Shown here piece by piece: positions 1 to 52,827 of a DNA stretch of 52,827 bases; the stretch's first letter is position 1, and the number at the start of each line of letters is the position of its first letter. The stretch is from Thermoproteales archaeon. Lineage in GTDB: Archaea > Thermoproteota > Thermoprotei > Thermofilales > B69-G16. Under the pieces are notes generated by a model. It saw nothing but the letters and a program-made list of their open reading frames with translations. It was not told the origin of the DNA and ran no database searches. The DNA is taken from contig JAGGZW010000095.1 of the NCBI GenBank assembly GCA_021161825.1, positions 1-52,827 of the forward strand, written 5' to 3'. Position numbers and translations under genes: made by a program.

Positions 1-315
<315 letters not shown>

Positions 316-320
316 TACGC

Positions 321-333
321 CGCAAGGCGGCGG
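321..333 (-). other. Short GC hairpin just upstream of the 16S 5' end
   Basis: GCCGC and GCGGC arms enclose a 3-nt loop (GCCGCAAGGCGGC), a few bases upstream of the mature 16S end in the transcribed leader. It may take part in leader folding or processing. The pairing is seen in the sequence; the role is inferred. Confidence 0.5.
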
Positions 334-375
334 GGGTATACACATGTAATACGGGAGTTTGTGCTGGTCTGTCTT

Positions 376-417
376 GGATCCAAACGTCCAGCCGATATGG
401 CTGGTTTGTTTGGATCC
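376..417 (-). other. Long hairpin in the 16S leader
   Basis: A near-perfect inverted repeat. A 10-bp outer stem (GGATCCAAAC with GTTTGGATCC) and a 6-bp inner stem (CCAGCC with GGCTGG) are separated by a 2/3-nt asymmetric internal loop and capped by a 5-nt loop (GATAT). It lies about 60 nt upstream of the 16S 5' end, inside the expected leader. Pre-16S processing in archaea normally uses a leader-trailer helix with a bulge-helix-bulge; this hairpin is closed within the leader, so it may instead be a folding, anti-termination or early processing element. Confidence 0.65.
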
Positions 418-530
418 TCATCTGTGTCGCCGCAACCGGAGGCCTTCCCTTCATTATGACCCTATAGAGGGTTTACTCTGGGAGGGCCGCCGTAGGGTTG
501 CGGCTCTATTTTCTGATGGTTTGAAAGTGC

Positions 531-546
531 TTTATATATTTTACTT
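531..546 (-). promoter_or_regulatory. Putative rRNA operon promoter (BRE/TATA)
   Basis: On the minus strand the sequence reads AAAGTAAAATATATAAAGC, a purine-rich BRE-like stretch followed by a TATA box. Initiation about 25 nt downstream would fall near 507 and give a leader of roughly 190 nt before the 16S. It is the best TATA match between korB and the rRNA. The rest of 546-670 is AT-rich with no gene; it holds a weak hairpin (GAATC-TTGGTT-GATTC, 613-628) that could help end the korB transcript. Confidence 0.6.
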
Positions 547-669
547 TTAGTGTTTTATCTTTATGGCGTGCGTACATATTTTTTTATGTTTTTTGTTAAA
601 CAAATACAGCCAGAATCTTGGTTGATTCTTGATTAAAAATTCTAGATAAAGATGAAATAATTCAGCAAA

Positions 670-1491
670 TTATCGGAATCGACTGTATAATTTTGTTACA
701 TCGATATTAAATTCTGTTCTATGAGCTGGAGCTATCCGTGCTTGTCTGTATGCCAATGGTTTTTGCACTTTGTAAAATATCCCAATTGGTATTTTATCAT
801 TCCATTCGAGCGCTTTCTCTAATGCTTCGCGGAAATTTGTAGAGTCGTGATTTTCTAGTTTGTATACTCGTTCACTATAGTATTGGTAGGTATTATAGTA
901 CGTCACGCATGGTTGTAATACATCTATAATAGCAAATCCTTTATGCGTTATCGCTTCTTTCATCAGATATTTTAAATGATTTATATCGCCTGCAAAACCA
1001 CGAGCCACGAAAGTCGCTCCACTCGCTATAGCTAACAACACTGGGTTTAAAGGTTCTTCTAGTGAGCCATATGGCGTACTTCTGGATTTAAAGCCTTTAG
1101 GACTTGTCGGCGTATATTGTCCTGTTGTAAGACCAAAAACTTGGTTGTTATGAATTACAAGAGTTATATCCACGTTTCTTCGCGCTGCATGAGGCAGATG
1201 GCCTAGTCCTATGGAATAAGCATCTCCATCACCGCTAAATCCTACAACTATTAGCTCAGGATTCGCTATCTTTATTCCTGTAGCCAAAGGTAGCACTCTT
1301 CCATGTATCGTATGGAAGGAATTCACATTTACATAATCGATAATTCTGCCATGGCATCCTATTCCCGAAACCACTACCAATTTTTCAGGTTCTATTTTTA
1401 ATTCTTTCACTGCTGAAATAAACGCTGACAATATAGCATAGTTTCCACAACCAGGACACCATGCCCTTTTAACTTGAGTTTGTAGCTTCAT
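670..1491 (-). CDS. korB: 2-oxoacid:ferredoxin oxidoreductase, beta (TPP-binding) subunit
   Basis: 273 aa, the thiamine-pyrophosphate half of a 2-oxoacid (2-oxoglutarate or broad-specificity) ferredoxin oxidoreductase, which decarboxylates 2-oxoacids to acyl-CoA while reducing ferredoxin. Visible: CPGCG at residues 12-16, a GIGCHG segment at about 43-48, the TPP/Mg motif GDGD at 87-90 and the paired NN at about 115-116. The cysteines at 12, 15 and 46 fit the Fe-S ligands of the family. No separate delta ferredoxin subunit is present, typical of two-subunit crenarchaeal enzymes. Its start overlaps the end of the fused alpha/gamma gene by 4 nt, so the two are co-transcribed. Substrate preference cannot be read from the sequence. 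Confidence 0.95.
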   Translation of the reverse strand: MKLQTQVKRAWCPGCGNYAILSAFISAVKELKIEPEKLVVVSGIGCHGRIIDYVNVNSFHTIHGRVLPLATGIKIANPELIVVGFSGDGDAYSIGLGHLPHAARRNVDITLVIHNNQVFGLTTGQYTPTSPKGFKSRSTPYGSLEEPLNPVLLAIASGATFVARGFAGDINHLKYLMKEAITHKGFAIIDVLQPCVTYYNTYQYYSERVYKLENHDSTNFREALEKALEWNDKIPIGIFYKVQKPLAYRQARIAPAHRTEFNIDVTKLYSRFR

Positions 1492-3209
1492 CCTAACACC
1501 TCTTTAACTTTTTTAACTATCTCGTGAGGATAGAAAGGGCGGCCGTCGTACTTTAACAATTTCTCTTTTACGTCAACATGTAAATGCTCGTTTAGCAAGG
1601 TATTCAATAGACCTGTTCTATTATTTTCCATCAAAATTACTATTCTACCTTTTTTCAACTCTTTCCTTAGCAGCTCAACTGGAAAAGGTTCTAGAAAAAC
1701 TACTTGCAAAAGCCGTGCATTGATCCCGTCCTTTTTCAAGTCTTCAATCGCCTCTAATGCCGCACCTTTAGGACTGCCCCACGTGATTAATGTCACATCT
1801 CCTTCGCCGTAGACTTTTAGAGGAATTAATCGTTCAACGTATTGCTTGATGAATCTTTGTTTGCGAAATCTTTTGTCTATCATAGCTTTAACCTTAGAAG
1901 CTTCGCTCGTTCCGTGACCGTACTCGTCATGTTCGCTTGAATTTGCCTTTACAACAGCATTTTTGGTACCGGGTATAGCCCTGGGCGAAATCCCAGTTTC
2001 AGTTATTTTGTATCGTTTATATGGTTCGTCCCCCTTATACTCCCCCGTTATAAGCTCCCCTCTGTTAATCTTTATAAGAGACTCGTCAAACCTCCTCGTT
2101 GTCATCTGACTTTCTGCAAGATGCTTATCCGTCAGTATTATCACCGGTACTTGAAAGAGCTCCGCAATGTTAAAAGCCTCTACTGTTAGATAGAACGCCT
2201 CATCAACATCCCCTGGCGCAACTACTACTCTCGGAAATTCTCCTTGAGATGCATGTAAAACGAATCTTAAATCTCCCTGCCCTGTAAACGTAGGCATTCC
2301 CGTGCTTGGACCAGGCCTTTGAGCAACTACAATTACTATAGGCGTCTCTGTCATAGCAGCCTGTCCTAAAGCTTCAGTCATTAACGAAAATCCGCCTCCC
2401 GATGTCGCGGTCATTGCCCGAGCTCCCGCATACGCCGCACCTATTACCATGTTTATAGCAGCTATTTCACTTTCAGGCTGCAAAACAATTATATCGTATT
2501 CATTCTCTACAGTAGCTAGTAAGTGAAGAATTGGCGAAGCAGGTGTCATCGGATAAGCAGCAAAAAAACTCATCCCAGCTTTTAGCGCGCCCAGTGCTAC
2601 AGCGTCGTTTCCTGTCAATAGAATATTTTCGTTTGATTGTTTAGTTAATTTAAACGTGGTTAATCTGCGTTCATAATTTTCTACAACATATCTATAACCG
2701 TTCCAAGCTAGCTTGGAATTTATTTCAGCTAGCTCATTTCTGAATGTCCTGAAAAAAACCTTGTTTAAAACTTCGAAATCTAAGTTTAAGAGCGCAGCAG
2801 CCGCACCGATGGCAACGCTATTCCTCATAACTTTTTTCCCACCAAGTTTATAGATTATATCAGTAAATGGTACTGCTATTATTTCACGCCCGCTCTCTTC
2901 GAGATTTACTGCGGCACTCTCGTCAGCAAGTATAATTCCAGAAGACTTAACTTTTGTTTTATGCTTTACAATAGTTTCCTTGTTCAGGGCAATTAACAAG
3001 TCTATTTCATATTTTTGACTATAGACTTTTCTTTTGCAGATTCGCGCTAGGTACCATACATGTCCTCCTCTTATGAGCGAGGGATATTCATTCATGGTGA
3101 AAACATACAATCCGCATCGAACAAGCGCTTTAGCAAGCATAGTACCCGCTGCCATGACACCTGCTCCGGCTTCCCCCCCGATTAGGACATTGATATCTAA
3201 GTTTCGCAT
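1488..3209 (-). CDS. korA: 2-oxoacid:ferredoxin oxidoreductase, fused gamma-alpha subunit
   Basis: About 573 aa. The N-terminal ~190 residues are the gamma domain (GGEAGAGV near the start, RGGH in the first 60 residues). The rest is the alpha pyrimidine-binding domain, with AAYPMTPASP, SGGGFSLMTE and the C-terminal ILMENNRTGLL segment. This gamma-alpha fusion is the form found in Sulfolobus-like two-subunit enzymes. The frame is open from a GTG at 3221, but the ATG at 3209 has GAGG 4 nt upstream and gives the family N-terminus MRNLDINVLIGG, so I prefer it. An AT-rich TATA-like stretch lies near 3258-3275. First gene of the korA-korB operon. Confidence 0.94.
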   Translation of the reverse strand: MRNLDINVLIGGEAGAGVMAAGTMLAKALVRCGLYVFTMNEYPSLIRGGHVWYLARICKRKVYSQKYEIDLLIALNKETIVKHKTKVKSSGIILADESAAVNLEESGREIIAVPFTDIIYKLGGKKVMRNSVAIGAAAALLNLDFEVLNKVFFRTFRNELAEINSKLAWNGYRYVVENYERRLTTFKLTKQSNENILLTGNDAVALGALKAGMSFFAAYPMTPASPILHLLATVENEYDIIVLQPESEIAAINMVIGAAYAGARAMTATSGGGFSLMTEALGQAAMTETPIVIVVAQRPGPSTGMPTFTGQGDLRFVLHASQGEFPRVVVAPGDVDEAFYLTVEAFNIAELFQVPVIILTDKHLAESQMTTRRFDESLIKINRGELITGEYKGDEPYKRYKITETGISPRAIPGTKNAVVKANSSEHDEYGHGTSEASKVKAMIDKRFRKQRFIKQYVERLIPLKVYGEGDVTLITWGSPKGAALEAIEDLKKDGINARLLQVVFLEPFPVELLRKELKKGRIVILMENNRTGLLNTLLNEHLHVDVKEKLLKYDGRPFYPHEIVKKVKEVLG

Positions 3210-3409
3210 AAGCCTCAACACATTAACATGGGACGGGGTGAAATTAAACCATTAGCATTCATATTTAATAAATTATACTTGTTTATTATTTTATTTTTTT
3301 AATTTATTACCCTATATTACTAAATTATTTTTAGTAATATTATTACATATGTCTTTATAAAATTGCATTGTTGAGAGATTAACCTTTCTAACAATATTTA
3401 TTGAGCTAT

Positions 3410-4033
3410 TCATAGTGAAACATTGCTCTTAATGTTCTCGATTGATGTTAAAAATTGATACCTTATAGTTGGAGTAGTTTGCTCAATCTCTGCTAGTAAT
3501 TTTTCAATTTTTTTAAAACTAGTTCGAAACGGAACTATAGGTAGCTTATTCAATGCAGCATATGTCTCTATGTGTTTGCGAGGAAATTTCGCAAGTGGCA
3601 AGATATATTTCAAAGTTAAAAAATTCAGCCTTAACTTAATCAGAGAACGTAGAAATGTTACTGATGCTGATTCTAGTGAGAAAGGCAGTATTTGCACGAA
3701 GCTATCATCTACGCTGGGAACAGTTTCTATTCTGTATCTAGCTGTTATCCAGCTTATGAGAGGATTCTTTTCATATTCGATTACCACAAAGCTTGTATTT
3801 TTTATTTTTCTAGATACAATACGGATTATTACGATAGTTTCTGTACTTTCCAAACCAAGAACTGCAAATTTACGCTTTCTTTTCGCTTCTTCCCTTAAAG
3901 CTTTCATAACTCCTTTTTCTACTCGTTTTATCAAACACCTCGCGCAAAGTTTCTCTCCGCTTGCACGTGAGTAAACTATGCTGGGTCTCTTTCTGCAAAG
4001 ACTACATGTACTCATGTAAATATTTGATGTCAT
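3410..4033 (-). CDS. Degenerate TtuA/Ncs6-like protein (zinc ribbon kept, PP-loop lost)
   Basis: 207 aa. Residues 10-45 (CSLC...LCARC, cysteines 10, 13, 30, 33) match the N-terminal zinc finger of the TtuA/Ncs6 tRNA 2-thiolation family. The C-terminal ~50 residues (AALNKLPIVPF..., then LLAEIEQTTPTIRYQFLTSI) resemble the family's C-terminal segment. Between them, where the ATP-pyrophosphatase motif SGGKDS should be, the protein reads LGLESTETI (about 59-67). The central part with the catalytic cysteines appears missing, making it about 100 residues shorter than normal. The frame is intact, so it is probably an expressed pseudoenzyme rather than a pseudogene. A second possible start is Met7. 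A 12-bp palindrome lies just upstream. Confidence 0.65.
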   Translation of the reverse strand: MTSNIYMSTCSLCRKRPSIVYSRASGEKLCARCLIKRVEKGVMKALREEAKRKRKFAVLGLESTETIVIIRIVSRKIKNTSFVVIEYEKNPLISWITARYRIETVPSVDDSFVQILPFSLESASVTFLRSLIKLRLNFLTLKYILPLAKFPRKHIETYAALNKLPIVPFRTSFKKIEKLLAEIEQTTPTIRYQFLTSIENIKSNVSL

Positions 4034-4037
4034 CTAT

Positions 4038-4049
4038 ACCACTAGTGGT
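4038..4049. promoter_or_regulatory. Perfect 12-bp palindrome at the TtuA-like gene start
   Basis: ACCACTAGTGGT is a perfect palindrome lying between a TATA-like element (CATTATATTTAGG on minus, about 4052-4064) and the start codon at 4033, about where transcription would begin. That is a plausible operator position. It also lies in the divergent intergenic region with the plus-strand gene at 4130, which has its own TATA (AACTTATATAAG near 4090-4101). Binding is inferred only from symmetry and position. Confidence 0.4.
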
Positions 4050-4129
4050 GCCCTAAATATAATGTCTTCTAGGTAATAATATGGTGTGTAAACTTATATA
4101 AGTGAGACAACAGGGCAAAATGTGAAAAT

Positions 4130-4615
4130 ATGAAATGGCAATTTTATTATAAAGCATATGGCGATCCTAAATTATTAGGTGAAGTTTTATTTTTGGCATT
4201 TAAGCGAATAAACAATTATAGCGATCAATATCCTATCGATGTAGCTGGTCATGGACCGCACTGGGGAATCAGAAAAATCTTGGTTCAGCCCTTAGAAAAA
4301 CATAAGCAGTTCGAGCTGGTAGATGAAATATTCCCCTCCAATGCAATTGAAGAATACAACGTCTATGATATAAAGATACAGTATTCCTATCCTAGAAAAG
4401 GAAAAAAGGGTTATGCAACACAAGACTACTACCGCGTAAGTATACACTATAATCCAGAAGAACAGATTTTGTTATTTGATTTTGTTAGAAGGAGGGGTCT
4501 GGGTAGAACATCTCCGATGTTCATATTGTCTTTATTAGAAGAAAAAATAACGGAAATAGCTTACGAAAGGGAAGAGTATAGAGACGTGGCGATTGCTAGA
4601 TTGACTGTTTGTTGA
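4130..4615 (+). CDS. Hypothetical protein, 161 aa
   Basis: I do not recognise this family. It is an intact soluble protein with no signal peptide or membrane segment and mixed alpha/beta character. It has a central GHGPHWGIRKI segment, several Tyr/Arg-rich stretches and a C-terminal helix (LSLLEEKITEIAYEREEY). A TATA box (AACTTATATAAG) about 30 nt upstream would make the mRNA nearly leaderless. It ends exactly where the convergent tmk stop begins. It is divergent from the TtuA-like gene, so the two may share regulation. Confidence 0.75.
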   Translation: MKWQFYYKAYGDPKLLGEVLFLAFKRINNYSDQYPIDVAGHGPHWGIRKILVQPLEKHKQFELVDEIFPSNAIEEYNVYDIKIQYSYPRKGKKGYATQDYYRVSIHYNPEEQILLFDFVRRRGLGRTSPMFILSLLEEKITEIAYEREEYRDVAIARLTVC

Positions 4616-5218
4616 TTATAATTCCACATTCATTTCAGCGACCACAATGTCTATAATTCTCTCATGAACTTTGGCTATGGGTTGGCTGGCATCTATGATA
4701 TAGCCATTTTCTTCCTGAGCTAATTGTATGAAATTTTTACGAACAATTTCCAGCTTATTATTCTCGAATAACTCAAAGCCGAACCTCGAGACTTTTATAC
4801 GTTCAAGCGCCACTTCGACAGGAACATCGAGCACTATCAACACGTTAGGCTTCAAGAAGGGAGAATTTACTGCTATCAACCATTCCTTATTGCAATTCAG
4901 TGAACCATATGCTATTGATGAATATTTGTACCTATCCGTGATCACAACCTTACCTTGTCTCAAGGCGGGAATTACTAACTGATTTACATGATGACTTCTA
5001 TCTGCAGCGAAAAGCAGCTGCAATGTTGCTGGGTCTGTTTTCCATTCACCCCTAAGCGCGGCTTTTATCAATCCTCCAACTAAGCCATCGGTGGGCTCTT
5101 TTGTTAATACTGCAGGATGTCCTTTTTCTAAAAATTTTTCATATAGAAGCCTTGCTTGGGTAGATAGTCCAGCTCCATCTATACCTTCTATCGCTATAAA
5201 GTATCCTTCCTTCATCAA
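4616..5218 (-). CDS. tmk: Thymidylate kinase (dTMP kinase), unusual P-loop
   Basis: 200 aa, the usual length. The family phosphorylates dTMP to dTDP. Visible: N-terminal IAIEGIDGAGLST (P-loop, residues 8-20), the DRY motif in DRYKYSSIAYGS near residue 95, and the PNVLIVLDVPVEVALERI core strand and helix. The P-loop has leucine (codon CTA) at residue 18 where nearly all P-loop kinases have the phosphate-binding lysine. The nucleotide sequence is clean and in frame there. It follows ubiD on the same strand after about 50 nt, so it is probably the last gene of the argF-secE-spt5-ubiD-tmk run. Activity with the altered P-loop is uncertain. Confidence 0.85.
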   Translation of the reverse strand: MMKEGYFIAIEGIDGAGLSTQARLLYEKFLEKGHPAVLTKEPTDGLVGGLIKAALRGEWKTDPATLQLLFAADRSHHVNQLVIPALRQGKVVITDRYKYSSIAYGSLNCNKEWLIAVNSPFLKPNVLIVLDVPVEVALERIKVSRFGFELFENNKLEIVRKNFIQLAQEENGYIIDASQPIAKVHERIIDIVVAEMNVEL

Positions 5219-5268
5219 AAGGAAGTATCCGTTTTTCTATATCAACTTTTTGCGCGAACTAATTAAAC

Positions 5269-6567
5269 TTATATTTTCTTAATAAAGTGTTCTCTAGGCT
5301 TGTTGAGAGGTATCGTAGCATCTATACCAAGTTTTGATGTTAACATTTTTTCCTGATCTGCGGAGGGATCTAAACTAGACCCGCGAACTCCAGAGATTAT
5401 GAGTAAATCTTTATCCGGTTGCATGCGTGTTACCATAGCCCACTCTATTTCTACTGGATTATCTACATTAATGTCTTCATCAACCACTATCACCATCTTG
5501 AGTGAGGGATGAGCGGCAAAAGCGGCCAACATAGCATTTTTCGGATCTCCTTCATTTACTTTCTGTATGGATATGACGCAACTTAACCATCCGCAACCTC
5601 CATCGGTAAGCCTCACCTCTTTTACCGATGGAACAACATTCTTAACTGCATGCCATATTTTCGCCTCCCTATAAAAACCCATCAAAAGTTTGTGCTCGGT
5701 ACCAGCCGGCAATATGGCTTGATATATCGGCTTCTCTTTTTTAACTAGTATCCTGTCAACTCTGAGCACAGGTTGACGTCTTTTAATATCATGAGTACCC
5801 GTTATGTCAACAAAAGGACCTTCCCATTCCTCTCTATCGATTAAAATTTCACCTTCCAATATAATTTCGCAATCTGTAGGCAGAAGCAAACCGCTCACAT
5901 TGCTTTTAAAAACTGTTAGGCCATTTAACAATTTTGCAGCAACTTTCAATTCATCCACTCCGTAAGGAGGAGAGGATGCTGCAGCCAATAGCAGAAAGGG
6001 ATGCACCCCCAGAAGAACAGCAACTTTTAAATTTTCACCTCTTTTTTTAGCTTTTTGTAAAATACGATATAGGTGCCGCGGGACTATTCTTATCACTAAA
6101 TGCTTTTCGTCGATAACAAGCATGCGGTGAATCGACATATTTTGAAATTTTTCTTCACAATCTTTTGCAACAACAATACCAGCTGTAATATAAGGACCAG
6201 CATCACCTTCATAATATGTTAAGATCGGTAAATCGTTAAGATCTCCTTCAAAAGCTTCTAAGTTTTTTGGCTTGCTTGTTACTAAAACATCAGCTGGATG
6301 CTCGCAAGCATCTAATAATCTCTTGTAAGCATTTACATGATTAGCAACTTCAAAAATTTCTAATAACTGCTTTCTATTAAGAATGGTATTTGCCACAACT
6401 TTAAACGGTTTATAATCAATATTTTCAAATAATACTATCATCTTTGCATCGTACTGCTTGATTAATTTCGTTGCCTGATACTTAGATGAAAACACTTCTT
6501 TTACTTTTAAAACTCTTCCTCTTGCTGTCTCTTTTTCAAGAAACTCCCTAAGTTGACCGGATTTCAT
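5269..6567 (-). CDS. UbiD-family decarboxylase (candidate anhydromevalonate phosphate decarboxylase)
   Basis: About 432 aa, a UbiD-type prenyl-FMN-dependent decarboxylase. Visible: the family motif EGPFVDITG in the middle, the upstream LPILTYYEGDAGPYITAGIV segment, and a C-terminal domain with MVIVVDEDINVDNPVEIEWA. Archaea using the modified mevalonate pathway (known from Aeropyrum) employ a UbiD homologue of this size to decarboxylate trans-anhydromevalonate 5-phosphate; that role is the likeliest but is inferred. No UbiX-type flavin prenyltransferase is in the window. The frame opens at 6606 inside spt5. The ATG at 6567 gives the typical N-terminus MKSGQLREFLE and only a 20-nt overlap, so it is preferred. 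Confidence 0.85.
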   Translation of the reverse strand: MKSGQLREFLEKETARGRVLKVKEVFSSKYQATKLIKQYDAKMIVLFENIDYKPFKVVANTILNRKQLLEIFEVANHVNAYKRLLDACEHPADVLVTSKPKNLEAFEGDLNDLPILTYYEGDAGPYITAGIVVAKDCEEKFQNMSIHRMLVIDEKHLVIRIVPRHLYRILQKAKKRGENLKVAVLLGVHPFLLLAAASSPPYGVDELKVAAKLLNGLTVFKSNVSGLLLPTDCEIILEGEILIDREEWEGPFVDITGTHDIKRRQPVLRVDRILVKKEKPIYQAILPAGTEHKLLMGFYREAKIWHAVKNVVPSVKEVRLTDGGCGWLSCVISIQKVNEGDPKNAMLAAFAAHPSLKMVIVVDEDINVDNPVEIEWAMVTRMQPDKDLLIISGVRGSSLDPSADQEKMLTSKLGIDATIPLNKPREHFIKKI

Positions 6568-7057
6568 CACTTTCTGCCCGTTGTATAATTTTAATATAGT
6601 CAGCATTTATCGTAATCGGAAGAGGGTATGCGGCCTCCGAAATCTCTACTTTAACCTCTCCTCTCGACTTATCAACATAAACTACTTTGCCCCTCATTCC
6701 TATAAATGGTCCCCCGGTAATTTCTACTATATCATTTACTCCTATTGTTTCAATAATTGGTCTCGGCATAATGTACTTCTCTATATCCTGATAGCTTAGA
6801 AAACCTTTTACAACACCCTTGGCATGCCTAAGACCGCTCGTTAAGCTTGAAAGTATAAATGGCATTTCAGTTTCAAGAAAAATTGCTCCCTTAACTTCCT
6901 CTACGACAACAATAGATTTCACAGGGAAAGCTTGTTTTATTATAGTCTTTCTCGATTTTCTCATAGCTTCTAACCGGCTCTCTAGCATTATAGCTACGTT
7001 GTACTCTTGCCCAACTGTTGTTCTTAAGGCAACAAAGCGCCCCTTAAGCTCGCTCAT
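6548..7057 (-). CDS. spt5: Transcription elongation factor Spt5 (NusG)
   Basis: 169 aa. The N-terminal NGN domain starts FVALRTTVGQEYNVAIML and the C-terminal KOW domain reads GPFIGMRGKVVYVDKSRGEV. Spt5 with Spt4 closes the RNA polymerase clamp and promotes processivity. It lies 23 nt after secE, the conserved archaeal secE-spt5 pair. The usual L11-L1-L10 ribosomal genes do not follow; a UbiD gene does, overlapping the 3' end. Confidence 0.95.
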   Translation of the reverse strand: MSELKGRFVALRTTVGQEYNVAIMLESRLEAMRKSRKTIIKQAFPVKSIVVVEEVKGAIFLETEMPFILSSLTSGLRHAKGVVKGFLSYQDIEKYIMPRPIIETIGVNDIVEITGGPFIGMRGKVVYVDKSRGEVKVEISEAAYPLPITINADYIKIIQRAESDEIRST

Positions 7058-7080
7058 TATATCACCCTGAGTATAATATA

Positions 7081-7350
7081 CTATCTAGCTGTTCTATATC
7101 TATAAAGCAAAAACCCTATTATAACAGCTACTATGCTTATAATGCTTATTATAACATACTCCTTCGGAATGCTTCCTATAGGTCTAAACTGCAGCGCTGA
7201 TCCCAACAACTGAAAAATGTAACCCAAGCTTCCAAGAATTGCACAGCCTATCAATACGACTTTTAAGGTTAACATGAACTCCTTTTTTTGCGGTTTCCTA
7301 GTAAACTTTACCACCATAACGTAACTTTTTATCTTCTCGGACAAACCCAT
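7081..7350 (-). CDS. secE: Preprotein translocase SecE / Sec61-gamma, with a second C-terminal membrane helix
   Basis: 89 aa. The N-terminal amphipathic part with KFTRKPQKKEFMLTLK followed by a membrane helix (about 31-50) is the Sec61-gamma signature, the clamp subunit of the SecYEG channel. Archaeal homologues are usually about 60 aa with one membrane span. Here about 30 extra residues include a strong second hydrophobic segment (about 65-83) ending in a basic YRYRTAR tail. Position between argF (6 nt) and spt5 (23 nt) supports identity. Confidence 0.88.
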   Translation of the reverse strand: MGLSEKIKSYVMVVKFTRKPQKKEFMLTLKVVLIGCAILGSLGYIFQLLGSALQFRPIGSIPKEYVIISIISIVAVIIGFLLYRYRTAR

Positions 7351-7356
7351 ACAATC

Positions 7357-8286
7357 TCACCCCAACAAATGTTTTAAAACTGCCTTTGCTGTATGTAAAC
7401 GATTTTCGGCTTGATCAAAAACAACTGAATGCTTAGAATTCTCTATAACCTCATCTACTACTTCCTCACCTCTATGAGCAGGAAGGCAATGCATAAAAAT
7501 ACAGTCATCTTTTGCGAGCTTCAGTAAATCCGAGCTAACTTGATATCTTGGCATAAAAATCTTAATTCTTTTTTCTCGCTCTGCCTCCTGTCCCATACTC
7601 ACAAAAACATCTGTGTATATAACATCTGCTGAGTTAGCGGCTTCTTTAGGATCTTCAGTTACCTCTATGAATGCTCCAGATTTTTCTGCATCATCTAATA
7701 AAGATTCTAGAAGATGCAGGTCAGGCGAGTACTCTCGAGGACAGGCAATAGACAAATAAAGCCCAAGTTTTGCTGAAACAACAATTAGAGAATTCAACAC
7801 GTTATCTGTTCCATCGCCAATAAATGCTATTTTTAAACCCTTAAGCTTACCCTTTTTTTCGAGAATCGTTTGAATATCTGCGAGTGCTTGGAGGGGATGA
7901 AATTTGTCGCTAAGCGCGTTTACAACTGGTATAGACGAGTATTGTGCCATGATTTCCAAATCTTCATGCCTGTATACTCTGGCTATGACCATGTCAAAGT
8001 ATCGGCTTAATACACGTGCAGTGTCTTTGACAGGCTCGCCTCTTCTAAGCTGCAGCTCATCTTTAGTAAAGCTATAAACAAATCCCCCAAGCTCGTTGAT
8101 GGCAACCATTAAAGAGGCTTTAGTTCTTGTCGAGGGTTTCTCGAATATCAACGCTATGGATTTTCCTTCTAAAAATTTTTGAACTCTTAAGCCTCGCTTT
8201 CTATCCTTCTTAAATTTTATTGCAAGATTTATTATCTCCATGATTTCTTCGCTTCCATAGTCGACTAGATTTAAAAGATGCCTCAT
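7357..8286 (-). CDS. argF: Ornithine carbamoyltransferase
   Basis: 309 aa, full length. It makes citrulline from ornithine and carbamoyl phosphate in arginine synthesis. Visible: the carbamoyl-phosphate site KPSTRTKAS (around residue 50), the HPLQALADIQT motif mid-protein, and the catalytic HCLPAHRGEEV near the C-terminus, where the HCLP cysteine distinguishes it from aspartate carbamoyltransferase. First gene of the run argF-secE-spt5-ubiD-tmk. A TATA box at about 8328-8340 would place the RNA start near 8305. Confidence 0.96.
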   Translation of the reverse strand: MRHLLNLVDYGSEEIMEIINLAIKFKKDRKRGLRVQKFLEGKSIALIFEKPSTRTKASLMVAINELGGFVYSFTKDELQLRRGEPVKDTARVLSRYFDMVIARVYRHEDLEIMAQYSSIPVVNALSDKFHPLQALADIQTILEKKGKLKGLKIAFIGDGTDNVLNSLIVVSAKLGLYLSIACPREYSPDLHLLESLLDDAEKSGAFIEVTEDPKEAANSADVIYTDVFVSMGQEAEREKRIKIFMPRYQVSSDLLKLAKDDCIFMHCLPAHRGEEVVDEVIENSKHSVVFDQAENRLHTAKAVLKHLLG

Positions 8287-8325
8287 CCTGATCCTCTCTA
8301 CGCTAGGTATCTCTATCAGAGTATA

Positions 8326-8340
8326 CTAATTTAAATATTT
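8326..8340 (-). promoter_or_regulatory. Putative argF operon promoter (TATA)
   Basis: Minus-strand AAATATTTAAATTAG about 45 nt upstream of the argF ATG. Initiation about 25 nt downstream gives a short leader. It is the only good TATA candidate in the spacer. Confidence 0.5.
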
Positions 8341-8527
8341 CTAGCAAATTTCTATTGCAAGCGCAACTGGTGTTATATTAAACTTCCCATAAGAGAACTT
8401 TTGAAAATACTGGAAGTAAGCTACTGTATTAACTTAGCAGTCTAAAACGTCCGGATTGACTTTAACAAGTCGTATTTCAAAGTTTTAAGTTTAAAATCCT
8501 TAGATTTTGCAAAGTCAAAAGAAGTAA

Positions 8528-8755
8528 TTTTGTCAAGTAATTCGAGATAAGACAACGCAACCTAATAGTTTAGCAAGCCTTATTGTTACATGTGTTCTCT
8601 CGGGCTTTGCTTATATGTTCGTACCTATCTTCGCTACACCATTCCTGGCTTTGGAGAAACTAGGCATTACAGATATGAGTATGAGCGCAGATAACGGCGT
8701 ATGGGCTATTGGGAGTCATCCAGTGAAAATGATGACTAAAAATAAAGGTATGAGC
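8528..8755 (+). pseudogene. Relic of a PTS EIIC (UlaA-type) C-terminus
   Basis: An open stretch without its own convincing start encodes a hydrophobic segment (SLIVTCVLSGFAYMFVPIF), then LEKLGITDMSMSADNGVWAIG. This resembles the end of ascorbate-type EIIC proteins, where a glycine/aspartate-rich GD.DFG..G motif follows the last helices. It sits directly before an EIIB-like gene in the order expected for such operons, but in a different frame, and hundreds of upstream residues are absent. 8341-8527 holds only short fragments with many stops. I read it as a decayed transporter gene; the homology is from memory of the family pattern. Confidence 0.4.
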
Positions 8756-8756
8756 A

Positions 8757-9038
8757 GTGTGTACCTTTGGCATGGGAACGGGTTTAATCATGAAAATACT
8801 TGTCGAGAACATATTAAAAGAGGAAGGAACAGATGCAGAGGTTGCAGTCACGAATGCGACAGATATAGGAGGTTTAGTAGCTTCAAGTAAAGTTGACATG
8901 ATAGTTTCACACTCTGAGCTTGAAGGACGGCTCTGCAGGTATGGGGTACCGCTGGCTCTTCTCGATAACTTAGTAGATAAAGAGGAAGCTAGAAAAAGAA
9001 TAAGAAGAGCCTTAGAGCAGCTAAAAAAGGCACAGTAA
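8757..9038 (+). CDS. PTS EIIB-like protein (ascorbate/galactitol type), N-terminus disrupted
   Basis: 93 aa with the EIIB phosphocysteine loop VCTFGMGTGLIMK at the very start, then ILVENILKEEGTDAEV and a DMIVSHSELEG segment, as in EIIB domains of the SgaB/UlaB family that pass phosphate to a sugar. The open frame starts at a GTG immediately before the active cysteine, so the first beta strand is missing. Upstream in the same frame the codons would give LKIKV-stop-AV, so a TGA (8751-8753) interrupts what looks like the missing strand. Probably a recent pseudogene; the alternative is a functional protein with an unusual start. No PTS phosphotransfer genes are in the window. Confidence 0.55.
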   Translation: MCTFGMGTGLIMKILVENILKEEGTDAEVAVTNATDIGGLVASSKVDMIVSHSELEGRLCRYGVPLALLDNLVDKEEARKRIRRALEQLKKAQ

Positions 9039-9075
9039 GACCAAAGATATGCCCAGCCAAAAACAATTTTCTTAT

Positions 9076-9097
9076 TTTAAACTCTTTTTAGTTTAAA
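9076..9097 (+). terminator. Hairpin downstream of the EIIB-like gene
   Basis: TTTAAACT and AGTTTAAA arms around a 6-nt T-rich loop, followed by a T-rich stretch (CCTTTTTATC). It could end transcripts from the EIIB side. AT-rich arms make it weak at high temperature. Confidence 0.35.
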
Positions 9098-9215
9098 CAG
9101 TAATCCTTTTTATCAAGTCTTTCGAAAATATCAGTTTCAAGCATTCTCTTAAAAGGAAAGAAGACATCAAAATAAATGTAAATGAACAAATCAGGTCATG
9201 AATGGCTCTTCATAT

Positions 9216-9707
9216 TTATTCTGAACTCGGCAAATTCATCATCCAATTACAATCATTCTGACCCCTCTTTAATATTTTTGCTTTTAAAAATTCTCTGATG
9301 TTTTCTACATGGGCCTGCCATTTTTCAAAATTTATATTCGATGCATCTTTCACTATTATAGGGGATATATAGCGTTTTTCTCTAAACTCTTTAATAAATC
9401 CCAAAACTGTTACATAATTGTTTAAACTTATCTGTTCGACTAGTTTTTTACCAGAATCTTTCCATACTCTCATGATAATTTCTCCTGTACCATCGTCTAA
9501 CCGGAAATCTATCCATCGGCTGGTCTCATTTTTCTCGGTCACTCTGGCCAGCAATCTTATTTTTCTTATTCTCAGTTTTGCTTTTCCCATGTTTAGTATT
9601 AGATAAATTTTTTGATCACCGTGCTCTAGATTAGCTTCCAAAATTTCCCTAATATAAATCCTAAAAAAGACGTTTGTGAAATCGTAATAGTTGTTTTTTT
9701 CGTTCAT
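9216..9707 (-). CDS. OB-fold nucleic-acid-binding protein (RPA-like)
   Basis: 163 aa. The central part (KIRLLARVTEKN, WIDFRLDDGTGEIIMRVW, NNYVTVLGFIKEF, RYISPIIVKD) is a classical single OB fold of the RPA32/tRNA-anticodon type, with beta strands separated by the DDGTG turn. A C-terminal helix follows (VENIREFLKAKILKRG). It likely binds single-stranded DNA or RNA. Its ATG overlaps the stop of the upstream phosphoribosyltransferase (TGATG), so they are co-translated. A GTG start one codon earlier is possible. No second OB domain or zinc finger is seen. Confidence 0.7.
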   Translation of the reverse strand: MNEKNNYYDFTNVFFRIYIREILEANLEHGDQKIYLILNMGKAKLRIRKIRLLARVTEKNETSRWIDFRLDDGTGEIIMRVWKDSGKKLVEQISLNNYVTVLGFIKEFREKRYISPIIVKDASNINFEKWQAHVENIREFLKAKILKRGQNDCNWMMNLPSSE

Positions 9708-10402
9708 CACTCTGCCTTAAGTATATATTTTTTGCCCATATCTGTGCTAATTGCCTCTGCAATGCCAGCCCATTCCATATAGTCCATGACCTCTTCAAGT
9801 TCGCGAACAGTAAACTCAACTCCATAATACTCTTTGAACTTTGCCTTTATTTCATCTAAAGTCCAGGGCTCAGATTTTGGTATTTCCTTCATTATCCTCT
9901 TAATTAAGTTTGTTTTATCTTCATAGTCGCACCATGGGTACAGCTGCCACTCCCAAGATTTCAATTCTTCCACTACAAAGTCGGGTGTAAATTTAGAAGT
10001 GGCAGGTATTATTTGCATAGCTGCCGTTTTTATAATTGCTGGGTTAGAATTCTTCCTCACATGCTCCTGCGCAATTATAAAGCTATCTCCAGTATCGCAA
10101 ATATCGTCTACGATTAATACCTTTTTATTGGATAGATCGTATAGGAAAGGATATGTTATCTTAGCCTCCTTTTCAGCTTTTCCAGTTTCAAGCCAATGCT
10201 CTACTTTTATGCTTAAAAGATCAGTTACCCCTAGATAATCACATAATAATCTTGCAGGAACGTATCCACCTCTTGCAATGGCTATTATGACATCCGGTTT
10301 ATAGCCTTCTTCGCGTATTTTTTTAGCAAGTTTTTTGCATAGTTCAACAACATAATCCCAAGTAATTATCCTGGCTGGCATCTTAACCAATATTATCACC
10401 AT
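9707..10402 (-). CDS. Purine phosphoribosyltransferase (Gpt/Hpt-like) with C-terminal helical extension
   Basis: 231 aa. A type I PRTase fold with IAIARGGYVPARLL (residues about 43-56) and the PRPP loop VLIVDDICDTGDSF. It probably salvages a purine base (xanthine, guanine or hypoxanthine) to its nucleotide. The C-terminal ~60 residues (EIKAKFKEYYGVEFTVREL...MDYMEWAGIAEAI) look like a small helical, winged-helix-like domain that is not part of the core PRTase and may be regulatory. Met8 (ATG at 10381) is an alternative start giving MPARIITWDYV. Promoter AT-box lies near 10421-10430, shared with the divergent endA-like gene. Confidence 0.82.
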   Translation of the reverse strand: MVIILVKMPARIITWDYVVELCKKLAKKIREEGYKPDVIIAIARGGYVPARLLCDYLGVTDLLSIKVEHWLETGKAEKEAKITYPFLYDLSNKKVLIVDDICDTGDSFIIAQEHVRKNSNPAIIKTAAMQIIPATSKFTPDFVVEELKSWEWQLYPWCDYEDKTNLIKRIMKEIPKSEPWTLDEIKAKFKEYYGVEFTVRELEEVMDYMEWAGIAEAISTDMGKKYILKAE

Positions 10403-10418
10403 AAGTATTTGAATGAGA

Positions 10419-10434
10419 AAACTATAAAAGTTTA
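10419..10434. promoter_or_regulatory. Shared divergent promoter region
   Basis: AAACTATAAAAGTTTA lies between divergent genes. Read on plus (CTATAAAAG) it is about 30-40 nt from the endA-like ATG; read on minus (AACTTTTATAG) it is about 20-25 nt from the phosphoribosyltransferase start. One AT-box may serve both directions. Confidence 0.45.
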
Positions 10435-10458
10435 CTATTAAGATATGAAGTGACGGGT

Positions 10459-10992
10459 ATGGCCGAGGAAAAGATAGTCAAGGCGTATATTCTAGGAAAT
10501 GGTAAAATTCGCGTGTTTGACCCTCACGATATTACGCTGCTGCAGGAGAAAGGCGGATATGGAACATTAATGGAAGATAAATCGCTTGAACTATTTCCTG
10601 AGGAAACACTATATTTAGTTGAAAAAAATAGATTAAAAGTTCTAGATGAAAAAGGTAGTGAATTATCATACTCTGATCTTCTCAAATGCTTTTCGAGCAA
10701 CGATGATAAATTTTGGTTAAAATACATCCTTTATTACGACCTAAGAAAGCGGGGATTTATAGTGAAGGAAGGATTTAAAGAAGAAAATATAGAATACAGA
10801 GTAAAAAAGGTGACTGAAAATATCAAATTAACTAAGTATATGGTAATTGGCGTGCAGGAAGGTGTACGGATAGCCTTTATGGAACTTGAGGATATTGTGA
10901 AACGAGCCTTACGAGCCAAAAAGGTGCCTATAATAGCTGTTATCGATAAAGAGGGGAACGTATCCTATTACTCTATCTCTCCACTGGATTAA
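10459..10992 (+). CDS. endA: tRNA-splicing endonuclease, structural (non-catalytic) subunit
   Basis: 177 aa from the preferred ATG (a GTG at 10450 is also in frame). Family features: GGYGTLMEDKSLELFPEETLYLVE in the N-terminal domain, then YYDLRKRGFIVKEGFK and EYRV before the nuclease core, with a final VPIIAVIDKEGNVSYYS strand. In active subunits the segment after this reads RVY...HS.YLV and supplies the catalytic Tyr and His. Here it is RVK...LTKYMV, so both are replaced (Lys116, Leu124). This fits the beta subunit of the heterotetrameric crenarchaeal enzyme, which pairs with a separate catalytic alpha subunit (not in this window). That enzyme type has relaxed substrate rules, matching the odd tRNA introns here. 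Confidence 0.85.
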   Translation: MAEEKIVKAYILGNGKIRVFDPHDITLLQEKGGYGTLMEDKSLELFPEETLYLVEKNRLKVLDEKGSELSYSDLLKCFSSNDDKFWLKYILYYDLRKRGFIVKEGFKEENIEYRVKKVTENIKLTKYMVIGVQEGVRIAFMELEDIVKRALRAKKVPIIAVIDKEGNVSYYSISPLD

Positions 10993-11004
10993 CGTTTCAG
11001 AAAT

Positions 11005-11475
11005 TTATGCAAGCCGTTCTATCACTACATAAGTTATTGTATCCTTTACTCCTTCTATTTTTGAAACTTGTTTAAGAAAATCATCTAGTAAAGCCTGGTT
11101 AATAACTACAAGTAGGTCTATATCTCCTGTCACTCTGTACACCCTTTCAACAGGTAACATTTTTATTCTTGAATACGCTTGATTTCTAGCACGAGGCTCT
11201 ATCTTTACGGCTACAAAGGCCTCAGCTGTACGCACTCCTAAGGCTTCTAGAGCTTTATCAGTTAAGTCTATGAATCCTCGCCCAGTTCGGATAAAGCCTG
11301 CTTCTTTAAGCTTTCTTAGATGCACGTTTAGGGCTTGCCTTGTAATTCCAAGTTTTTTCGCTAGTGCACTTTGATTCTCCTCGACAGTAAATACCTTTAT
11401 TAATTTACTTTCAGCCTGTAGTGTGCGCAGTATCTCGATTTGTTTCTCCGTAAGATGGAAACCCGTTTTCTCCAA
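11005..11475 (-). CDS. Lrp/AsnC-like transcription regulator
   Basis: 156 aa. An N-terminal winged HTH (SALAKKLGITRQALNVHLRKLKEAGFI...) is followed by a small effector-like domain ending GDIDLLVVINQALLDDFLKQV and a final strand, as in Lrp-type ACT/RAM domains. Members bind palindromic DNA and respond to amino acids or other small ligands. Convergent with the endA-like gene, 12 nt apart. Its own promoter region contains a symmetrical AT box suited to autoregulation. Confidence 0.8.
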   Translation of the reverse strand: MEKTGFHLTEKQIEILRTLQAESKLIKVFTVEENQSALAKKLGITRQALNVHLRKLKEAGFIRTGRGFIDLTDKALEALGVRTAEAFVAVKIEPRARNQAYSRIKMLPVERVYRVTGDIDLLVVINQALLDDFLKQVSKIEGVKDTITYVVIERLA

Positions 11476-11507
11476 GATTCTCGCCTTTTACATAAGTAAA
11501 GTTCTGT

Positions 11508-11524
11508 TATTAATATATATTACC
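11508..11524 (-). promoter_or_regulatory. Promoter and possible autoregulatory site of the Lrp-like gene
   Basis: TAATATATATTA at about 11511-11522 is a perfect palindrome that doubles as the TATA box about 35-45 nt upstream of the gene start. Self-repression by occluding TBP is common for archaeal Lrp proteins; the sequence permits but does not prove it. Confidence 0.45.
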
Positions 11525-11639
11525 CTAAATCTACATTTGATATTCTTTTCAGACTATAGGATTTGATTACACGGTAATAATTCTTATAGACAAAAACTAA
11601 ATTAGATGGTTTTGTCTTTGTTTGGGTTAGGGGTTATAT

Positions 11640-12152
11640 ATGGAATTACCTATATGTTATTTTTGCGCGCGAACAAAAGTATTATGTTCCAAGGATTTAG
11701 AACGATTAGAGAGAGGCGAAATCAGCGCTTTAGATGTTGACATATCACATGAATTGGTTATGCTAAAAGAAAAAAAGTTTTCTCAAATTGATAAACTCTC
11801 TTTTATAAAAGCCGTTCGAATAGATGAAAATGTTTTTCTCCTCGTTCGCAACTCTACCGAAATAAGCAGGAAAACATTGATTCAAATCGCCAAATATTTA
11901 TCCGCTAAAGGTTATGGCAAAGTCCGCATTATAGAATACGTTTCTGATAAGAGAGCGTTAATTGAACAGATACTTTTCCCGGTCAGAGTGCTAGGCGTCG
12001 ATGTTATATGGCTTCCCGACGGTAGTTCTGAGTACAATATCCGAATAAATGGAACATGTTCTCGAAAAATGCCATTTGCAAGGGCTCAGGCCGAAAAAAT
12101 TATCGAGCAGTTCACAGGGAAAAAGACCAGAATAACTTTTTGTAGAAGGTAA
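11640..12152 (+). CDS. NusA-like KH-domain protein with N-terminal zinc finger
   Basis: 170 aa. It starts with a short Cys cluster (CYFCARTKVLC, residues 6-16). The rest resembles the archaeal NusA-like proteins of unknown role, with KVRIIEYVSDKRALIEQIL then FPVRVLGVDVIWLPDGSSEYNIRI, a degenerate KH fold. It may bind RNA in transcription or translation. It is distinct from the nusA gene at 24432-24875. The flippase-like gene follows 10 nt later on the same strand. Confidence 0.7.
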   Translation: MELPICYFCARTKVLCSKDLERLERGEISALDVDISHELVMLKEKKFSQIDKLSFIKAVRIDENVFLLVRNSTEISRKTLIQIAKYLSAKGYGKVRIIEYVSDKRALIEQILFPVRVLGVDVIWLPDGSSEYNIRINGTCSRKMPFARAQAEKIIEQFTGKKTRITFCRR

Positions 12153-12162
12153 GCTTGGTATT

Positions 12163-13242
12163 ATGGAAAAACTATCAAGGGATGGATTGAAGAACAGGTA
12201 TTTAAAGCCAGTAATTCTACTCTTGATAGGTATTTTATTTTTCAGTTTTTTCCTACTAATCATCGGCATAGATTTTAATGTTATTTACAAGAATCTTCTA
12301 GAGATAAACCTTTATTATCTACCATTGATAATCTGTGTCGACATCCTTTTCATTTTATCGTATGCTCTTGCATGGTTCTTCTTAGTGAAAATTGTATGCC
12401 CGGAAATAAAACCAGGAAAGGCGATGCTTATAGTCATCGCTGGTTGGTTTGGCGATATGCTAATTCCCGCCGCATTTATGACAGGAGAAGCTTTGCGCCT
12501 TATTCTTCTAAAAAAAATCTATAAGCTTGATATGAGTAAAGCCGCAGCTACAGTGGTTATACATAGACTTTTGAACGCTCTTGCTTTTCTCTTTTTCATG
12601 CTAATGGGAATAGCAATGCTCGCTTTTTATGGTGAAACTAAAGTTGAAATACTTCATCATAGCGTGACTATAATACTTCTTTCCATTCTAGGCTTAGCTA
12701 TCGCCTTTTTTGTCTTAAGAAAAATTCGCATTCTGAGAAAAGTTCTGAAAGTTATTGTGCAATACTTGTCTGCTGTTTTTAAAACAAAAAAATTAGATGT
12801 AGAATCGAAAATAGATTCCATTTTTACATCTTTCGAGAACTCATTAAATATTATAACAAAAAACAAGACTAGAGTATTAATCGGCTTCATTATACTATTA
12901 TTTCAGTGGTTTCTAGGAGTAACTATCCCGTATCTTTTCTTTTTATCAGTAGGATATCGCGTGAATTTTTGGATATTATCTGTAGCTTATCCTATTTATA
13001 GCCTTATGGATAATATTCCGATAGGAATCCCTGCCAATGTTGGCGTCTTAGATATAGCTATGATTTCAACATTTGTAGTTTTAGGCATACCAAAAGAAAT
13101 TGCAACTTTAGTAACTATTTTAACCAGAAGTATAATAGTAATTTTTGAGGCAATCTTAACTGGTAGTATCAGCGTTATTTTCTTATCACGAACTTTTGCT
13201 CACTTTTCAATTCGCGATTTAAGGAAAATCGTGGAGGATTGA
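12163..13242 (+). CDS. Polytopic membrane protein, UPF0104/lysylphosphatidylglycerol synthase TM-domain family
   Basis: 359 aa with about eight hydrophobic segments. Family marks are GWFGDMLIPAAFMTGEALRLILL near residue 90-115 and IPIGIPANVGVLDIAMIS near residue 285-300, as in AglD/YbhN-type proteins (proposed lipid or polyprenyl-linked flippases). It precedes tetraether lipid synthase by about 75 nt on the same strand, suggesting a membrane-lipid role, but the intervening TATA box means they may be separately transcribed. Confidence 0.75.
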   Translation: MEKLSRDGLKNRYLKPVILLLIGILFFSFFLLIIGIDFNVIYKNLLEINLYYLPLIICVDILFILSYALAWFFLVKIVCPEIKPGKAMLIVIAGWFGDMLIPAAFMTGEALRLILLKKIYKLDMSKAAATVVIHRLLNALAFLFFMLMGIAMLAFYGETKVEILHHSVTIILLSILGLAIAFFVLRKIRILRKVLKVIVQYLSAVFKTKKLDVESKIDSIFTSFENSLNIITKNKTRVLIGFIILLFQWFLGVTIPYLFFLSVGYRVNFWILSVAYPIYSLMDNIPIGIPANVGVLDIAMISTFVVLGIPKEIATLVTILTRSIIVIFEAILTGSISVIFLSRTFAHFSIRDLRKIVED

Positions 13243-13270
13243 ATTCATATATTTCATCCGGTGAAAAGTA

Positions 13271-13286
13271 TGAAAAATTTATATCA
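13271..13286 (+). promoter_or_regulatory. Promoter of tetraether synthase gene
   Basis: GAAAAATTTATATC about 38 nt upstream of the ATG at 13319 is a good BRE/TATA match. It predicts an RNA with a leader of only about 10-15 nt. Confidence 0.6.
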
Positions 13287-13318
13287 AAGTATCACATGCA
13301 TCAATATAACGTGGTTAC

Positions 13319-15136
13319 ATGTCGGCTCAAAGAGAAATCTACGTTGATTATGTGAAGCTTCTTGATGCTAATGCTGAAGAATTCGATAAAATAGGTAAGG
13401 AGCTACGCTTAAAACTCTTACCTAAACTCCATGAAGACTATGAAATAGCACTTCACGAAGAGCCGGAAATAAGAGCTGGCGAGCAGCTGCTGGCTCGAAC
13501 GCTATCATCTTGTCCCGAATGTTTTAGACTTCTTAAAGCTATTATTTTTAAAAAAGATGGCAAGGTGTGGATTAGGAAAAAATGTCCTGAGCATGGAGAA
13601 ATAGAAGAAGTCTATTGGGGGGATTACGACCTTTATATGAGATTTAAGAACTGGCAGTTTGATGGTAAAGGAGTAAAGAATACCCAAGTTTCTTTAACTG
13701 CTTTATGTCCTTACAATTGTGGCTTATGTCCACGACATAAATCGCATACTGCGCTGTTAAATCTAGTGGCTACAAACCGCTGCGATCTAAGCTGCTGGTA
13801 TTGTTTCTTCTTTGCAAAAAGAGCTGGCTATGTCTACGAGCCTACTTTAGAGCATATAAAATATATGCTAAGAGAAGCTAGAAAATTGTCTCCTGTTCCG
13901 CCTAAAGCTTTACAAATTACCGGCGGAGAACCTTTATTACGCGATGACATAGTGGATATAGTTAAATTGGCTAAACAAATGGGTTTCGTACACGTTCAGG
14001 TTAATACTACAGGGATTAAGTTAGCATATAATGCCGATCTCGCCATTAAGCTAAGGGCAGCTGGCACAAATGTTATATACATGAGCTTTGACGGTGTTAC
14101 CCCCTACACCAATCCTAAGAACCACTGGGAGACTCCTTACATTTTGGATAATCTGAGGAAAGCTCATCTTGGAGTGGTTTTAGTTCCAACAGTAATAAGA
14201 GGAACGAACGATCACGAACTGTGGGATATTATCAGGTTTGGACTAGAAAATATGGATATAGTGAGAGGAGTAAACTTTCAACCTATTTCTCTAACCGGAC
14301 GCGTGCCGAGAAGTGAACGCACAAAGCTGAGAATAACTATTCCTGAGACTTTAATACTTATAGAAAAACAATCAAACGGTGTTATAAGTAGATATGATTG
14401 GTATCCCGTGCCTTCGGTTGCACCTGTTTCTCATTTTATAGAAGCTATTACGGGCAAGTATCAGCTTACCTTAACAACGCACTTTGCATGCGGTGCCGCT
14501 ACCTATATCTTTAAAGATGATGATGGGTCTATAATTCCTATATCGCGTTTTATACAAGTTGATGAATTCTTAAGGTATACAGAAGAAAAAGCCGAAGAAC
14601 TTGAAAAAGGTCGCAACAAATATCTAGTTATGCTTGAATTTCTCATAAAACTACGTAAATTCATTGATTTAAGAAAAGCTCCAAAGAGCTTGAAAGAACA
14701 TAACAAAATAGCAAAACTTCTTTACAACATATTTATTAAACATGATTATCACTCGCTTGGACAATTCCATTACAATGCTCTTTTCTTAGGAATGATGCAC
14801 TTCCAGGACCTCTATAATCACGATGTTGCACGTGTCCAAAGATGTGATATACACTATGTAACTCCTGATGGCAGGCTCGTCCCATTCTGCTCCTTCAACG
14901 TTATTCCTGAACTTTACAGGGATAGAACACAGAGAGTTTATGGTATGTCGATAAAGGATTGGGAAACTATCACCAAGAAGAAATTAAAAGACCAGAAATA
15001 TAATAGGAATATAAAAAAGCTTATCGAAGGAGAACCTTATAGGCGCCATTACAGTAAGTTTTTCGATATCGACAGCATACCATTAGAAGATCATATAAAG
15101 GCTTCTCAAAGATTCGGAATTCCGGTTATTCAGTGA
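13319..15136 (+). CDS. tes: Tetraether lipid synthase (radical SAM)
   Basis: 605 aa. The radical SAM motif is CDLSCWYC (Cys155, 159, 162), followed by the SAM-binding ITGGEPLLRDD. Other cysteines match the Tes pattern: CPEC at 65-68, Cys89, CPYNCGLC at 130-137, HFACGAA further on and CSFN near the end, which hold extra Fe-S clusters. Tes joins the tails of two archaeol chains to form GDGT tetraether lipids; the family is known from Methanocaldococcus and Methanosarcina homologues. Presence implies a monolayer membrane suited to heat. Length and motif order fit well. A small unknown gene follows 13 nt later. Confidence 0.9.
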   Translation: MSAQREIYVDYVKLLDANAEEFDKIGKELRLKLLPKLHEDYEIALHEEPEIRAGEQLLARTLSSCPECFRLLKAIIFKKDGKVWIRKKCPEHGEIEEVYWGDYDLYMRFKNWQFDGKGVKNTQVSLTALCPYNCGLCPRHKSHTALLNLVATNRCDLSCWYCFFFAKRAGYVYEPTLEHIKYMLREARKLSPVPPKALQITGGEPLLRDDIVDIVKLAKQMGFVHVQVNTTGIKLAYNADLAIKLRAAGTNVIYMSFDGVTPYTNPKNHWETPYILDNLRKAHLGVVLVPTVIRGTNDHELWDIIRFGLENMDIVRGVNFQPISLTGRVPRSERTKLRITIPETLILIEKQSNGVISRYDWYPVPSVAPVSHFIEAITGKYQLTLTTHFACGAATYIFKDDDGSIIPISRFIQVDEFLRYTEEKAEELEKGRNKYLVMLEFLIKLRKFIDLRKAPKSLKEHNKIAKLLYNIFIKHDYHSLGQFHYNALFLGMMHFQDLYNHDVARVQRCDIHYVTPDGRLVPFCSFNVIPELYRDRTQRVYGMSIKDWETITKKKLKDQKYNRNIKKLIEGEPYRRHYSKFFDIDSIPLEDHIKASQRFGIPVIQ

Positions 15137-15149
15137 AATGGGTGAGTGC

Positions 15150-15581
15150 ATGAAATTCGTATCCTTTAAAGTCATTTTGGAAAGTGAAATACCAAAGCGC
15201 ATAAGTATTACTATGCGGCCTGAAGTTTTCATAGCCACTTTCTCAGAAAAAACTTTAAGTAAAGCTGATCTTCACTCCGTCCGAAATTTTGAAGAATCGG
15301 ATGCTTTAAGTTTCGATTACAAATTTTCAGATTCCTTACTAATTTCTTGTTCAGATTTATTTAGCGGAAAGCATAGTATAAAAACTATAGAATATAACAT
15401 ACCTGACGATGTTGCTATTATAATTGAAATTTATGAAGTAAATGATCGTATCTCGGAGAAAAATTATTTTTTAGTTAATGCTTACAAAATCGTTGACAAC
15501 AAAGCTGAAAAAATTAACGCAGCAATATTTAAAAACAAGAAAGAAGCTTTAGATTTTGCGTATAAAATTCGTAAAATTTAA
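15150..15581 (+). CDS. Hypothetical protein, 143 aa
   Basis: Unrecognised soluble protein with alternating beta strands, acidic, and no membrane segment. The frame is open from 15138, but the ATG at 15150 has GGTGAG 4 nt upstream (GGTGAGTGCATG) and is preferred. It lies 13 nt after tes, so it is probably co-transcribed and may have an accessory role. A lysine-rich C-terminal helix (KNKKEALDFAYKIRKI) ends it. No catalytic motif is visible. Confidence 0.7.
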   Translation: MKFVSFKVILESEIPKRISITMRPEVFIATFSEKTLSKADLHSVRNFEESDALSFDYKFSDSLLISCSDLFSGKHSIKTIEYNIPDDVAIIIEIYEVNDRISEKNYFLVNAYKIVDNKAEKINAAIFKNKKEALDFAYKIRKI

Positions 15582-15689
15582 AAATTTTTTAAATACGACA
15601 ATTAACGATCTCATTTAAGTTTAATAACGAAGAAAATATTGGAAAAATTTTTATTGAGGAATAGCAACGCCATTCATGAGTGAGACTGT

Positions 15690-16001
15690 ATGAGCAATTA
15701 TCCTGAAAAAAATAAGATACTTAGACATGTCTATTTAATAACGCAAGAATTATTAAGATCTACAAGGTCCAGAAAAATTTCCATTAAATTGAGAACATTA
15801 CTTCGTTACGCGTATGTTTCCTATACGCGGAGAACCACAAACCTTAACACAATTAGAGGACTAGTTCCCAGAGTAAAGCCTCCCTCCTGGTTAACTAATC
15901 AATACTTCTACCGGGATATAGAAAACATGTTGCGTAAAAACTTTAAAGCCAGCATCGAAGTAAGAAGACAATTTAGGTACGTAACCTTATACAAAAATTA
16001 G
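15690..16001 (+). CDS. Small basic hypothetical protein, 103 aa
   Basis: Unrecognised. Strongly basic, predicted mainly helical, with many Arg, Lys and Tyr residues (LRTLLRYAYVSYTRR in the middle), suggesting nucleic-acid or ribosome contact. The ATG lies in GAGACTGTATG with an A/T-rich TATA-like stretch about 45 nt upstream. It overlaps the 3' end of the convergent PUA protein gene by 4 nt. Composition matches neighbouring genes, so it is likely real. Confidence 0.6.
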   Translation: MSNYPEKNKILRHVYLITQELLRSTRSRKISIKLRTLLRYAYVSYTRRTTNLNTIRGLVPRVKPPSWLTNQYFYRDIENMLRKNFKASIEVRRQFRYVTLYKN

Positions 16002-16501
16002 CCAGTTTTCCGCTTAAGACTGTTTATGCCTTTTCTTGTTCTAACAGCAACCCCTCTTTTCATTTTTTCCATTTCTAAACCTGAAAGCACCGCGCGTCCA
16101 ACAGCTACTAATTCATCGTCAGGCGTTACTACGAAAACCTCATCACCAGATCTAATTCCTTCGTCAGCTTGAAGAACATGTTTTGAAAAAACGCTTCTCC
16201 CCTCGGCAATAAACGGAATTACCTCAGGCATTATCACTACTCTCATTGACGGCGGCGGCACTAAGGAGAGAAAAAGCTTCGCTCCCTCTAATGAAAACAA
16301 GAGAAAGCCATCTGAGGCTCGTATAGACGCTACCAGTTTCCCGTTGATATATAAGAACCTTACTCTTCCTGTTTTTTCCGATCTTTCAATGAGTATATCT
16401 CCATGATTGAGAATTTTAACTGCTTTTGGATGATACTGATATGCTAGTAAAGCTTTTAGTTCATTAATGTCAAACATTGATGGAACTCTCATATCTTTCA
16501 C
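15998..16501 (-). CDS. Stand-alone C-terminal half of archaeosine tRNA-guanine transglycosylase (C2 and PUA domains)
   Basis: 167 aa. The first half (LKALLAYQYHPKAVKIL, ERSEKTGRVRFLYINGKLVASIRASDGFLLFS...GAKLF) matches the C2 region of ArcTGT. The second half (VVIMPEVIPFIAEGRSVFSKHV..., DEVFVVTPDDELVAVGRAVLS, MKRGVAVRTRKG) is its PUA domain, which binds the tRNA acceptor stem. The catalytic barrel is absent. Some archaea have split ArcTGT into two genes, so a partner with the barrel is expected elsewhere. Alternatively it acts alone as an RNA-binding protein. Start and stop are intact, so it is not a truncation by frameshift. Confidence 0.78.
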   Translation of the reverse strand: MKDMRVPSMFDINELKALLAYQYHPKAVKILNHGDILIERSEKTGRVRFLYINGKLVASIRASDGFLLFSLEGAKLFLSLVPPPSMRVVIMPEVIPFIAEGRSVFSKHVLQADEGIRSGDEVFVVTPDDELVAVGRAVLSGLEMEKMKRGVAVRTRKGINSLKRKTG

Positions 16502-16619
16502 AGGTTCTTTATATAGTTTATGGCTTAAAATTTGTAACTATTCATGCCCTATCCGAAAACAACATAAATATGATATTAGCGTAAATAATCATTAGGATCA
16601 TTAATAGAGAATGGTCATT

Positions 16620-17132
16620 ATGAAATGTGAAATCTGTGGTGCTGATATTCGTGCAAAGGGATATAAGGTCTACATTGATAGAGCAGAGCTTATAGTCTGT
16701 GAAAAATGTGCTAAACGCTATGGAACATCTATTAAAGAGATAAGTGCAAAACCTCTGCTTCCATCTAAAACTATAAGCTATAGGAAGCCTCTGCCTAGAA
16801 AACGTAAGTCTAAGTTCATGCTTAGAGAAATGAAGTATAGTATTGTAGAAGATTACGCTGAGCTAATAAAAAACACGAGAATAAAGCAAGGCTTAACTCG
16901 AAGCCTCTTAGCAAGCATGGTAGGCGAGAAAGAATCAACTATAAGGCGAATAGAAGACCGGCTGCTTGAGCCCACTCTAGATTTAGCTCGTCGTTTGGAA
17001 AGAGTACTAAAGATAAGTTTAATTACAGAAGAAATCGACTATAACATGTTAGAAAACACTCCTGAAGAAAGATATGATCTCACTTTAGGAGATGTAGTCG
17101 TGTTTAAAAAAAGAAAAGAAGAAAAGCCATGA
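16620..17132 (+). CDS. mbf1: Multiprotein bridging factor 1 (MBF1)
   Basis: 170 aa. An N-terminal zinc ribbon (CEICGADIRAKGYKVYI...CEKC) and a Cro-type HTH (IKNTRIKQGLTRSLLASMVGEKESTIRRIED) are the archaeal MBF1 architecture. In archaea it binds the small ribosomal subunit, in eukaryotes it bridges activators and TBP. An ATG three codons earlier (16611) is also possible; the inner one gives the typical MKCEICG start. Its stop overlaps the start of hflX by 4 nt. Confidence 0.92.
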   Translation: MKCEICGADIRAKGYKVYIDRAELIVCEKCAKRYGTSIKEISAKPLLPSKTISYRKPLPRKRKSKFMLREMKYSIVEDYAELIKNTRIKQGLTRSLLASMVGEKESTIRRIEDRLLEPTLDLARRLERVLKISLITEEIDYNMLENTPEERYDLTLGDVVVFKKRKEEKP

Positions 17133-18421
17133 AACTTTCCACGAAAGTTGCAATAGTCCAGCGTAGATTACGCAGGGAAAGAAATCTACTTTTTGAGCTA
17201 AAAGAGTTAGCAAAAGCAGCTGGCTATGACGTTGTTCTAGAGCTGGAACAAGTTCGTAAACCGGATTCAAGATATCAGATAGGATATGGAAAAGCGAAGG
17301 AGCTTGCAGAGCTTGTAAAAGAAAAGGATATCGAGAAAGTAATATTTTTCAACGAACTTAAGCCCGTTCAAATCCACAACTTATCAAAGCTATTAGGCGT
17401 AGATGTTATTGACAGAATAACGTTAATACTTGAAATTTTCGCAAGAAGAGCTGGTAGTAAGGAAGCTAAGCTACAAATAGAGCTGGCAATGCTCAAAAAA
17501 CAACTTTCATATCTAAAAGAACAATTACATTTGGCTAAACTAGGCGAACTGCCAGGCTACTTAGGAGGCGGCGAGCATATTATAGATTCCTATAGAGAGC
17601 ATGTAGCTAGACGTATCACTAAAATAAAAAGGGAATTAGAGAAAATAAGAGCTCGAAAAAATATTTACTGGAGACGGCGAAGCCTTGCAGAAGTGCCAAC
17701 AATCGTTCTAACTGGTTATACTGGTGCGGGGAAAACCACACTATTTGAAGCACTAACAGGAGAAAAGGGATATGTTGACGGAAAGCCCTTTGCAACTCTA
17801 TCAACAACGTCACGTAGAATAACGATAAAAGGTAAAACATTAATAGTATCTGATACCATCGGATTTATCGACTCTTTACCGCCAATACTCGTAGAAGCTT
17901 TTTATACCACGCTCGCAGAAATTGCCTATTCGGATTTAGTACTTTTAGTAGTAGATATTAGCGAGCCTTGCGGTGAAATAAAGCGCAAAGTTCAGGCGAG
18001 CCTCGAGGCACTGCGCCACGTAGGAGTATTCGAAGACAATATAATTGCCGTTCTGAATAAAATAGACCTAGTAAACAACGGTTTAGAGGAAAAGATAGAA
18101 ATTGTGAAAGAATATGTAGATGAATTCGTCTTAGTGTCGGCCAAAGAAAGAAATGGCCTAGAAATTCTATACGATAAAATTTACGCAAAAACAAGGAAGT
18201 ATCAGCATTTACAATTAATGATCAATATGAACCTGTTAAAGAAAATCTGGAAAATCCTTAGAAAAACTAAAATACTAAGTTTTCAAATTTCAGACTCTAC
18301 AGCTATTTTGAAGATTGAGATAGAACGGTCGGATTTGAAAAATCTACTTTATCAATTGAGGGAATTAGATGGAAACATCAAAATTAAGCCCATCAACACT
18401 AGTGTTAAGGTTAGGGCATAG
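17129..18421 (+). CDS. hflX: HflX-family ribosome-associated GTPase
   Basis: 430 aa. An N-terminal HflX domain ([14 protein letters not shown]..., [28 protein letters not shown]) and coiled coil are followed by a TRAFAC GTPase with G1 GYTGAGKTT (about 193-201), G3 DTIGF, and G4 NKID. Members bind the large ribosomal subunit and split stalled ribosomes in bacteria. Overlaps mbf1 by 4 nt and trm56 by 53 nt, forming an mbf1-hflX-trm56-tfe operon. Confidence 0.95.
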
Positions 18422-18941
18422 AAAAGAGAGAGATAAGAGAGCCACAACGCATGCTGCTTTAGTTGCTCGAGCCTTTGGCGCCGATGGAATAGTATTTGTA
18501 GGCGATGTTGAGAAGACAATTATAGAAAAAATAAACGACGTTGTTAAGCGATGGGGTGGTCCATTCAGCATAAGTGTAGTGAATTCTTACAAAAAAATTA
18601 TAGAGCAATGGAAAAAAAGCGGAGGTATAGTTGTCCATTTAACAATGTATGGCGAACATATTACAGAGAGTAACGTAATGCAGCGTATTAAAAGAGAAGA
18701 GAAAAAAATACTGATTATTATAGGGGCTGAAAAAGTTCCGCGTATAATATACGAGTTAGCTGATTATAATGTTGCCATAGGCAATCAACCTCACAGCGAA
18801 ATAGCAGCACTAGCCGTATTTCTAGATCATTTATATGAGGGTAGGGAGTTAAGTAAAGAATTTTATAATGCCAAAATAAGAATAATACCTAGTAGTAGAG
18901 GAAAGAAAGTAGTTAAGGTAGAAGCTAATGATTGCGGATGA
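18369..18941 (+). CDS. trm56: tRNA (cytidine(56)-2'-O)-methyltransferase Trm56
   Basis: 190 aa, SPOUT-class methyltransferase. Near the N-terminus the family hallmark [28 protein letters not shown] is visible in parts (LRLGHR, RDKR, TTHA), and the knotted C-terminal region has [19 protein letters not shown] and [19 protein letters not shown]. It methylates C56 in the T-loop of tRNAs. The start is supported by GAGGG 7 nt upstream of the ATG, although it overlaps hflX by 53 nt. Confidence 0.93.
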
Positions 18942-19467
18942 AGAGTTATTAAAGCAGCTTGCAGAGAATATCTACGGTCCGGTCGCAGGCAAGATTATAG
19001 AATTGCTTATAAAAAAAGGTGAAGCTACTGACGAAGAAATAGCAAAATATACCGACATTGGTATCAATGATGCGAGGAGACTGCTTAATTTCCTTTTTGA
19101 AGCCAATCTTGTTAAATACAGACGAATTAGAGATGAAAAGATAGGGTGGTTTACCTATTTTTGGAGGATAACTGACGATCCTATAGATAAAGTTATTCAT
19201 CATAGAGTAATAAAGGTGATCGAGAAACTAAGGAAAAGGTTGGAATACGAAACTTCTTCAACGTTCTATATATGCCCTCATTGTCGTAGAAGATATACGT
19301 TCGAAGAAGCTACCGAAAATATGTTCCAATGTTTCGAGTGTAACAAAGTCTTAGAGCCCTATGACAATTCAAAAATAATAGAGAAACTAAAGAAAAACTA
19401 TGAAAAATTGAAAGAGGCTGGAGAGAACTTCCTCGTACCTTTCAAACTAACTGAAAATATGGAATAA
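18928..19467 (+). CDS. tfe: Transcription factor E (TFE alpha)
   Basis: 179 aa. N-terminal extended winged helix ([22 protein letters not shown]...[16 protein letters not shown]) and C-terminal zinc ribbon ([14 protein letters not shown]...CFEC), then a charged coiled helix. TFE helps open promoter DNA with TBP, TFB and RNA polymerase. Overlaps trm56 by 14 nt. Last gene of the operon before the tRNA-Val spacer. Confidence 0.95.
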
Positions 19468-19650
19468 TGTTTTTACTTATAATAATTTTAATGCTAATTC
19501 TTAAGCTCGGTTTTAATTCTATAAGTAATATCATTTTATCTCAGTAAACGATACTGACTGAAAACACCGAAATATCTACAATTAATGATCAATGTATCTA
19601 TAATTTTATGCATAACATAAAACAAGACCATAGCTTAACAACCCTACAGA

Positions 19651-19664
19651 AAAGCTTAAAAATG
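19651..19664 (+). promoter_or_regulatory. Putative tRNA-Val promoter
   Basis: AAAGCTTAAAAATG, about 30-40 nt upstream of the tRNA 5' end, is the best BRE/TATA-like element in the 19468-19690 spacer, which otherwise shows no gene. Confidence 0.5.
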
Positions 19665-19690
19665 AAAATTATAATTCAACATCTGTTTAA

Positions 19691-19791
19691 GGGCCCGTCG
19701 TCTAGAGGTTAGGATATCGCCCTTACGAGGCGGGGGAATAGCCTTGCAATAAGGCTATACCGACTCCCGGGTTCAAATCCCGGCGGGCCCA
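19691..19791 (+). tRNA. tRNA-Val(TAC) with a 28-nt non-canonical intron
   Basis: Acceptor arms GGGCCCG and CGGGCCC, anticodon arm TCGCC-CTTACGA-GGCGG (anticodon TAC at 19724-19726), T arm CCGGG-TTCAAAT-CCCGG and discriminator A. The full gene is 101 nt while the cloverleaf accounts for 73, so 28 nt are extra. They lie between the anticodon stem and the T stem, where a class I tRNA has a 5-nt variable loop, and fold into an 8-bp hairpin (ATAGCCTT/AAGGCTAT). No 3' CCA is encoded. A long variable arm (Leu/Ser/Tyr type) is the alternative, but the anticodon is valine. Confidence 0.88.
19734..19761 (+). other. Intron of tRNA-Val, in the variable-loop region
   Basis: Placed so that the spliced tRNA keeps stem GGCGG, a 5-nt variable loop GACTC and the T stem. 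The interior ATAGCCTT-GCAAT-AAGGCTAT forms a strong hairpin. The exact splice points are ambiguous by a few nt because flanking bases are G or C runs. Confidence 0.6.
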
Positions 19792-19895
19792 TTAATCAAT
19801 ATTATTATAGGATTCTATCTAATTTTTCGATTGAGATTATAATTTTCGAAGAGAAATATTTTTATTATACACATTGAATCTGATTCCAGAGTGCT

Positions 19896-20147
19896 ATGAC
19901 TAGCGTGAAGGTATTTCGTATTAAAGGTTTAATGCGCCACAGATTGTTTACCGAAAAATTTACCATGGAAGTTCCAGCAATTAAAAAGGAACACGCTATA
20001 GAATATGTCTACTCAGTGCTGGGATCAAGACACAAACTTACTCGTAAAAAAATTGTAATAACAGATGTACAAGAGATCGAGCCCGAAGCTGCCACAAAAC
20101 CCGAAGTAGTAGAATTATTAAAAACCAATAAAATAGTGGTAATTTAG
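19896..20147 (+). CDS. rpl18a: Ribosomal protein L18a/LX (eL20)
   Basis: 83 aa, short archaeal LX form. Visible FRIKGLM.....FTMEVPAIKKEHAIEYVYSVLGS and KKIVITDVQEI are typical. TATA (AATATTTTTATTAT) about 35 nt upstream. Followed in 10 nt by prefoldin alpha and then ftsY, the conserved archaeal order; L39e, L31e and aIF6, usually just upstream, are instead near 38.4-39.5 kb. Confidence 0.9.
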   Translation: MTSVKVFRIKGLMRHRLFTEKFTMEVPAIKKEHAIEYVYSVLGSRHKLTRKKIVITDVQEIEPEAATKPEVVELLKTNKIVVI

Positions 20148-20157
20148 GTAGTTAAAA

Positions 20158-20589
20158 ATGGCTACAGAAGTTAATGATGAAAAACAATTACAACAAGCCT
20201 ATGCTGAATACATGTTCCTTAAACAGCTACTTGATGCTACCAATCAAAACATCGCACTCCTTAACAATTTAATCGCCGAAACACGCACAGCTCAAGAAAT
20301 TATAGAGGAAATAAAAACAATACCAGATTCTAAGGTTTTGATAGTACCGCTAAATTCTTCAATCCTTTTAAGAGTAAAATTCAAGCAAGAGAATAAAGTT
20401 TTAATCAGTGTTGGAAGTAATGTTGTTGTAGAAAAAAATTACGATGAAGCCTTAAAGTATCTTCAAGAAAGAGAGAATAAGCTAAAAATCGAGCTTGAAA
20501 AAACAAGTAGAAATTTAGCACAAATAAGCGAAAGAATTAGACAATTAGAAATAATCTTACGGGAGCTTCTAAAAAGGGTCGAGAAATAG
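20158..20589 (+). CDS. pfdA: Prefoldin alpha subunit
   Basis: 143 aa: N-terminal coiled coil, central beta-hairpins (DSKVLIVPLNSSILLRVKF, KVLISVGSNVVVEKNY) and C-terminal coiled coil, the alpha-class prefoldin layout with two hairpins. It delivers unfolded protein to the thermosome encoded at 44760. Its stop overlaps the ftsY start by 1 nt. Confidence 0.93.
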   Translation: MATEVNDEKQLQQAYAEYMFLKQLLDATNQNIALLNNLIAETRTAQEIIEEIKTIPDSKVLIVPLNSSILLRVKFKQENKVLISVGSNVVVEKNYDEALKYLQERENKLKIELEKTSRNLAQISERIRQLEIILRELLKRVEK

Positions 20590-21497
20590 TGTTTGAAAAA
20601 TTGAAGGCCACATTATCAAAGTTAGTTGAAACTTTGTCTACTAGGAAATTAAGCGAAAAAGAGTTAGATTCCTTGTGTTTTGAGGTGATTTTATCCTTAT
20701 CAGATTGCGATGTAGCACTAGCTGCTGCAGAATATATTGCCGATGAGCTGAAAAAAAGGTTATCAGGAGAAAGAATAGGCCTTTTCGAAGATAAACGCCA
20801 ACTAGTGAAAAAATATTTAAAAGAAATATTGTTGCAAATGCTCCAAACAGAGTGCGAAATAGATCTTTTGAAAATAGCTGAAGAAAGAAAAAAAGAAAGA
20901 CACCCATTAGTAATTCTTTTCGTTGGGCCTAATGGTCACGGAAAAACAACTACAATCGCAAAAATAGCTCGCTTATTTTTAAAAAAAGGTTTTTCGGTTG
21001 TAATAGCTGCCGCAGATACTTTCAGAGCAGGCGCGATAGAACAATTAGAAACTCATGGAAAGAAATTGGGCGTTAGGGTTATAAAACACTGTTATGGCGC
21101 CGATCCCGCAGCTGTAGCATATGACGCTGTACAACATGCTAAAAGTAAAGGAATAAACGTTGTGTTGATAGATACGGCTGGACGTTTGCAAACAGACAAG
21201 GATTTAATGGATGAAATGAGAAAAATTGCTAGAGTAGTATCACCAGATTTAAAGATTTTTGTTGGAGATGCACTAACAGGCAATGACGCTCTTGATCAAG
21301 CATTAAAATTCGATCAAGCTATTGGCATAGACGCCAGCATATTAACTAAAGCCGATGCCGATATAAAGGGTGGTGCGGCTATTTCTGTAATATATGCTAC
21401 TAGGAAACCCATATTATTCCTAGGGACAGGACAAACCTACGATGATTTACAGAAATTTTCGGCTGATTGGCTTCTGCAGAAAATATTAGAAAAATGA
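20589..21497 (+). CDS. ftsY: Signal recognition particle receptor FtsY
   Basis: 302 aa, GTG start sharing one base with the pfdA stop. N domain followed by the SRP-type GTPase: G1 GPNGHGKTTTIAKIA, DTFRAGAIEQLE, G3 DTAGRLQTD, TKADAD and the closing GTGQTYDDL. It docks ribosome-SRP complexes at the membrane for SecYE, whose E subunit is at 7081. It lacks the long acidic N-terminal domain of bacterial FtsY, usual for archaea. Confidence 0.96.
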   Translation: MFEKLKATLSKLVETLSTRKLSEKELDSLCFEVILSLSDCDVALAAAEYIADELKKRLSGERIGLFEDKRQLVKKYLKEILLQMLQTECEIDLLKIAEERKKERHPLVILFVGPNGHGKTTTIAKIARLFLKKGFSVVIAAADTFRAGAIEQLETHGKKLGVRVIKHCYGADPAAVAYDAVQHAKSKGINVVLIDTAGRLQTDKDLMDEMRKIARVVSPDLKIFVGDALTGNDALDQALKFDQAIGIDASILTKADADIKGGAAISVIYATRKPILFLGTGQTYDDLQKFSADWLLQKILEK

Positions 21498-21621
21498 GTG
21501 GAAATCCATAAGTTAGTCATAAAATTTTTATAAAAACGAGAACTAGCATTAACTATTCTGGGAATTCTAACATAGCGGAAACTTTTTAAACTTCAATTAC
21601 TCAACATTATGCGCGATAAAT

Positions 21622-21834
21622 ATGATAATCCCTATTCGATGCTTTACCTGTGGTGCTTTAATTGGAGACAAATGGCTCGAATTTTCACAAAAAGTTGCAA
21701 GAGGCAAGTCTCCAGGCGAGGTTCTCGACGAATTAAATATAAAGAGATACTGCTGTAGAAGAATGTTTTTATCCCATGTCGAATTAATAGATGAAATTCT
21801 CAAATACGAAGAAAAGCACGTCGAAAAAAAGTGA
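21622..21834 (+). CDS. rpoN: DNA-directed RNA polymerase subunit N (Rpo10)
   Basis: 70 aa with the zinc-binding CFTCG (residues 7-11) and CCRRM motif (about 45-49) of RPB10 homologues; [11 protein letters not shown] is the standard start. It anchors the assembly platform with subunits D and L. TATA (CTTTTTAAACTTC) about 35 nt upstream. It is convergent with rps9, whereas in most archaea rpoN lies downstream of rps9 on the same strand. Confidence 0.95.
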
Positions 21835-21841
21835 TGATCGC

Positions 21842-22243
21842 TTATCGATAACTTTTCTGACGCTTTGCCCTAGCAGACCTGCCTCTTGGTTTTTTAGGCT
21901 CCGCCTGTCTTGGGTCTTCAACCAGCAAGTTACGGTCATATTCGTAGTAAAGTTGTTTGAGCTCTTCGGATTCAGTCCACTTTACTAAAGCCCTAGCTAT
22001 AGCTGTCCTTATGGCAGAAGCTTGTCCCATCACTCCTCCACCATGGGCTGTAGCTATAATATCAATGCTATTAATTATTTTTTCGCCAGCAATAAATATA
22101 GGCTCATAGATTTTCATCCTAACAAGCTCTGGTTCTAATATTTCCAATGGAACACCGTTAATGAAAACCCGTCCCTTACCAGACTTCACTATTACTCTCG
22201 CTCTTGCAGTCTTACGTCTGGCACTTGTTAATATTATTTTCAT
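21842..22243 (-). CDS. rps9: Ribosomal protein S9 (uS9)
   Basis: 133 aa with TSARRKTARARVIVKSGKG near the start, AHGGGVMGQASAIRTAIARAL, and the C-terminal EPKKPRGRSARAKRQKSYR tail that reaches the P-site tRNA. Start overlaps the rpl13 stop by 4 nt. Last gene of the rpoH-to-S9 supercluster. Confidence 0.96.
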   Translation of the reverse strand: MKIILTSARRKTARARVIVKSGKGRVFINGVPLEILEPELVRMKIYEPIFIAGEKIINSIDIIATAHGGGVMGQASAIRTAIARALVKWTESEELKQLYYEYDRNLLVEDPRQAEPKKPRGRSARAKRQKSYR

Positions 22244-22686
22244 AGCTTACCCCCCAAGCGCACATATAACTCTCCCAGGGTTATAAAAGGAACATTTTCA
22301 TTTTTTCTCATCGCCTCTTTAATGGATATCGCCTCTTTCACATTTACATTATCTGGAACACCTATGTAAACTTTCAATCTCTTATATGCCATACGCCCTT
22401 TAGGTTTTTTGTGAGGCAACATGCCACGAACCATTCTTTTTAGCACTCTATCAGGCCGTCGCGGTATTTTAGGTCCTCTTTTTTCAGGATTAAAATGAGT
22501 CCTCCATTCGTTTATCTTTTTCATATACATATTTACTATTCTTTGAGGCTTGCCGGTTATGATAGCTTTTTCAGCGTTTATTATTACAACATTCTCCCCA
22601 TTTAGTAATTTCTTTGCCACTATGCTAGCTAATCTTCCAGCAACCAAGCCTTCAGCATTAACTACTATAAGTTTTTCCTCACTCAT
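22240..22686 (-). CDS. rpl13: Ribosomal protein L13 (uL13)
   Basis: 148 aa. Visible VVNAEGLVAGRLASIVAKKLL at the N-terminus and MVRGMLPHKKPKGRMAYKRLK mid-protein, which are the family signature. Between L18e and S9 as in other archaea. Confidence 0.95.
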   Translation of the reverse strand: MSEEKLIVVNAEGLVAGRLASIVAKKLLNGENVVIINAEKAIITGKPQRIVNMYMKKINEWRTHFNPEKRGPKIPRRPDRVLKRMVRGMLPHKKPKGRMAYKRLKVYIGVPDNVNVKEAISIKEAMRKNENVPFITLGELYVRLGGKL

Positions 22687-22696
22687 GCAAAATCCC

Positions 22697-23056
22697 CTAT
22701 GTAATTATTTTTACATTACTACCTCTAGGAAATTTTTCAAGTAATTCTTCAATAGTAATACATTTTCCTTTTTTTGATATTTTCTCGTAAGCTTTCTGAG
22801 AAAATTGCCACGCCGCGACTATTACTTCGTGATCCAATGTGCCAGCTCCCAAAACCTTGCCTGGCACAATAACTATTTCTCCATTTCCAGTATACTTATT
22901 AATCTTACTTAAGTTAACTGCAATCCTCTGTCTTCTGGGTTTTGCCAGCAATTCTGCGACACGATACCATATTCTTGCATTGTTTTCTCTAGCTTTCTTT
23001 CTCAGCTTTGTAATGAGTAACCTTAGGTGAATATTTGTAGGTCCTGTCCGCTTCAT
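22697..23056 (-). CDS. rpl18e: Ribosomal protein L18e (eL18)
   Basis: 119 aa starting MKRTGPTNIHLRLLI. The frame opens 18 nt earlier at 23074, but a GGAGG sits 7 nt before the ATG at 23056, which decides the start. The VPGKVLGAGTLDHEVIVAAWQFS segment is typical of the family. Confidence 0.94.
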   Translation of the reverse strand: MKRTGPTNIHLRLLITKLRKKARENNARIWYRVAELLAKPRRQRIAVNLSKINKYTGNGEIVIVPGKVLGAGTLDHEVIVAAWQFSQKAYEKISKKGKCITIEELLEKFPRGSNVKIIT

Positions 23057-23090
23057 ATTTAATCCTCCAGCCATATACTAATACCAGTTT

Positions 23091-23915
23091 TTAAGTTTTC
23101 TCCTTTATTAATTCTCTTACAGATTTCTTGAATTCTCTAGCTTTCATAGCTAGAATATCAAAACCAGCCAGCACGACTTCCTCAAAGGTCAACGCTCCCG
23201 TTGTTTCTATGTTGAATATAATAGTTGTCTCATCTCCCTTAACAAGCAAAGCATTTGTAGAACATACTTCAACGCATGCATTACATAAAGAACAATTCAT
23301 AGGTTTTTTCACAATGACTTTATTACCTGTTAGGTCAAAAACATCCTTTGGACACACATCTATACATTTCATGCAGTTATCACATTTTTCATATATAATT
23401 TCAACCATTGGCATATATTTATAAGCCGCAACCGAAACAGGCTGCCATTTTGCATGCTCTCTTCCGCATCCAAGCCGTGCAAAAGCTTCTAAGATTATAC
23501 GCTGTCCCTTCGCTAACTTTACAATGGGAATAGAATCCGAAACAGGTACGACGTGAGGATCTTCGCTTTTTAAATGACCGGAAAATACGGTTACATTCTC
23601 ATCAAGAGCTTCTATTTCAAGTATTAGACTAACAGTTTTTTTGATTGCACTCTCTCTATCCTCGATATACTCTTCTACTAGGTCAAAATCAGTCTTTAAA
23701 GGTATAAGACCGATCCTATGTGCTAAAATCTCGTCGAATAATGCGGATGTATTTTCTAGAATTACAACTTCATCAACGGCCATTGTTGGAACTTCGGCCA
23801 ATAACGCTCTCCGAAAAGCGTTTGCAATAGCGGGATTTATACCGCTAACTTTAAACTTTCCAGAATACTTATCTGCTTCAATAATTTCGACCTTAATATC
23901 CTGCACTAGAAACAC
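23091..23915 (-). CDS. rpoD: DNA-directed RNA polymerase subunit D (Rpo3) with two Fe-S cluster motifs
   Basis: 274 aa, RPB3/alpha-like. Dimerisation domain (NPAIANAFRRALLAEVPTMAVDEV) is interrupted by a ferredoxin-like insert with two complete four-cysteine sets: Cys178, 181, 184, 188 and Cys208, 211, 214, 218, predicting two [4Fe-4S] clusters as in Sulfolobus-type subunits (some archaea have one or none). The reading frame begins with GTG at 23915 just after the rps12 stop; a second GTG at 23906 with GGTG upstream is also possible. Confidence 0.95.
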   Translation of the reverse strand: MFLVQDIKVEIIEADKYSGKFKVSGINPAIANAFRRALLAEVPTMAVDEVVILENTSALFDEILAHRIGLIPLKTDFDLVEEYIEDRESAIKKTVSLILEIEALDENVTVFSGHLKSEDPHVVPVSDSIPIVKLAKGQRIILEAFARLGCGREHAKWQPVSVAAYKYMPMVEIIYEKCDNCMKCIDVCPKDVFDLTGNKVIVKKPMNCSLCNACVEVCSTNALLVKGDETTIIFNIETTGALTFEEVVLAGFDILAMKAREFKKSVRELIKEKT

Positions 23916-23918
23916 CGC

Positions 23919-24362
23919 TTAGCGTGTCGGTTTTTGCTTACGTCCTCTCAAAAGTTCAATTAACGAAACTCCGTTCACCTTAATGACCTTGAAGCGTACA
24001 CCGGGAAGATCGCCATATGCTCTTCCTTCAGGACCTCCAATTCTTTCTATTATTACTTCATCATGTTCGTTAACGAAATTCAATGAACCATCGCCTGGAA
24101 GAAAAGCTGTAACTTGTTTGCCGTTTTTGATAAGTTGTACTCGGACACATTTTCTTACTGCGCTGTTTGGTTGCCGGCTCTCGATACCTACTTTTTCAAT
24201 TACGATACCTCGGGCCATTGGAGCTCCTTCTAGTGGATCGACTTTCTTAACTAGATTTAATGCTCTTCTTTTATAGTGAATATCTGACCATCTGAACTTC
24301 TGTCTTTTCCTTTTAAGATTTCTTGCGGCATAGAGTCCTTTAGGGGATTTAGATCCTGCCAT
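23919..24362 (-). CDS. rps12: Ribosomal protein S12 (uS12)
   Basis: 147 aa with the conserved [20 protein letters not shown] and [18 protein letters not shown] segments at the decoding centre. Follows nusA; in most archaea S7 comes next, but here rpoD follows after 3 nt and S7 is at 36714. Confidence 0.97.
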
Positions 24363-24431
24363 TTATTTACACCTTTCCTTTCAAACAATTATTAACATTT
24401 AAATTTTCCGTTGCAATTGTACGATGATATT

Positions 24432-24875
24432 TTATTCTAAAGTCACCCAGTCTATATCAAAATATCTCTTAGCTAATAGCCTCGCTCTTTTAATATTCTT
24501 CCCGTCTTTACCTATTGCCAAACCTTTTTCCTGAGCGGGGACAGATACTACTGCAATTTTTCTATTGTTAGCATCCTTTTTTAAACGTACTGATATTACG
24601 CGAGCTGGAAATAAACTGTTTTTTATCAGATCTTCCATGGTTTCAGCGTATTCCACAATTTCGACATTTTTACCAAGGATTTTTTGAAGACGCCGTATAT
24701 TTATTCCATTTCTACCCACTGCTATTCCAACCTGTCCTTTTTTAACAAGAAAAATTATGCGGTTGTATTCTTCATCTATTACGCAATCTAGTGACGTTAC
24801 TCCTGTTAGGCTTTCTAACAGATAAATATATTTCATTTCGACGTCAGTGAGTTTTATTGGGATGCTTTCTCCCAT
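24432..24875 (-). CDS. nusA: Archaeal NusA (two KH domains)
   Basis: 147 aa. Two KH domains with the loops GQVGIAVGRNGINIRRLQK and EKGLAIGKDGKNIKRARLL. Archaeal NusA lacks the bacterial N-terminal and S1 domains. GTG at 24884 is in frame, but the ATG at 24875 has GGTGA 5 nt upstream and starts just after the L30e stop. Confidence 0.94.
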   Translation of the reverse strand: MGESIPIKLTDVEMKYIYLLESLTGVTSLDCVIDEEYNRIIFLVKKGQVGIAVGRNGINIRRLQKILGKNVEIVEYAETMEDLIKNSLFPARVISVRLKKDANNRKIAVVSVPAQEKGLAIGKDGKNIKRARLLAKRYFDIDWVTLE

Positions 24876-24876
24876 T

Positions 24877-25182
24877 CTATTCACCTTTTACAAGGTCCAT
24901 TAAACGGCTTTCACCAGGGTCTAAAATCGCTATAACTGATACCATAAACGGCTTATTGCATATAGCTCCTAGATCGAGGGTCGTTCCTTGGAAAACGTAT
25001 AGAGGGATTTTTGCCAGCTTGGTATATCTTTCTATATCTTCCTTAATTTCTACTGGAGCGTTTGCCGCCATTATCACAAGTTTAGGCTTTCCCAGCTTCA
25101 CCAATTTTATAGATCGCTCATAACCTAGTACTATTTTGCCGGTTCGAATGGTTGTTCGCAACTCTCTATATAAATCAACCAC
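24877..25182 (-). CDS. rpl30e: Ribosomal protein L30e (eL30)
   Basis: 101 aa, L7Ae/L30e fold: TGKIVLGYERSIKLVKLGK, LVIMAANAPVEIKEDIERY and IPLYVFQGTTLDLG are visible. Lies between rpoA2 and nusA as in the conserved archaeal cluster. Confidence 0.95.
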   Translation of the reverse strand: MVDLYRELRTTIRTGKIVLGYERSIKLVKLGKPKLVIMAANAPVEIKEDIERYTKLAKIPLYVFQGTTLDLGAICNKPFMVSVIAILDPGESRLMDLVKGE

Positions 25183-25188
25183 ACATGC

Positions 25189-26379
<1,191 letters not shown>

Positions 26380-29037
26380 TCACCTTTTTCTAAATTTCTG
26401 TAATATCAGGTCGAAGTTTATTGGTTGACCATGATAGCTTTTAGTGGGGTCTACTCCATCTTCTCCATATCGCAACTGTATTATACTTCCTTCTGCGCTT
26501 CTTACGCTTCCATCATAGGCTACATGCAAATCTTGTAGCGCGTTAGCTAATCGCCTGTACATGTAACCGCTTTGTGCCGTTCTTACAGCTGTGTCAACAA
26601 GTCCTTCTCTACCAGCCATCGCGTGAAAGAAAAATTCTGTAGGGGAAAGCCCATCTTTAAAGTTGCTATATACGAACCCCCTAGCTTTTGCACCTATATC
26701 TCCCTTTCGGAAATGAGGTAATGGTCTATCGGTATATCCTCTGTATATCCTTTTACCACGGATAGACTGCTGTCCCAGACAAGCCGTCATCTGAGTAATA
26801 TTGAGTATGTTCGCGCGCGCTCCAGTTTTAGCCATTAGCACGGCTGAGTTATTTAATCCTAAATATTTGCTTGCAATTCTTCCAGCTTCTTCTCTCACTC
26901 GCTCAAGCACGTTTAGAATTTCATTTTCAAGAGATTCTCTTAATGTCATTCCAGGTTTAGGCTGGAGCTCGCCACGTCTAGCTTTCTCGATAAGCTCTGC
27001 AACTTCGCCTTCAACTTTTGATAGTATTTCCTTTATTTCTTTTTTAGCATTTTCAGGAAGATCAAGATTGTCTAAACTCATAGAAAAGCCATTCATATCT
27101 AGATAGAATATGAAAACTTTAAACATTGTATCCATTATTTCTCTTGCCTTATCAGTTCCATACTTCTTAACTAAGACATGCAATAGAGTTTCGCTTCTCT
27201 GCGCGCCTATTGATAGTTTATCAAAAACTCCTGAAACAATTTCCCCATTTTTAATAAACAAATAAGCATCATAAGGACAATCATCGTACAAACACATATC
27301 ACATTTCTCGCATATTGAACATCGACTTCTAAAGTTCAGATCTGACGGTAGAAAGATACTGACTATTTGCTTTCCCGTCCATAATTCTTTAGGCTTTAAA
27401 ATCGCTGGCTCTGGAAGCTCCTTACAAAGGCCGCTAGAATATAGTAACAAGGTTACCTTCTCCCTAGTTAATAAAGTGTCCTTTTTGGTGACCATATACC
27501 CTCCAGTTATATAATCATGCAAGCCTCCGATAATAGGTCCTCCGTACCTAGGAGATAGTATCTGTTCTTGAACAAGCATTAATATCTTAGCTTCAGCTCT
27601 AGCCTCTTCGTTTTGAGGAACATGTAAGTTCATTTCATCGCCATCGAAGTCTGCGTTGTAAGGCGGACAGACAAGAAGGTTGAGTCTGAAAGTTTTATAA
27701 GGCAAAACTTTTACTTTATGCGCCATAATCGACATTCTATGGAGAGACGGTTGACGATTGAAGAGAACTATATCTCCGTCTTTTAGATGCCGTTCAACAA
27801 TATAGCCCGGTGCTAAAGTTTCAGCCAATGCATCCAAATCCCTTACATATCTTAAGTCAACTCTTGCTCCATCGGGCCGTACTATGTAGTTTGCGCCTGG
27901 ATGCTTATATGGCCCATTTCTAACCAATTCTCGCAGCTCTTCTATATTCCATTCCGTAACTTTTTCCGGAATTATAAGGATTTTAGCTACCTCTTCGGGA
28001 ACACCCACCTCATTTATGCTGAGATTAGGATCAGGAGAAATAACAGTTCTCGCGGAAAAATCAACTCGTTTACCTGCAAGACTCCCCCTAAAACGTCCCT
28101 CTTTTCCTTTTAATCTTTGAGCAAGAGTTCTTAACGGACGCCCGGATTTATGCTTTGCTGGTGGTATTCCAGGTAATTCGTTATTAAAGTACGTGGCAAT
28201 ATGATACTGCAATAATTCCCACATATCGTCAATTATCAGCGATGGAGCTCCAGCTTCTATGTTTTCTTTTAATCGCTGGTTTACTCTTATAATATCTCCC
28301 AGCTTATGAGTTAAATCATCTTCCGATCTAATGCCAGTCTCTAGCGTAATAGACGGACGGACTGTTATGGGCGGTACTGGAAGCACTGTGAGTACAGTCC
28401 ACTCCGGTCTCGCGTATTCAGGGTCTATTCCCAATAAAATAAGGTCCTTATCGGGTATTCTTTCTAATCGTTCCCTTATTTCGCTAGGAGTAAGTTTTAT
28501 TGCGGTTCCTTCTTCTCTCTCTTCGTAAAAAGTATAAGGTTTTTCAAATCTTATTTTATACTGCTTTGTTCGACAATACGGACATTCACTATTTTTTGCA
28601 GCTTTCTTAGCTACCCTGTCAGCGTGTTTATACCTAAATTGGAACCATATTTTCTCGAGTTTTTCTCTTTTCTTTAATTCCTTCTCTATCTCTTCTTCCG
28701 ATAGCAAAATTCTTCCACAGTGTCGACACGTCGCTTTAAGTAACATATATATTCTCTTAGCAAATTCAGGATGTATGACTGGTCTCGCAAGCTCTAAATG
28801 ACCAAAATGTCCAGGACATTGACCAGTAAGATTGCCACATGTTTCACATCTCATACCAGGCTCTATGGTTCCTAGCCTTCTATCCATTAACCCGCTTCTA
28901 ATTGGCATACCCTCCTCATCGTATGTATCGGCTGTGACTATGGCTGTAACAGACATTTTACGAATCATATCGGGTGATAGCAGTCCGAATTTTATTGCAG
29001 TTATTCTCGCCGTACTACGTGGCTCAATAAACGCCAT
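26380..29037 (-). CDS. rpoA1: DNA-directed RNA polymerase subunit A' (Rpo1N)
   Basis: 885 aa with the catalytic [15 protein letters not shown], the clamp zinc site [17 protein letters not shown] near residue 58, the bridge-helix region [19 protein letters not shown], and a second zinc motif [10 protein letters not shown]. Normal length. Confidence 0.99.
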
Positions 29038-29039
29038 TC

Positions 29040-32000
29040 TTATCCCTCCACCCTACTTTTGAGAATAAGCTTTGGATATATGCCTAAACTCATTAATTCT
29101 TGCAGTAAAAGCTTGAACGCGTAGGAAACTTCAACTGCGTGTAGCTTTCCTTTATCGCCACAGACAGGACAAACTGGTTGTCCGCGTTTGGCATTATAGT
29201 AACCTATTAAACCGCAATTTTCGCAAATATAAATCATAGTTTTATCCGATTCTTCAAGTAATCGTTCTTTTAGAAGAAGAGCCGCCCCATGTCCAACAAG
29301 GCAATCTTTCTCCATTTCACCAAACCTTAATCCGCCTTCTCTTGCCCTACCCTCGGTTGGCTGTCTCGTCAATATTTGAACAGGTCCCCGAGCTCTAGCA
29401 TGCATCTTATCCGCTACTAAGTGGTGAAGCTTCTGGTAATATACTATACCGATAAAGACTTCAGCCTCAAGTTTTTCACCTGTAATGCCGTTATACATTG
29501 TTTCCTTTCCATCAGATCTAAAACCTAGTTTAAGCAATTCATTGCGCAAATCTACTTCTCTTTCGCCTTCAAAAGGCGTAGCATCCACAGTTCTGCCTTC
29601 TAACGCCGCCACTTTTCCAGCAAGTGACTCTAATAATTGCCCAACAGTCATCCTTGAGGGAATAGCATGTGGATTAATTACCAAATCTGGCACTATACCG
29701 TCTTCTGTGAAAGGCATATCCTCCTGGGGTAAGATCATTCCTATAACTCCCTTTTGACCATGACGTGAAGCAAACTTATCCCCTATCTCCGGTATTCTCA
29801 AATCTCTTACTCTAACTTTAACCAATCTATTGCCCTCCGCAGTATCGGTTATTACGACTCTATCTACTATACCCTTTTCTCCATGCCGCAAACTGACTGA
29901 TGTATCTCTCTCCTTTAAACTCGTTTTCACTTCATAAAATGTTCCATAAAATCTCGGAGGACTTACCTTTCCTATTAAAACATCCCCACCCTTCACTTCC
30001 GATTCAGGTTCTGCAATTCCATCTTCTCCCAGATGCACATAGCTCTCGCTCGATCTATATCCGACGACACCTTCTTTAGGTATTTCGATGCGGTCATATA
30101 ATCCTCCGGGATATTTTCTTTCCTCAGCCTCGTATGTTCTGAAAAATGTAGACCTTGCCAATCCTCTTTCAATAGAGGCTTTATTGATGACTATAGCGTC
30201 TTGAATATTATATCCGCCGCTCGTGATAACTGCCACGATAAAGTTTTGACCAGCAGGCCGCTCATATAGTTTCGCTATGTCCATTACTCGTGTCTTCACT
30301 AGAGGCTTCTGAGGATAATGCAATAAGTGCATTCTAGGATCCATTCTGTATAGAAAGTTTATATTCGGTATGCCCAGCGCTTGCTTAGCCATAGCCGCCT
30401 CGTATGAATTTCTTGGCGATTGATTGTATTCAGCATATGGTATTGTCGAAGCAACAACGCCTAAAATGGCAGCAGGGGTAATTTCCATATGAGTATGTTC
30501 AGGCGTTACTTCGTCTATTCTAAGTGCAATATAAGCGTTTTCCTCCTCTTCAGCATCTAGATACTCGATTATACCTCTTTTTACGAGATCACTCCAGCCC
30601 CATTCCCCGCGTTTAACTTTTTCGACATGCATAGGCTTTAGTTTAGGCTCGCCATTTTCCACAACAATTAATGGTCTTAAAACTCTGCCAGCATCGCAGT
30701 TTACATAAACCTCGTCTATTTTATCATTTTTATAATACGCTACGTTAATTTCATAACTAATTCTGCCTTCACGCCTCAACTTTCTAATCATCTGGGCAAG
30801 ATTTTCACCATTTCTATGTATGCCAATTAACCTTCCATTGAGATATACCTTTGTTCCTCTTATACCATGTTCTCTCGCATCAAAAATAGAGATTACATCT
30901 AATTTTTCGATTAGTAAGTCGTATACTTCAGATTCATCGACTCCGATCGATAGTAAAGCCAGCAGAGCTAAATTCTTTACTAGACCACAATTCTGGCCTT
31001 CGGGGCTTTCAACGGGACAAATTCTACCCCATTGAGTAGGATGCAGTTCTCTTGCTTCAAAATGTGGCTGCGTCCTGCTAAGAGGCGAGACAACTCTTCT
31101 GAGATGGCTTATAGTAGACATGTAATTAGTTCTATCCAATACTTGACTAACTCCCGTTCTTCCGCCTACCCAGTTGCCTGTAGCCAATGCATGTTTAAGC
31201 CTATCTGTTATTATATCCGCTCTAACTAGGGTTATTAAATTGATTTCTCTATTTCTGCTCTTCATTCGCTCGAGTTGATAGCGAAGATCTTTTACGAACT
31301 GTTTAAATGCTGCCCTGAATTGCATAGCCATTAATTGCCCCGCCAATTTCAATCTCTTATTAGCGTAATGATCTTTATCATCAGGCTGTCTTCTGCCAAG
31401 AGCCAGCTCTATCAACTTCTCGGCCATTTGACCGATAAAATAGGCTTTAGCTTTTCTATCTTCAGCCCTGTTACCTATATGAGGAAGTAAGTAATTGTCT
31501 AAGATTTGCTGAGCTTTTTCAATTCTCAAAGTTCTAGCTTGTCCTATAGCCACTCTATTTCCAATATAATCTAGAGCATCTTCAACCGTTCTTATATTGC
31601 TCGCCTGAACAAGTAAGGGAATAAGCTCGTTCTCTATTTCCTCATCGTCGGTTATCGCATTTACTATTTCCCTATCAGATTCTAAACCTAAAGCTTTAAG
31701 AATTACAACTAGGGGTATTTTACCGGGCACGGCCGGGAAGGATACATATATTAAACCATCCTTATGTCTTTCAACAATAATTGGCACTCTAAATGCAGCC
31801 GTAGAGGAAAAGACTTTAGCTGTATGAGATACACTTGAACTTACTCCGCCAACATCGACTAGAACTCGATTAACTGCAAGATCCTCCTGAATAACCACAA
31901 CTCTCTCAGATCCGTTAATTATGAAATAACCTCCAGGATCTCTTGGATCTTCACCTACTTCAATTAATTCTTTTTCGTTCTTTCCTGACAATGGACATTT

Positions 32001-32387
32001 AACGGATTTGACCATAATGGGTAGATCTCCTATGTATGCTTTTACTGGTCCTCGTTTTTCACCGTCGATCACTAGCGTCATTGTCAAGTATAAAGGTGCA
32101 GCATAGGTCAAATCTCTGATTCTTGCTTCTACAGGTAGAATCTCAGAAATAGATCCGTCAGCCTCTCTAACTCTTGGAGTATCTACAATGATTTTGCCTA
32201 ATTTTACATATAAGCCCGGTTGACTTGTTTCAATAATCCCCTGCTCGTCGATTATTTCCTGCAAAGTTTTTTGAATGAAGTTGTTATATGAATCAAGATG
32301 CTGTCTAATTAAACCTTTTTCTTTTATAAACGATTCTATGAGAATCCATGCAAAGTCTTCCGAAAGTTTCTTCCCCTTAGAACTCAT
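29040..32387 (-). CDS. rpoB: DNA-directed RNA polymerase subunit B (Rpo2), unsplit
   Basis: 1,115 aa, single-chain form (many euryarchaea split it into B' and B''). Visible: [56 protein letters not shown] and the C-terminal zinc site [10 protein letters not shown]...CPVCGDKG. Separated by 2 nt from A' and 4 nt from rpoH. Confidence 0.99.
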
Positions 32388-32391
32388 CTCC

Positions 32392-32649
32392 TCACCCTGG
32401 CATAACTATCCTAAAAGTGGCTACCTTACCTGCGGTGGGGCTCTCTCTAACTACCATAATAATATCTCCTGGTTTTGCTCCCAAGCTCCTAGCAACAGGA
32501 TCCGAGGCAAGAATCCAAGGTAGTTGACTAGGCGAAATCTTGAATTTTTCTAAAATAGCCATTGCTTCCTTTTTGTCAAGCAGTACATGCTGAGGAATCC
32601 ATGCATGTTTCAGAATATCCATTTTTTTCAATCTTATACCATCCCCCAC
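32392..32649 (-). CDS. rpoH: DNA-directed RNA polymerase subunit H (Rpo5)
   Basis: 85 aa. The RPB5 C-terminal core is visible: HAWIPQHVLLDKKEA, LPWILASDPVARSLGAKPGD and VVRESPTAGKVATFRIV. First gene of the RNA polymerase operon. An in-frame Met10 (MDILKHAWIPQH) is a possible alternative start. Confidence 0.97.
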   Translation of the reverse strand: MGDGIRLKKMDILKHAWIPQHVLLDKKEAMAILEKFKISPSQLPWILASDPVARSLGAKPGDIIMVVRESPTAGKVATFRIVMPG

Positions 32650-32683
32650 CAGAATCTAGACTCGGCTTAAGACAGAGTCATAT

Positions 32684-32702
32684 TTTTATATAAACTTTTC
32701 GG
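32684..32702 (-). promoter_or_regulatory. Promoter of the RNA polymerase/ribosomal supercluster
   Basis: Minus-strand CCGAAAAGTTTATATAAAAA is a textbook BRE plus TATA, about 40 nt upstream of rpoH. It predicts initiation near 32663 and a leader of about 14 nt. No equally good promoter was seen further down the cluster. Confidence 0.75.
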
Positions 32703-32985
32703 TCAACAACGCTGGTTTAAAATGAGTATTACTCTAAAAGAAACTGCAGTAAAGTCATGAAATATATTATCTTAGACCACCTGACAATAGTTTTTAAAAA
32801 AGAGCTCGCAATTCCACTCATTCAGCAAGTACTAACTTTAATTTTTATCTGATCAAATGATCTCAATTTACTTAATATTGCACTCATTTTATTAAGCTTC
32901 TTGCATTTATAATAAAAGCTTTTTCGTTTGTAGCTAATTCCTAAAATCAAAAGATTAATAAATAACACGCATACCATTTTATCAT
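32703..32985. other. AT-rich intergenic region between rpoH and tRNA-Phe/orc1
   Basis: No gene seen. It holds a repeated CCACTCATT/GCACTCATT element (about 32813 and 32881), a short inverted repeat GATCA-AA-TGATC (32851-32862), and a TATA-like AAGATTAATAAATAAC (about 32951) for the tRNA. Because orc1/cdc6 genes are often beside archaeal origins, this is a candidate origin, but I found no clear ORB consensus. Confidence 0.3.
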
Positions 32986-33098
32986 GCCGGGGTAGCTCAG
33001 CTGGGAGTACGTCTAGTTGAAGTTTTCAAAATCAGACAATCCCCAAAAGCGTCCGGCTGAAGACCGGAAGGTCGAGGGTTCAAATCCCTCCCCCGGCA
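32986..33098 (+). tRNA. tRNA-Phe(GAA) with a 40-nt intron in the D stem
   Basis: Acceptor arms GCCGGGG and CCCCGGC, anticodon arm TCCGG-CTGAAGA-CCGGA (anticodon GAA at 33059-33061), T arm GAGGG-TTCAAAT-CCCTC, discriminator A, no encoded CCA. The gene is 113 nt. Removing 33008-33047 gives a perfect 73-nt cloverleaf with D stem GCTC/GAGC; without removal the D stem cannot form. The intron thus sits at about position 22/23, not at 37/38. Confidence 0.93.
33008..33047 (+). other. Intron of tRNA-Phe (relaxed bulge-helix-bulge)
   Basis: Exon GGGA (33003-33006) can pair with intron TCCC (33040-33043) to form the 4-bp central helix, with short bulges (GTA on one side, CAAA on the other), and intron GTCT/AGAC form an inner helix. 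This is the layout expected for an archaeal splicing endonuclease substrate. Boundaries could shift by a nucleotide. Confidence 0.75.
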
Positions 33099-33141
33099 TA
33101 TATTTTGTTATATAAACGAGGCAACCTATCTGGTTACTAAA

Positions 33142-34395
33142 ATGTTAAATACTTTCTCACCAGTTTTTAATTTAAGAGTAGATATGTCGTTGTTTGAGAT
33201 TTGGCGTGAAGGTTCACCCATATTCATTGACGAGAGTAAACTCTCATTTGAATATGTCCCGAAAAAATTACCGCATAGAAAATCTCAGCTTAAAAGTTTG
33301 GGACATTACTTTAAAGCCTTTGTTGTAAATCCTGGTTCAGCGACAATTAAAGCTGTCTTACTTGGCCCTATTGGTACAGGTAAAACTGTAGTTGCCAAAT
33401 ATTTCGGTCAGCAGGTTGAAAACTTTTCTAAACAGCATGGTTTTTCTATTAGATACGTTCACGTGAACTGTCATAAAGATAGGACTCTCTTTCTGATTAT
33501 GCATAGAGTTGCTAGACGGCTTGAAATTCAAGTTCCAAGAAGAGGGTTTTCGTCTCAAGAGTTGATTTATCTTATTTGGAATTATCTCCAAACTTCTGAG
33601 AAGTACCTCTTGCTAGCTATCGACGAAGCAGATTATTTAGTAATTAGCGAGGATAAAGATATCCTGTATGACTTAACTAGAATATCCGAAGATGTTTACA
33701 AAGAGCAGCACAGGATAAGCCTGATTTTTATATTTCGAGATTTGGCTAACCTAGCAATGATAGATAGTAGCATTAGAAGTGCTTTAGCTCATAACATTGT
33801 AGAGTTCAAACCTTATACAGCTAAACAGATCTATGACATTTTATGGTCGCGCATCGTAGATGAGAGAGCTATACGACCTGAAGCTGTTCAAGAGGAAACT
33901 CTGGAGTTGATTAGTGAATTAGTAGGGTATGATAAAGGTGGCCCTGGAGATGCGCGTCTAGCTATCGAGCTTCTTTGGAGAGCGGGAAAGCTTGCAGAAC
34001 GTTCACAGGCTAGGAGTATAACAAGTGAACACGTACAAACTGCATACAATACAGTTTTCCCCTCTTTGTCTAAAGATATTTTGGAAAACCTGCGCAAACA
34101 TGAGCTGTTATTCCTTTACGCGCTTACTAGAACCCTGCTACTCAAGGGGAGTATCAAGGTTCCTTTAGGAATTGTTGAGAAGGAGTATGAAAGTGTGTGC
34201 TTAGACTTAAATGAAAATCCTAGAAAACATACTATGATTTGGGAATATGTGCGTACTTTACGTTCACTAGGAATAATATCTACCGAAATTTCAAAGAAAG
34301 GTTATAGAGGAAAAACTACGCTCCTAAGTATTCCACGTGTTCCAACTAAAGTCTTGAAAGAAGAAATCGAAAAAATACTTGAAAAAATGTACTAA
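33142..34395 (+). CDS. orc1: Orc1/Cdc6 replication initiator
   Basis: 417 aa. Preceded by the family motif LSFEYVPKKLPHRKSQLKSL; AAA+ Walker A GPIGTGKT (75-82), Walker B LLLAIDEADYL, sensor regions, then a C-terminal winged helix (LLFLYALTRTLLLKG..., TMIWEYVRTLRSLGIIS). It binds origin DNA and loads MCM. Start at 33142; Met15 (33184) is an alternative. Convergent with rfcL, overlapping by 4 nt. Confidence 0.95.
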   Translation: MLNTFSPVFNLRVDMSLFEIWREGSPIFIDESKLSFEYVPKKLPHRKSQLKSLGHYFKAFVVNPGSATIKAVLLGPIGTGKTVVAKYFGQQVENFSKQHGFSIRYVHVNCHKDRTLFLIMHRVARRLEIQVPRRGFSSQELIYLIWNYLQTSEKYLLLAIDEADYLVISEDKDILYDLTRISEDVYKEQHRISLIFIFRDLANLAMIDSSIRSALAHNIVEFKPYTAKQIYDILWSRIVDERAIRPEAVQEETLELISELVGYDKGGPGDARLAIELLWRAGKLAERSQARSITSEHVQTAYNTVFPSLSKDILENLRKHELLFLYALTRTLLLKGSIKVPLGIVEKEYESVCLDLNENPRKHTMIWEYVRTLRSLGIISTEISKKGYRGKTTLLSIPRVPTKVLKEEIEKILEKMY

Positions 34396-35627
34396 ATTTT
34401 GTATTTTTCCACAATATTTTCAAAAGTTCTGAAAGAAACGTCAAAAAATTTAATCAATTTTTTCGCTAATTCTTTATCAGCTTTATATATAATGATGAGA
34501 AAAGGTAAAATTTCCGTAATTACAGTTCTCGTAGATACGTGACATTTCTTTGCAATTACAGCTGCAACACTTTTTCTTGCTTCGCGATATTTTTTGGTTT
34601 TAGATAGAATCAACAATTTCCGCGGAAATTGATATTTTACAAAACGGAATGGAGGCTTATTTCTGGCAGCTGCAACACCAAAAGTCATCAGATTTAATGT
34701 ATACGATAGAAGGCTCCATTCATTCGTCCGTTTAGCTCTTTGCAGAAAGATATCAGCTAGCGATAAAGCATCGTAAGCATCAGCTATAGCTTGGAGACTT
34801 GGAGAATATTGATAGGGTATGTTCTCGCTTAGCCACTGCATTAAAATTTCATAATCGAGAGAAGGAATAGATAAAACGCTTTTAGCATACTCGGGATTTT
34901 TAGCGGCGAGTACTGTTCTAACGATTTCGAACATATCCGCCTGTTTTGCTCTATACCCTAATACTTGTAAATCTTCGATCGTTATTCTGCGTTTACCGGA
35001 TGCTATAGCTTGCAAATCATTGATTGCAGCCCGTAAATCTCCCTTACACTGCTCCGCTATTGCCCTAAGCACTTCATAGTCGCAAACTATATTTTCCTTT
35101 TTGCATATTTCCGATAGAATGGATACTATATTCCTGATACCTAAAGGTTTAAATCTTATTAACAGGCATTGCTCGCGCAGATTTCTCAATTTAGGATTCC
35201 AAGGATCATTAGCTGTTAGAACGAGAGGGAACCGAGTAACTTTAATGAACTCCATGATCATTGCTAGCCCGCCAGCATCTTCTCTAGGATTTATTCCGTC
35301 AACTTCATCAAGTAGAATAATTTTCGCTCTTTTACCAAAGAGTGGCTGTTCCATTAAAGCTCTCTTTATTCTACGTTCAAGCCCACTAGAATTTCGCACA
35401 TCGCTAGCATTAGCTTCCAATAGCTCTAGGTTGTATTGTATAGCAGCTGCATGCACAAGGCTAGTTTTCCCCGTTCCGGGAGGCCCAAATAACAACGCAG
35501 CCTTTTTTCCCGGTTTACCAGCCAACCATTTGTTAAGCCAAGCTACAAATTCCTTCTTGGCCTTGTCATTACCAACAACGTCTTGTATTCTCGTAGGCCT
35601 ATATTTCTCAACCCAGGGCACTTGCAC
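34392..35627 (-). CDS. rfcL: Replication factor C large subunit
   Basis: 411 aa: VPWVEKYRPTRIQDVVGN start, Walker A GPPGTGKTSL, Walker B ILLDEVD, and a C-terminal alpha-helical collar. With four RfcS it loads the PCNA encoded at 43412. Lacks an obvious lysine-rich PIP tail at the end, where the sequence finishes FENIVEKYKI. Follows rfcS after 3 nt. Confidence 0.96.
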   Translation of the reverse strand: MQVPWVEKYRPTRIQDVVGNDKAKKEFVAWLNKWLAGKPGKKAALLFGPPGTGKTSLVHAAAIQYNLELLEANASDVRNSSGLERRIKRALMEQPLFGKRAKIILLDEVDGINPREDAGGLAMIMEFIKVTRFPLVLTANDPWNPKLRNLREQCLLIRFKPLGIRNIVSILSEICKKENIVCDYEVLRAIAEQCKGDLRAAINDLQAIASGKRRITIEDLQVLGYRAKQADMFEIVRTVLAAKNPEYAKSVLSIPSLDYEILMQWLSENIPYQYSPSLQAIADAYDALSLADIFLQRAKRTNEWSLLSYTLNLMTFGVAAARNKPPFRFVKYQFPRKLLILSKTKKYREARKSVAAVIAKKCHVSTRTVITEILPFLIIIYKADKELAKKLIKFFDVSFRTFENIVEKYKI

Positions 35628-35630
35628 TTT

Positions 35631-36605
35631 TTAGCCACCAGATTTAGCTTTTAGAGCTATTTTGGCCAACAAAGCGCATAACTGTATTTCGTCATCTCCA
35701 CCTTCGACGATCCGAAAGTTAGTTTCGCCGATCAATTCGATAAGCTCAGCCTGCAGATGACTTGGGAACTTATTTATAACATTAGGTGACGTTAATTCTC
35801 TATACATCATTTTCAATACATCAAGTCCGGATAAGCCATGAGCATACAGCAGTACACGCAATTTTTCCCTTGCATCTAAAAACTCCCCCTTCAGGGCAGA
35901 ATTGATCATTTCCTTAACTTCAACTGGCGTGATCTTGCCTAGGACTTTATATACGACCTCCTCAGTCACGACCTTATCCAGCGCTGACGCCGCTTGCAAT
36001 ATATTTATAGCCTTACGCAAATCTCCATGACTTTCCTCCCAGATGGCGTTTAAACCTTCCTCTGTTACTTTAACATTTTCACTCTGCGCGATGTAACTTA
36101 AACGTTGTAATGCCTCCTCCCTAGGAATCGGTTGAAACCTAAATATCGCACAACGAGATTGAATCGGCTCAATAATTTTCGATACATAGTTAGCTATTAG
36201 ACAAAAACGCGTGCTCCTCGAATATAATTCCATTGTTCTTCTTAATGCTTGTTGAGCATCACTAGTCATGTTATCTGCTTCATCCAAGATTATAAGTTTA
36301 AAAGGAACGTCGCCGACCGGCATTGTTCTCGCATAATCCTTTATTCTTTTTCGGATAACTTCTATACCTCTCTCATCAGATGCATTAAGTTCAAGAATAT
36401 TGTCTCGCCAATATTTTCCATAAAGCTCCCTGGCTAGACACAATGCTGCTGTAGTTTTACCAGTGCCAGGAGGGCCTGCGAAAAGTAAGTGCGGTAAACT
36501 TTTATCTTTTACAAAATCCTTTAACCTGGTAACAACTTCTTCCTGATCTATAATTTCATCCAATGTACGAGGACGATATTTTTCTATCCAGAGTGTTTCT
36601 GACAT
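35631..36605 (-). CDS. rfcS: Replication factor C small subunit
   Basis: 324 aa: LWIEKYRPRTLDEIIDQEEVV start, Walker A GPPGTGKTTAAL, Walker B ILDEADNMT, the SRC-type arginine-finger motif IQSRCAIFRF, and the C-terminal collar domain. No intein is present. Confidence 0.97.
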   Translation of the reverse strand: MSETLWIEKYRPRTLDEIIDQEEVVTRLKDFVKDKSLPHLLFAGPPGTGKTTAALCLARELYGKYWRDNILELNASDERGIEVIRKRIKDYARTMPVGDVPFKLIILDEADNMTSDAQQALRRTMELYSRSTRFCLIANYVSKIIEPIQSRCAIFRFQPIPREEALQRLSYIAQSENVKVTEEGLNAIWEESHGDLRKAINILQAASALDKVVTEEVVYKVLGKITPVEVKEMINSALKGEFLDAREKLRVLLYAHGLSGLDVLKMMYRELTSPNVINKFPSHLQAELIELIGETNFRIVEGGDDEIQLCALLAKIALKAKSGG

Positions 36606-36713
36606 TCAAAACCCCTCATTAGGTTTAATGTATGAATTTACCCTATATGGATATTTCTAAAAATATAATTTAGCGTAATGGTCATAAAATCGGGGATTTC
36701 TTCAAATATACTT

Positions 36714-37316
36714 TTAGCGCGCTGCATACGCTATACGTTCTATTTCCTCCTTCCTTCTAATTGCGAAACTACTAGTGTCGTTGTCTGCCGCTAGTATAAT
36801 CTCGTCTGCTAGGCACTCTTCTATAGTTTTTGGATTGCTGAATGATGCTCTTCTCGCTCCTTCTACTAAATGCCTAAGAGCTAAATCCACCCTGCGTTGA
36901 GGCGCAATGTCAACCGAAACATGATACAGTATGCCTCCATATGCGATTCTTGTAGTTTCTTCTCTAGGTGCGGCGTTCTCTATCGCTCTTACTAATATTT
37001 GCAATGGATTTTCTCCAGTTTTCAACTCGATTATTTCAAAGGCACGTTTTACTATGTTAGTAGCTAGCATTTTTTTACCGGCATTCCTTCCCGGGCGCAT
37101 CACCTGATTTATCAATCGTTCAACTATTGATATTTTAGACTTGGCGAATCTCCGTTTTTCATGTCTCCCCTCTGAGTGGGGAAGGTATACTGGTCTTAAA
37201 TTTATATATTCTCTAAGACCAGGATCTTTTACTTCCACACCGCGTGTTGACCACTTATTGAATATCTTTATTTCTTTTCCATCTAGCGTGGTTAGTTCCT
37301 CCATGCTATGCACCAT
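36714..37316 (-). CDS. rps7: Ribosomal protein S7 (uS7)
   Basis: 200 aa with [46 protein letters not shown] and the LADEIILAA segment. It is separated from S12 (23.9 kb) by more than 12 kb, whereas the two are normally neighbours, and is upstream of rfcS. Met5 (37304) is an alternative start. Confidence 0.96.
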
Positions 37317-37471
37317 TATAACTTAACCCTATCACTCTACACTCCTTTATAAGTTTTAAGCCGGATAAACTCCGTAAGTAACCACCCAAGTTTAGCAAGT
37401 CACTAGTTGAGATAACTTTATATTTATGATGACTTTAAACCGTAGAGAGAAAAAAGTTAGGCTGGATATAA

Positions 37472-37939
37472 ATGGTGACGGTAAAATACATCCCCCCACA
37501 TTTATTCATCGAGGAACTCGCAAAATACTTAAAAGAGAATGTTGAAGAAATAAAACCTCCAGATTGGGCAATGTGCGTAAAGACCGGCTCTCATGTAGAA
37601 AGAGTACCTGATGACCCGGATTGGTGGTATAAAAGGTGTGCATCGCTGCTGCGAAAATTATACTTATATGGACCTGTTGGCATCGAGAGGCTTAGAACAG
37701 CATATGGCGGAAGAAAAGATATGGGCCTCGTACGGGAACATTTCAAAAAGGCGGGAGGATCTATAATAAGAAAAGCGCTACAACAATTGGAGGCAGCAGG
37801 CTTAGTCTGCACGATAAAGGGTAAGGGACGCATTCTGACTCCGGAAGGTAGATCTTTATTGGATAGATTGGCGAATAAGCTATTTAACGACCTCGTAAAA
37901 GAAAAACCGGAGCTAAAAAAATACGCGATGGGTAAGTAG
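37472..37939 (+). CDS. rps19e: Ribosomal protein S19e (eS19)
   Basis: 155 aa with [42 protein letters not shown] and [13 protein letters not shown], the family signature. TATA (AACTTTATATTTAT) at about 37414-37427 gives a leader of about 25 nt. First gene of the S19e-PDCD5-L39e-L31e-aIF6 run. Confidence 0.96.
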
Positions 37940-38002
37940 GGAGTTTAAACATTTCAGCTAATTTTATTACAGTCAAAGACTAATCAAATATCGGGTGTTT
38001 CT

Positions 38003-38347
38003 ATGGAAAATAGCTTTTACTACGACAAAGAACTAGAAGAAATTAAAAGAAGAAAGCTTCTCGAATACCAAAAAGCACTTGAAGAGGCAAAAGCAAAAGA
38101 AATACAAAAAGCTCAAGAAGAAGCCAAGAAACAAGCTATCTTGGCGAAAATACTTACACCCAAAGCCAGAAGAAGATTAGCCAACCTCCGCCTCGTAAAA
38201 CCTGAACTTGTAGAGATTGTAGAGATTCAATTAATTCAACTCGCTCAGAGCGGGCGTATACCGCTGCCTATCGATGATGATTTACTAAAAAGATTGCTTA
38301 TCGAAATCACGAATAGAACTCGAAAGGAAATAAGGATTAAATTTTAA
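38003..38347 (+). CDS. DNA-binding protein, PDCD5 family
   Basis: 114 aa: a charged N-terminal helix ([15 protein letters not shown] and a [15 protein letters not shown] run), then the core [18 protein letters not shown] and [22 protein letters not shown]. Usually encoded next to S19e in archaea, as here. Likely a chromatin or ribosome-associated protein. Confidence 0.93.
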
Positions 38348-38397
38348 AGAGACAAATTTTAAATATTCAAATACTTAAATGTGGAAGAGGTAATGTT

Positions 38398-38550
38398 ATG
38401 GCGCGAGCAAAACCTCTGGCAAAGAAGCTGAGACTTGCTGCTGCATTTAAATCGAACAAGCAGGTTCCCATATGGGTTATAGCTAAAACTCTCGGTAAGG
38501 TTAGAAGAAAGCCACGAAGACAATGGCGTAGAAGCCGTATGCAACTCTAA
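38398..38550 (+). CDS. rpl39e: Ribosomal protein L39e (eL39)
   Basis: 50 aa. Starts [20 protein letters not shown] and contains [20 protein letters not shown] and the WRRSRM end, the complete small basic protein that lines the exit tunnel. GAGGTAA upstream of the ATG. Eighteen nt before L31e. Confidence 0.96.
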
Positions 38551-38567
38551 ACAAGTGGTGACTAAAC

Positions 38568-38870
38568 ATGTCAGAGGAAAAAATCATTTTAGAGAGAGAA
38601 TACGTTATTCCATTCCGGAAAATTTTTAACGTCCCCCGCAAGAAGAGAGCTAGAGTTGCAGTAAAATACTTAAAAAGTTTCATCAGTAGACATATGAAAA
38701 CTGACGCTGTTCATATTAGCAACATGGTTAATGCTAAAATATGGCAAAGAAGTATAACACGTCCCCCAAGAAAAATTAAGGTTATAGCGAGAAAAGTCGA
38801 GTTGAGCGAAGAAGGAGTCACTGTTGCAATGGTTTTTCTGCCCGAAGAGCTGAAAGAAAGTAACGAGTAA
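38568..38870 (+). CDS. rpl31e: Ribosomal protein L31e (eL31)
   Basis: 100 aa with ILEREYVIPFRKIFNVPRKK, RARVAVKYLKSFISRHMKTD and INAKIW-type VNAKIWQRSITRPPRKIKV. GGTGACTAAAC precedes the ATG. In the conserved L39e-L31e-aIF6 order. Confidence 0.96.
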   Translation: MSEEKIILEREYVIPFRKIFNVPRKKRARVAVKYLKSFISRHMKTDAVHISNMVNAKIWQRSITRPPRKIKVIARKVELSEEGVTVAMVFLPEELKESNE

Positions 38871-38876
38871 AATACT

Positions 38877-39548
38877 ATGTCTGTCCAGAAATCGTTATTA
38901 TATGGAAATCCGAACATAGGCGTGTATGCATTTACGAATGAATCTATAACCCTCTTACCACCTAATATTCCAGAAAAAAATATTGTAGAAATTTCGGAAA
39001 CTTTACGTACAAATATTGAGCTTATATCTATTTGCGAATCCCCCCTAATAGGGGTTTTTATTGCAGGGAACGGCAATGGTCTACTTTTGCCAAGATTTGC
39101 TTTGGAGCATGAAGTAAGAGTTTTGAAAGAAAAGATAGGTGAAGCATATAACATTGAGATTTTACCAAGTTTGAGAAGCGCTCTCGGCAATTTAATATTG
39201 ACTAATGATCATATAGCTGTTATATCCCCTTTAATCGAAAGGGATTTTTTAAAACTAATAGAAGACGTTTTAGACGTTGAAGTCGTGGTAAGAAGTATAG
39301 GTGGATCGCCACTTGTTGGTTCGATAGCTTACGTGACAAATCGAGGACTTCTGGTATATCCCTTAGTCACTGACGAAGAACTGAATGAATTAAGAGATTT
39401 ATTTAAGCTAACAGTTGACGTAGGAACAGTAAATAAAGGAAGTATATTTCTAGGCACTGGATTAATCGCTAATAGCAAGGGAGCAATAGTTGGATATGAA
39501 ACAACTGGCCCCGAATTACTACGTATTCATCAAGTCTTCTTTAGTTAG
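38877..39548 (+). CDS. eif6: Translation initiation factor aIF6
   Basis: 223 aa. Five-fold repeat protein that binds L14 of the 50S subunit and prevents joining with 30S. Visible NPNIGVYAFTNESITLLPPN, SPLIGVFIAGNGNGLLLPR, LTNDHIAVISPLIE and the repeat-like IGGSPLVGSIAYVTNRGLLV. Six nt after L31e. Confidence 0.96.
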   Translation: MSVQKSLLYGNPNIGVYAFTNESITLLPPNIPEKNIVEISETLRTNIELISICESPLIGVFIAGNGNGLLLPRFALEHEVRVLKEKIGEAYNIEILPSLRSALGNLILTNDHIAVISPLIERDFLKLIEDVLDVEVVVRSIGGSPLVGSIAYVTNRGLLVYPLVTDEELNELRDLFKLTVDVGTVNKGSIFLGTGLIANSKGAIVGYETTGPELLRIHQVFFS

Positions 39549-39552
39549 CTCG

Positions 39553-39804
39553 TTATTCGATAAAAAAAGGCGTCTGCTTTCCAATTCTTTTCGCCGCAAA
39601 AATTATATCCTCTTTCATTACGGTTTTTCTATCAGCATGTGCCGCTAATTCACATGCTTCTCTGGCAATAAACCTGGCAATTTCTTCAATAATGTCTCTT
39701 AAAAGACGGGTCGCTTCTTCACTAACACGTTTGCCTCCTTCTTGATGTAATATTCTCTCTATTGGTGCTAACGGGATTTCCTTTTTTCTTACTTTCATAT
39801 TCAT
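39553..39804 (-). CDS. Archaeal histone
   Basis: 83 aa: a single histone fold with IPLAPIERILHQEGGKRVS, the long central helix EATRLLRDIIEEIARFIARE, and ADRKTVMKEDIIFAAKRIGK. A short N-terminal extension (MNMKVRKKE) and C-terminal TPFFIE tail are present. Forms dimers or extended polymers on DNA. Histones are uncommon in Crenarchaeota, so this helps with placement. Confidence 0.95.
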   Translation of the reverse strand: MNMKVRKKEIPLAPIERILHQEGGKRVSEEATRLLRDIIEEIARFIAREACELAAHADRKTVMKEDIIFAAKRIGKQTPFFIE

Positions 39805-39899
39805 CCTTTAATAGTTATGGTAAAAGATCTTAAAATATCTTGTTATCAACTCATAGCATTCTATCATTCGAAGCTACCATGAGCAAAAACCGCGTAAGT

Positions 39900-39945
39900 T
39901 TTAAATTTTTATAGTGGACTAGCATCTTTATGCTTAGGAGGTGAT
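39900..39945 (+). promoter_or_regulatory. Promoter and ribosome binding site of hsp20
   Basis: TATA-like TTTAAATTTTTATAG starts at about 39899. A strong AGGAGGTGAT (39936-39945) sits 3 nt before the ATG at 39949, one of the strongest SD sequences in the window. Confidence 0.65.
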
Positions 39946-39948
39946 GAC

Positions 39949-40473
39949 ATGTACGAGTTTGACGCATGGTGGAGACGAACAAAAAAACTCTTCGATGAGA
40001 TAGATAGATTGTTCGAAGAAATGATGCGAGAAGCCATAAGCGAGGAAGGCATTAAACCTGGTGAGAAAAGGCGAGTAATTGGCCCTTACTATTACGGTTT
40101 TTCTGTAACTGTTGGTCCCGACGGCATTCCAAAAGTGCGAGAATGGGGAAACATAAAACCTGGTCTTATTCGCCCCATGGTAACTGAAACCATAGAACCC
40201 TTTGTAGACGTTATAGAAGAGGAGGATAAGGTAAAGATTATAGCCGATATGCCTGGAGTAGAAAAGGAAGATATTCAAATTCATGCAACCGAGAGAAATG
40301 TAAGAATCTCAGCTGAAAGAGGAGAGCGCAAATACTATAAGGAAATAAACCTGCCAGTAAAAGTTAAACCTGAGTCGTCAAGAGCAAGTTATAAAAACGG
40401 TGTATTAACAATAGAGCTAGAGAAGAAGGAAAAAACGAGCAGAGAGGGAGGCGTTAGAATAAAAGTAGAGTAA
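39949..40473 (+). CDS. hsp20: Small heat shock protein (Hsp20/alpha-crystallin)
   Basis: 174 aa. Long N-terminal region with a helical FDEIDRLFEEMMREA and aromatic GPYYYGFSVTVG, then the alpha-crystallin domain from about residue 85 (EPFVDVIEEEDKVKIIADMPGV, SYKNGVLTIELEK). The final RIKVE is a C-terminal I-x-V-type anchor. An ATP-independent holdase likely induced by heat. Confidence 0.95.
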   Translation: MYEFDAWWRRTKKLFDEIDRLFEEMMREAISEEGIKPGEKRRVIGPYYYGFSVTVGPDGIPKVREWGNIKPGLIRPMVTETIEPFVDVIEEEDKVKIIADMPGVEKEDIQIHATERNVRISAERGERKYYKEINLPVKVKPESSRASYKNGVLTIELEKKEKTSREGGVRIKVE

Positions 40474-40475
40474 AA

Positions 40476-41012
40476 TTAGCCTACAATATCTACTATGTTA
40501 TTGTTAAATAGCTCTCTCGCCGCATCCGATGGCATGTAAACGACATCTCCAGAATGAAAAGGCCCCATCATATTTCCATTTTTTAAAACAATAGCAGGAT
40601 AATCTTTTTTAAAAATAACGATTTTCTTTTCATTTTCCTTTATGCTTTCTGCTTTGCCAGACATCCTCTCTATTTTACTTAACTCGTCAATTACTGAAAT
40701 TATATTGTTCATTATCTCTCTTTCTTCCTTAGCAAGGTATTTCTCTATTTCATTTTTCAAAAATTCTTCTCTTAACAAAATATCTATAATTTTCCTAATT
40801 CTTAAAAGGACTATCTTACGTATTACAAAAGTAAGAAAAAGTAACTCTTTCATGTACATAGATTTTTCTAAGTCCGATCCTGCATTTTCCGATTTTTCTT
40901 TAAGCTCATGAAGATGCTTTCTAACTTTTGTATAAAAATCAAATTCAATATTTTGCAATTTTTCAGATTCTAATTCAGCTTCTAACACGCTGATAATTTC
41001 ACTATATGACAT
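40476..41012 (-). CDS. GINS complex subunit (Gins51/Gins15 type)
   Basis: 178 aa: long alpha-helical A domain (LLFLTFVIRKIVLLRIRKI), then a small B domain at the C-terminus (YPAIVLKNGNMMGPFHSGDV, MPSDAARELFNNNIVDIV), the A-then-B order of the Gins51 subtype. GINS bridges MCM, primase and GAN/Cdc45. First after priS on the same strand, a conserved archaeal pairing. Confidence 0.88.
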   Translation of the reverse strand: MSYSEIISVLEAELESEKLQNIEFDFYTKVRKHLHELKEKSENAGSDLEKSMYMKELLFLTFVIRKIVLLRIRKIIDILLREEFLKNEIEKYLAKEEREIMNNIISVIDELSKIERMSGKAESIKENEKKIVIFKKDYPAIVLKNGNMMGPFHSGDVVYMPSDAARELFNNNIVDIVG

Positions 41013-41052
41013 TTTAGCTCAATATAAAAATCTTAAGTGACTATAATATAAA

Positions 41053-42306
41053 CTATGACGTAGACTTTATCATTCTAACTTCTGCACCATTAGCTAATAA
41101 ATAGACGTAAATATAGTATGGAACTTTTACAACGCCCTTTTTAGCTTCCAGTAGCACGTCCAAGATTTTTTGTGGAGGATTCTTAATATCAACTTTCACG
41201 GGATTCTCCGCGAAAACCACAGCATGCTTCCTTATATCAAAGTTTTCTAGGCCATGATAGTCTATTTTTGAAACTTTCATTCCAGTTTTACCATGAAGAG
41301 AGCCTGGCAGCCTTATTAATCTCTTTATGTCTATAGTTACTCGCTCATCTATTTTAGCACCCTCTTCCTCCGCTACTTTATGGAATATTATTTCCCAAGT
41401 ATTTTCATCAATTACTTTGCTAAGGTAGTTCCAGTTAGGGGGCTTCTCTTCTAATTTTTTAATAATTTCCTGTTTTAATGAAGAAATTTTTTTGATAGCC
41501 CTGTCTGCGATACCTATTTTTTTAAGATTTTCTTCCAAATTTATTGAAGTAAAGAGATTATACAAAGCGCGAGACACCCTTCCAAGCCATGCAGGATCCC
41601 AAAAATCCGGATTATAAGGTTTTATTAAAGATCCTTTTACTGGTATAAACATCTTATAATTTATACCGATACCTCTTACATAATCGGCTATTTCCCTGCG
41701 CGCTTCTTGGTTCAGCTCCAATATCTTTTCATTATAAATATGAATATGAAAGCCTCTATGTCCAGAAAATACTATTAAAAGTTCATTTTTTCTAAATCCA
41801 AAATCTGAAATTAGGAAGTCTATAAGTTTTAATGATTCATCTTTTGCAACGGATATGCAAGTTTCACAGACCCAGGTTTCCTTTCGGATTCTTTCGCTTC
41901 CACATTTATAACAAGCCTGCGGCGCCAAGCCCCATCCATTTGCTCCACAGTCTAGACATATCCATCTGTCATGTAGCTTCTTACAGGGAGTGTCTATATG
42001 ATCTACATCTATATCAAAAACCAATTCTGCGCCTAACCATTCCTTCTCGTTCATGTTGACAGCACTAGGATATTCGTAAATCGCAGAAGAGTAATATATA
42101 TGCCTTGGAATTTTTTGCTCTATATGCATTATTAATTCCTCAAGAGAGCTGAAACCCATATGTCTTTGCATAGAATCCGGGTTTTCAAAATATACGAAAG
42201 CAAATTCACGCTTGTCAAATTCTGGAGGTTCATATATGCTTGGTTTTTTGTAGTATCTTGCAAAAATATACTTAAGGTGTCTAGTTTTCATGAATTTTAT
42301 CTCCAT
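41053..42306 (-). CDS. priS: DNA primase small (catalytic) subunit
   Basis: 417 aa from the ATG at 42306, chosen because GGAGG lies about 6 nt upstream; a GTG at 42324 is also in frame. The catalytic aspartates are in ELVFDIDVDH, followed by a zinc knuckle (CLDCGANGWGL...CYKC and CETC) longer than usual, FSGHRGFHIHIY and LPGSLHGKTG. It overlaps priL by 26 nt, so translation is coupled. Confidence 0.95.
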   Translation of the reverse strand: MEIKFMKTRHLKYIFARYYKKPSIYEPPEFDKREFAFVYFENPDSMQRHMGFSSLEELIMHIEQKIPRHIYYSSAIYEYPSAVNMNEKEWLGAELVFDIDVDHIDTPCKKLHDRWICLDCGANGWGLAPQACYKCGSERIRKETWVCETCISVAKDESLKLIDFLISDFGFRKNELLIVFSGHRGFHIHIYNEKILELNQEARREIADYVRGIGINYKMFIPVKGSLIKPYNPDFWDPAWLGRVSRALYNLFTSINLEENLKKIGIADRAIKKISSLKQEIIKKLEEKPPNWNYLSKVIDENTWEIIFHKVAEEEGAKIDERVTIDIKRLIRLPGSLHGKTGMKVSKIDYHGLENFDIRKHAVVFAENPVKVDIKNPPQKILDVLLEAKKGVVKVPYYIYVYLLANGAEVRMIKSTS

Positions 42307-43381
42307 ATCTCCTCCTTGAAGCACGTTTATAGTAGAATTGAAGGGGGTGTTTTATGCCTTTACATAAAACATCATCGTATCGACATAAGCCATAGCTTTT
42401 CATGTTTTCGCATTTAAAGGGCGAGTATCGAATTCTTGACCCACGTAGACCTGCTATATGCTCGACTTGATACCTTGCTATACTTTCGTTAAAATCTGGA
42501 GATGATTTAAAAATTTCAAGCACTTCATCGGGGCTCATGCCTATATTGATTAAAAAAGCAGCGAGTACGAATCTTCCAGCATGTGAAATATTTTTCCCGG
42601 CCTTCACATCTTCGATTAGACTAACTATGCATGGTGGATAAGCGTCTTCACTTAACTTTACAGGTTTGCGCAGTGATATTCTTGACCTATATTTCTTCCA
42701 TTTTTCCTCTATCTTATTTACCCACTTCGCAGCAGCATCCTCTGGTAATTGAAAATTTTGTCTTTTTAACACTTGCTGCAAAATACGATCTTTAATGGCT
42801 TCCTCCATCAATCTTACAAGGTCCTGTTTTGTTAACAATACGTTCCCTTTATACAAAATTCTATTAACAAGTTTCCATTTAGGCGAATATTCTGGAACAT
42901 TTTTCAAATAGCTTGGAAAGTCTATCATGAATGCATAAGCTTTATACCTAGAAGTTATATCGCTATTCAAAGAGACGTTCCAGTTGAATGTTGTAGTCGC
43001 GAGATAGATTATTTTCTCATCATTTTCTCTTTTTAAAAATGCAGCAGCTCTTTTAGATTCTGCTATTGAATATCTAGATGCTAGAAGAGGATCATCCATC
43101 AGCTTTACTAATAAAATTGCAACTGGAAAGGATAAGATTTCTATGTCTAAATTCTCTATGTCTATTCTCGGCTCTAAATATGCTCGCTGTCGACTCACTA
43201 TACGTTTTTCTTCTATCGCACTGGCTACCCTTCGGTAACTTTTCTCGAATATTTGCTCTCTCAAATATTCATCAAGGTCTCTTAGAGTAATGTCAATGCT
43301 ACGGATATATTCTACAGCGTCTTTAGAAAAGGGATATTTGGCTATGTCTTCTAACGTAAAAATTATGCTGTTTCTTAACAT
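42281..43381 (-). CDS. priL: DNA primase large subunit
   Basis: 366 aa. Mostly helical N-terminal region, C-terminal [4Fe-4S] domain with cysteines in PPCIVSL, PFKCENM, YGLCRYD and VLCKGI, and the AGRFVLAAFLINIGMS helix. Partners PriS. GGAGGAG about 12 nt upstream of the ATG supports the start. Confidence 0.94.
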   Translation of the reverse strand: MLRNSIIFTLEDIAKYPFSKDAVEYIRSIDITLRDLDEYLREQIFEKSYRRVASAIEEKRIVSRQRAYLEPRIDIENLDIEILSFPVAILLVKLMDDPLLASRYSIAESKRAAAFLKRENDEKIIYLATTTFNWNVSLNSDITSRYKAYAFMIDFPSYLKNVPEYSPKWKLVNRILYKGNVLLTKQDLVRLMEEAIKDRILQQVLKRQNFQLPEDAAAKWVNKIEEKWKKYRSRISLRKPVKLSEDAYPPCIVSLIEDVKAGKNISHAGRFVLAAFLINIGMSPDEVLEIFKSSPDFNESIARYQVEHIAGLRGSRIRYSPFKCENMKSYGLCRYDDVLCKGIKHPLQFYYKRASRRRYGDKIHEN

Positions 43382-43411
43382 TATAGTAAATGCTCCTCCA
43401 TAAATATTCCG

Positions 43412-44161
43412 CTACTCTTCCATTCTGGGTGCAAGGTAATATGTTAATCGTCCTCCACCTGGTAATTCAAAAGTTAACGACAATGGTTTATTTGATGCGA
43501 ACTGTAATAGTGTGGCATCTGAAAGAGGAGATGCTTTTTTAACCATATCGGAGAGCAAGCTTAAACTGTAAATTGCAGATGAAGGTTCGATGACTTCATA
43601 TTCTATCAATGAGCCATTCTCTAAAGAGAATTTTGCTTCAAATTCCCCTCTATCACTTCTAGCGTAAACCGATAAATACTCGGTTTCCCCTTTAAATTTC
43701 ACGCTGTCGCTTACTAAGGAAACATCATTCAAAGCATCCTTGAGTGTATCACTAAGCATTTTCGCTCTTACAGAAAAGGAGACTTTTGGTACAGGCAGGT
43801 CCTCACCGAAAACATCAAGCAATGGTATAGAAAATGACCTTTCGGCACGGCTTAATATTATTATTTTTAATTTCTTGTCGGAAACTTCAAAAATCACGCG
43901 TTCATCAGCTTTTCCTCTCTTAACAATCTTATTTAATTCATCAAAATTAACACCTATTTTAACAGTTTCTTCGTCTATGTGATACTCCTCGAAAATTTCG
44001 GCAGGTAATTCTAGGTCTACCATAGCTATTCTGGACGGGTCTAATGCACGCAATCTAAGACCATCCTTTGATGCGATAAAGTTTGCTTCATCTATCAGCG
44101 TGGCTAGACTTGCAACAAGGTACTTCCACTCTCTGGCATCGGGATATACAAATCTTAACAT
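43412..44161 (-). CDS. pcn: DNA sliding clamp PCNA
   Basis: 249 aa, standard length: EANFIASKDGLRLRALDPSR, the interdomain region around EVSDKKLKI and the C-terminal LTFELPGGGRLTYYLAPRMEE. GAGGTG precedes the ATG. Only one PCNA gene is in the window; other crenarchaea have three, so paralogues elsewhere are possible. In operon order pcn-priL-priS-gins. Confidence 0.96.
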   Translation of the reverse strand: MLRFVYPDAREWKYLVASLATLIDEANFIASKDGLRLRALDPSRIAMVDLELPAEIFEEYHIDEETVKIGVNFDELNKIVKRGKADERVIFEVSDKKLKIIILSRAERSFSIPLLDVFGEDLPVPKVSFSVRAKMLSDTLKDALNDVSLVSDSVKFKGETEYLSVYARSDRGEFEAKFSLENGSLIEYEVIEPSSAIYSLSLLSDMVKKASPLSDATLLQFASNKPLSLTFELPGGGRLTYYLAPRMEE

Positions 44162-44281
44162 ATAGTATTCACCTCTCTATGCTTCTCTAAATTTGAAATA
44201 TCTTTCCGTCATATTTATCTTTAATTTAAGAAATAACCTTGACGTTACTTTACTCACTTTTTAATTCTTCCCACGCAAAAA

Positions 44282-44608
44282 TTAATCGTATTCTCGCCAC
44301 GTATAGCCGCATTTTGTACACTTAAAAAATCTGGTAGCTGGTTCGTCACCACTTCTTGTCTGTCGCATCCAGTAATATGCTTCATTATTGCCGCATTTTG
44401 GACAAATGATTTTTGTTCGAGGAAGCAGTATTTCGTCTTCAGCAACATAAAATTTCTGCGAAGGATGATGATAAACCTTGTTTTTTATTCGATAGCTATC
44501 ATTTGATAAATTCTCCTCCCTAAATTGGCAGTGCGGACAGACTAGTATAATACCATTATCCGTTTTCTGGGGACGTAATAATGTTCCACATCGAGGACAA
44601 TATTTCAC
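44282..44608 (-). CDS. tfs: Transcription factor S (TFS)
   Basis: 108 aa with GTG start. Two zinc ribbons: CPRCG...CPHC at the N-terminus, and a C-terminal CPKCG...CTKCGY with the acidic hairpin RSGDEPATRFF that stimulates RNA cleavage by stalled polymerase. Upstream of pcn by 120 nt on the same strand. Confidence 0.95.
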   Translation of the reverse strand: MKYCPRCGTLLRPQKTDNGIILVCPHCQFREENLSNDSYRIKNKVYHHPSQKFYVAEDEILLPRTKIICPKCGNNEAYYWMRQTRSGDEPATRFFKCTKCGYTWREYD

Positions 44609-44708
44609 TTATCTCACCATTAGTTATCAATGTTTTAAGCTTTGTTGTTAGCATAGATATTTAAAGCTTAGCTTTAATTCCTTGAAAGTTTATTGTGCTA
44701 CTCTAGAG

Positions 44709-44756
44709 AAAATTTTAAATAGAAGCGAAAATTGTAATGTGTGAATGTGAGGTGAT
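44709..44756 (+). promoter_or_regulatory. Promoter and ribosome binding site of the thermosome gene
   Basis: TATA-like AAAATTTTAAATAG (about 44709-44722) and GAGGTGAT about 4-6 nt before the ATG at 44760. Both are close to consensus, as expected for a highly expressed chaperonin. Confidence 0.65.
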
Positions 44757-44759
44757 TAT

Positions 44760-46406
44760 ATGGCTATAGCTCAATTAGGCGGTGTACCCGTACTTATACT
44801 AAAAGAAGGCACTTCTAGAACGACTGGCAAGGAGGCTTTGCGAACAAATATCATGGTGGCAAAAGCCATATCAGAGGCTATAAAAACAACACTAGGCCCT
44901 AAGGGTATGGATAAGATGTTAATTGATAGTTTAGGGGATATAACTGTTTCAAATGATGGTGCGACAATACTTGACGAGATGGACGTACAACATCCAATAG
45001 CAAAATTGATGGTTGAAATATCTAAGGCACAAGATGATGAAGTTGGTGACGGCACAACTTCTACAGTTGTGATAGCTGGAGAATTGCTAAAAGAAGCAGA
45101 GAAATTATTAGTCAAAAATATTCATCCAACCATTATTGTAACTGGTTACAAGAAGGCATTAGAAAAAGCTAAAGAAGTTTTAAAGCAGAAGGCTATTGAA
45201 GTTCCATTAGACGATGTAGAAGCTTTAAAGAAAGTCGCAATGACTGCCATGCGCGGCAAGTCGGTGGCTGGTGTAAGAGAGTATTTAGCCGAGATCTCTG
45301 TAAAAGCTGTAAAACAGGTTGCTGAGGAAAGAGATGGCGAATTTGTCGTGGATTTGGATAATATTCAGCTAATAAAGAAAAAAGGCGGCGCGACCATAGA
45401 TACTAAACTGGTTTATGGTGTAATCATTGATAAAGAGGTTGTACATCCTGGCATGCCGAAACGTATTGAAAATGCGAAAATAGCACTGTTAGATGCCCCA
45501 TTAGAAATAGAGAAAACTGAAATAGATGCCGAGATAAGGATTCATGATCCGGAACAAATGCAGGCTTTCCTTAAAGAGGAAGAAAACCTACTTTATGAAA
45601 AAGTTAAGAAGATTAAAGAGGTAGGAGCAAACGTAGTTTTTGTTCAAAAGGGCATTGACGATATTGCCCAGCATTTCCTAGCCAAAGAGGGTATTCTTGC
45701 TGTTAGGCGTGTGAAAAAATCCGATATGGAAAAACTAGCAAGAGCAACAGGAGCAAGAATAGTAACAAAAATAGAAGATCTAACTCCTGATACTTTAGGA
45801 GAAGCTGGTCTCGTTGAAGAACGAGAGGTTGCTGGAGATAAAATGGTGTTTGTAGAACAGTGTAAAAATCCAAAAGCAGTGAGCATCTTAATAAGAGGAG
45901 GTTTGGAAAAAGTTGTTGATGAGGCTGAGCGTTCACTAATTGATGCTTTAAGCGTCATCGCCGACGTTATAGAAGATCCGTATATCTTACCGGGTGGAGG
46001 AGCACCTGAAGCTGAAGTAGCAAAAGAGCTAAGAAACTATGCTGCACAGCTGGGAGGCAGAATTCAACTGGCTGTAGAGGCATATGCTAACGCTGTGGAG
46101 GTTATACCGAGAACTCTTGCCGAAAATTCAGGTCTCGACCCTATCGACATACTAGCTGAACTGCGTGCTGCACATGAAAAAGAAGATGGCTGGAAATACG
46201 GAATAAATGTTTTCGAAGGCAAAGTAGCCGACATGCTCGAGTTAGGTGTGCTAGAGCCTCTCGTCGTAAAGGAACAAGCATTAAAGGCAGCTACAGAAGC
46301 AGCTACCTTAATATTGAGAATAGATGATATAATAGCTGCATCGAAACTAGAGACAAAAGAAAAGGAAAAGGGCGGAGAAGAAGAAAAAGAAAGCGAATTT
46401 GATTAA
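44760..46406 (+). CDS. thsA: Thermosome (group II chaperonin) subunit
   Basis: 548 aa: [28 protein letters not shown], the ATPase [30 protein letters not shown] in the middle equatorial domain, and a charged C-terminal Glu/Lys-rich tail. Forms double rings with other subunits. Receives substrates from prefoldin (alpha subunit at 20158). Confidence 0.98.
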
Positions 46407-46673
46407 TTAACCTCCATTAGTTATTTGCCCCAATGTAGCATTATATAAAGCATCCAAATCATCGCCCAATATTTCTATCAAAAACTTATCTAGAGCACCT
46501 TCTGAGCTTTGATATGTTACTTTTAGTGTAGCTATAATATTTGACAGCAAAGACAGCAATATTATCATAGCTATAAGGCTTAAACCCAGCAGTAGTCCCT
46601 CTTCAACAAGCTGACTACCCTTATTATTTCTTAGTTTTCTCTCTAGCATTAATCGTCGCACTAACTCACTCAT
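46407..46673 (-). CDS. Type IV prepilin-like protein (class III signal)
   Basis: 88 aa from the preferred Met8 ATG (the frame opens at GTG 46694, overlapping the previous stop). The N-terminus has a basic leader ending RNNKG, then SQLVEEGLLLGLSLIAMIILL. Cleavage after Gly26 (numbering from the GTG start) would leave Glu at mature position 5, the hallmark of type IV pilins, followed by an uninterrupted hydrophobic stretch. The short mature domain (about 70 aa) resembles Flp/Tad-size pilins. Last and most pilin-like gene of the operon; a candidate major subunit. Confidence 0.7.
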   Translation of the reverse strand: MSELVRRLMLERKLRNNKGSQLVEEGLLLGLSLIAMIILLSLLSNIIATLKVTYQSSEGALDKFLIEILGDDLDALYNATLGQITNGG

Positions 46674-46690
46674 GTAATGAAAAATTGCTA

Positions 46691-47587
46691 TCACCAGCTT
46701 ATATGTGCATTAAAATATTTAAGATACCCTTCCTCCGTACAGTTCGAATAGGTAATATAGAAATTTAGAGTAGGAAATAACAAATAATGGATTTTTGCTA
46801 AATTCTCTTTAGCGTATAGATCAATTATTTTCAAGTTAAGCAGACACTTTAGCATCTCCCCTTTGCGCTCACAAGATACCGTATATTCTATTTTAACATT
46901 ATATTTTTTATAGATACAGATAATACTTTCCAAAAAGTTTTGCAACGTTGTACTGCAATTTAAGTTAAAACTTTTTCCATCAAGCCTGCTCGCTATTTCT
47001 TTGCCTATGCTGTAAATTTTGAAATAACATAAAGGTATGCATACAACTAAAGAGCTATTTCTTTGATAGCTTATTTCATGATTATTGTTGTCGTACTTGT
47101 ATTTTACACTGGCAAGACAGCAAACGGAACAGGACCTTGCAACATCATTTTTTATACTGTCCAATAGGAGAAAAATGTCGATTCTATTAAAATTCACATA
47201 CCTATACTCAGTTACTATTAATTTAGAGCAAAGTATTCTGATAGTTTCATTATCAGTTAACAAATATCTCCTTACAACTTGATCGTTTAAAATAATATCT
47301 AGTAGTTCAAAATATCGCTTATTCAGAATTTTTTCAATTTTGTTTTTAGGTAGTGCATTCGTAGCAGCAGTACTCATAACATCTGTAAAGACTTCGCTTA
47401 TCGCATTTCTTATAATATATTCTATATTTTTACATTTTCTATCTACGATCTTCAACAGCAAAACTTTTTCTTCCGTTTCGATATAAAATGATAATATCTC
47501 CAAATAAGCATATATCAGTGACACTATCAAAATGCTTATCAGTAGAACAGACACTGAGACAATAAATGCATTTTTATTCATGACCAT
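46691..47587 (-). CDS. Secreted or pilus-associated protein, Cys-rich
   Basis: 298 aa. After MVMNKNAF comes one N-terminal hydrophobic helix (about 8-33), then a large presumably extracytoplasmic domain with about 12 cysteines, including SCSVCC and VCIPLCYF, which could form disulfides. No other membrane segment. I do not recognise the domain. The short leader resembles minor pilins without a clear prepilin peptidase site. It overlaps the previous gene by 14 nt and the next gene's GTG by 4 nt. Candidate minor pilin or tip adhesin. Confidence 0.6.
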   Translation of the reverse strand: MVMNKNAFIVSVSVLLISILIVSLIYAYLEILSFYIETEEKVLLLKIVDRKCKNIEYIIRNAISEVFTDVMSTAATNALPKNKIEKILNKRYFELLDIILNDQVVRRYLLTDNETIRILCSKLIVTEYRYVNFNRIDIFLLLDSIKNDVARSCSVCCLASVKYKYDNNNHEISYQRNSSLVVCIPLCYFKIYSIGKEIASRLDGKSFNLNCSTTLQNFLESIICIYKKYNVKIEYTVSCERKGEMLKCLLNLKIIDLYAKENLAKIHYLLFPTLNFYITYSNCTEEGYLKYFNAHISW

Positions 47588-47924
47588 ACACCACGCTTAC
47601 CTTGACTATTTTTATTTTCCCATCATCAAACAAAAGCAAGTAGTTTTCGTAAACAAAACTTAATTCCTCTTCATTAACTGTTAGGAATTTGCAGGTTACT
47701 GCTTCAGAAGTATTCCATACACAGTCAAAATTTTCTAAGCGCATCTTATTCTCGAAAGTCTTTTGCAATAACTCTTTCATAACAGTCTCGCTTAATAATT
47801 CACGTTTCAGCAAGTCTTCGATAGCCATAAGCTGTCTAGTTTTTACTTCTGAATAAAATATAACAAGCAGTAAAGAAAAAGAACAAAACATCGCAAAAAC
47901 CATATCTACTAAATAAGCTCTCAT
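47574..47924 (-). CDS. Small N-terminally anchored protein (minor pilin-like)
   Basis: 116 aa with a hydrophobic N-terminus from residue 4 (YLVDMVFAMFCSFSLLLVIF), then an acidic, partly beta domain. This is the pattern of archaeal minor pilins that have only a very short leader. ATGA overlap with the previous gene indicates translational coupling. No domain recognised. Confidence 0.6.
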   Translation of the reverse strand: MRAYLVDMVFAMFCSFSLLLVIFYSEVKTRQLMAIEDLLKRELLSETVMKELLQKTFENKMRLENFDCVWNTSEAVTCKFLTVNEEELSFVYENYLLLFDDGKIKIVKVSVVYGHE

Positions 47925-48106
47925 GGCTTACTCACTAAAATTCTTTCAATGACTCGACTTATCATAACATTAGTTAAATTCCATGCAGTAATAATTAGCA
48001 CGGAAAGTATCATGAACAATATCAATATGATAGCAATTGCTATCGTAGATCCCCTGTTAGTTCTTCGGCATAATATTGACAATTCCACTTCTTTTCTCGA
48101 TGACAT
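47921..48106 (-). CDS. Small pilin-like protein with RG-type leader
   Basis: About 61 aa from the Met at 48106 (an earlier in-frame start at 48157 would overlap the previous gene by 101 nt). A basic leader ends CRRTNRG, then STIAIAIILILFMILSVLII, a typical prepilin peptidase site followed by a hydrophobic helix, but without Glu5. Almost no soluble domain follows. Still overlaps the previous gene by 50 nt. Confidence 0.55.
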   Translation of the reverse strand: MSSRKEVELSILCRRTNRGSTIAIAIILILFMILSVLIITAWNLTNVMISRVIERILVSKP

Positions 48107-48380
48107 ATTCTTCACCCAGTTCAAAGTTGCTGGAGCCCCAGCCACAAAAACTTTCAATATTCAAGAAACATTCTTCGATAGAGGGGAGCTTGACGTAAAG
48201 CCTGCCTCCTTCTGGCATTTCTTCAGCTGCATGACAAAGAATATTCTCCAATAGTATTCGCGGATAAACTATTGCCAGTTTTTCAGCTTCATGGCAAAAC
48301 TTAACAGTGATAATCAGCAGAAACATAAATAAAACGGACCATATCACTACTCCAAAATATTCCTCAACAATTTTGCTCAT
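48057..48380 (-). CDS. Small membrane-anchored protein (pilin/TadE-like)
   Basis: 107 aa: short acidic start (MSKIVEEYF), one hydrophobic helix (about 9-27), then a soluble domain with four cysteines and a CGWGSSNFELGEEYV segment. The acidic residues right before the helix and its place in the operon suggest a minor pilin of the TadE/TadG sort, without proof of homology. Confidence 0.55.
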   Translation of the reverse strand: MSKIVEEYFGVVIWSVLFMFLLIITVKFCHEAEKLAIVYPRILLENILCHAAEEMPEGGRLYVKLPSIEECFLNIESFCGWGSSNFELGEEYVIEKRSGIVNIMPKN

Positions 48381-48562
48381 GGAATTTTCACCTGACTTAT
48401 TTTAAGTATCAAAAAAATGAACTCAAGAAGATGTATCACGTATATAGGCAACGTAGCAACTAACACAATATAAGACAAAACTTCAACAACTTGTTCTTCT
48501 ATTATCCTTTTCATGTCATAAATAATGAGCATAGAAACATATAAGGGAAATATACGCACCAT
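48377..48562 (-). CDS. Small membrane protein, 61 aa
   Basis: Two hydrophobic stretches, the second long (VLSYIVLVATLPIYVIHLLEFIFLILK), separated by KRIIEEQVVE. Unrecognised. A later start at Met17 (48514) would leave one membrane helix preceded by an EEQ-type acidic leader. Overlaps the next gene by 4 nt. Confidence 0.5.
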   Translation of the reverse strand: MVRIFPLYVSMLIIYDMKRIIEEQVVEVLSYIVLVATLPIYVIHLLEFIFLILKISQVKIP

Positions 48563-48626
48563 AAATTAAGTTAATAAACTACAAACTCTTATACGTTCGA
48601 ACTAAACTTTTTAAAACTTCAATTTT

Positions 48627-49856
48627 TTAGATCTTCCTCGTCACAAATTCTAGACAAAACATCGTCAAGAAAGCAAATATGATGTTTATTACCATATATT
48701 TCATCATATCACTTTTCCCATAGGAGATGCTGATTTTATATGAAAAGATAATTTGGAAGTATTGGAAAATAACAATAAAGAAAATTATGTCAAATCCCCT
48801 ATTTTCGAATATGGATGCTAAGGATAGTATTATTGACACAACCAATGAAGATATGCATTGTATAATTTTTGACCTGAACTCTAAAATTTTAATTTTGTGA
48901 CAAAAATTCGCTATAAGAGTTCTGCTATTACGAAACATGGTAAAGACTGTCTCAATATTATATTCAACCTCTTCTAGGTCTGCGTTGCTATAAATCATAC
49001 TTAAACCTTTCATAATGTTATTATCCGATTTAAGCCCATGTCTTTTTAAAAATATCCAGTTCGCTGCCTCTTTTTTGGCATAATTCTTTTCCTTCAAGTA
49101 AACTTTAACAAATTCTCGGGTTGCATATTCAAGATTAAATCCTTTTTTTATGTATTTCATTAGCCATGAAAGTAGAGATTCTAAGTGCTTGCTGGTATCT
49201 AGCAACTCTTTGCATAAATCTTTTTCATTCATATTTTTTGTCCAAAAGTAATACGTAATAAACATTGAGGAAACTATAACTGCCAAAATTTTACCGATAA
49301 ACATGCCCTGATAAAGCAAAGCAAGACAGAATCCGCTTATTACCGAAAGTAATAGACCCGGAATTGCAATATTTACTTCTAAGACATTATAGCGAAAAGA
49401 TGGTATAAAATTGTATAGGATCATTAAGGATATAGCCATAAAGAGAGAGCCTTCAAAAAAATTTATCATATTGAAGAAAACCGCCAAAGCGATTATGGTT
49501 GGAATAAACGATTTTATTCCAATAATTATTGTTAGCTTATCCTCAAGTTTCGCTATATTGCTTTCTAGTGTGATCTTGAACTTATTAAATAATCTTAAAG
49601 GAATTTTCTTGATTTCTCCTAGCGGAAACTCTAAGGATTCCAGAAGTAAAACTATTTTTCGATCATCTACAACATTATTCGTTCTTAACGTCTTTCTCTG
49701 ATGTCTGAGAGAAAAACTTAGTTTCAGTAAATCTTCCTTCCATAATTCCATCGCCAAATCTCTTATGGCGCGGCTTGCATTACATCCCCTTGACAAATAA
49801 AAAATAACGTAAAGAACGACTTCCTTAATAGACTCTAGAAAACTGAAAATTTTCAT
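48627..49856 (-). CDS. GspF/TadC-like pilus or secretion assembly membrane protein
   Basis: 409 aa with about six to eight hydrophobic segments in two groups (about 110-215 and 330-405), separated by a large cytoplasmic helical section with ELLDTSKHLESLLSWLMKYIKKGFNLEYA. That central region and repeated layout resemble type II secretion F domains of archaeal pilus systems. Overlaps the ATPase gene by 32 nt. Sequence identity to known families looks low, so the call rests on topology plus position beside the ATPase. Confidence 0.65.
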   Translation of the reverse strand: MKIFSFLESIKEVVLYVIFYLSRGCNASRAIRDLAMELWKEDLLKLSFSLRHQRKTLRTNNVVDDRKIVLLLESLEFPLGEIKKIPLRLFNKFKITLESNIAKLEDKLTIIIGIKSFIPTIIALAVFFNMINFFEGSLFMAISLMILYNFIPSFRYNVLEVNIAIPGLLLSVISGFCLALLYQGMFIGKILAVIVSSMFITYYFWTKNMNEKDLCKELLDTSKHLESLLSWLMKYIKKGFNLEYATREFVKVYLKEKNYAKKEAANWIFLKRHGLKSDNNIMKGLSMIYSNADLEEVEYNIETVFTMFRNSRTLIANFCHKIKILEFRSKIIQCISSLVVSIILSLASIFENRGFDIIFFIVIFQYFQIIFSYKISISYGKSDMMKYMVINIIFAFLTMFCLEFVTRKI

Positions 49857-51750
49857 TTATTAATTCCCCTATTTTCCTTAAAATTAGTTTGTGTGATTTA
49901 ATGTGATCATCAGCACTATATGCTTTAAATATCTCTTTTACCTTTTCTATTAAGAGAATTATCTTGTGCATCGGAATCTTGTTTTCCAGAGATAGTTTAT
50001 TAATTGTTGTTGATTTTTCGAGGGGGGTAACGCGTTTTAGGATATCATCCTTGTTTCTCGCATACGCAAGAGAAAACATAGTTAGGGGATTGCCGCAACT
50101 TTCAGATTTACTTTTTTCGTAAATGAAAGTTACCTTCTTTTTATCCTTTCTAAGAAGATCCCGTTTCATGAAAACTATAACATCGATACTTGACAATAAC
50201 GTCATAGGGATATCAAATATTTTTACAAATCTTAATACTAACTGCTCTAAATTTAGCGCATGAGTAGTTTGTATACATTTAATTCCTGCATTCATTGCTT
50301 GAAATGCAGCTATTACGTGCTCTCTATGTTGTAGCTCACCCATTATTACATAGTCTGGTTTCCTATGGAGTATTTTAATGGTTTCATCTATCTTGCTTGA
50401 TCTGCTATATTGACTTCTTTCTAATGAGCCTACGCGTAATCTGAGTTGATGGTAGCCTTTATCCAACTGTTTTATGGATTCTACTACATCTTCAATGTAG
50501 ATTTTTCTATATATTTTGGGAAGCATAATATCTATTGCATTGAGGAGTGTAGTTTTACCACTGCCCGGTTCTCCACTTATCAATATATTTAATCTGAAAA
50601 AGGCTGCGATGAAAAGAAAGGCTGCTGCCTCGGCAGACAATGTACCCAATTTTATGAGTTCAGGTATGGTAAATGCTTTTTTCCTATACTTTCTAACATC
50701 TATTGAAATGCCGTCAATTGCAACTGGAGGAGCATCAATAGATACTCTAACCTTGAACATCTTTGTTATATAATCAGTCTTTAGAGATGGTGAGGAAAAG
50801 GAAATAAAATTTCCTGTATCCATTTTTATATGTGTTAGAAAGACCTCTAATTCCTTTTTTGATAAAGCTATATTAGATCTACATCTTCCATAGATTTCAT
50901 GGTCAAGATATATGTTGGTGTTAGGAGCATCTTGGTAGAACTCTTGAACTCTATCGTCAAGCAAAAAAGGCATTATTCGGGTAACCTTCAGAGAACAAAA
51001 AGTCGAAAGATAAGCCAATTTTTTGATTTTTTCTGTAGAGAGCAGTGATAGAACATCAGGACAAAAATTCTCGGCCAAATAACGGAAGATTTCTAACCTA
51101 TGGTCAACTATTTCATCAAATTCTGAAACCGCAACTTCCTTTAGATAACGTCTCCTATCGTACTCGATCATAATATCACCTAGGCTTTTATAGCAAAAAA
51201 TCACGTCAACCAGATCTGTGAAAGGCTTCACGTAATATCTGTCTTCGTAGTCCGGCGATTCTGTTATTTTTATATTATAGCAATAAACATTGTAATTTCT
51301 CCTTACCTTGCGTCTTTTACCAATATTATCATTCTTAACACTCTCGAAAGCCCGATATTCCATGATCGTCAAGGCTTTTTGAAAAGACAACACTAGCTTC
51401 TGTATATGTTTAGGGAGAGCTTTTAATAAGCTACTTAGCTCAAAATTATTTTCTATCAACTCATTAAGAAAAAAATAGTTTCTATTATCGAAAATGGCTT
51501 CATGTCTCAAATTGTAAATGTATCGCGAGATAGGGATAACATAATTTTTTATTAAATTACTGTTAACTACTAACTTTTCTTTACCGTTTAATAAAAGAAT
51601 TACTCCTGAAATATTATCTGTGAAGGATTTCTTAAGAGAGAATATTCTAACCAGGAAATTATAGACGTTCTCACAGTTTTTATCGTAAATGAAACTTCCA
51701 GCTTTTTTAAAAGCTTCATCTTCTTCTTGTATAAAGATTGTACCAAGCAT
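49825..51750 (-). CDS. Type II/IV secretion system ATPase (GspE/VirB11/TadA-like)
   Basis: 641 aa. A long N-terminal region without clear motifs (about 330 residues), then the secretion ATPase core: Walker A GEPGSGKTT (393-401), Asp box IEDVVES (419-424), Walker B DYVIMGELQH (about 466-475) and His box TTHA (495-498). Most relatives read GE(V/I)RG after Walker B; here the arginine is glutamine. The protein powers assembly of a pilus or secretion filament. Five nt after the TFB gene. Confidence 0.88.
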   Translation of the reverse strand: MLGTIFIQEEDEAFKKAGSFIYDKNCENVYNFLVRIFSLKKSFTDNISGVILLLNGKEKLVVNSNLIKNYVIPISRYIYNLRHEAIFDNRNYFFLNELIENNFELSSLLKALPKHIQKLVLSFQKALTIMEYRAFESVKNDNIGKRRKVRRNYNVYCYNIKITESPDYEDRYYVKPFTDLVDVIFCYKSLGDIMIEYDRRRYLKEVAVSEFDEIVDHRLEIFRYLAENFCPDVLSLLSTEKIKKLAYLSTFCSLKVTRIMPFLLDDRVQEFYQDAPNTNIYLDHEIYGRCRSNIALSKKELEVFLTHIKMDTGNFISFSSPSLKTDYITKMFKVRVSIDAPPVAIDGISIDVRKYRKKAFTIPELIKLGTLSAEAAAFLFIAAFFRLNILISGEPGSGKTTLLNAIDIMLPKIYRKIYIEDVVESIKQLDKGYHQLRLRVGSLERSQYSRSSKIDETIKILHRKPDYVIMGELQHREHVIAAFQAMNAGIKCIQTTHALNLEQLVLRFVKIFDIPMTLLSSIDVIVFMKRDLLRKDKKKVTFIYEKSKSESCGNPLTMFSLAYARNKDDILKRVTPLEKSTTINKLSLENKIPMHKIILLIEKVKEIFKAYSADDHIKSHKLILRKIGELINENFQFSRVY

Positions 51751-51755
51751 AATCG

Positions 51756-52691
51756 TTAAGGTTCAAGCATTTTGTACACGAACTTAATATTGTTACGTAT
51801 CGCGCTGAGCGAGAAACCAAATTTTCTAGATAAATAACCTTGGCTAATTGTTCTATTTCCACAAACTTGTATGAATGCGATGTATATAAAAGCAAGGGCA
51901 AGAATGTGAGGATTTTTACCCTGAAGTCTTCGAAAATCTATCATATAAAGAAGTTTTCTCGCTTCTTTGAAAACTTCCTTTTCAAGCGTATAGATATTTT
52001 TTGCATTAATATTTCTTGTAAATAACCTATCGAGAAATATTTTTCTTAATATCAGTGATATGATCTTTTCAGTTCTATCTCTCACGCTCACAAGTCCGTA
52101 TATTCTTTCATGTTGTAACATAGCTATAGCCTCTAGCAAATTAGACCGCGTAACTCTATGGCCCAAACTCTGATATATTTCTAGGACTTTGTTTATAGTA
52201 ATGTTAAAACCATTAGCTCTGATAGCTGCTATGAGACATGCCGCCGAGAGCCTGTAATGGTTTATCTTTCCATAGTACCCAATGTCTCTAATCCTTTTTA
52301 GCATTTTAGTATAAAGAATATAGGCATGTTCCACCATGTAACGAGGGAGCCCTAATTTTTCCACGACAATGATGAGAGTCTTGTGTACTCTATATTGCAT
52401 CGACCTATCACCAGTTGCTTTAGAATACAAATTTAACTTGCTAATTCTTTTCAACTTCCTTAAAAATGCCGGTCTTACAGCTTCACAATTATGAGTAATC
52501 GATGGCGCCAAGAAAGTTCCCAACTCTAGTGGCTCTGGAACATACCCCCGCGTAAAAATTCTATTTTTGATAAAAGATTGTTTACTTAACAACAGGTTTT
52601 TATTATGAACTAAGCCACACCTGCTACAAACACTCTCTCCCTCGGGGTTTAGCACTAGTTCTCCTCCACATTCAATGCATCTACCAGGCAT
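51756..52691 (-). CDS. Divergent transcription factor B (TFB) paralogue
   Basis: 311 aa. N-terminal zinc ribbon CIEC...CSRCG (Cys5, 8, 22, 25), then a B-reader/linker region lacking the usual W-rich motif (NKNLLLSKQSFIKNRIFTRG instead), and two cyclin folds (about 95-200 and 215-310). The second ends SQGYLSRKFGFSLSAIRNNI, resembling the TFB recognition helix TQREIAEVAGVTEVTVRN. Probably not the housekeeping TFB. First gene of the pilus-like operon, 5 nt before the ATPase. Confidence 0.85.
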   Translation of the reverse strand: MPGRCIECGGELVLNPEGESVCSRCGLVHNKNLLLSKQSFIKNRIFTRGYVPEPLELGTFLAPSITHNCEAVRPAFLRKLKRISKLNLYSKATGDRSMQYRVHKTLIIVVEKLGLPRYMVEHAYILYTKMLKRIRDIGYYGKINHYRLSAACLIAAIRANGFNITINKVLEIYQSLGHRVTRSNLLEAIAMLQHERIYGLVSVRDRTEKIISLILRKIFLDRLFTRNINAKNIYTLEKEVFKEARKLLYMIDFRRLQGKNPHILALAFIYIAFIQVCGNRTISQGYLSRKFGFSLSAIRNNIKFVYKMLEP

Positions 52692-52717
52692 TTTATCGCC
52701 ATATTCTTCGCTTACGC

Positions 52718-52734
52718 ATTAGTTTTTAAATCAT
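52718..52734 (-). promoter_or_regulatory. Putative promoter of the TFB/pilus operon
   Basis: Minus-strand CATGATTTAAAAACTAATG contains the only TATA-like element between the TFB start and the right end. Initiation about 25 nt downstream would fall near 52700, giving a leader of about 10 nt. Confidence 0.5.
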
Positions 52735-52827
52735 GAAGGTAAGATCTTACCTCCCGGGGGGGGGGGGTCATTTTTGGGCCCCTTTAATTACGGATCGTTT
52801 ACTAATGATTTTTTATGAAAAAGCTTA
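52735..52827. other. Right-end non-coding sequence with an 11-G run
   Basis: No gene seen. It has a near-palindrome TAAGATCTTA flanked by GG and CC, then CCTCCC followed by 11 G, then a G/C-rich then AT-rich tail ending at a HindIII site. The long G run is foreign to the surrounding composition and may be an assembly or sequencing feature. Confidence 0.5.

What the first reader, a model, noticed from the sequence alone, without database searches (positions are those of the whole stretch)
32986..33098. tRNA-Phe intron in the D stem
The 113-nt gene becomes a perfect 73-nt tRNA when 40 nt are removed between positions about 22 and 23. The intron splits the 3' strand of the D stem, and a 4-bp exon-intron helix flanked by short bulges can form. 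Introns at this position are rare, and GAA is the only Phe anticodon, so correct splicing would be essential.
Basis: seen in the sequence. Interest (0 to 1): 0.6.

Follow-up and report, generated by a model that had tools for sequence, protein, structure and literature searches.

The report
tRNA-Phe gene with D-stem intron
The only phenylalanine tRNA gene found in this heat-loving archaeon is interrupted by a 40-base intron at position 22/23; the intron is real, but it is of a well-known archaeal kind, removed by the ordinary tRNA-splicing enzyme.

Summary
Window 32986-33098 (+) is a tRNA-Phe(GAA) gene. Removing 33008-33047 (40 nt), and only that segment, gives the best 73-nt cloverleaf in a brute-force search. 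The spliced sequence is nearly identical to intron-free tRNA-Phe of a same-order genome, and its D-arm-to-anticodon stretch is identical to that of a same-genus genome, which lacks this intron and has a canonical 37/38 one instead. The junction has a 4-bp exon-intron helix (UGGG/CCCA) and a 3-nt 3' bulge (AA|A). The 5' bulge (AG|U) opens into a wider internal loop, so this is a relaxed bulge-helix-bulge (BHB). The same geometry recurs at 22/23 in tRNA-Lys and tRNA-Asn of this genus and in tRNA-Phe of unrelated archaea, with exon-intron covariation. No other tRNA-Phe was found in the 96%-complete genome. Position 22/23 is a published non-canonical site, and an A. pernix tRNA-Thr intron 22 nt from the 5' end is known to be spliced. 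Most likely: an ordinary lineage-specific BHB intron removed by an (alpha-beta)2 endonuclease and re-ligated. The beta-type subunit is in the window; the catalytic alpha subunit was not found in this draft. New member of a known kind; low interest.

The parts
32986..33098 (+). tRNA-Phe(GAA) gene with one intron; no CCA encoded
   Evidence: Rfam RF00005 58.5 bits; unique best one-intron model
32986..33007 (+). exon 1, tRNA positions 1-22
   Evidence: matches intron-free relatives
33008..33047 (+). 40-nt intron at position 22/23
   Evidence: absent from tRNA-Phe of same-genus genome G002 (L114)
33048..33098 (+). exon 2, tRNA positions 23-73, with anticodon GAA
33002..33005 (+). 5' strand of central helix (UGGG, exon positions 17-20)
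   Evidence: 4/4 pairs
33042..33045 (+). 3' strand of central helix (CCCA, in the intron)
   Evidence: 4/4 pairs
33006..33008 (+). 5' splice-site bulge AG|U (opens into a larger internal loop)
   Evidence: cleavage between bulge residues 2 and 3 as described in PMC4307357
33046..33048 (+). 3' splice-site bulge AA|A, closed by the outer helix G15-C16/G24-C25
33011..33037 (+). intron hairpin: GUCU/AGAC and UUGAA/UUCAA
   Evidence: folds
10450..10992 (+). tRNA-splicing endonuclease subunit, beta-type: catalytic Tyr and His absent, Lys kept
   Evidence: PF01974 50.9 bits and PF02778 46.1 bits; alignment to M. jannaschii 1a79

Best explanation
This is an ordinary archaeal protein-spliced tRNA intron at non-canonical position 22/23 of the only tRNA-Phe gene found in a Thermofilales archaeon. 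In the precursor, U17-G20 of the D loop pairs with CCCA near the 3' end of the intron. This exposes AG|U and AA|A at the two junctions; a heterotetrameric (alpha-beta)2 splicing endonuclease cuts after G22 and before A23, and a tRNA ligase joins the exons, so that the D stem (GCUC/GAGC) can form. Shown here: the gene, the unique intron boundaries, the helix and its recurrence with covariation, the intron's absence in relatives, and the beta-type subunit in the window. Inferred: transcription, cleavage, ligation, presence of the alpha subunit, and recent gain in this lineage.
For: Unique best one-intron model, after nt 22, 40 nt, GAA. Same-genus G002 tRNA-Phe has the uninterrupted stretch GCTCAGCTGGGAGAGCGTCCGGCTGAAG, identical to the predicted splice product over that stretch, and a separate 37/38 intron (L114). 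Same-order G021 has an uninterrupted tRNA-Phe, almost identical to the splice product. The same helix register and AG|N, NN|A junctions occur in 22/23 introns of tRNA-Lys (G000, G001) and tRNA-Asn (G001, G002) and in tRNA-Phe of Thermofilaceae, Thermoproteales, Thaumarchaeota and Aenigmarchaeota MAGs. They covary: UGGG/CCCA, CGGG/CCCG, UGGA/UCCA, UGGU/GCCA; 10 of 14 have 4/4 pairs against 0.9 expected. Beta-type endonuclease subunit in the window; most of the relatives have two paralogues. The literature lists 22/23 and reports lenient alpha2beta2 enzymes (PMC4090602), and D-arm introns cut in vitro by crenarchaeal EndA (PMC4307357).
Against: The 5' bulge is not closed by an adjacent inner helix. 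With the other three stems forced, competing folds are predicted more stable than the BHB fold: by 1.2-1.4 kcal/mol at 37-60 C (a fold with three D-stem pairs plus GGGA/UCCC) and by 2.7 kcal/mol at 80 C (a different fold). The catalytic alpha subunit was not found in the assembly. There are no RNA data.
Confidence: 0.94

Rival explanations
1. The interrupted gene is a decayed pseudogene, and phenylalanine is decoded by another intron-free or differently interrupted tRNA-Phe gene missing from the draft assembly.
For: The assembly is fragmented (132 contigs, 96% complete), and only 35 tRNA matches were found, fewer than a full archaeal set.
Against: All stems and the conserved residues I scored are intact, and the insertion is the only defect. 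The insertion carries an exon-complementary CCCA in the exact register seen in other 22/23 introns. No other Phe gene turned up.
Confidence: 0.03
2. The insertion is spliced, but at junctions displaced by one or more bases, using the alternative GGGA/UCCC helix instead of UGGG/CCCA.
For: The alternative helix is predicted slightly more stable in a constrained fold.
Against: Only the 22|23 junction restores the exact D-stem sequence of the relatives, and the UGGG/CCCA register is the one shared with other species.
Confidence: 0.02
3. Assembly or binning artefact: the 40-nt insertion is a misassembly.
For: The genome is a draft of many contigs.
Against: The insertion sits exactly at a known intron position with the matching helix, in the middle of a 52.8-kb contig with normal archaeal genes on both sides.
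Confidence: 0.01

Closest known systems
Archaeal non-canonical BHB tRNA introns at position 22/23 (listed in Yoshihisa 2014, PMC4090602)
   Same: Same position; splice sites in bulges beside a 4-bp exon-intron helix; same organismal group (Crenarchaeota in the older sense).
   Different: Here the host is tRNA-Phe, the intron is longer (40 nt) than the others compared here (12-30 nt), and the 5' bulge is not closed by an inner helix.
Aeropyrum pernix tRNA-Thr(UGU) D-arm intron, 22 bases from the 5' end (PMC4307357)
   Same: Same distance from the 5' end; splicing seen in cDNA, and the precursor tested with A. pernix EndA.
   Different: Different isoacceptor and intron sequence; no RNA evidence for the present gene.
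tRNA-Phe with a 22/23 intron in an uncultured Thermofilaceae MAG (L173, CALHPJ010000016.1; same sequence found in G019)
   Same: Same tRNA, same position, same central helix UGGG/CCCA, same first intron base (AG|U).
   Different: 18-nt intron of otherwise different sequence, and a second intron at 37/38.

Membership tests
Archaeal BHB-type tRNA intron | Removal of one segment restores a full cloverleaf tRNA | tested here: met
   Unique best model: after nt 22, 40 nt; 73-nt product
Archaeal BHB-type tRNA intron | 4-bp central helix between 5' exon and 3' part of intron | tested here: met
   UGGG/CCCA 4/4; 10 of 14 comparable introns 4/4 against 0.9 expected
Archaeal BHB-type tRNA intron | 3-nt bulges at both junctions, closed by flanking helices | tested here: inconclusive
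   3' bulge AA|A closed by G15-C16/G24-C25; 5' bulge AG|U opens into a larger loop, no adjacent inner pair (inner = 0). Relaxed hBH-type forms are accepted in the literature
Archaeal BHB-type tRNA intron | tRNA-splicing endonuclease in the organism | tested here: inconclusive
   Beta-type subunit present in the window; catalytic alpha present in same-genus G002 but not found in this draft
Archaeal BHB-type tRNA intron | Cleavage and ligation at the predicted junctions in RNA | not testable with these tools
   No RNA data available
Non-canonical position 22/23 class | Intron lies between tRNA positions 22 and 23 | tested here: met
   Exon 1 is 22 nt, with an 8-nt D loop and G22 as the first 3'-strand D-stem base
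Intron with embedded box C/D RNA (as in euryarchaeal tRNA-Trp introns) | C box RUGAUGA and D box CUGA, or an Rfam match, in the intron | tested here: not met
   Rfam scan of the window gives only tRNA and rRNA hits; neither box in the 40-nt sequence

The most novel reading that the evidence does not exclude
The precursor is spliced from an unusual alternative conformation in which the D stem is partly formed (GCU/AGC plus GGGA/UCCC) rather than from a standard BHB, which would be a new kind of substrate geometry for the crenarchaeal endonuclease.
Probability: 0.04. Interest if true: 0.4.

Novelty: new member of a known kind. Interest (0 to 1): 0.12.

Why it matters
It adds one clear case of lineage-specific presence of a D-stem intron in what seems to be a single-copy essential tRNA: absent in one sister species, which instead has a 37/38 intron, and present in distant archaea with a covarying exon-intron helix. 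It mainly illustrates that position 22/23 recurs across archaea, plausibly because the D-loop GG and its neighbours supply one side of the helix. It does not change what is known about archaeal tRNA splicing.

Tried and rejected
ARAGORN's second 'tRNA-Phe' (C116:1703-1807) looked like the refuting second copy. It is not Phe: its sequence reads as tRNA-Arg(CCG) with two introns, one in the D arm and one in the anticodon loop, and the Rfam alignment also places both insertions there. Plain minimum-energy folding was uninformative: even the spliced tRNA does not fold into a cloverleaf in the energy model. A search for intron copies elsewhere in the genome found none (best E 0.165), so there is no sign of recent transposition of this intron within the genome. 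A hidden guide RNA in the intron was rejected (no Rfam match, no C/D boxes). An attempt to explain the missing alpha endonuclease by synteny did not resolve it: psmB, which follows alpha in G002, is present in the window's genome, but alpha is not beside it. The primary papers on Thermoproteales introns (10.1093/molbev/msn216 and msq111) are not held, so their tables could not be checked for tRNA-Phe 22/23 specifically.

Full report
What is there. Window 32986-33098 (+) is a tRNA gene found by Rfam's tRNA model at 58.5 bits with a long insertion in the D arm. It lies between a divergently oriented 85-aa ORF (32392-32649, -), which is followed by an rpoB-like gene, and a cdc6-like gene (33142-34395, +; Pfam Cdc6_C). 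A brute-force search over one-intron placements, with no position preferred, gives a single best solution: 40 nt removed after nucleotide 22, anticodon GAA. The spliced product is GCCGGGGTAGCTCAGCTGGGAGAGCGTCCGGCTGAAGACCGGAAGGTCGAGGGTTCAAATCCCTCCCCCGGCA, 73 nt.

Independent support for the boundaries. Same-genus genome G002 has a tRNA-Phe (L114) that is uninterrupted in the D arm: its run GCTCAGCTGGGAGAGCGTCCGGCTGAAG is identical to the predicted splice product. It carries a 16-nt intron at 37/38 instead. Same-order genomes G021, G008, G012, G010, G006, G003 and G013 have fully uninterrupted tRNA-Phe genes, that of G021 nearly identical to the splice product. The intron is therefore specific to this lineage within its genus as sampled; gain is more likely than loss, but I did not reconstruct it formally. 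No tRNA-Phe was identified in the other same-genus genome, G001 (83% complete).

Splice-site structure. U17-G20 pairs with CCCA at 33042-33045. The 3' bulge AA|A is closed by G15-C16/G24-C25. The 5' bulge AG|U is followed by an unclosed internal loop and then an intron hairpin. A 4/4 match in that register has a 6% chance with a shuffled intron, so by itself it proves little. The comparison does more: taking D-arm introns in this register from tRNA-Phe, tRNA-Lys and tRNA-Asn in this genus and in other archaea, 10 of 14 have 4/4 pairs against 0.9 expected, with matched changes on both sides (UGGG/CCCA, CGGG/CCCG, UGGA/UCCA, UGGU/GCCA). Some of the 14 are related to each other, so they are not fully independent. 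Of the four exceptions, L174 has a junction that can also be read two bases away with a full 4-bp helix (my reading of the sequence). Caveat: with the other stems forced, an alternative fold with GGGA/UCCC and three D-stem pairs is predicted slightly more stable at 37 and 60 C; nearest-neighbour energies for such bulges are poor guides.

How common. A pattern for tRNA-Phe with a D-stem insertion, run over 84,980 species genomes, found 7 MAGs, labelled Thaumarchaeota (3), Aenigmarchaeota, Thermoproteales, Thermofilaceae and one 'bacterium'. In the window's own class, 4 of 81 genomes match, the window's own included. One of them, same-order G019, has the same sequence as the Thermofilaceae record L173, which places the window's genome in Thermofilales or close to it. 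The window's genome also has a 22/23 intron in tRNA-Lys(UUU) and a D-arm intron in tRNA-Arg(CCG).

Is it the only tRNA-Phe? The covariance-model scan of the whole genome gives 35 tRNA matches. The only other one that ARAGORN labels Phe reads as tRNA-Arg(CCG). A 3'-half pattern and a 5'-half search with 3 mismatches find only this locus. Five of the 35 matches, the weakest, were fetched but not individually assigned an anticodon. The assembly is 96% complete, so a second copy is unlikely but not excluded.

Machinery. The window itself encodes a splicing-endonuclease subunit (10450-10992, +; Pfam PF01974 and PF02778). It lacks the catalytic Tyr and His in the alignment to the M. jannaschii enzyme and keeps the Lys (residue roles from general knowledge of that enzyme), so it is the structural beta-type. 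Most relatives with good assemblies have two paralogues, and G002's other copy has Tyr, His and Lys. No alpha gene was found in the window's genome. Since about twenty of its tRNA genes carry introns, a gap in the draft is the likely reason, but that is inference.

Comparison with the known. Position 22/23 is on the published list of non-canonical archaeal tRNA intron positions, and alpha2beta2 enzymes are described as lenient towards relaxed motifs (PMC4090602). In A. pernix a tRNA-Thr(UGU) intron 22 bases from the 5' end was confirmed in cDNA, and crenarchaeal EndA enzymes cut D-arm introns in vitro (PMC4307357). tRNAscan-SE 2.0 counted 673 non-canonical introns in 217 archaeal genomes (PMC8450103). 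The finding is thus a correct observation of a new member of a known kind.

Noticed in passing
10450-10992 (+): The only splicing-endonuclease gene found in the genome is a beta-type subunit without the catalytic Tyr and His. The alpha gene was not found anywhere, although psmB, its neighbour in sister genome G002, is present.
   Followed up: partly
19691-19791 (+): A second tRNA gene, apparently tRNA-Val(UAC), with an insertion of roughly 27 nt in the variable region next to the anticodon stem.
   Followed up: partly
L023 1501-1605 (-) (G000:C116:1703-1807): tRNA-Arg(CCG) with two introns, one in the D arm and one in the anticodon loop; ARAGORN misreads it as tRNA-Phe.
   Followed up: partly
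L030 1501-1590 (G000:C113:11359-11448): tRNA-Lys(UUU) with a 19-nt intron at 22/23, shared with a very similar intron in a tRNA-Lys of same-genus G001 (L142).
   Followed up: yes
L173 (CALHPJ010000016.1): tRNA-Phe of an uncultured Thermofilaceae archaeon carries both a 22/23 and a 37/38 intron.
   Followed up: partly
1-315 (-): 5' part of an archaeal 16S rRNA gene, cut off by the contig end.
   Followed up: no
46407-51750 (-): A cluster with a type II/IV secretion ATPase (49825-51750) and small proteins without Pfam matches, possibly a pilus-like system.
   Followed up: no

Follow-up and report, generated by a model that had tools for sequence, protein, structure and literature searches.

The locus at positions 46407-52691 of the window, the 52,827-nucleotide stretch of DNA from a heat-loving archaeon analyzed as a whole, probably encodes a minimal, divergent type IV pilus (T4P)-like machine together with a dedicated TFB of changed promoter specificity, as judged from its sequence and that of its relatives. 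A first-pass annotation had interpreted the genes here as a T4P-like operon with its own, dedicated TFB, and this proposal is supported by 36 loci in related genomes, matching clades of the TFB and the assembly ATPase, an E5 prepilin, and a distinctive BRE in four relative families. The features of the locus, all on the minus strand, are as follows.

51756..52691, minus: TFB paralogue, 311 aa, first gene; zinc ribbon, two cyclin repeats, and C-terminal HTH; PF08271/PF00382 weak.
49825..51750, minus: type IV pilus/secretion ATPase, 641 aa; PF00437 at 1e-22; Walker A GEPGSGKTT intact.
48627..49856, minus: probable divergent TadC/GspF-like polytopic membrane protein, 409 aa, fused form; 6-8 TM segments; hhalign to relatives' halves.
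48377..48514, minus: small single-TM protein, ~45 aa; homologue in the related locus L046 beginning MRRIVEESLVEII.
48057..48380, minus: N-terminally anchored protein, 107 aa, quartet position-2 family (phmmer, hhalign).
47921..48106, minus: small protein, 61 aa, class III-like site RTNRG^ST, without Glu5; kept in L046.
47574..47924, minus: N-terminally anchored protein, 116 aa, quartet position-3 family (hhalign).
46691..47587, minus: largest secreted-type protein, 298 aa, quartet position 4 (phmmer to L046).
46407..46694, minus: Flp-like prepilin, site NNKG^SQLVEEG, Glu5, last gene; 17-member family.
52723..52730, minus: TATA-like box TTTAAAAA upstream of the TFB gene, with BRE CTTCATGA, not G-rich; the same promoter is present in L047.
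52756..52767, minus: 12-nt poly-C tract upstream of the TFB promoter.

All nine of the packed minus-strand genes that had been described were found. The TFB and ATPase genes are separated by 5 nt, the ATPase and TadC-like genes overlap by 32 nt, and the genes downstream of the TadC-like gene overlap by 4-50 nt. The one true gap, between the TadC-like gene and the first small gene, measures 64 nt to the first ATG and 112 nt with the start backed by the L046 relative (MRRIVEESLVEII...). Two starts were corrected: the 61-aa ORF at 48377-48562 more likely begins at 48514 (MKRIIEEQVVEVL...), and the 78-aa ORF at 47921-48157 more likely begins at 48106 (61 aa, RTNRG^STIAIAIILI). The poly-C tract has a counterpart of 11 nt at the equivalent place in genome G002. 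A tRNA seen by eye before the TFB gene in L047 was considered as an explanation for the tract and was rejected, ARAGORN having failed to confirm it.

The first gene is beyond doubt a TFB homologue, as had been claimed. Its family profile matches TFIIB in the PDB (E=1e-21), the zinc-ribbon cysteines C5, C8, C22, and C25 are all present, and its predicted structure, a modest model (pLDDT 62), matches the TFIIB fold (E=8e-7); the zinc ribbon, two cyclin repeats, and C-terminal HTH are together the features of an archaeal TFB. The GspE/VirB11-like ATPase is recognizable by PF00437 over its cut-off, a GspE2/FlaI/CpaF profile match, and invariant residues that include the Walker A motif (G393, G398, K399, T400, E472, and H497). 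For the 409-aa protein, the assignment as TadC is weaker and is drawn from its relatives. The protein is polytopic and aligns with the two-gene TadC-like halves of relatives (hhalign 95.6% and 73%), in line with the GspF/TadC-like label it had been given, but the window protein has no Pfam match. Some of the relatives' halves match T2SSF weakly (E 0.003-0.004, below cut-off), and hhalign of the halves against just four T2SSF reference sequences gave at most 10% probability. The structure predicted for the TadC-like protein from its sequence alone was set aside (pLDDT 41).

The pilin-type cleavage site and Glu5 noted earlier in the last protein hold across a family of 17 orthologues, in which E5 and E6 are invariant and the signature is Flp-like, [KR][AG]^S[PQ]L[IV]EEG; a prepilin with a class III site and Glu5 is one of the components expected of an archaeal T4P system. 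Searched against the PDB, the pilin profile gave noise-level matches, none significant to solved Flp or any other pilin, and the six small proteins gave nothing significant against Pfam and NCBIfam. Comparison with other loci was more informative. The 107-aa protein matches L046 (phmmer 9e-12) and the position-2 family of other lineages (hhalign prob 75, E 2.6e-5, against at most 1.3 for cross-position controls), and the 116-aa protein matches the position-3 family (prob 80, E 1.4e-5). The 61-aa protein has a counterpart in L046 with the site KDKG^SSLIIAMMTLFVF. The 298-aa protein matches L046 (phmmer 1e-38), and outside the genus (hhalign 7%) its placement is supported by position and N-terminal pattern only. 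The genome-wide search for a prepilin peptidase that had been recommended revealed a single A24 enzyme (G000:C113, PF01478 over cut-off), and in locus L067 an A24 peptidase adjoins the TFB gene.

The TFB and ATPase genes occur together in 36 distinct Thermoproteota loci and in one Asgard MAG. Because the same genes co-occur in dozens of genomes, the gene set is far beyond chance, and the earlier concern that related genomes might show this order broken by chance was not realized. When contigs were scanned with the ATPase alignment, matches to a generic Walker A pattern dominated, and one hit was useful, Candidatus Sifarchaeum. In a comparison with 30 unlinked T4P ATPases, the TFB-linked enzymes group in a single clade (SH-aLRT 100), and the five unlinked ATPases that fall within it come from loci truncated by contig ends. 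Similarly, a single branch splits the linked TFBs from 16 canonical TFBs (SH-aLRT 100), the subgroups of the TFB tree broadly match those of the ATPases, and across 27 genomes the TFB profile scores system TFBs at E 1e-46 to 1e-98 versus 2e-37 at best for canonical ones. These trees show a single-origin pairing of TFB and ATPase, and the pairing of TFB with pilus is ancient. Many of the loci, both pilin bearing and reduced, share a chromosomal site lying between the thermosome gene and Rpo8/Lsm/TGT. Since Rpo8, Lsm, and TGT adjoin the TFB gene in many loci, the TFB might be a bystander, linked merely by a site among transcription and translation genes. We regard this as very improbable: the TFB-ATPase link persists in L047 and L050, where those neighbors are gone or rearranged, and on the Asgard contig, where a TGT-like protein is close by; the linked TFBs form a clade of their own that tracks the ATPase; and a distinctive BRE marks the pilus promoters.

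The position of the TFB gene varies. It had been called unusual for a TFB to be the first gene, and this describes the window's nearer relatives and the reduced forms, to which the TFB-led operon is restricted; in most full loci, the TFB gene stands apart from two divergent units. Nor is a TFB within a pilus locus new in itself. TFIIB homologues were already known in T4P loci: arCOG01981 occurs in many of them and arCOG05559 in subclade 4D, which combines ATPase arCOG05558, a TadC-like protein, and TFIIB arCOG05559 (Makarova et al. 2016, PMC4858521). What comparative genomics supports is the reading of the TFB as dedicated. In the literature searched, we found no paper besides Makarova 2016 that names arCOG05559.

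Subclade 4D resembles the window locus in having an ATPase and a TFB of the same clades at the same site beside the thermosome gene. It differs in lacking pilins and secreted proteins, in its shortened ATPase, and in the single cyclin repeat of its TFB, whereas the window encodes a full-length ATPase, a two-repeat TFB of 311 aa, and six small anchored proteins, the E5 prepilin and five more. For subclade 4D in Pyrobaculum and Thermoproteus, the most fitting interpretation is a reduced orthologue at the same chromosomal site. The adjacency of Rpo8, TFB, and ATPase in these genera, where the pilin gene is absent (PMC4858521), could also suggest that the system is not a pilus at all, the T4P-derived ATPase/TadC pair having taken on a membrane process linked to transcription, which is what Makarova et al. 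suggested for subclade 4D. This appears improbable, given that same-site loci in many families, the window included, encode both the E5 prepilin and the four anchored small proteins of the quartet and that the pilin-less forms look like reductions. Within the TFB family, the zinc ribbon is lost in L053 and one cyclin repeat is missing in the Thermoproteaceae, suggesting that the factor may not act as a full TFB everywhere.

Promoters of the relatives bear on what the TFB may recognize. A G-rich BRE was found at 10 of 17 divergent and 9 of 18 pilin promoters versus 4 of 312 controls, counts that include related genomes, so that their P values overstate independence; control promoters have an A-rich BRE, and the promoter of the TFB gene itself lacks the G-rich form. 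Only families f8, f11, f20, and f30 show the G-rich BRE clearly; in f10, f12, f14, f18, f37, f39, and the window's own genus, it is missing or indistinct. In the window, the one candidate for such a BRE, a weak match ahead of the first small gene, was rejected, as it is not conserved in L046; one operon led by the TFB would not need a separate TFB-dependent promoter. In genomes G027 and G030, the motif RGGGGYTTAAAT stands at the unit A, unit B, and pilin promoters, nearly all of its promoter-distance matches fall in the pilus locus, and almost all other genomic matches are intragenic or not upstream of a start. A match before a 230-aa cyclin-like ORF in G030 (L191) was rejected as a regulon member, lying 149 nt upstream. 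The G-rich site at the relatives' pilus promoters suggests that the TFB acts as a switch dedicated to turning the pilus on, and we infer that it binds there. Alternatively, the site could be a weak BRE that keeps the genes silent in the absence of a bound activator and is not read by the linked TFB; the Methanococcus maripaludis archaellum promoter requires the activator EarA, a requirement bypassed by a deletion in the promoter's BRE (PMC5512572). We consider this alternative unlikely, since the motif occupies precisely the BRE position, is similar across three promoters of one genome, and varies between lineages, as expected under coevolution with a TFB. The chances seem about even that the TFB clade, inherited with the pilus machine, reads a changed BRE solely at that machine's promoters, a coevolved private code whose form drifts from lineage to lineage, some having GGGG and others TTGG(C/T)G.

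Among known systems, bacterial Flp/Tad pili share the small pilin with G^S(A)xxxE, the TadA-type ATPase, and the two-half TadC-like platform, but TadZ or a secretin was not found in the locus. Sulfolobales TFB3 is a TFB paralogue controlling pilus-type genes (the Ups, Ced, and HerA regulon), as is proposed for the TFB here; to our knowledge, TFB3 is not encoded within a pilus locus. It is a DNA-damage activator working in trans and coregulates ups, ced, and herA (PMC9905601). This coregulation lends some weight to a DNA uptake or exchange apparatus, in which a T4P-like filament and a membrane-anchored HerA-like translocase would act under their own TFB, the window genome having a reduced version. 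Most relatives encode such an ATPase, and in at least 16 loci one with a HerA core and two N-terminal TM helices comes after the short pilin gene, a likeness to Ced/Ted. The window's genus is without it, its genome has no orthologue, and the only close HerA there is the canonical one beside NurA, Mre11, and Rad50. HerA-like ATPases can also pump proteins or have other roles. Ced/Ted systems have VirB4, VirB6, and VirB2 homologues without a GspE-type ATPase (PMC9905601); none of these homologues was seen in the window locus, and among its nine genes no VirB4/HerA-type ATPase with a CedA/VirB6-like channel was recognized. A role in DNA uptake or exchange is possible, and we hold it tentatively.

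Under the preferred reading, a pilus-like machine with a dedicated TFB, the TFB paralogue would be made from an ordinary promoter and, with TBP and RNA polymerase, would recognize pilus-gene promoters whose BRE changed together with it (G-rich in several lineages), switching on the pilus genes as a single regulon in the manner of an alternative sigma factor. The ATPase and TadC-like platform would assemble the small E5 pilin, cut by the genome's sole A24 prepilin peptidase, and the N-terminally anchored small proteins may be minor pilins or a tip complex. The system would form a filament, perhaps used in adhesion or DNA handling. In the window's genus, we propose that the locus collapsed to one TFB-headed operon.

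Archaea often carry several TFBs, and it has long been asked whether single TFBs act like alternative sigma factors, each with a promoter sequence of its own. A TFB lineage that accompanies a single machine and a distinctive BRE in distant families would provide natural matched pairs for testing this. The finding also offers an origin for the pilin-less subclade 4D of Pyrobaculum and Thermoproteus, which are cultured organisms, and would define a widespread uncharacterized pilus family.

All nine minus-strand genes described in the first-pass annotation were found at the window locus, and the contig belongs to a metagenome-assembled genome of 1.67 Mb that is 96% complete. The TFB gene is spaced 5 nt from the ATPase gene, which in turn overlaps the TadC-like gene; the six small genes follow after one gap and then overlap serially, and a thermosome gene bounds one end of the locus. 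Comparison with relatives moved the starts of two small genes, from 48562 to 48514 and from 48157 to 48106. The window TFB alone falls under the Pfam cut-offs, but its family profile matched TFIIB structures at 1e-21, and a single-sequence model (pLDDT 62) retrieved TFIIB. The ATPase was matched to GspE2, FlaI, and CpaF, and the 409-aa membrane protein corresponds to a fusion of two TadC-like halves that are separate in relatives. The last protein had been credited with a pilin-type cleavage site and Glu5; consistent with this, its 17-member family has a [KR][AG]^S site followed by invariant Glu5 and Glu6. Two further small proteins gave profile matches to members two and three, in distant families, of a quartet of N-terminally anchored small proteins, and the 298-aa protein is matched outside the genus by position only. 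A genome-wide check for a prepilin peptidase found one A24 enzyme in the window's genome. At locus L067 (1459-3056), an A24 prepilin peptidase gene adjoins, in divergent orientation, a TFB gene linked to a pilus-type ATPase.

Gene maps of relatives placed the TFB next to the ATPase or no more than about 4 kb from it. Members of the close ATPase subfamily (E below 1e-45) are present in 30 of 151 genomes (the window's own and 150 relatives), in 15 families. Among the 72 ATPases placed in a tree, every TFB-linked row (37, representing 36 distinct loci) fell in one clade against 30 unlinked rows (SH-aLRT 100), and the five unlinked rows within that clade come from contigs that stop before the expected TFB position. 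Linked TFBs and 16 canonical TFBs lay on opposite sides of one branch (support 100). Both trees were built by quick methods and contain long branches, which makes their inner order uncertain. Judged from these sequences, the pairing of TFB and ATPase has a single origin. Outside the Thermoproteota, the Asgard MAG Candidatus Sifarchaeum has a TFB 1.1-2.7 kb from two TadC halves and an ATPase (L197, 5954-11258), with a TGT-like protein in between, and a second ATPase/TadC copy on L083; descent, transfer, or mis-binning may account for the Asgard copy.

In Thermoproteaceae- and Thermocladiaceae-like genomes, which we take to be those of Pyrobaculum calidifontis, Thermoproteus tenax, and Vulcanisaeta distributa, a triad of TadC-like, ATPase, and TFB genes is flanked by a thermosome gene and by Rpo8, Lsm, and TGT, and the same neighbors flank pilin-bearing loci of other families. 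Makarova 2016 (PMC4858521) described the Pyrobaculum/Thermoproteus triad as subclade 4D, the "most unusual" one, with no known pilins and a suggested transcription-related role. Given the ATPase and TFB trees and the shared site, subclade 4D is most plausibly a reduced orthologue of the pilin-bearing system. The TFB-T4P association itself is not new, since TFIIB homologues have already been found in many T4P loci (PMC4858521).

Most relatives carry two divergent units. The quartet makes up one of them; the other encodes small coiled-coil-like proteins, the ATPase, both TadC halves, and the pilin, plus a HerA-like ATPase that has two TM helices at its N terminus and is possibly a DNA or protein translocase. 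The gene for this HerA-like ATPase is conserved downstream of the pilin gene in most of the full loci (e.g., L053, 10819-12741). In the window's genus, the quartet follows the TadC-like gene in a single line of genes, and the HerA-like ATPase is missing; the sole close HerA in the genome is the canonical protein, found with NurA, Mre11, and Rad50. The pilus-like machine would produce a filament, whose putative use may be adhesion or secretion. DNA handling is a fair rival as the function of the system, favored by the HerA-like ATPase of relatives and, by analogy, by the TFB3 precedent; because the window lacks that ATPase gene, adhesion or secretion is no less likely there.

In control promoters from the same genomes, the BRE preceding the TATA box is A-rich. 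Three or four of the last four BRE positions are G in 10 of 17 divergent system promoters, compared with 4 of 312 controls (Fisher test, 5e-12 with a narrow search interval and 2e-8 with the TATA box allowed further off, both values inflated by related genomes). Half of the pilin promoters (9/18) have a G-rich BRE, and the three system promoters of any one genome carry similar versions of the element. Four families carry it: the element is RGGGGYTTAAAT in f8 and f11, whereas in f20 the TATA box is preceded by TTGG(C/T/A)G, which also stands at the f30 pilin promoter. It is absent or unclear in f10, f12, f14, f18, f37, f39, and the window's genus. The motif occurs 6 times in the genome of relative G027 and 9 times in that of G030; the copies with promoter spacing (about 35-50 nt ahead of a gene start) belong to the pilus locus, and the others lie within genes or lack that spacing, with L191 as one unclear case. 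There (1667-2359, G030:C18), a 230-aa cyclin-like ORF, possibly an extra regulator, has a weak TFB-profile match and the motif AGGGGTTTAAAT 149 nt upstream. At L053, the linked TFB (2884-3801) has lost the zinc ribbon, yet the locus retains G-rich promoters.

These promoters suggest that the linked TFB reads the G-rich BRE. The TFB gene's own promoter lacks this element, as expected if a canonical TFB starts the cascade. One further feature lies upstream of the TFB gene in the window:

52756-52767, 12-nt poly-C tract, separated by about 25 nt from the downstream TATA box of the TFB gene

Relative G002 has 11 C at the equivalent place (L047, 2718-2728) and no other C10 run anywhere in its 1.5-Mb genome; C10-type runs occur at only four places in the window's own genome. 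The tract could act as a slippage-prone (phase-variation) switch, or it could belong to a hairpin that terminates the upstream gene. The contigs of the window and of genome G001 terminate near it.

Overall, the locus is a real, conserved, and little-studied system, and its TFB-promoter pairing is testable and would be notable if confirmed.
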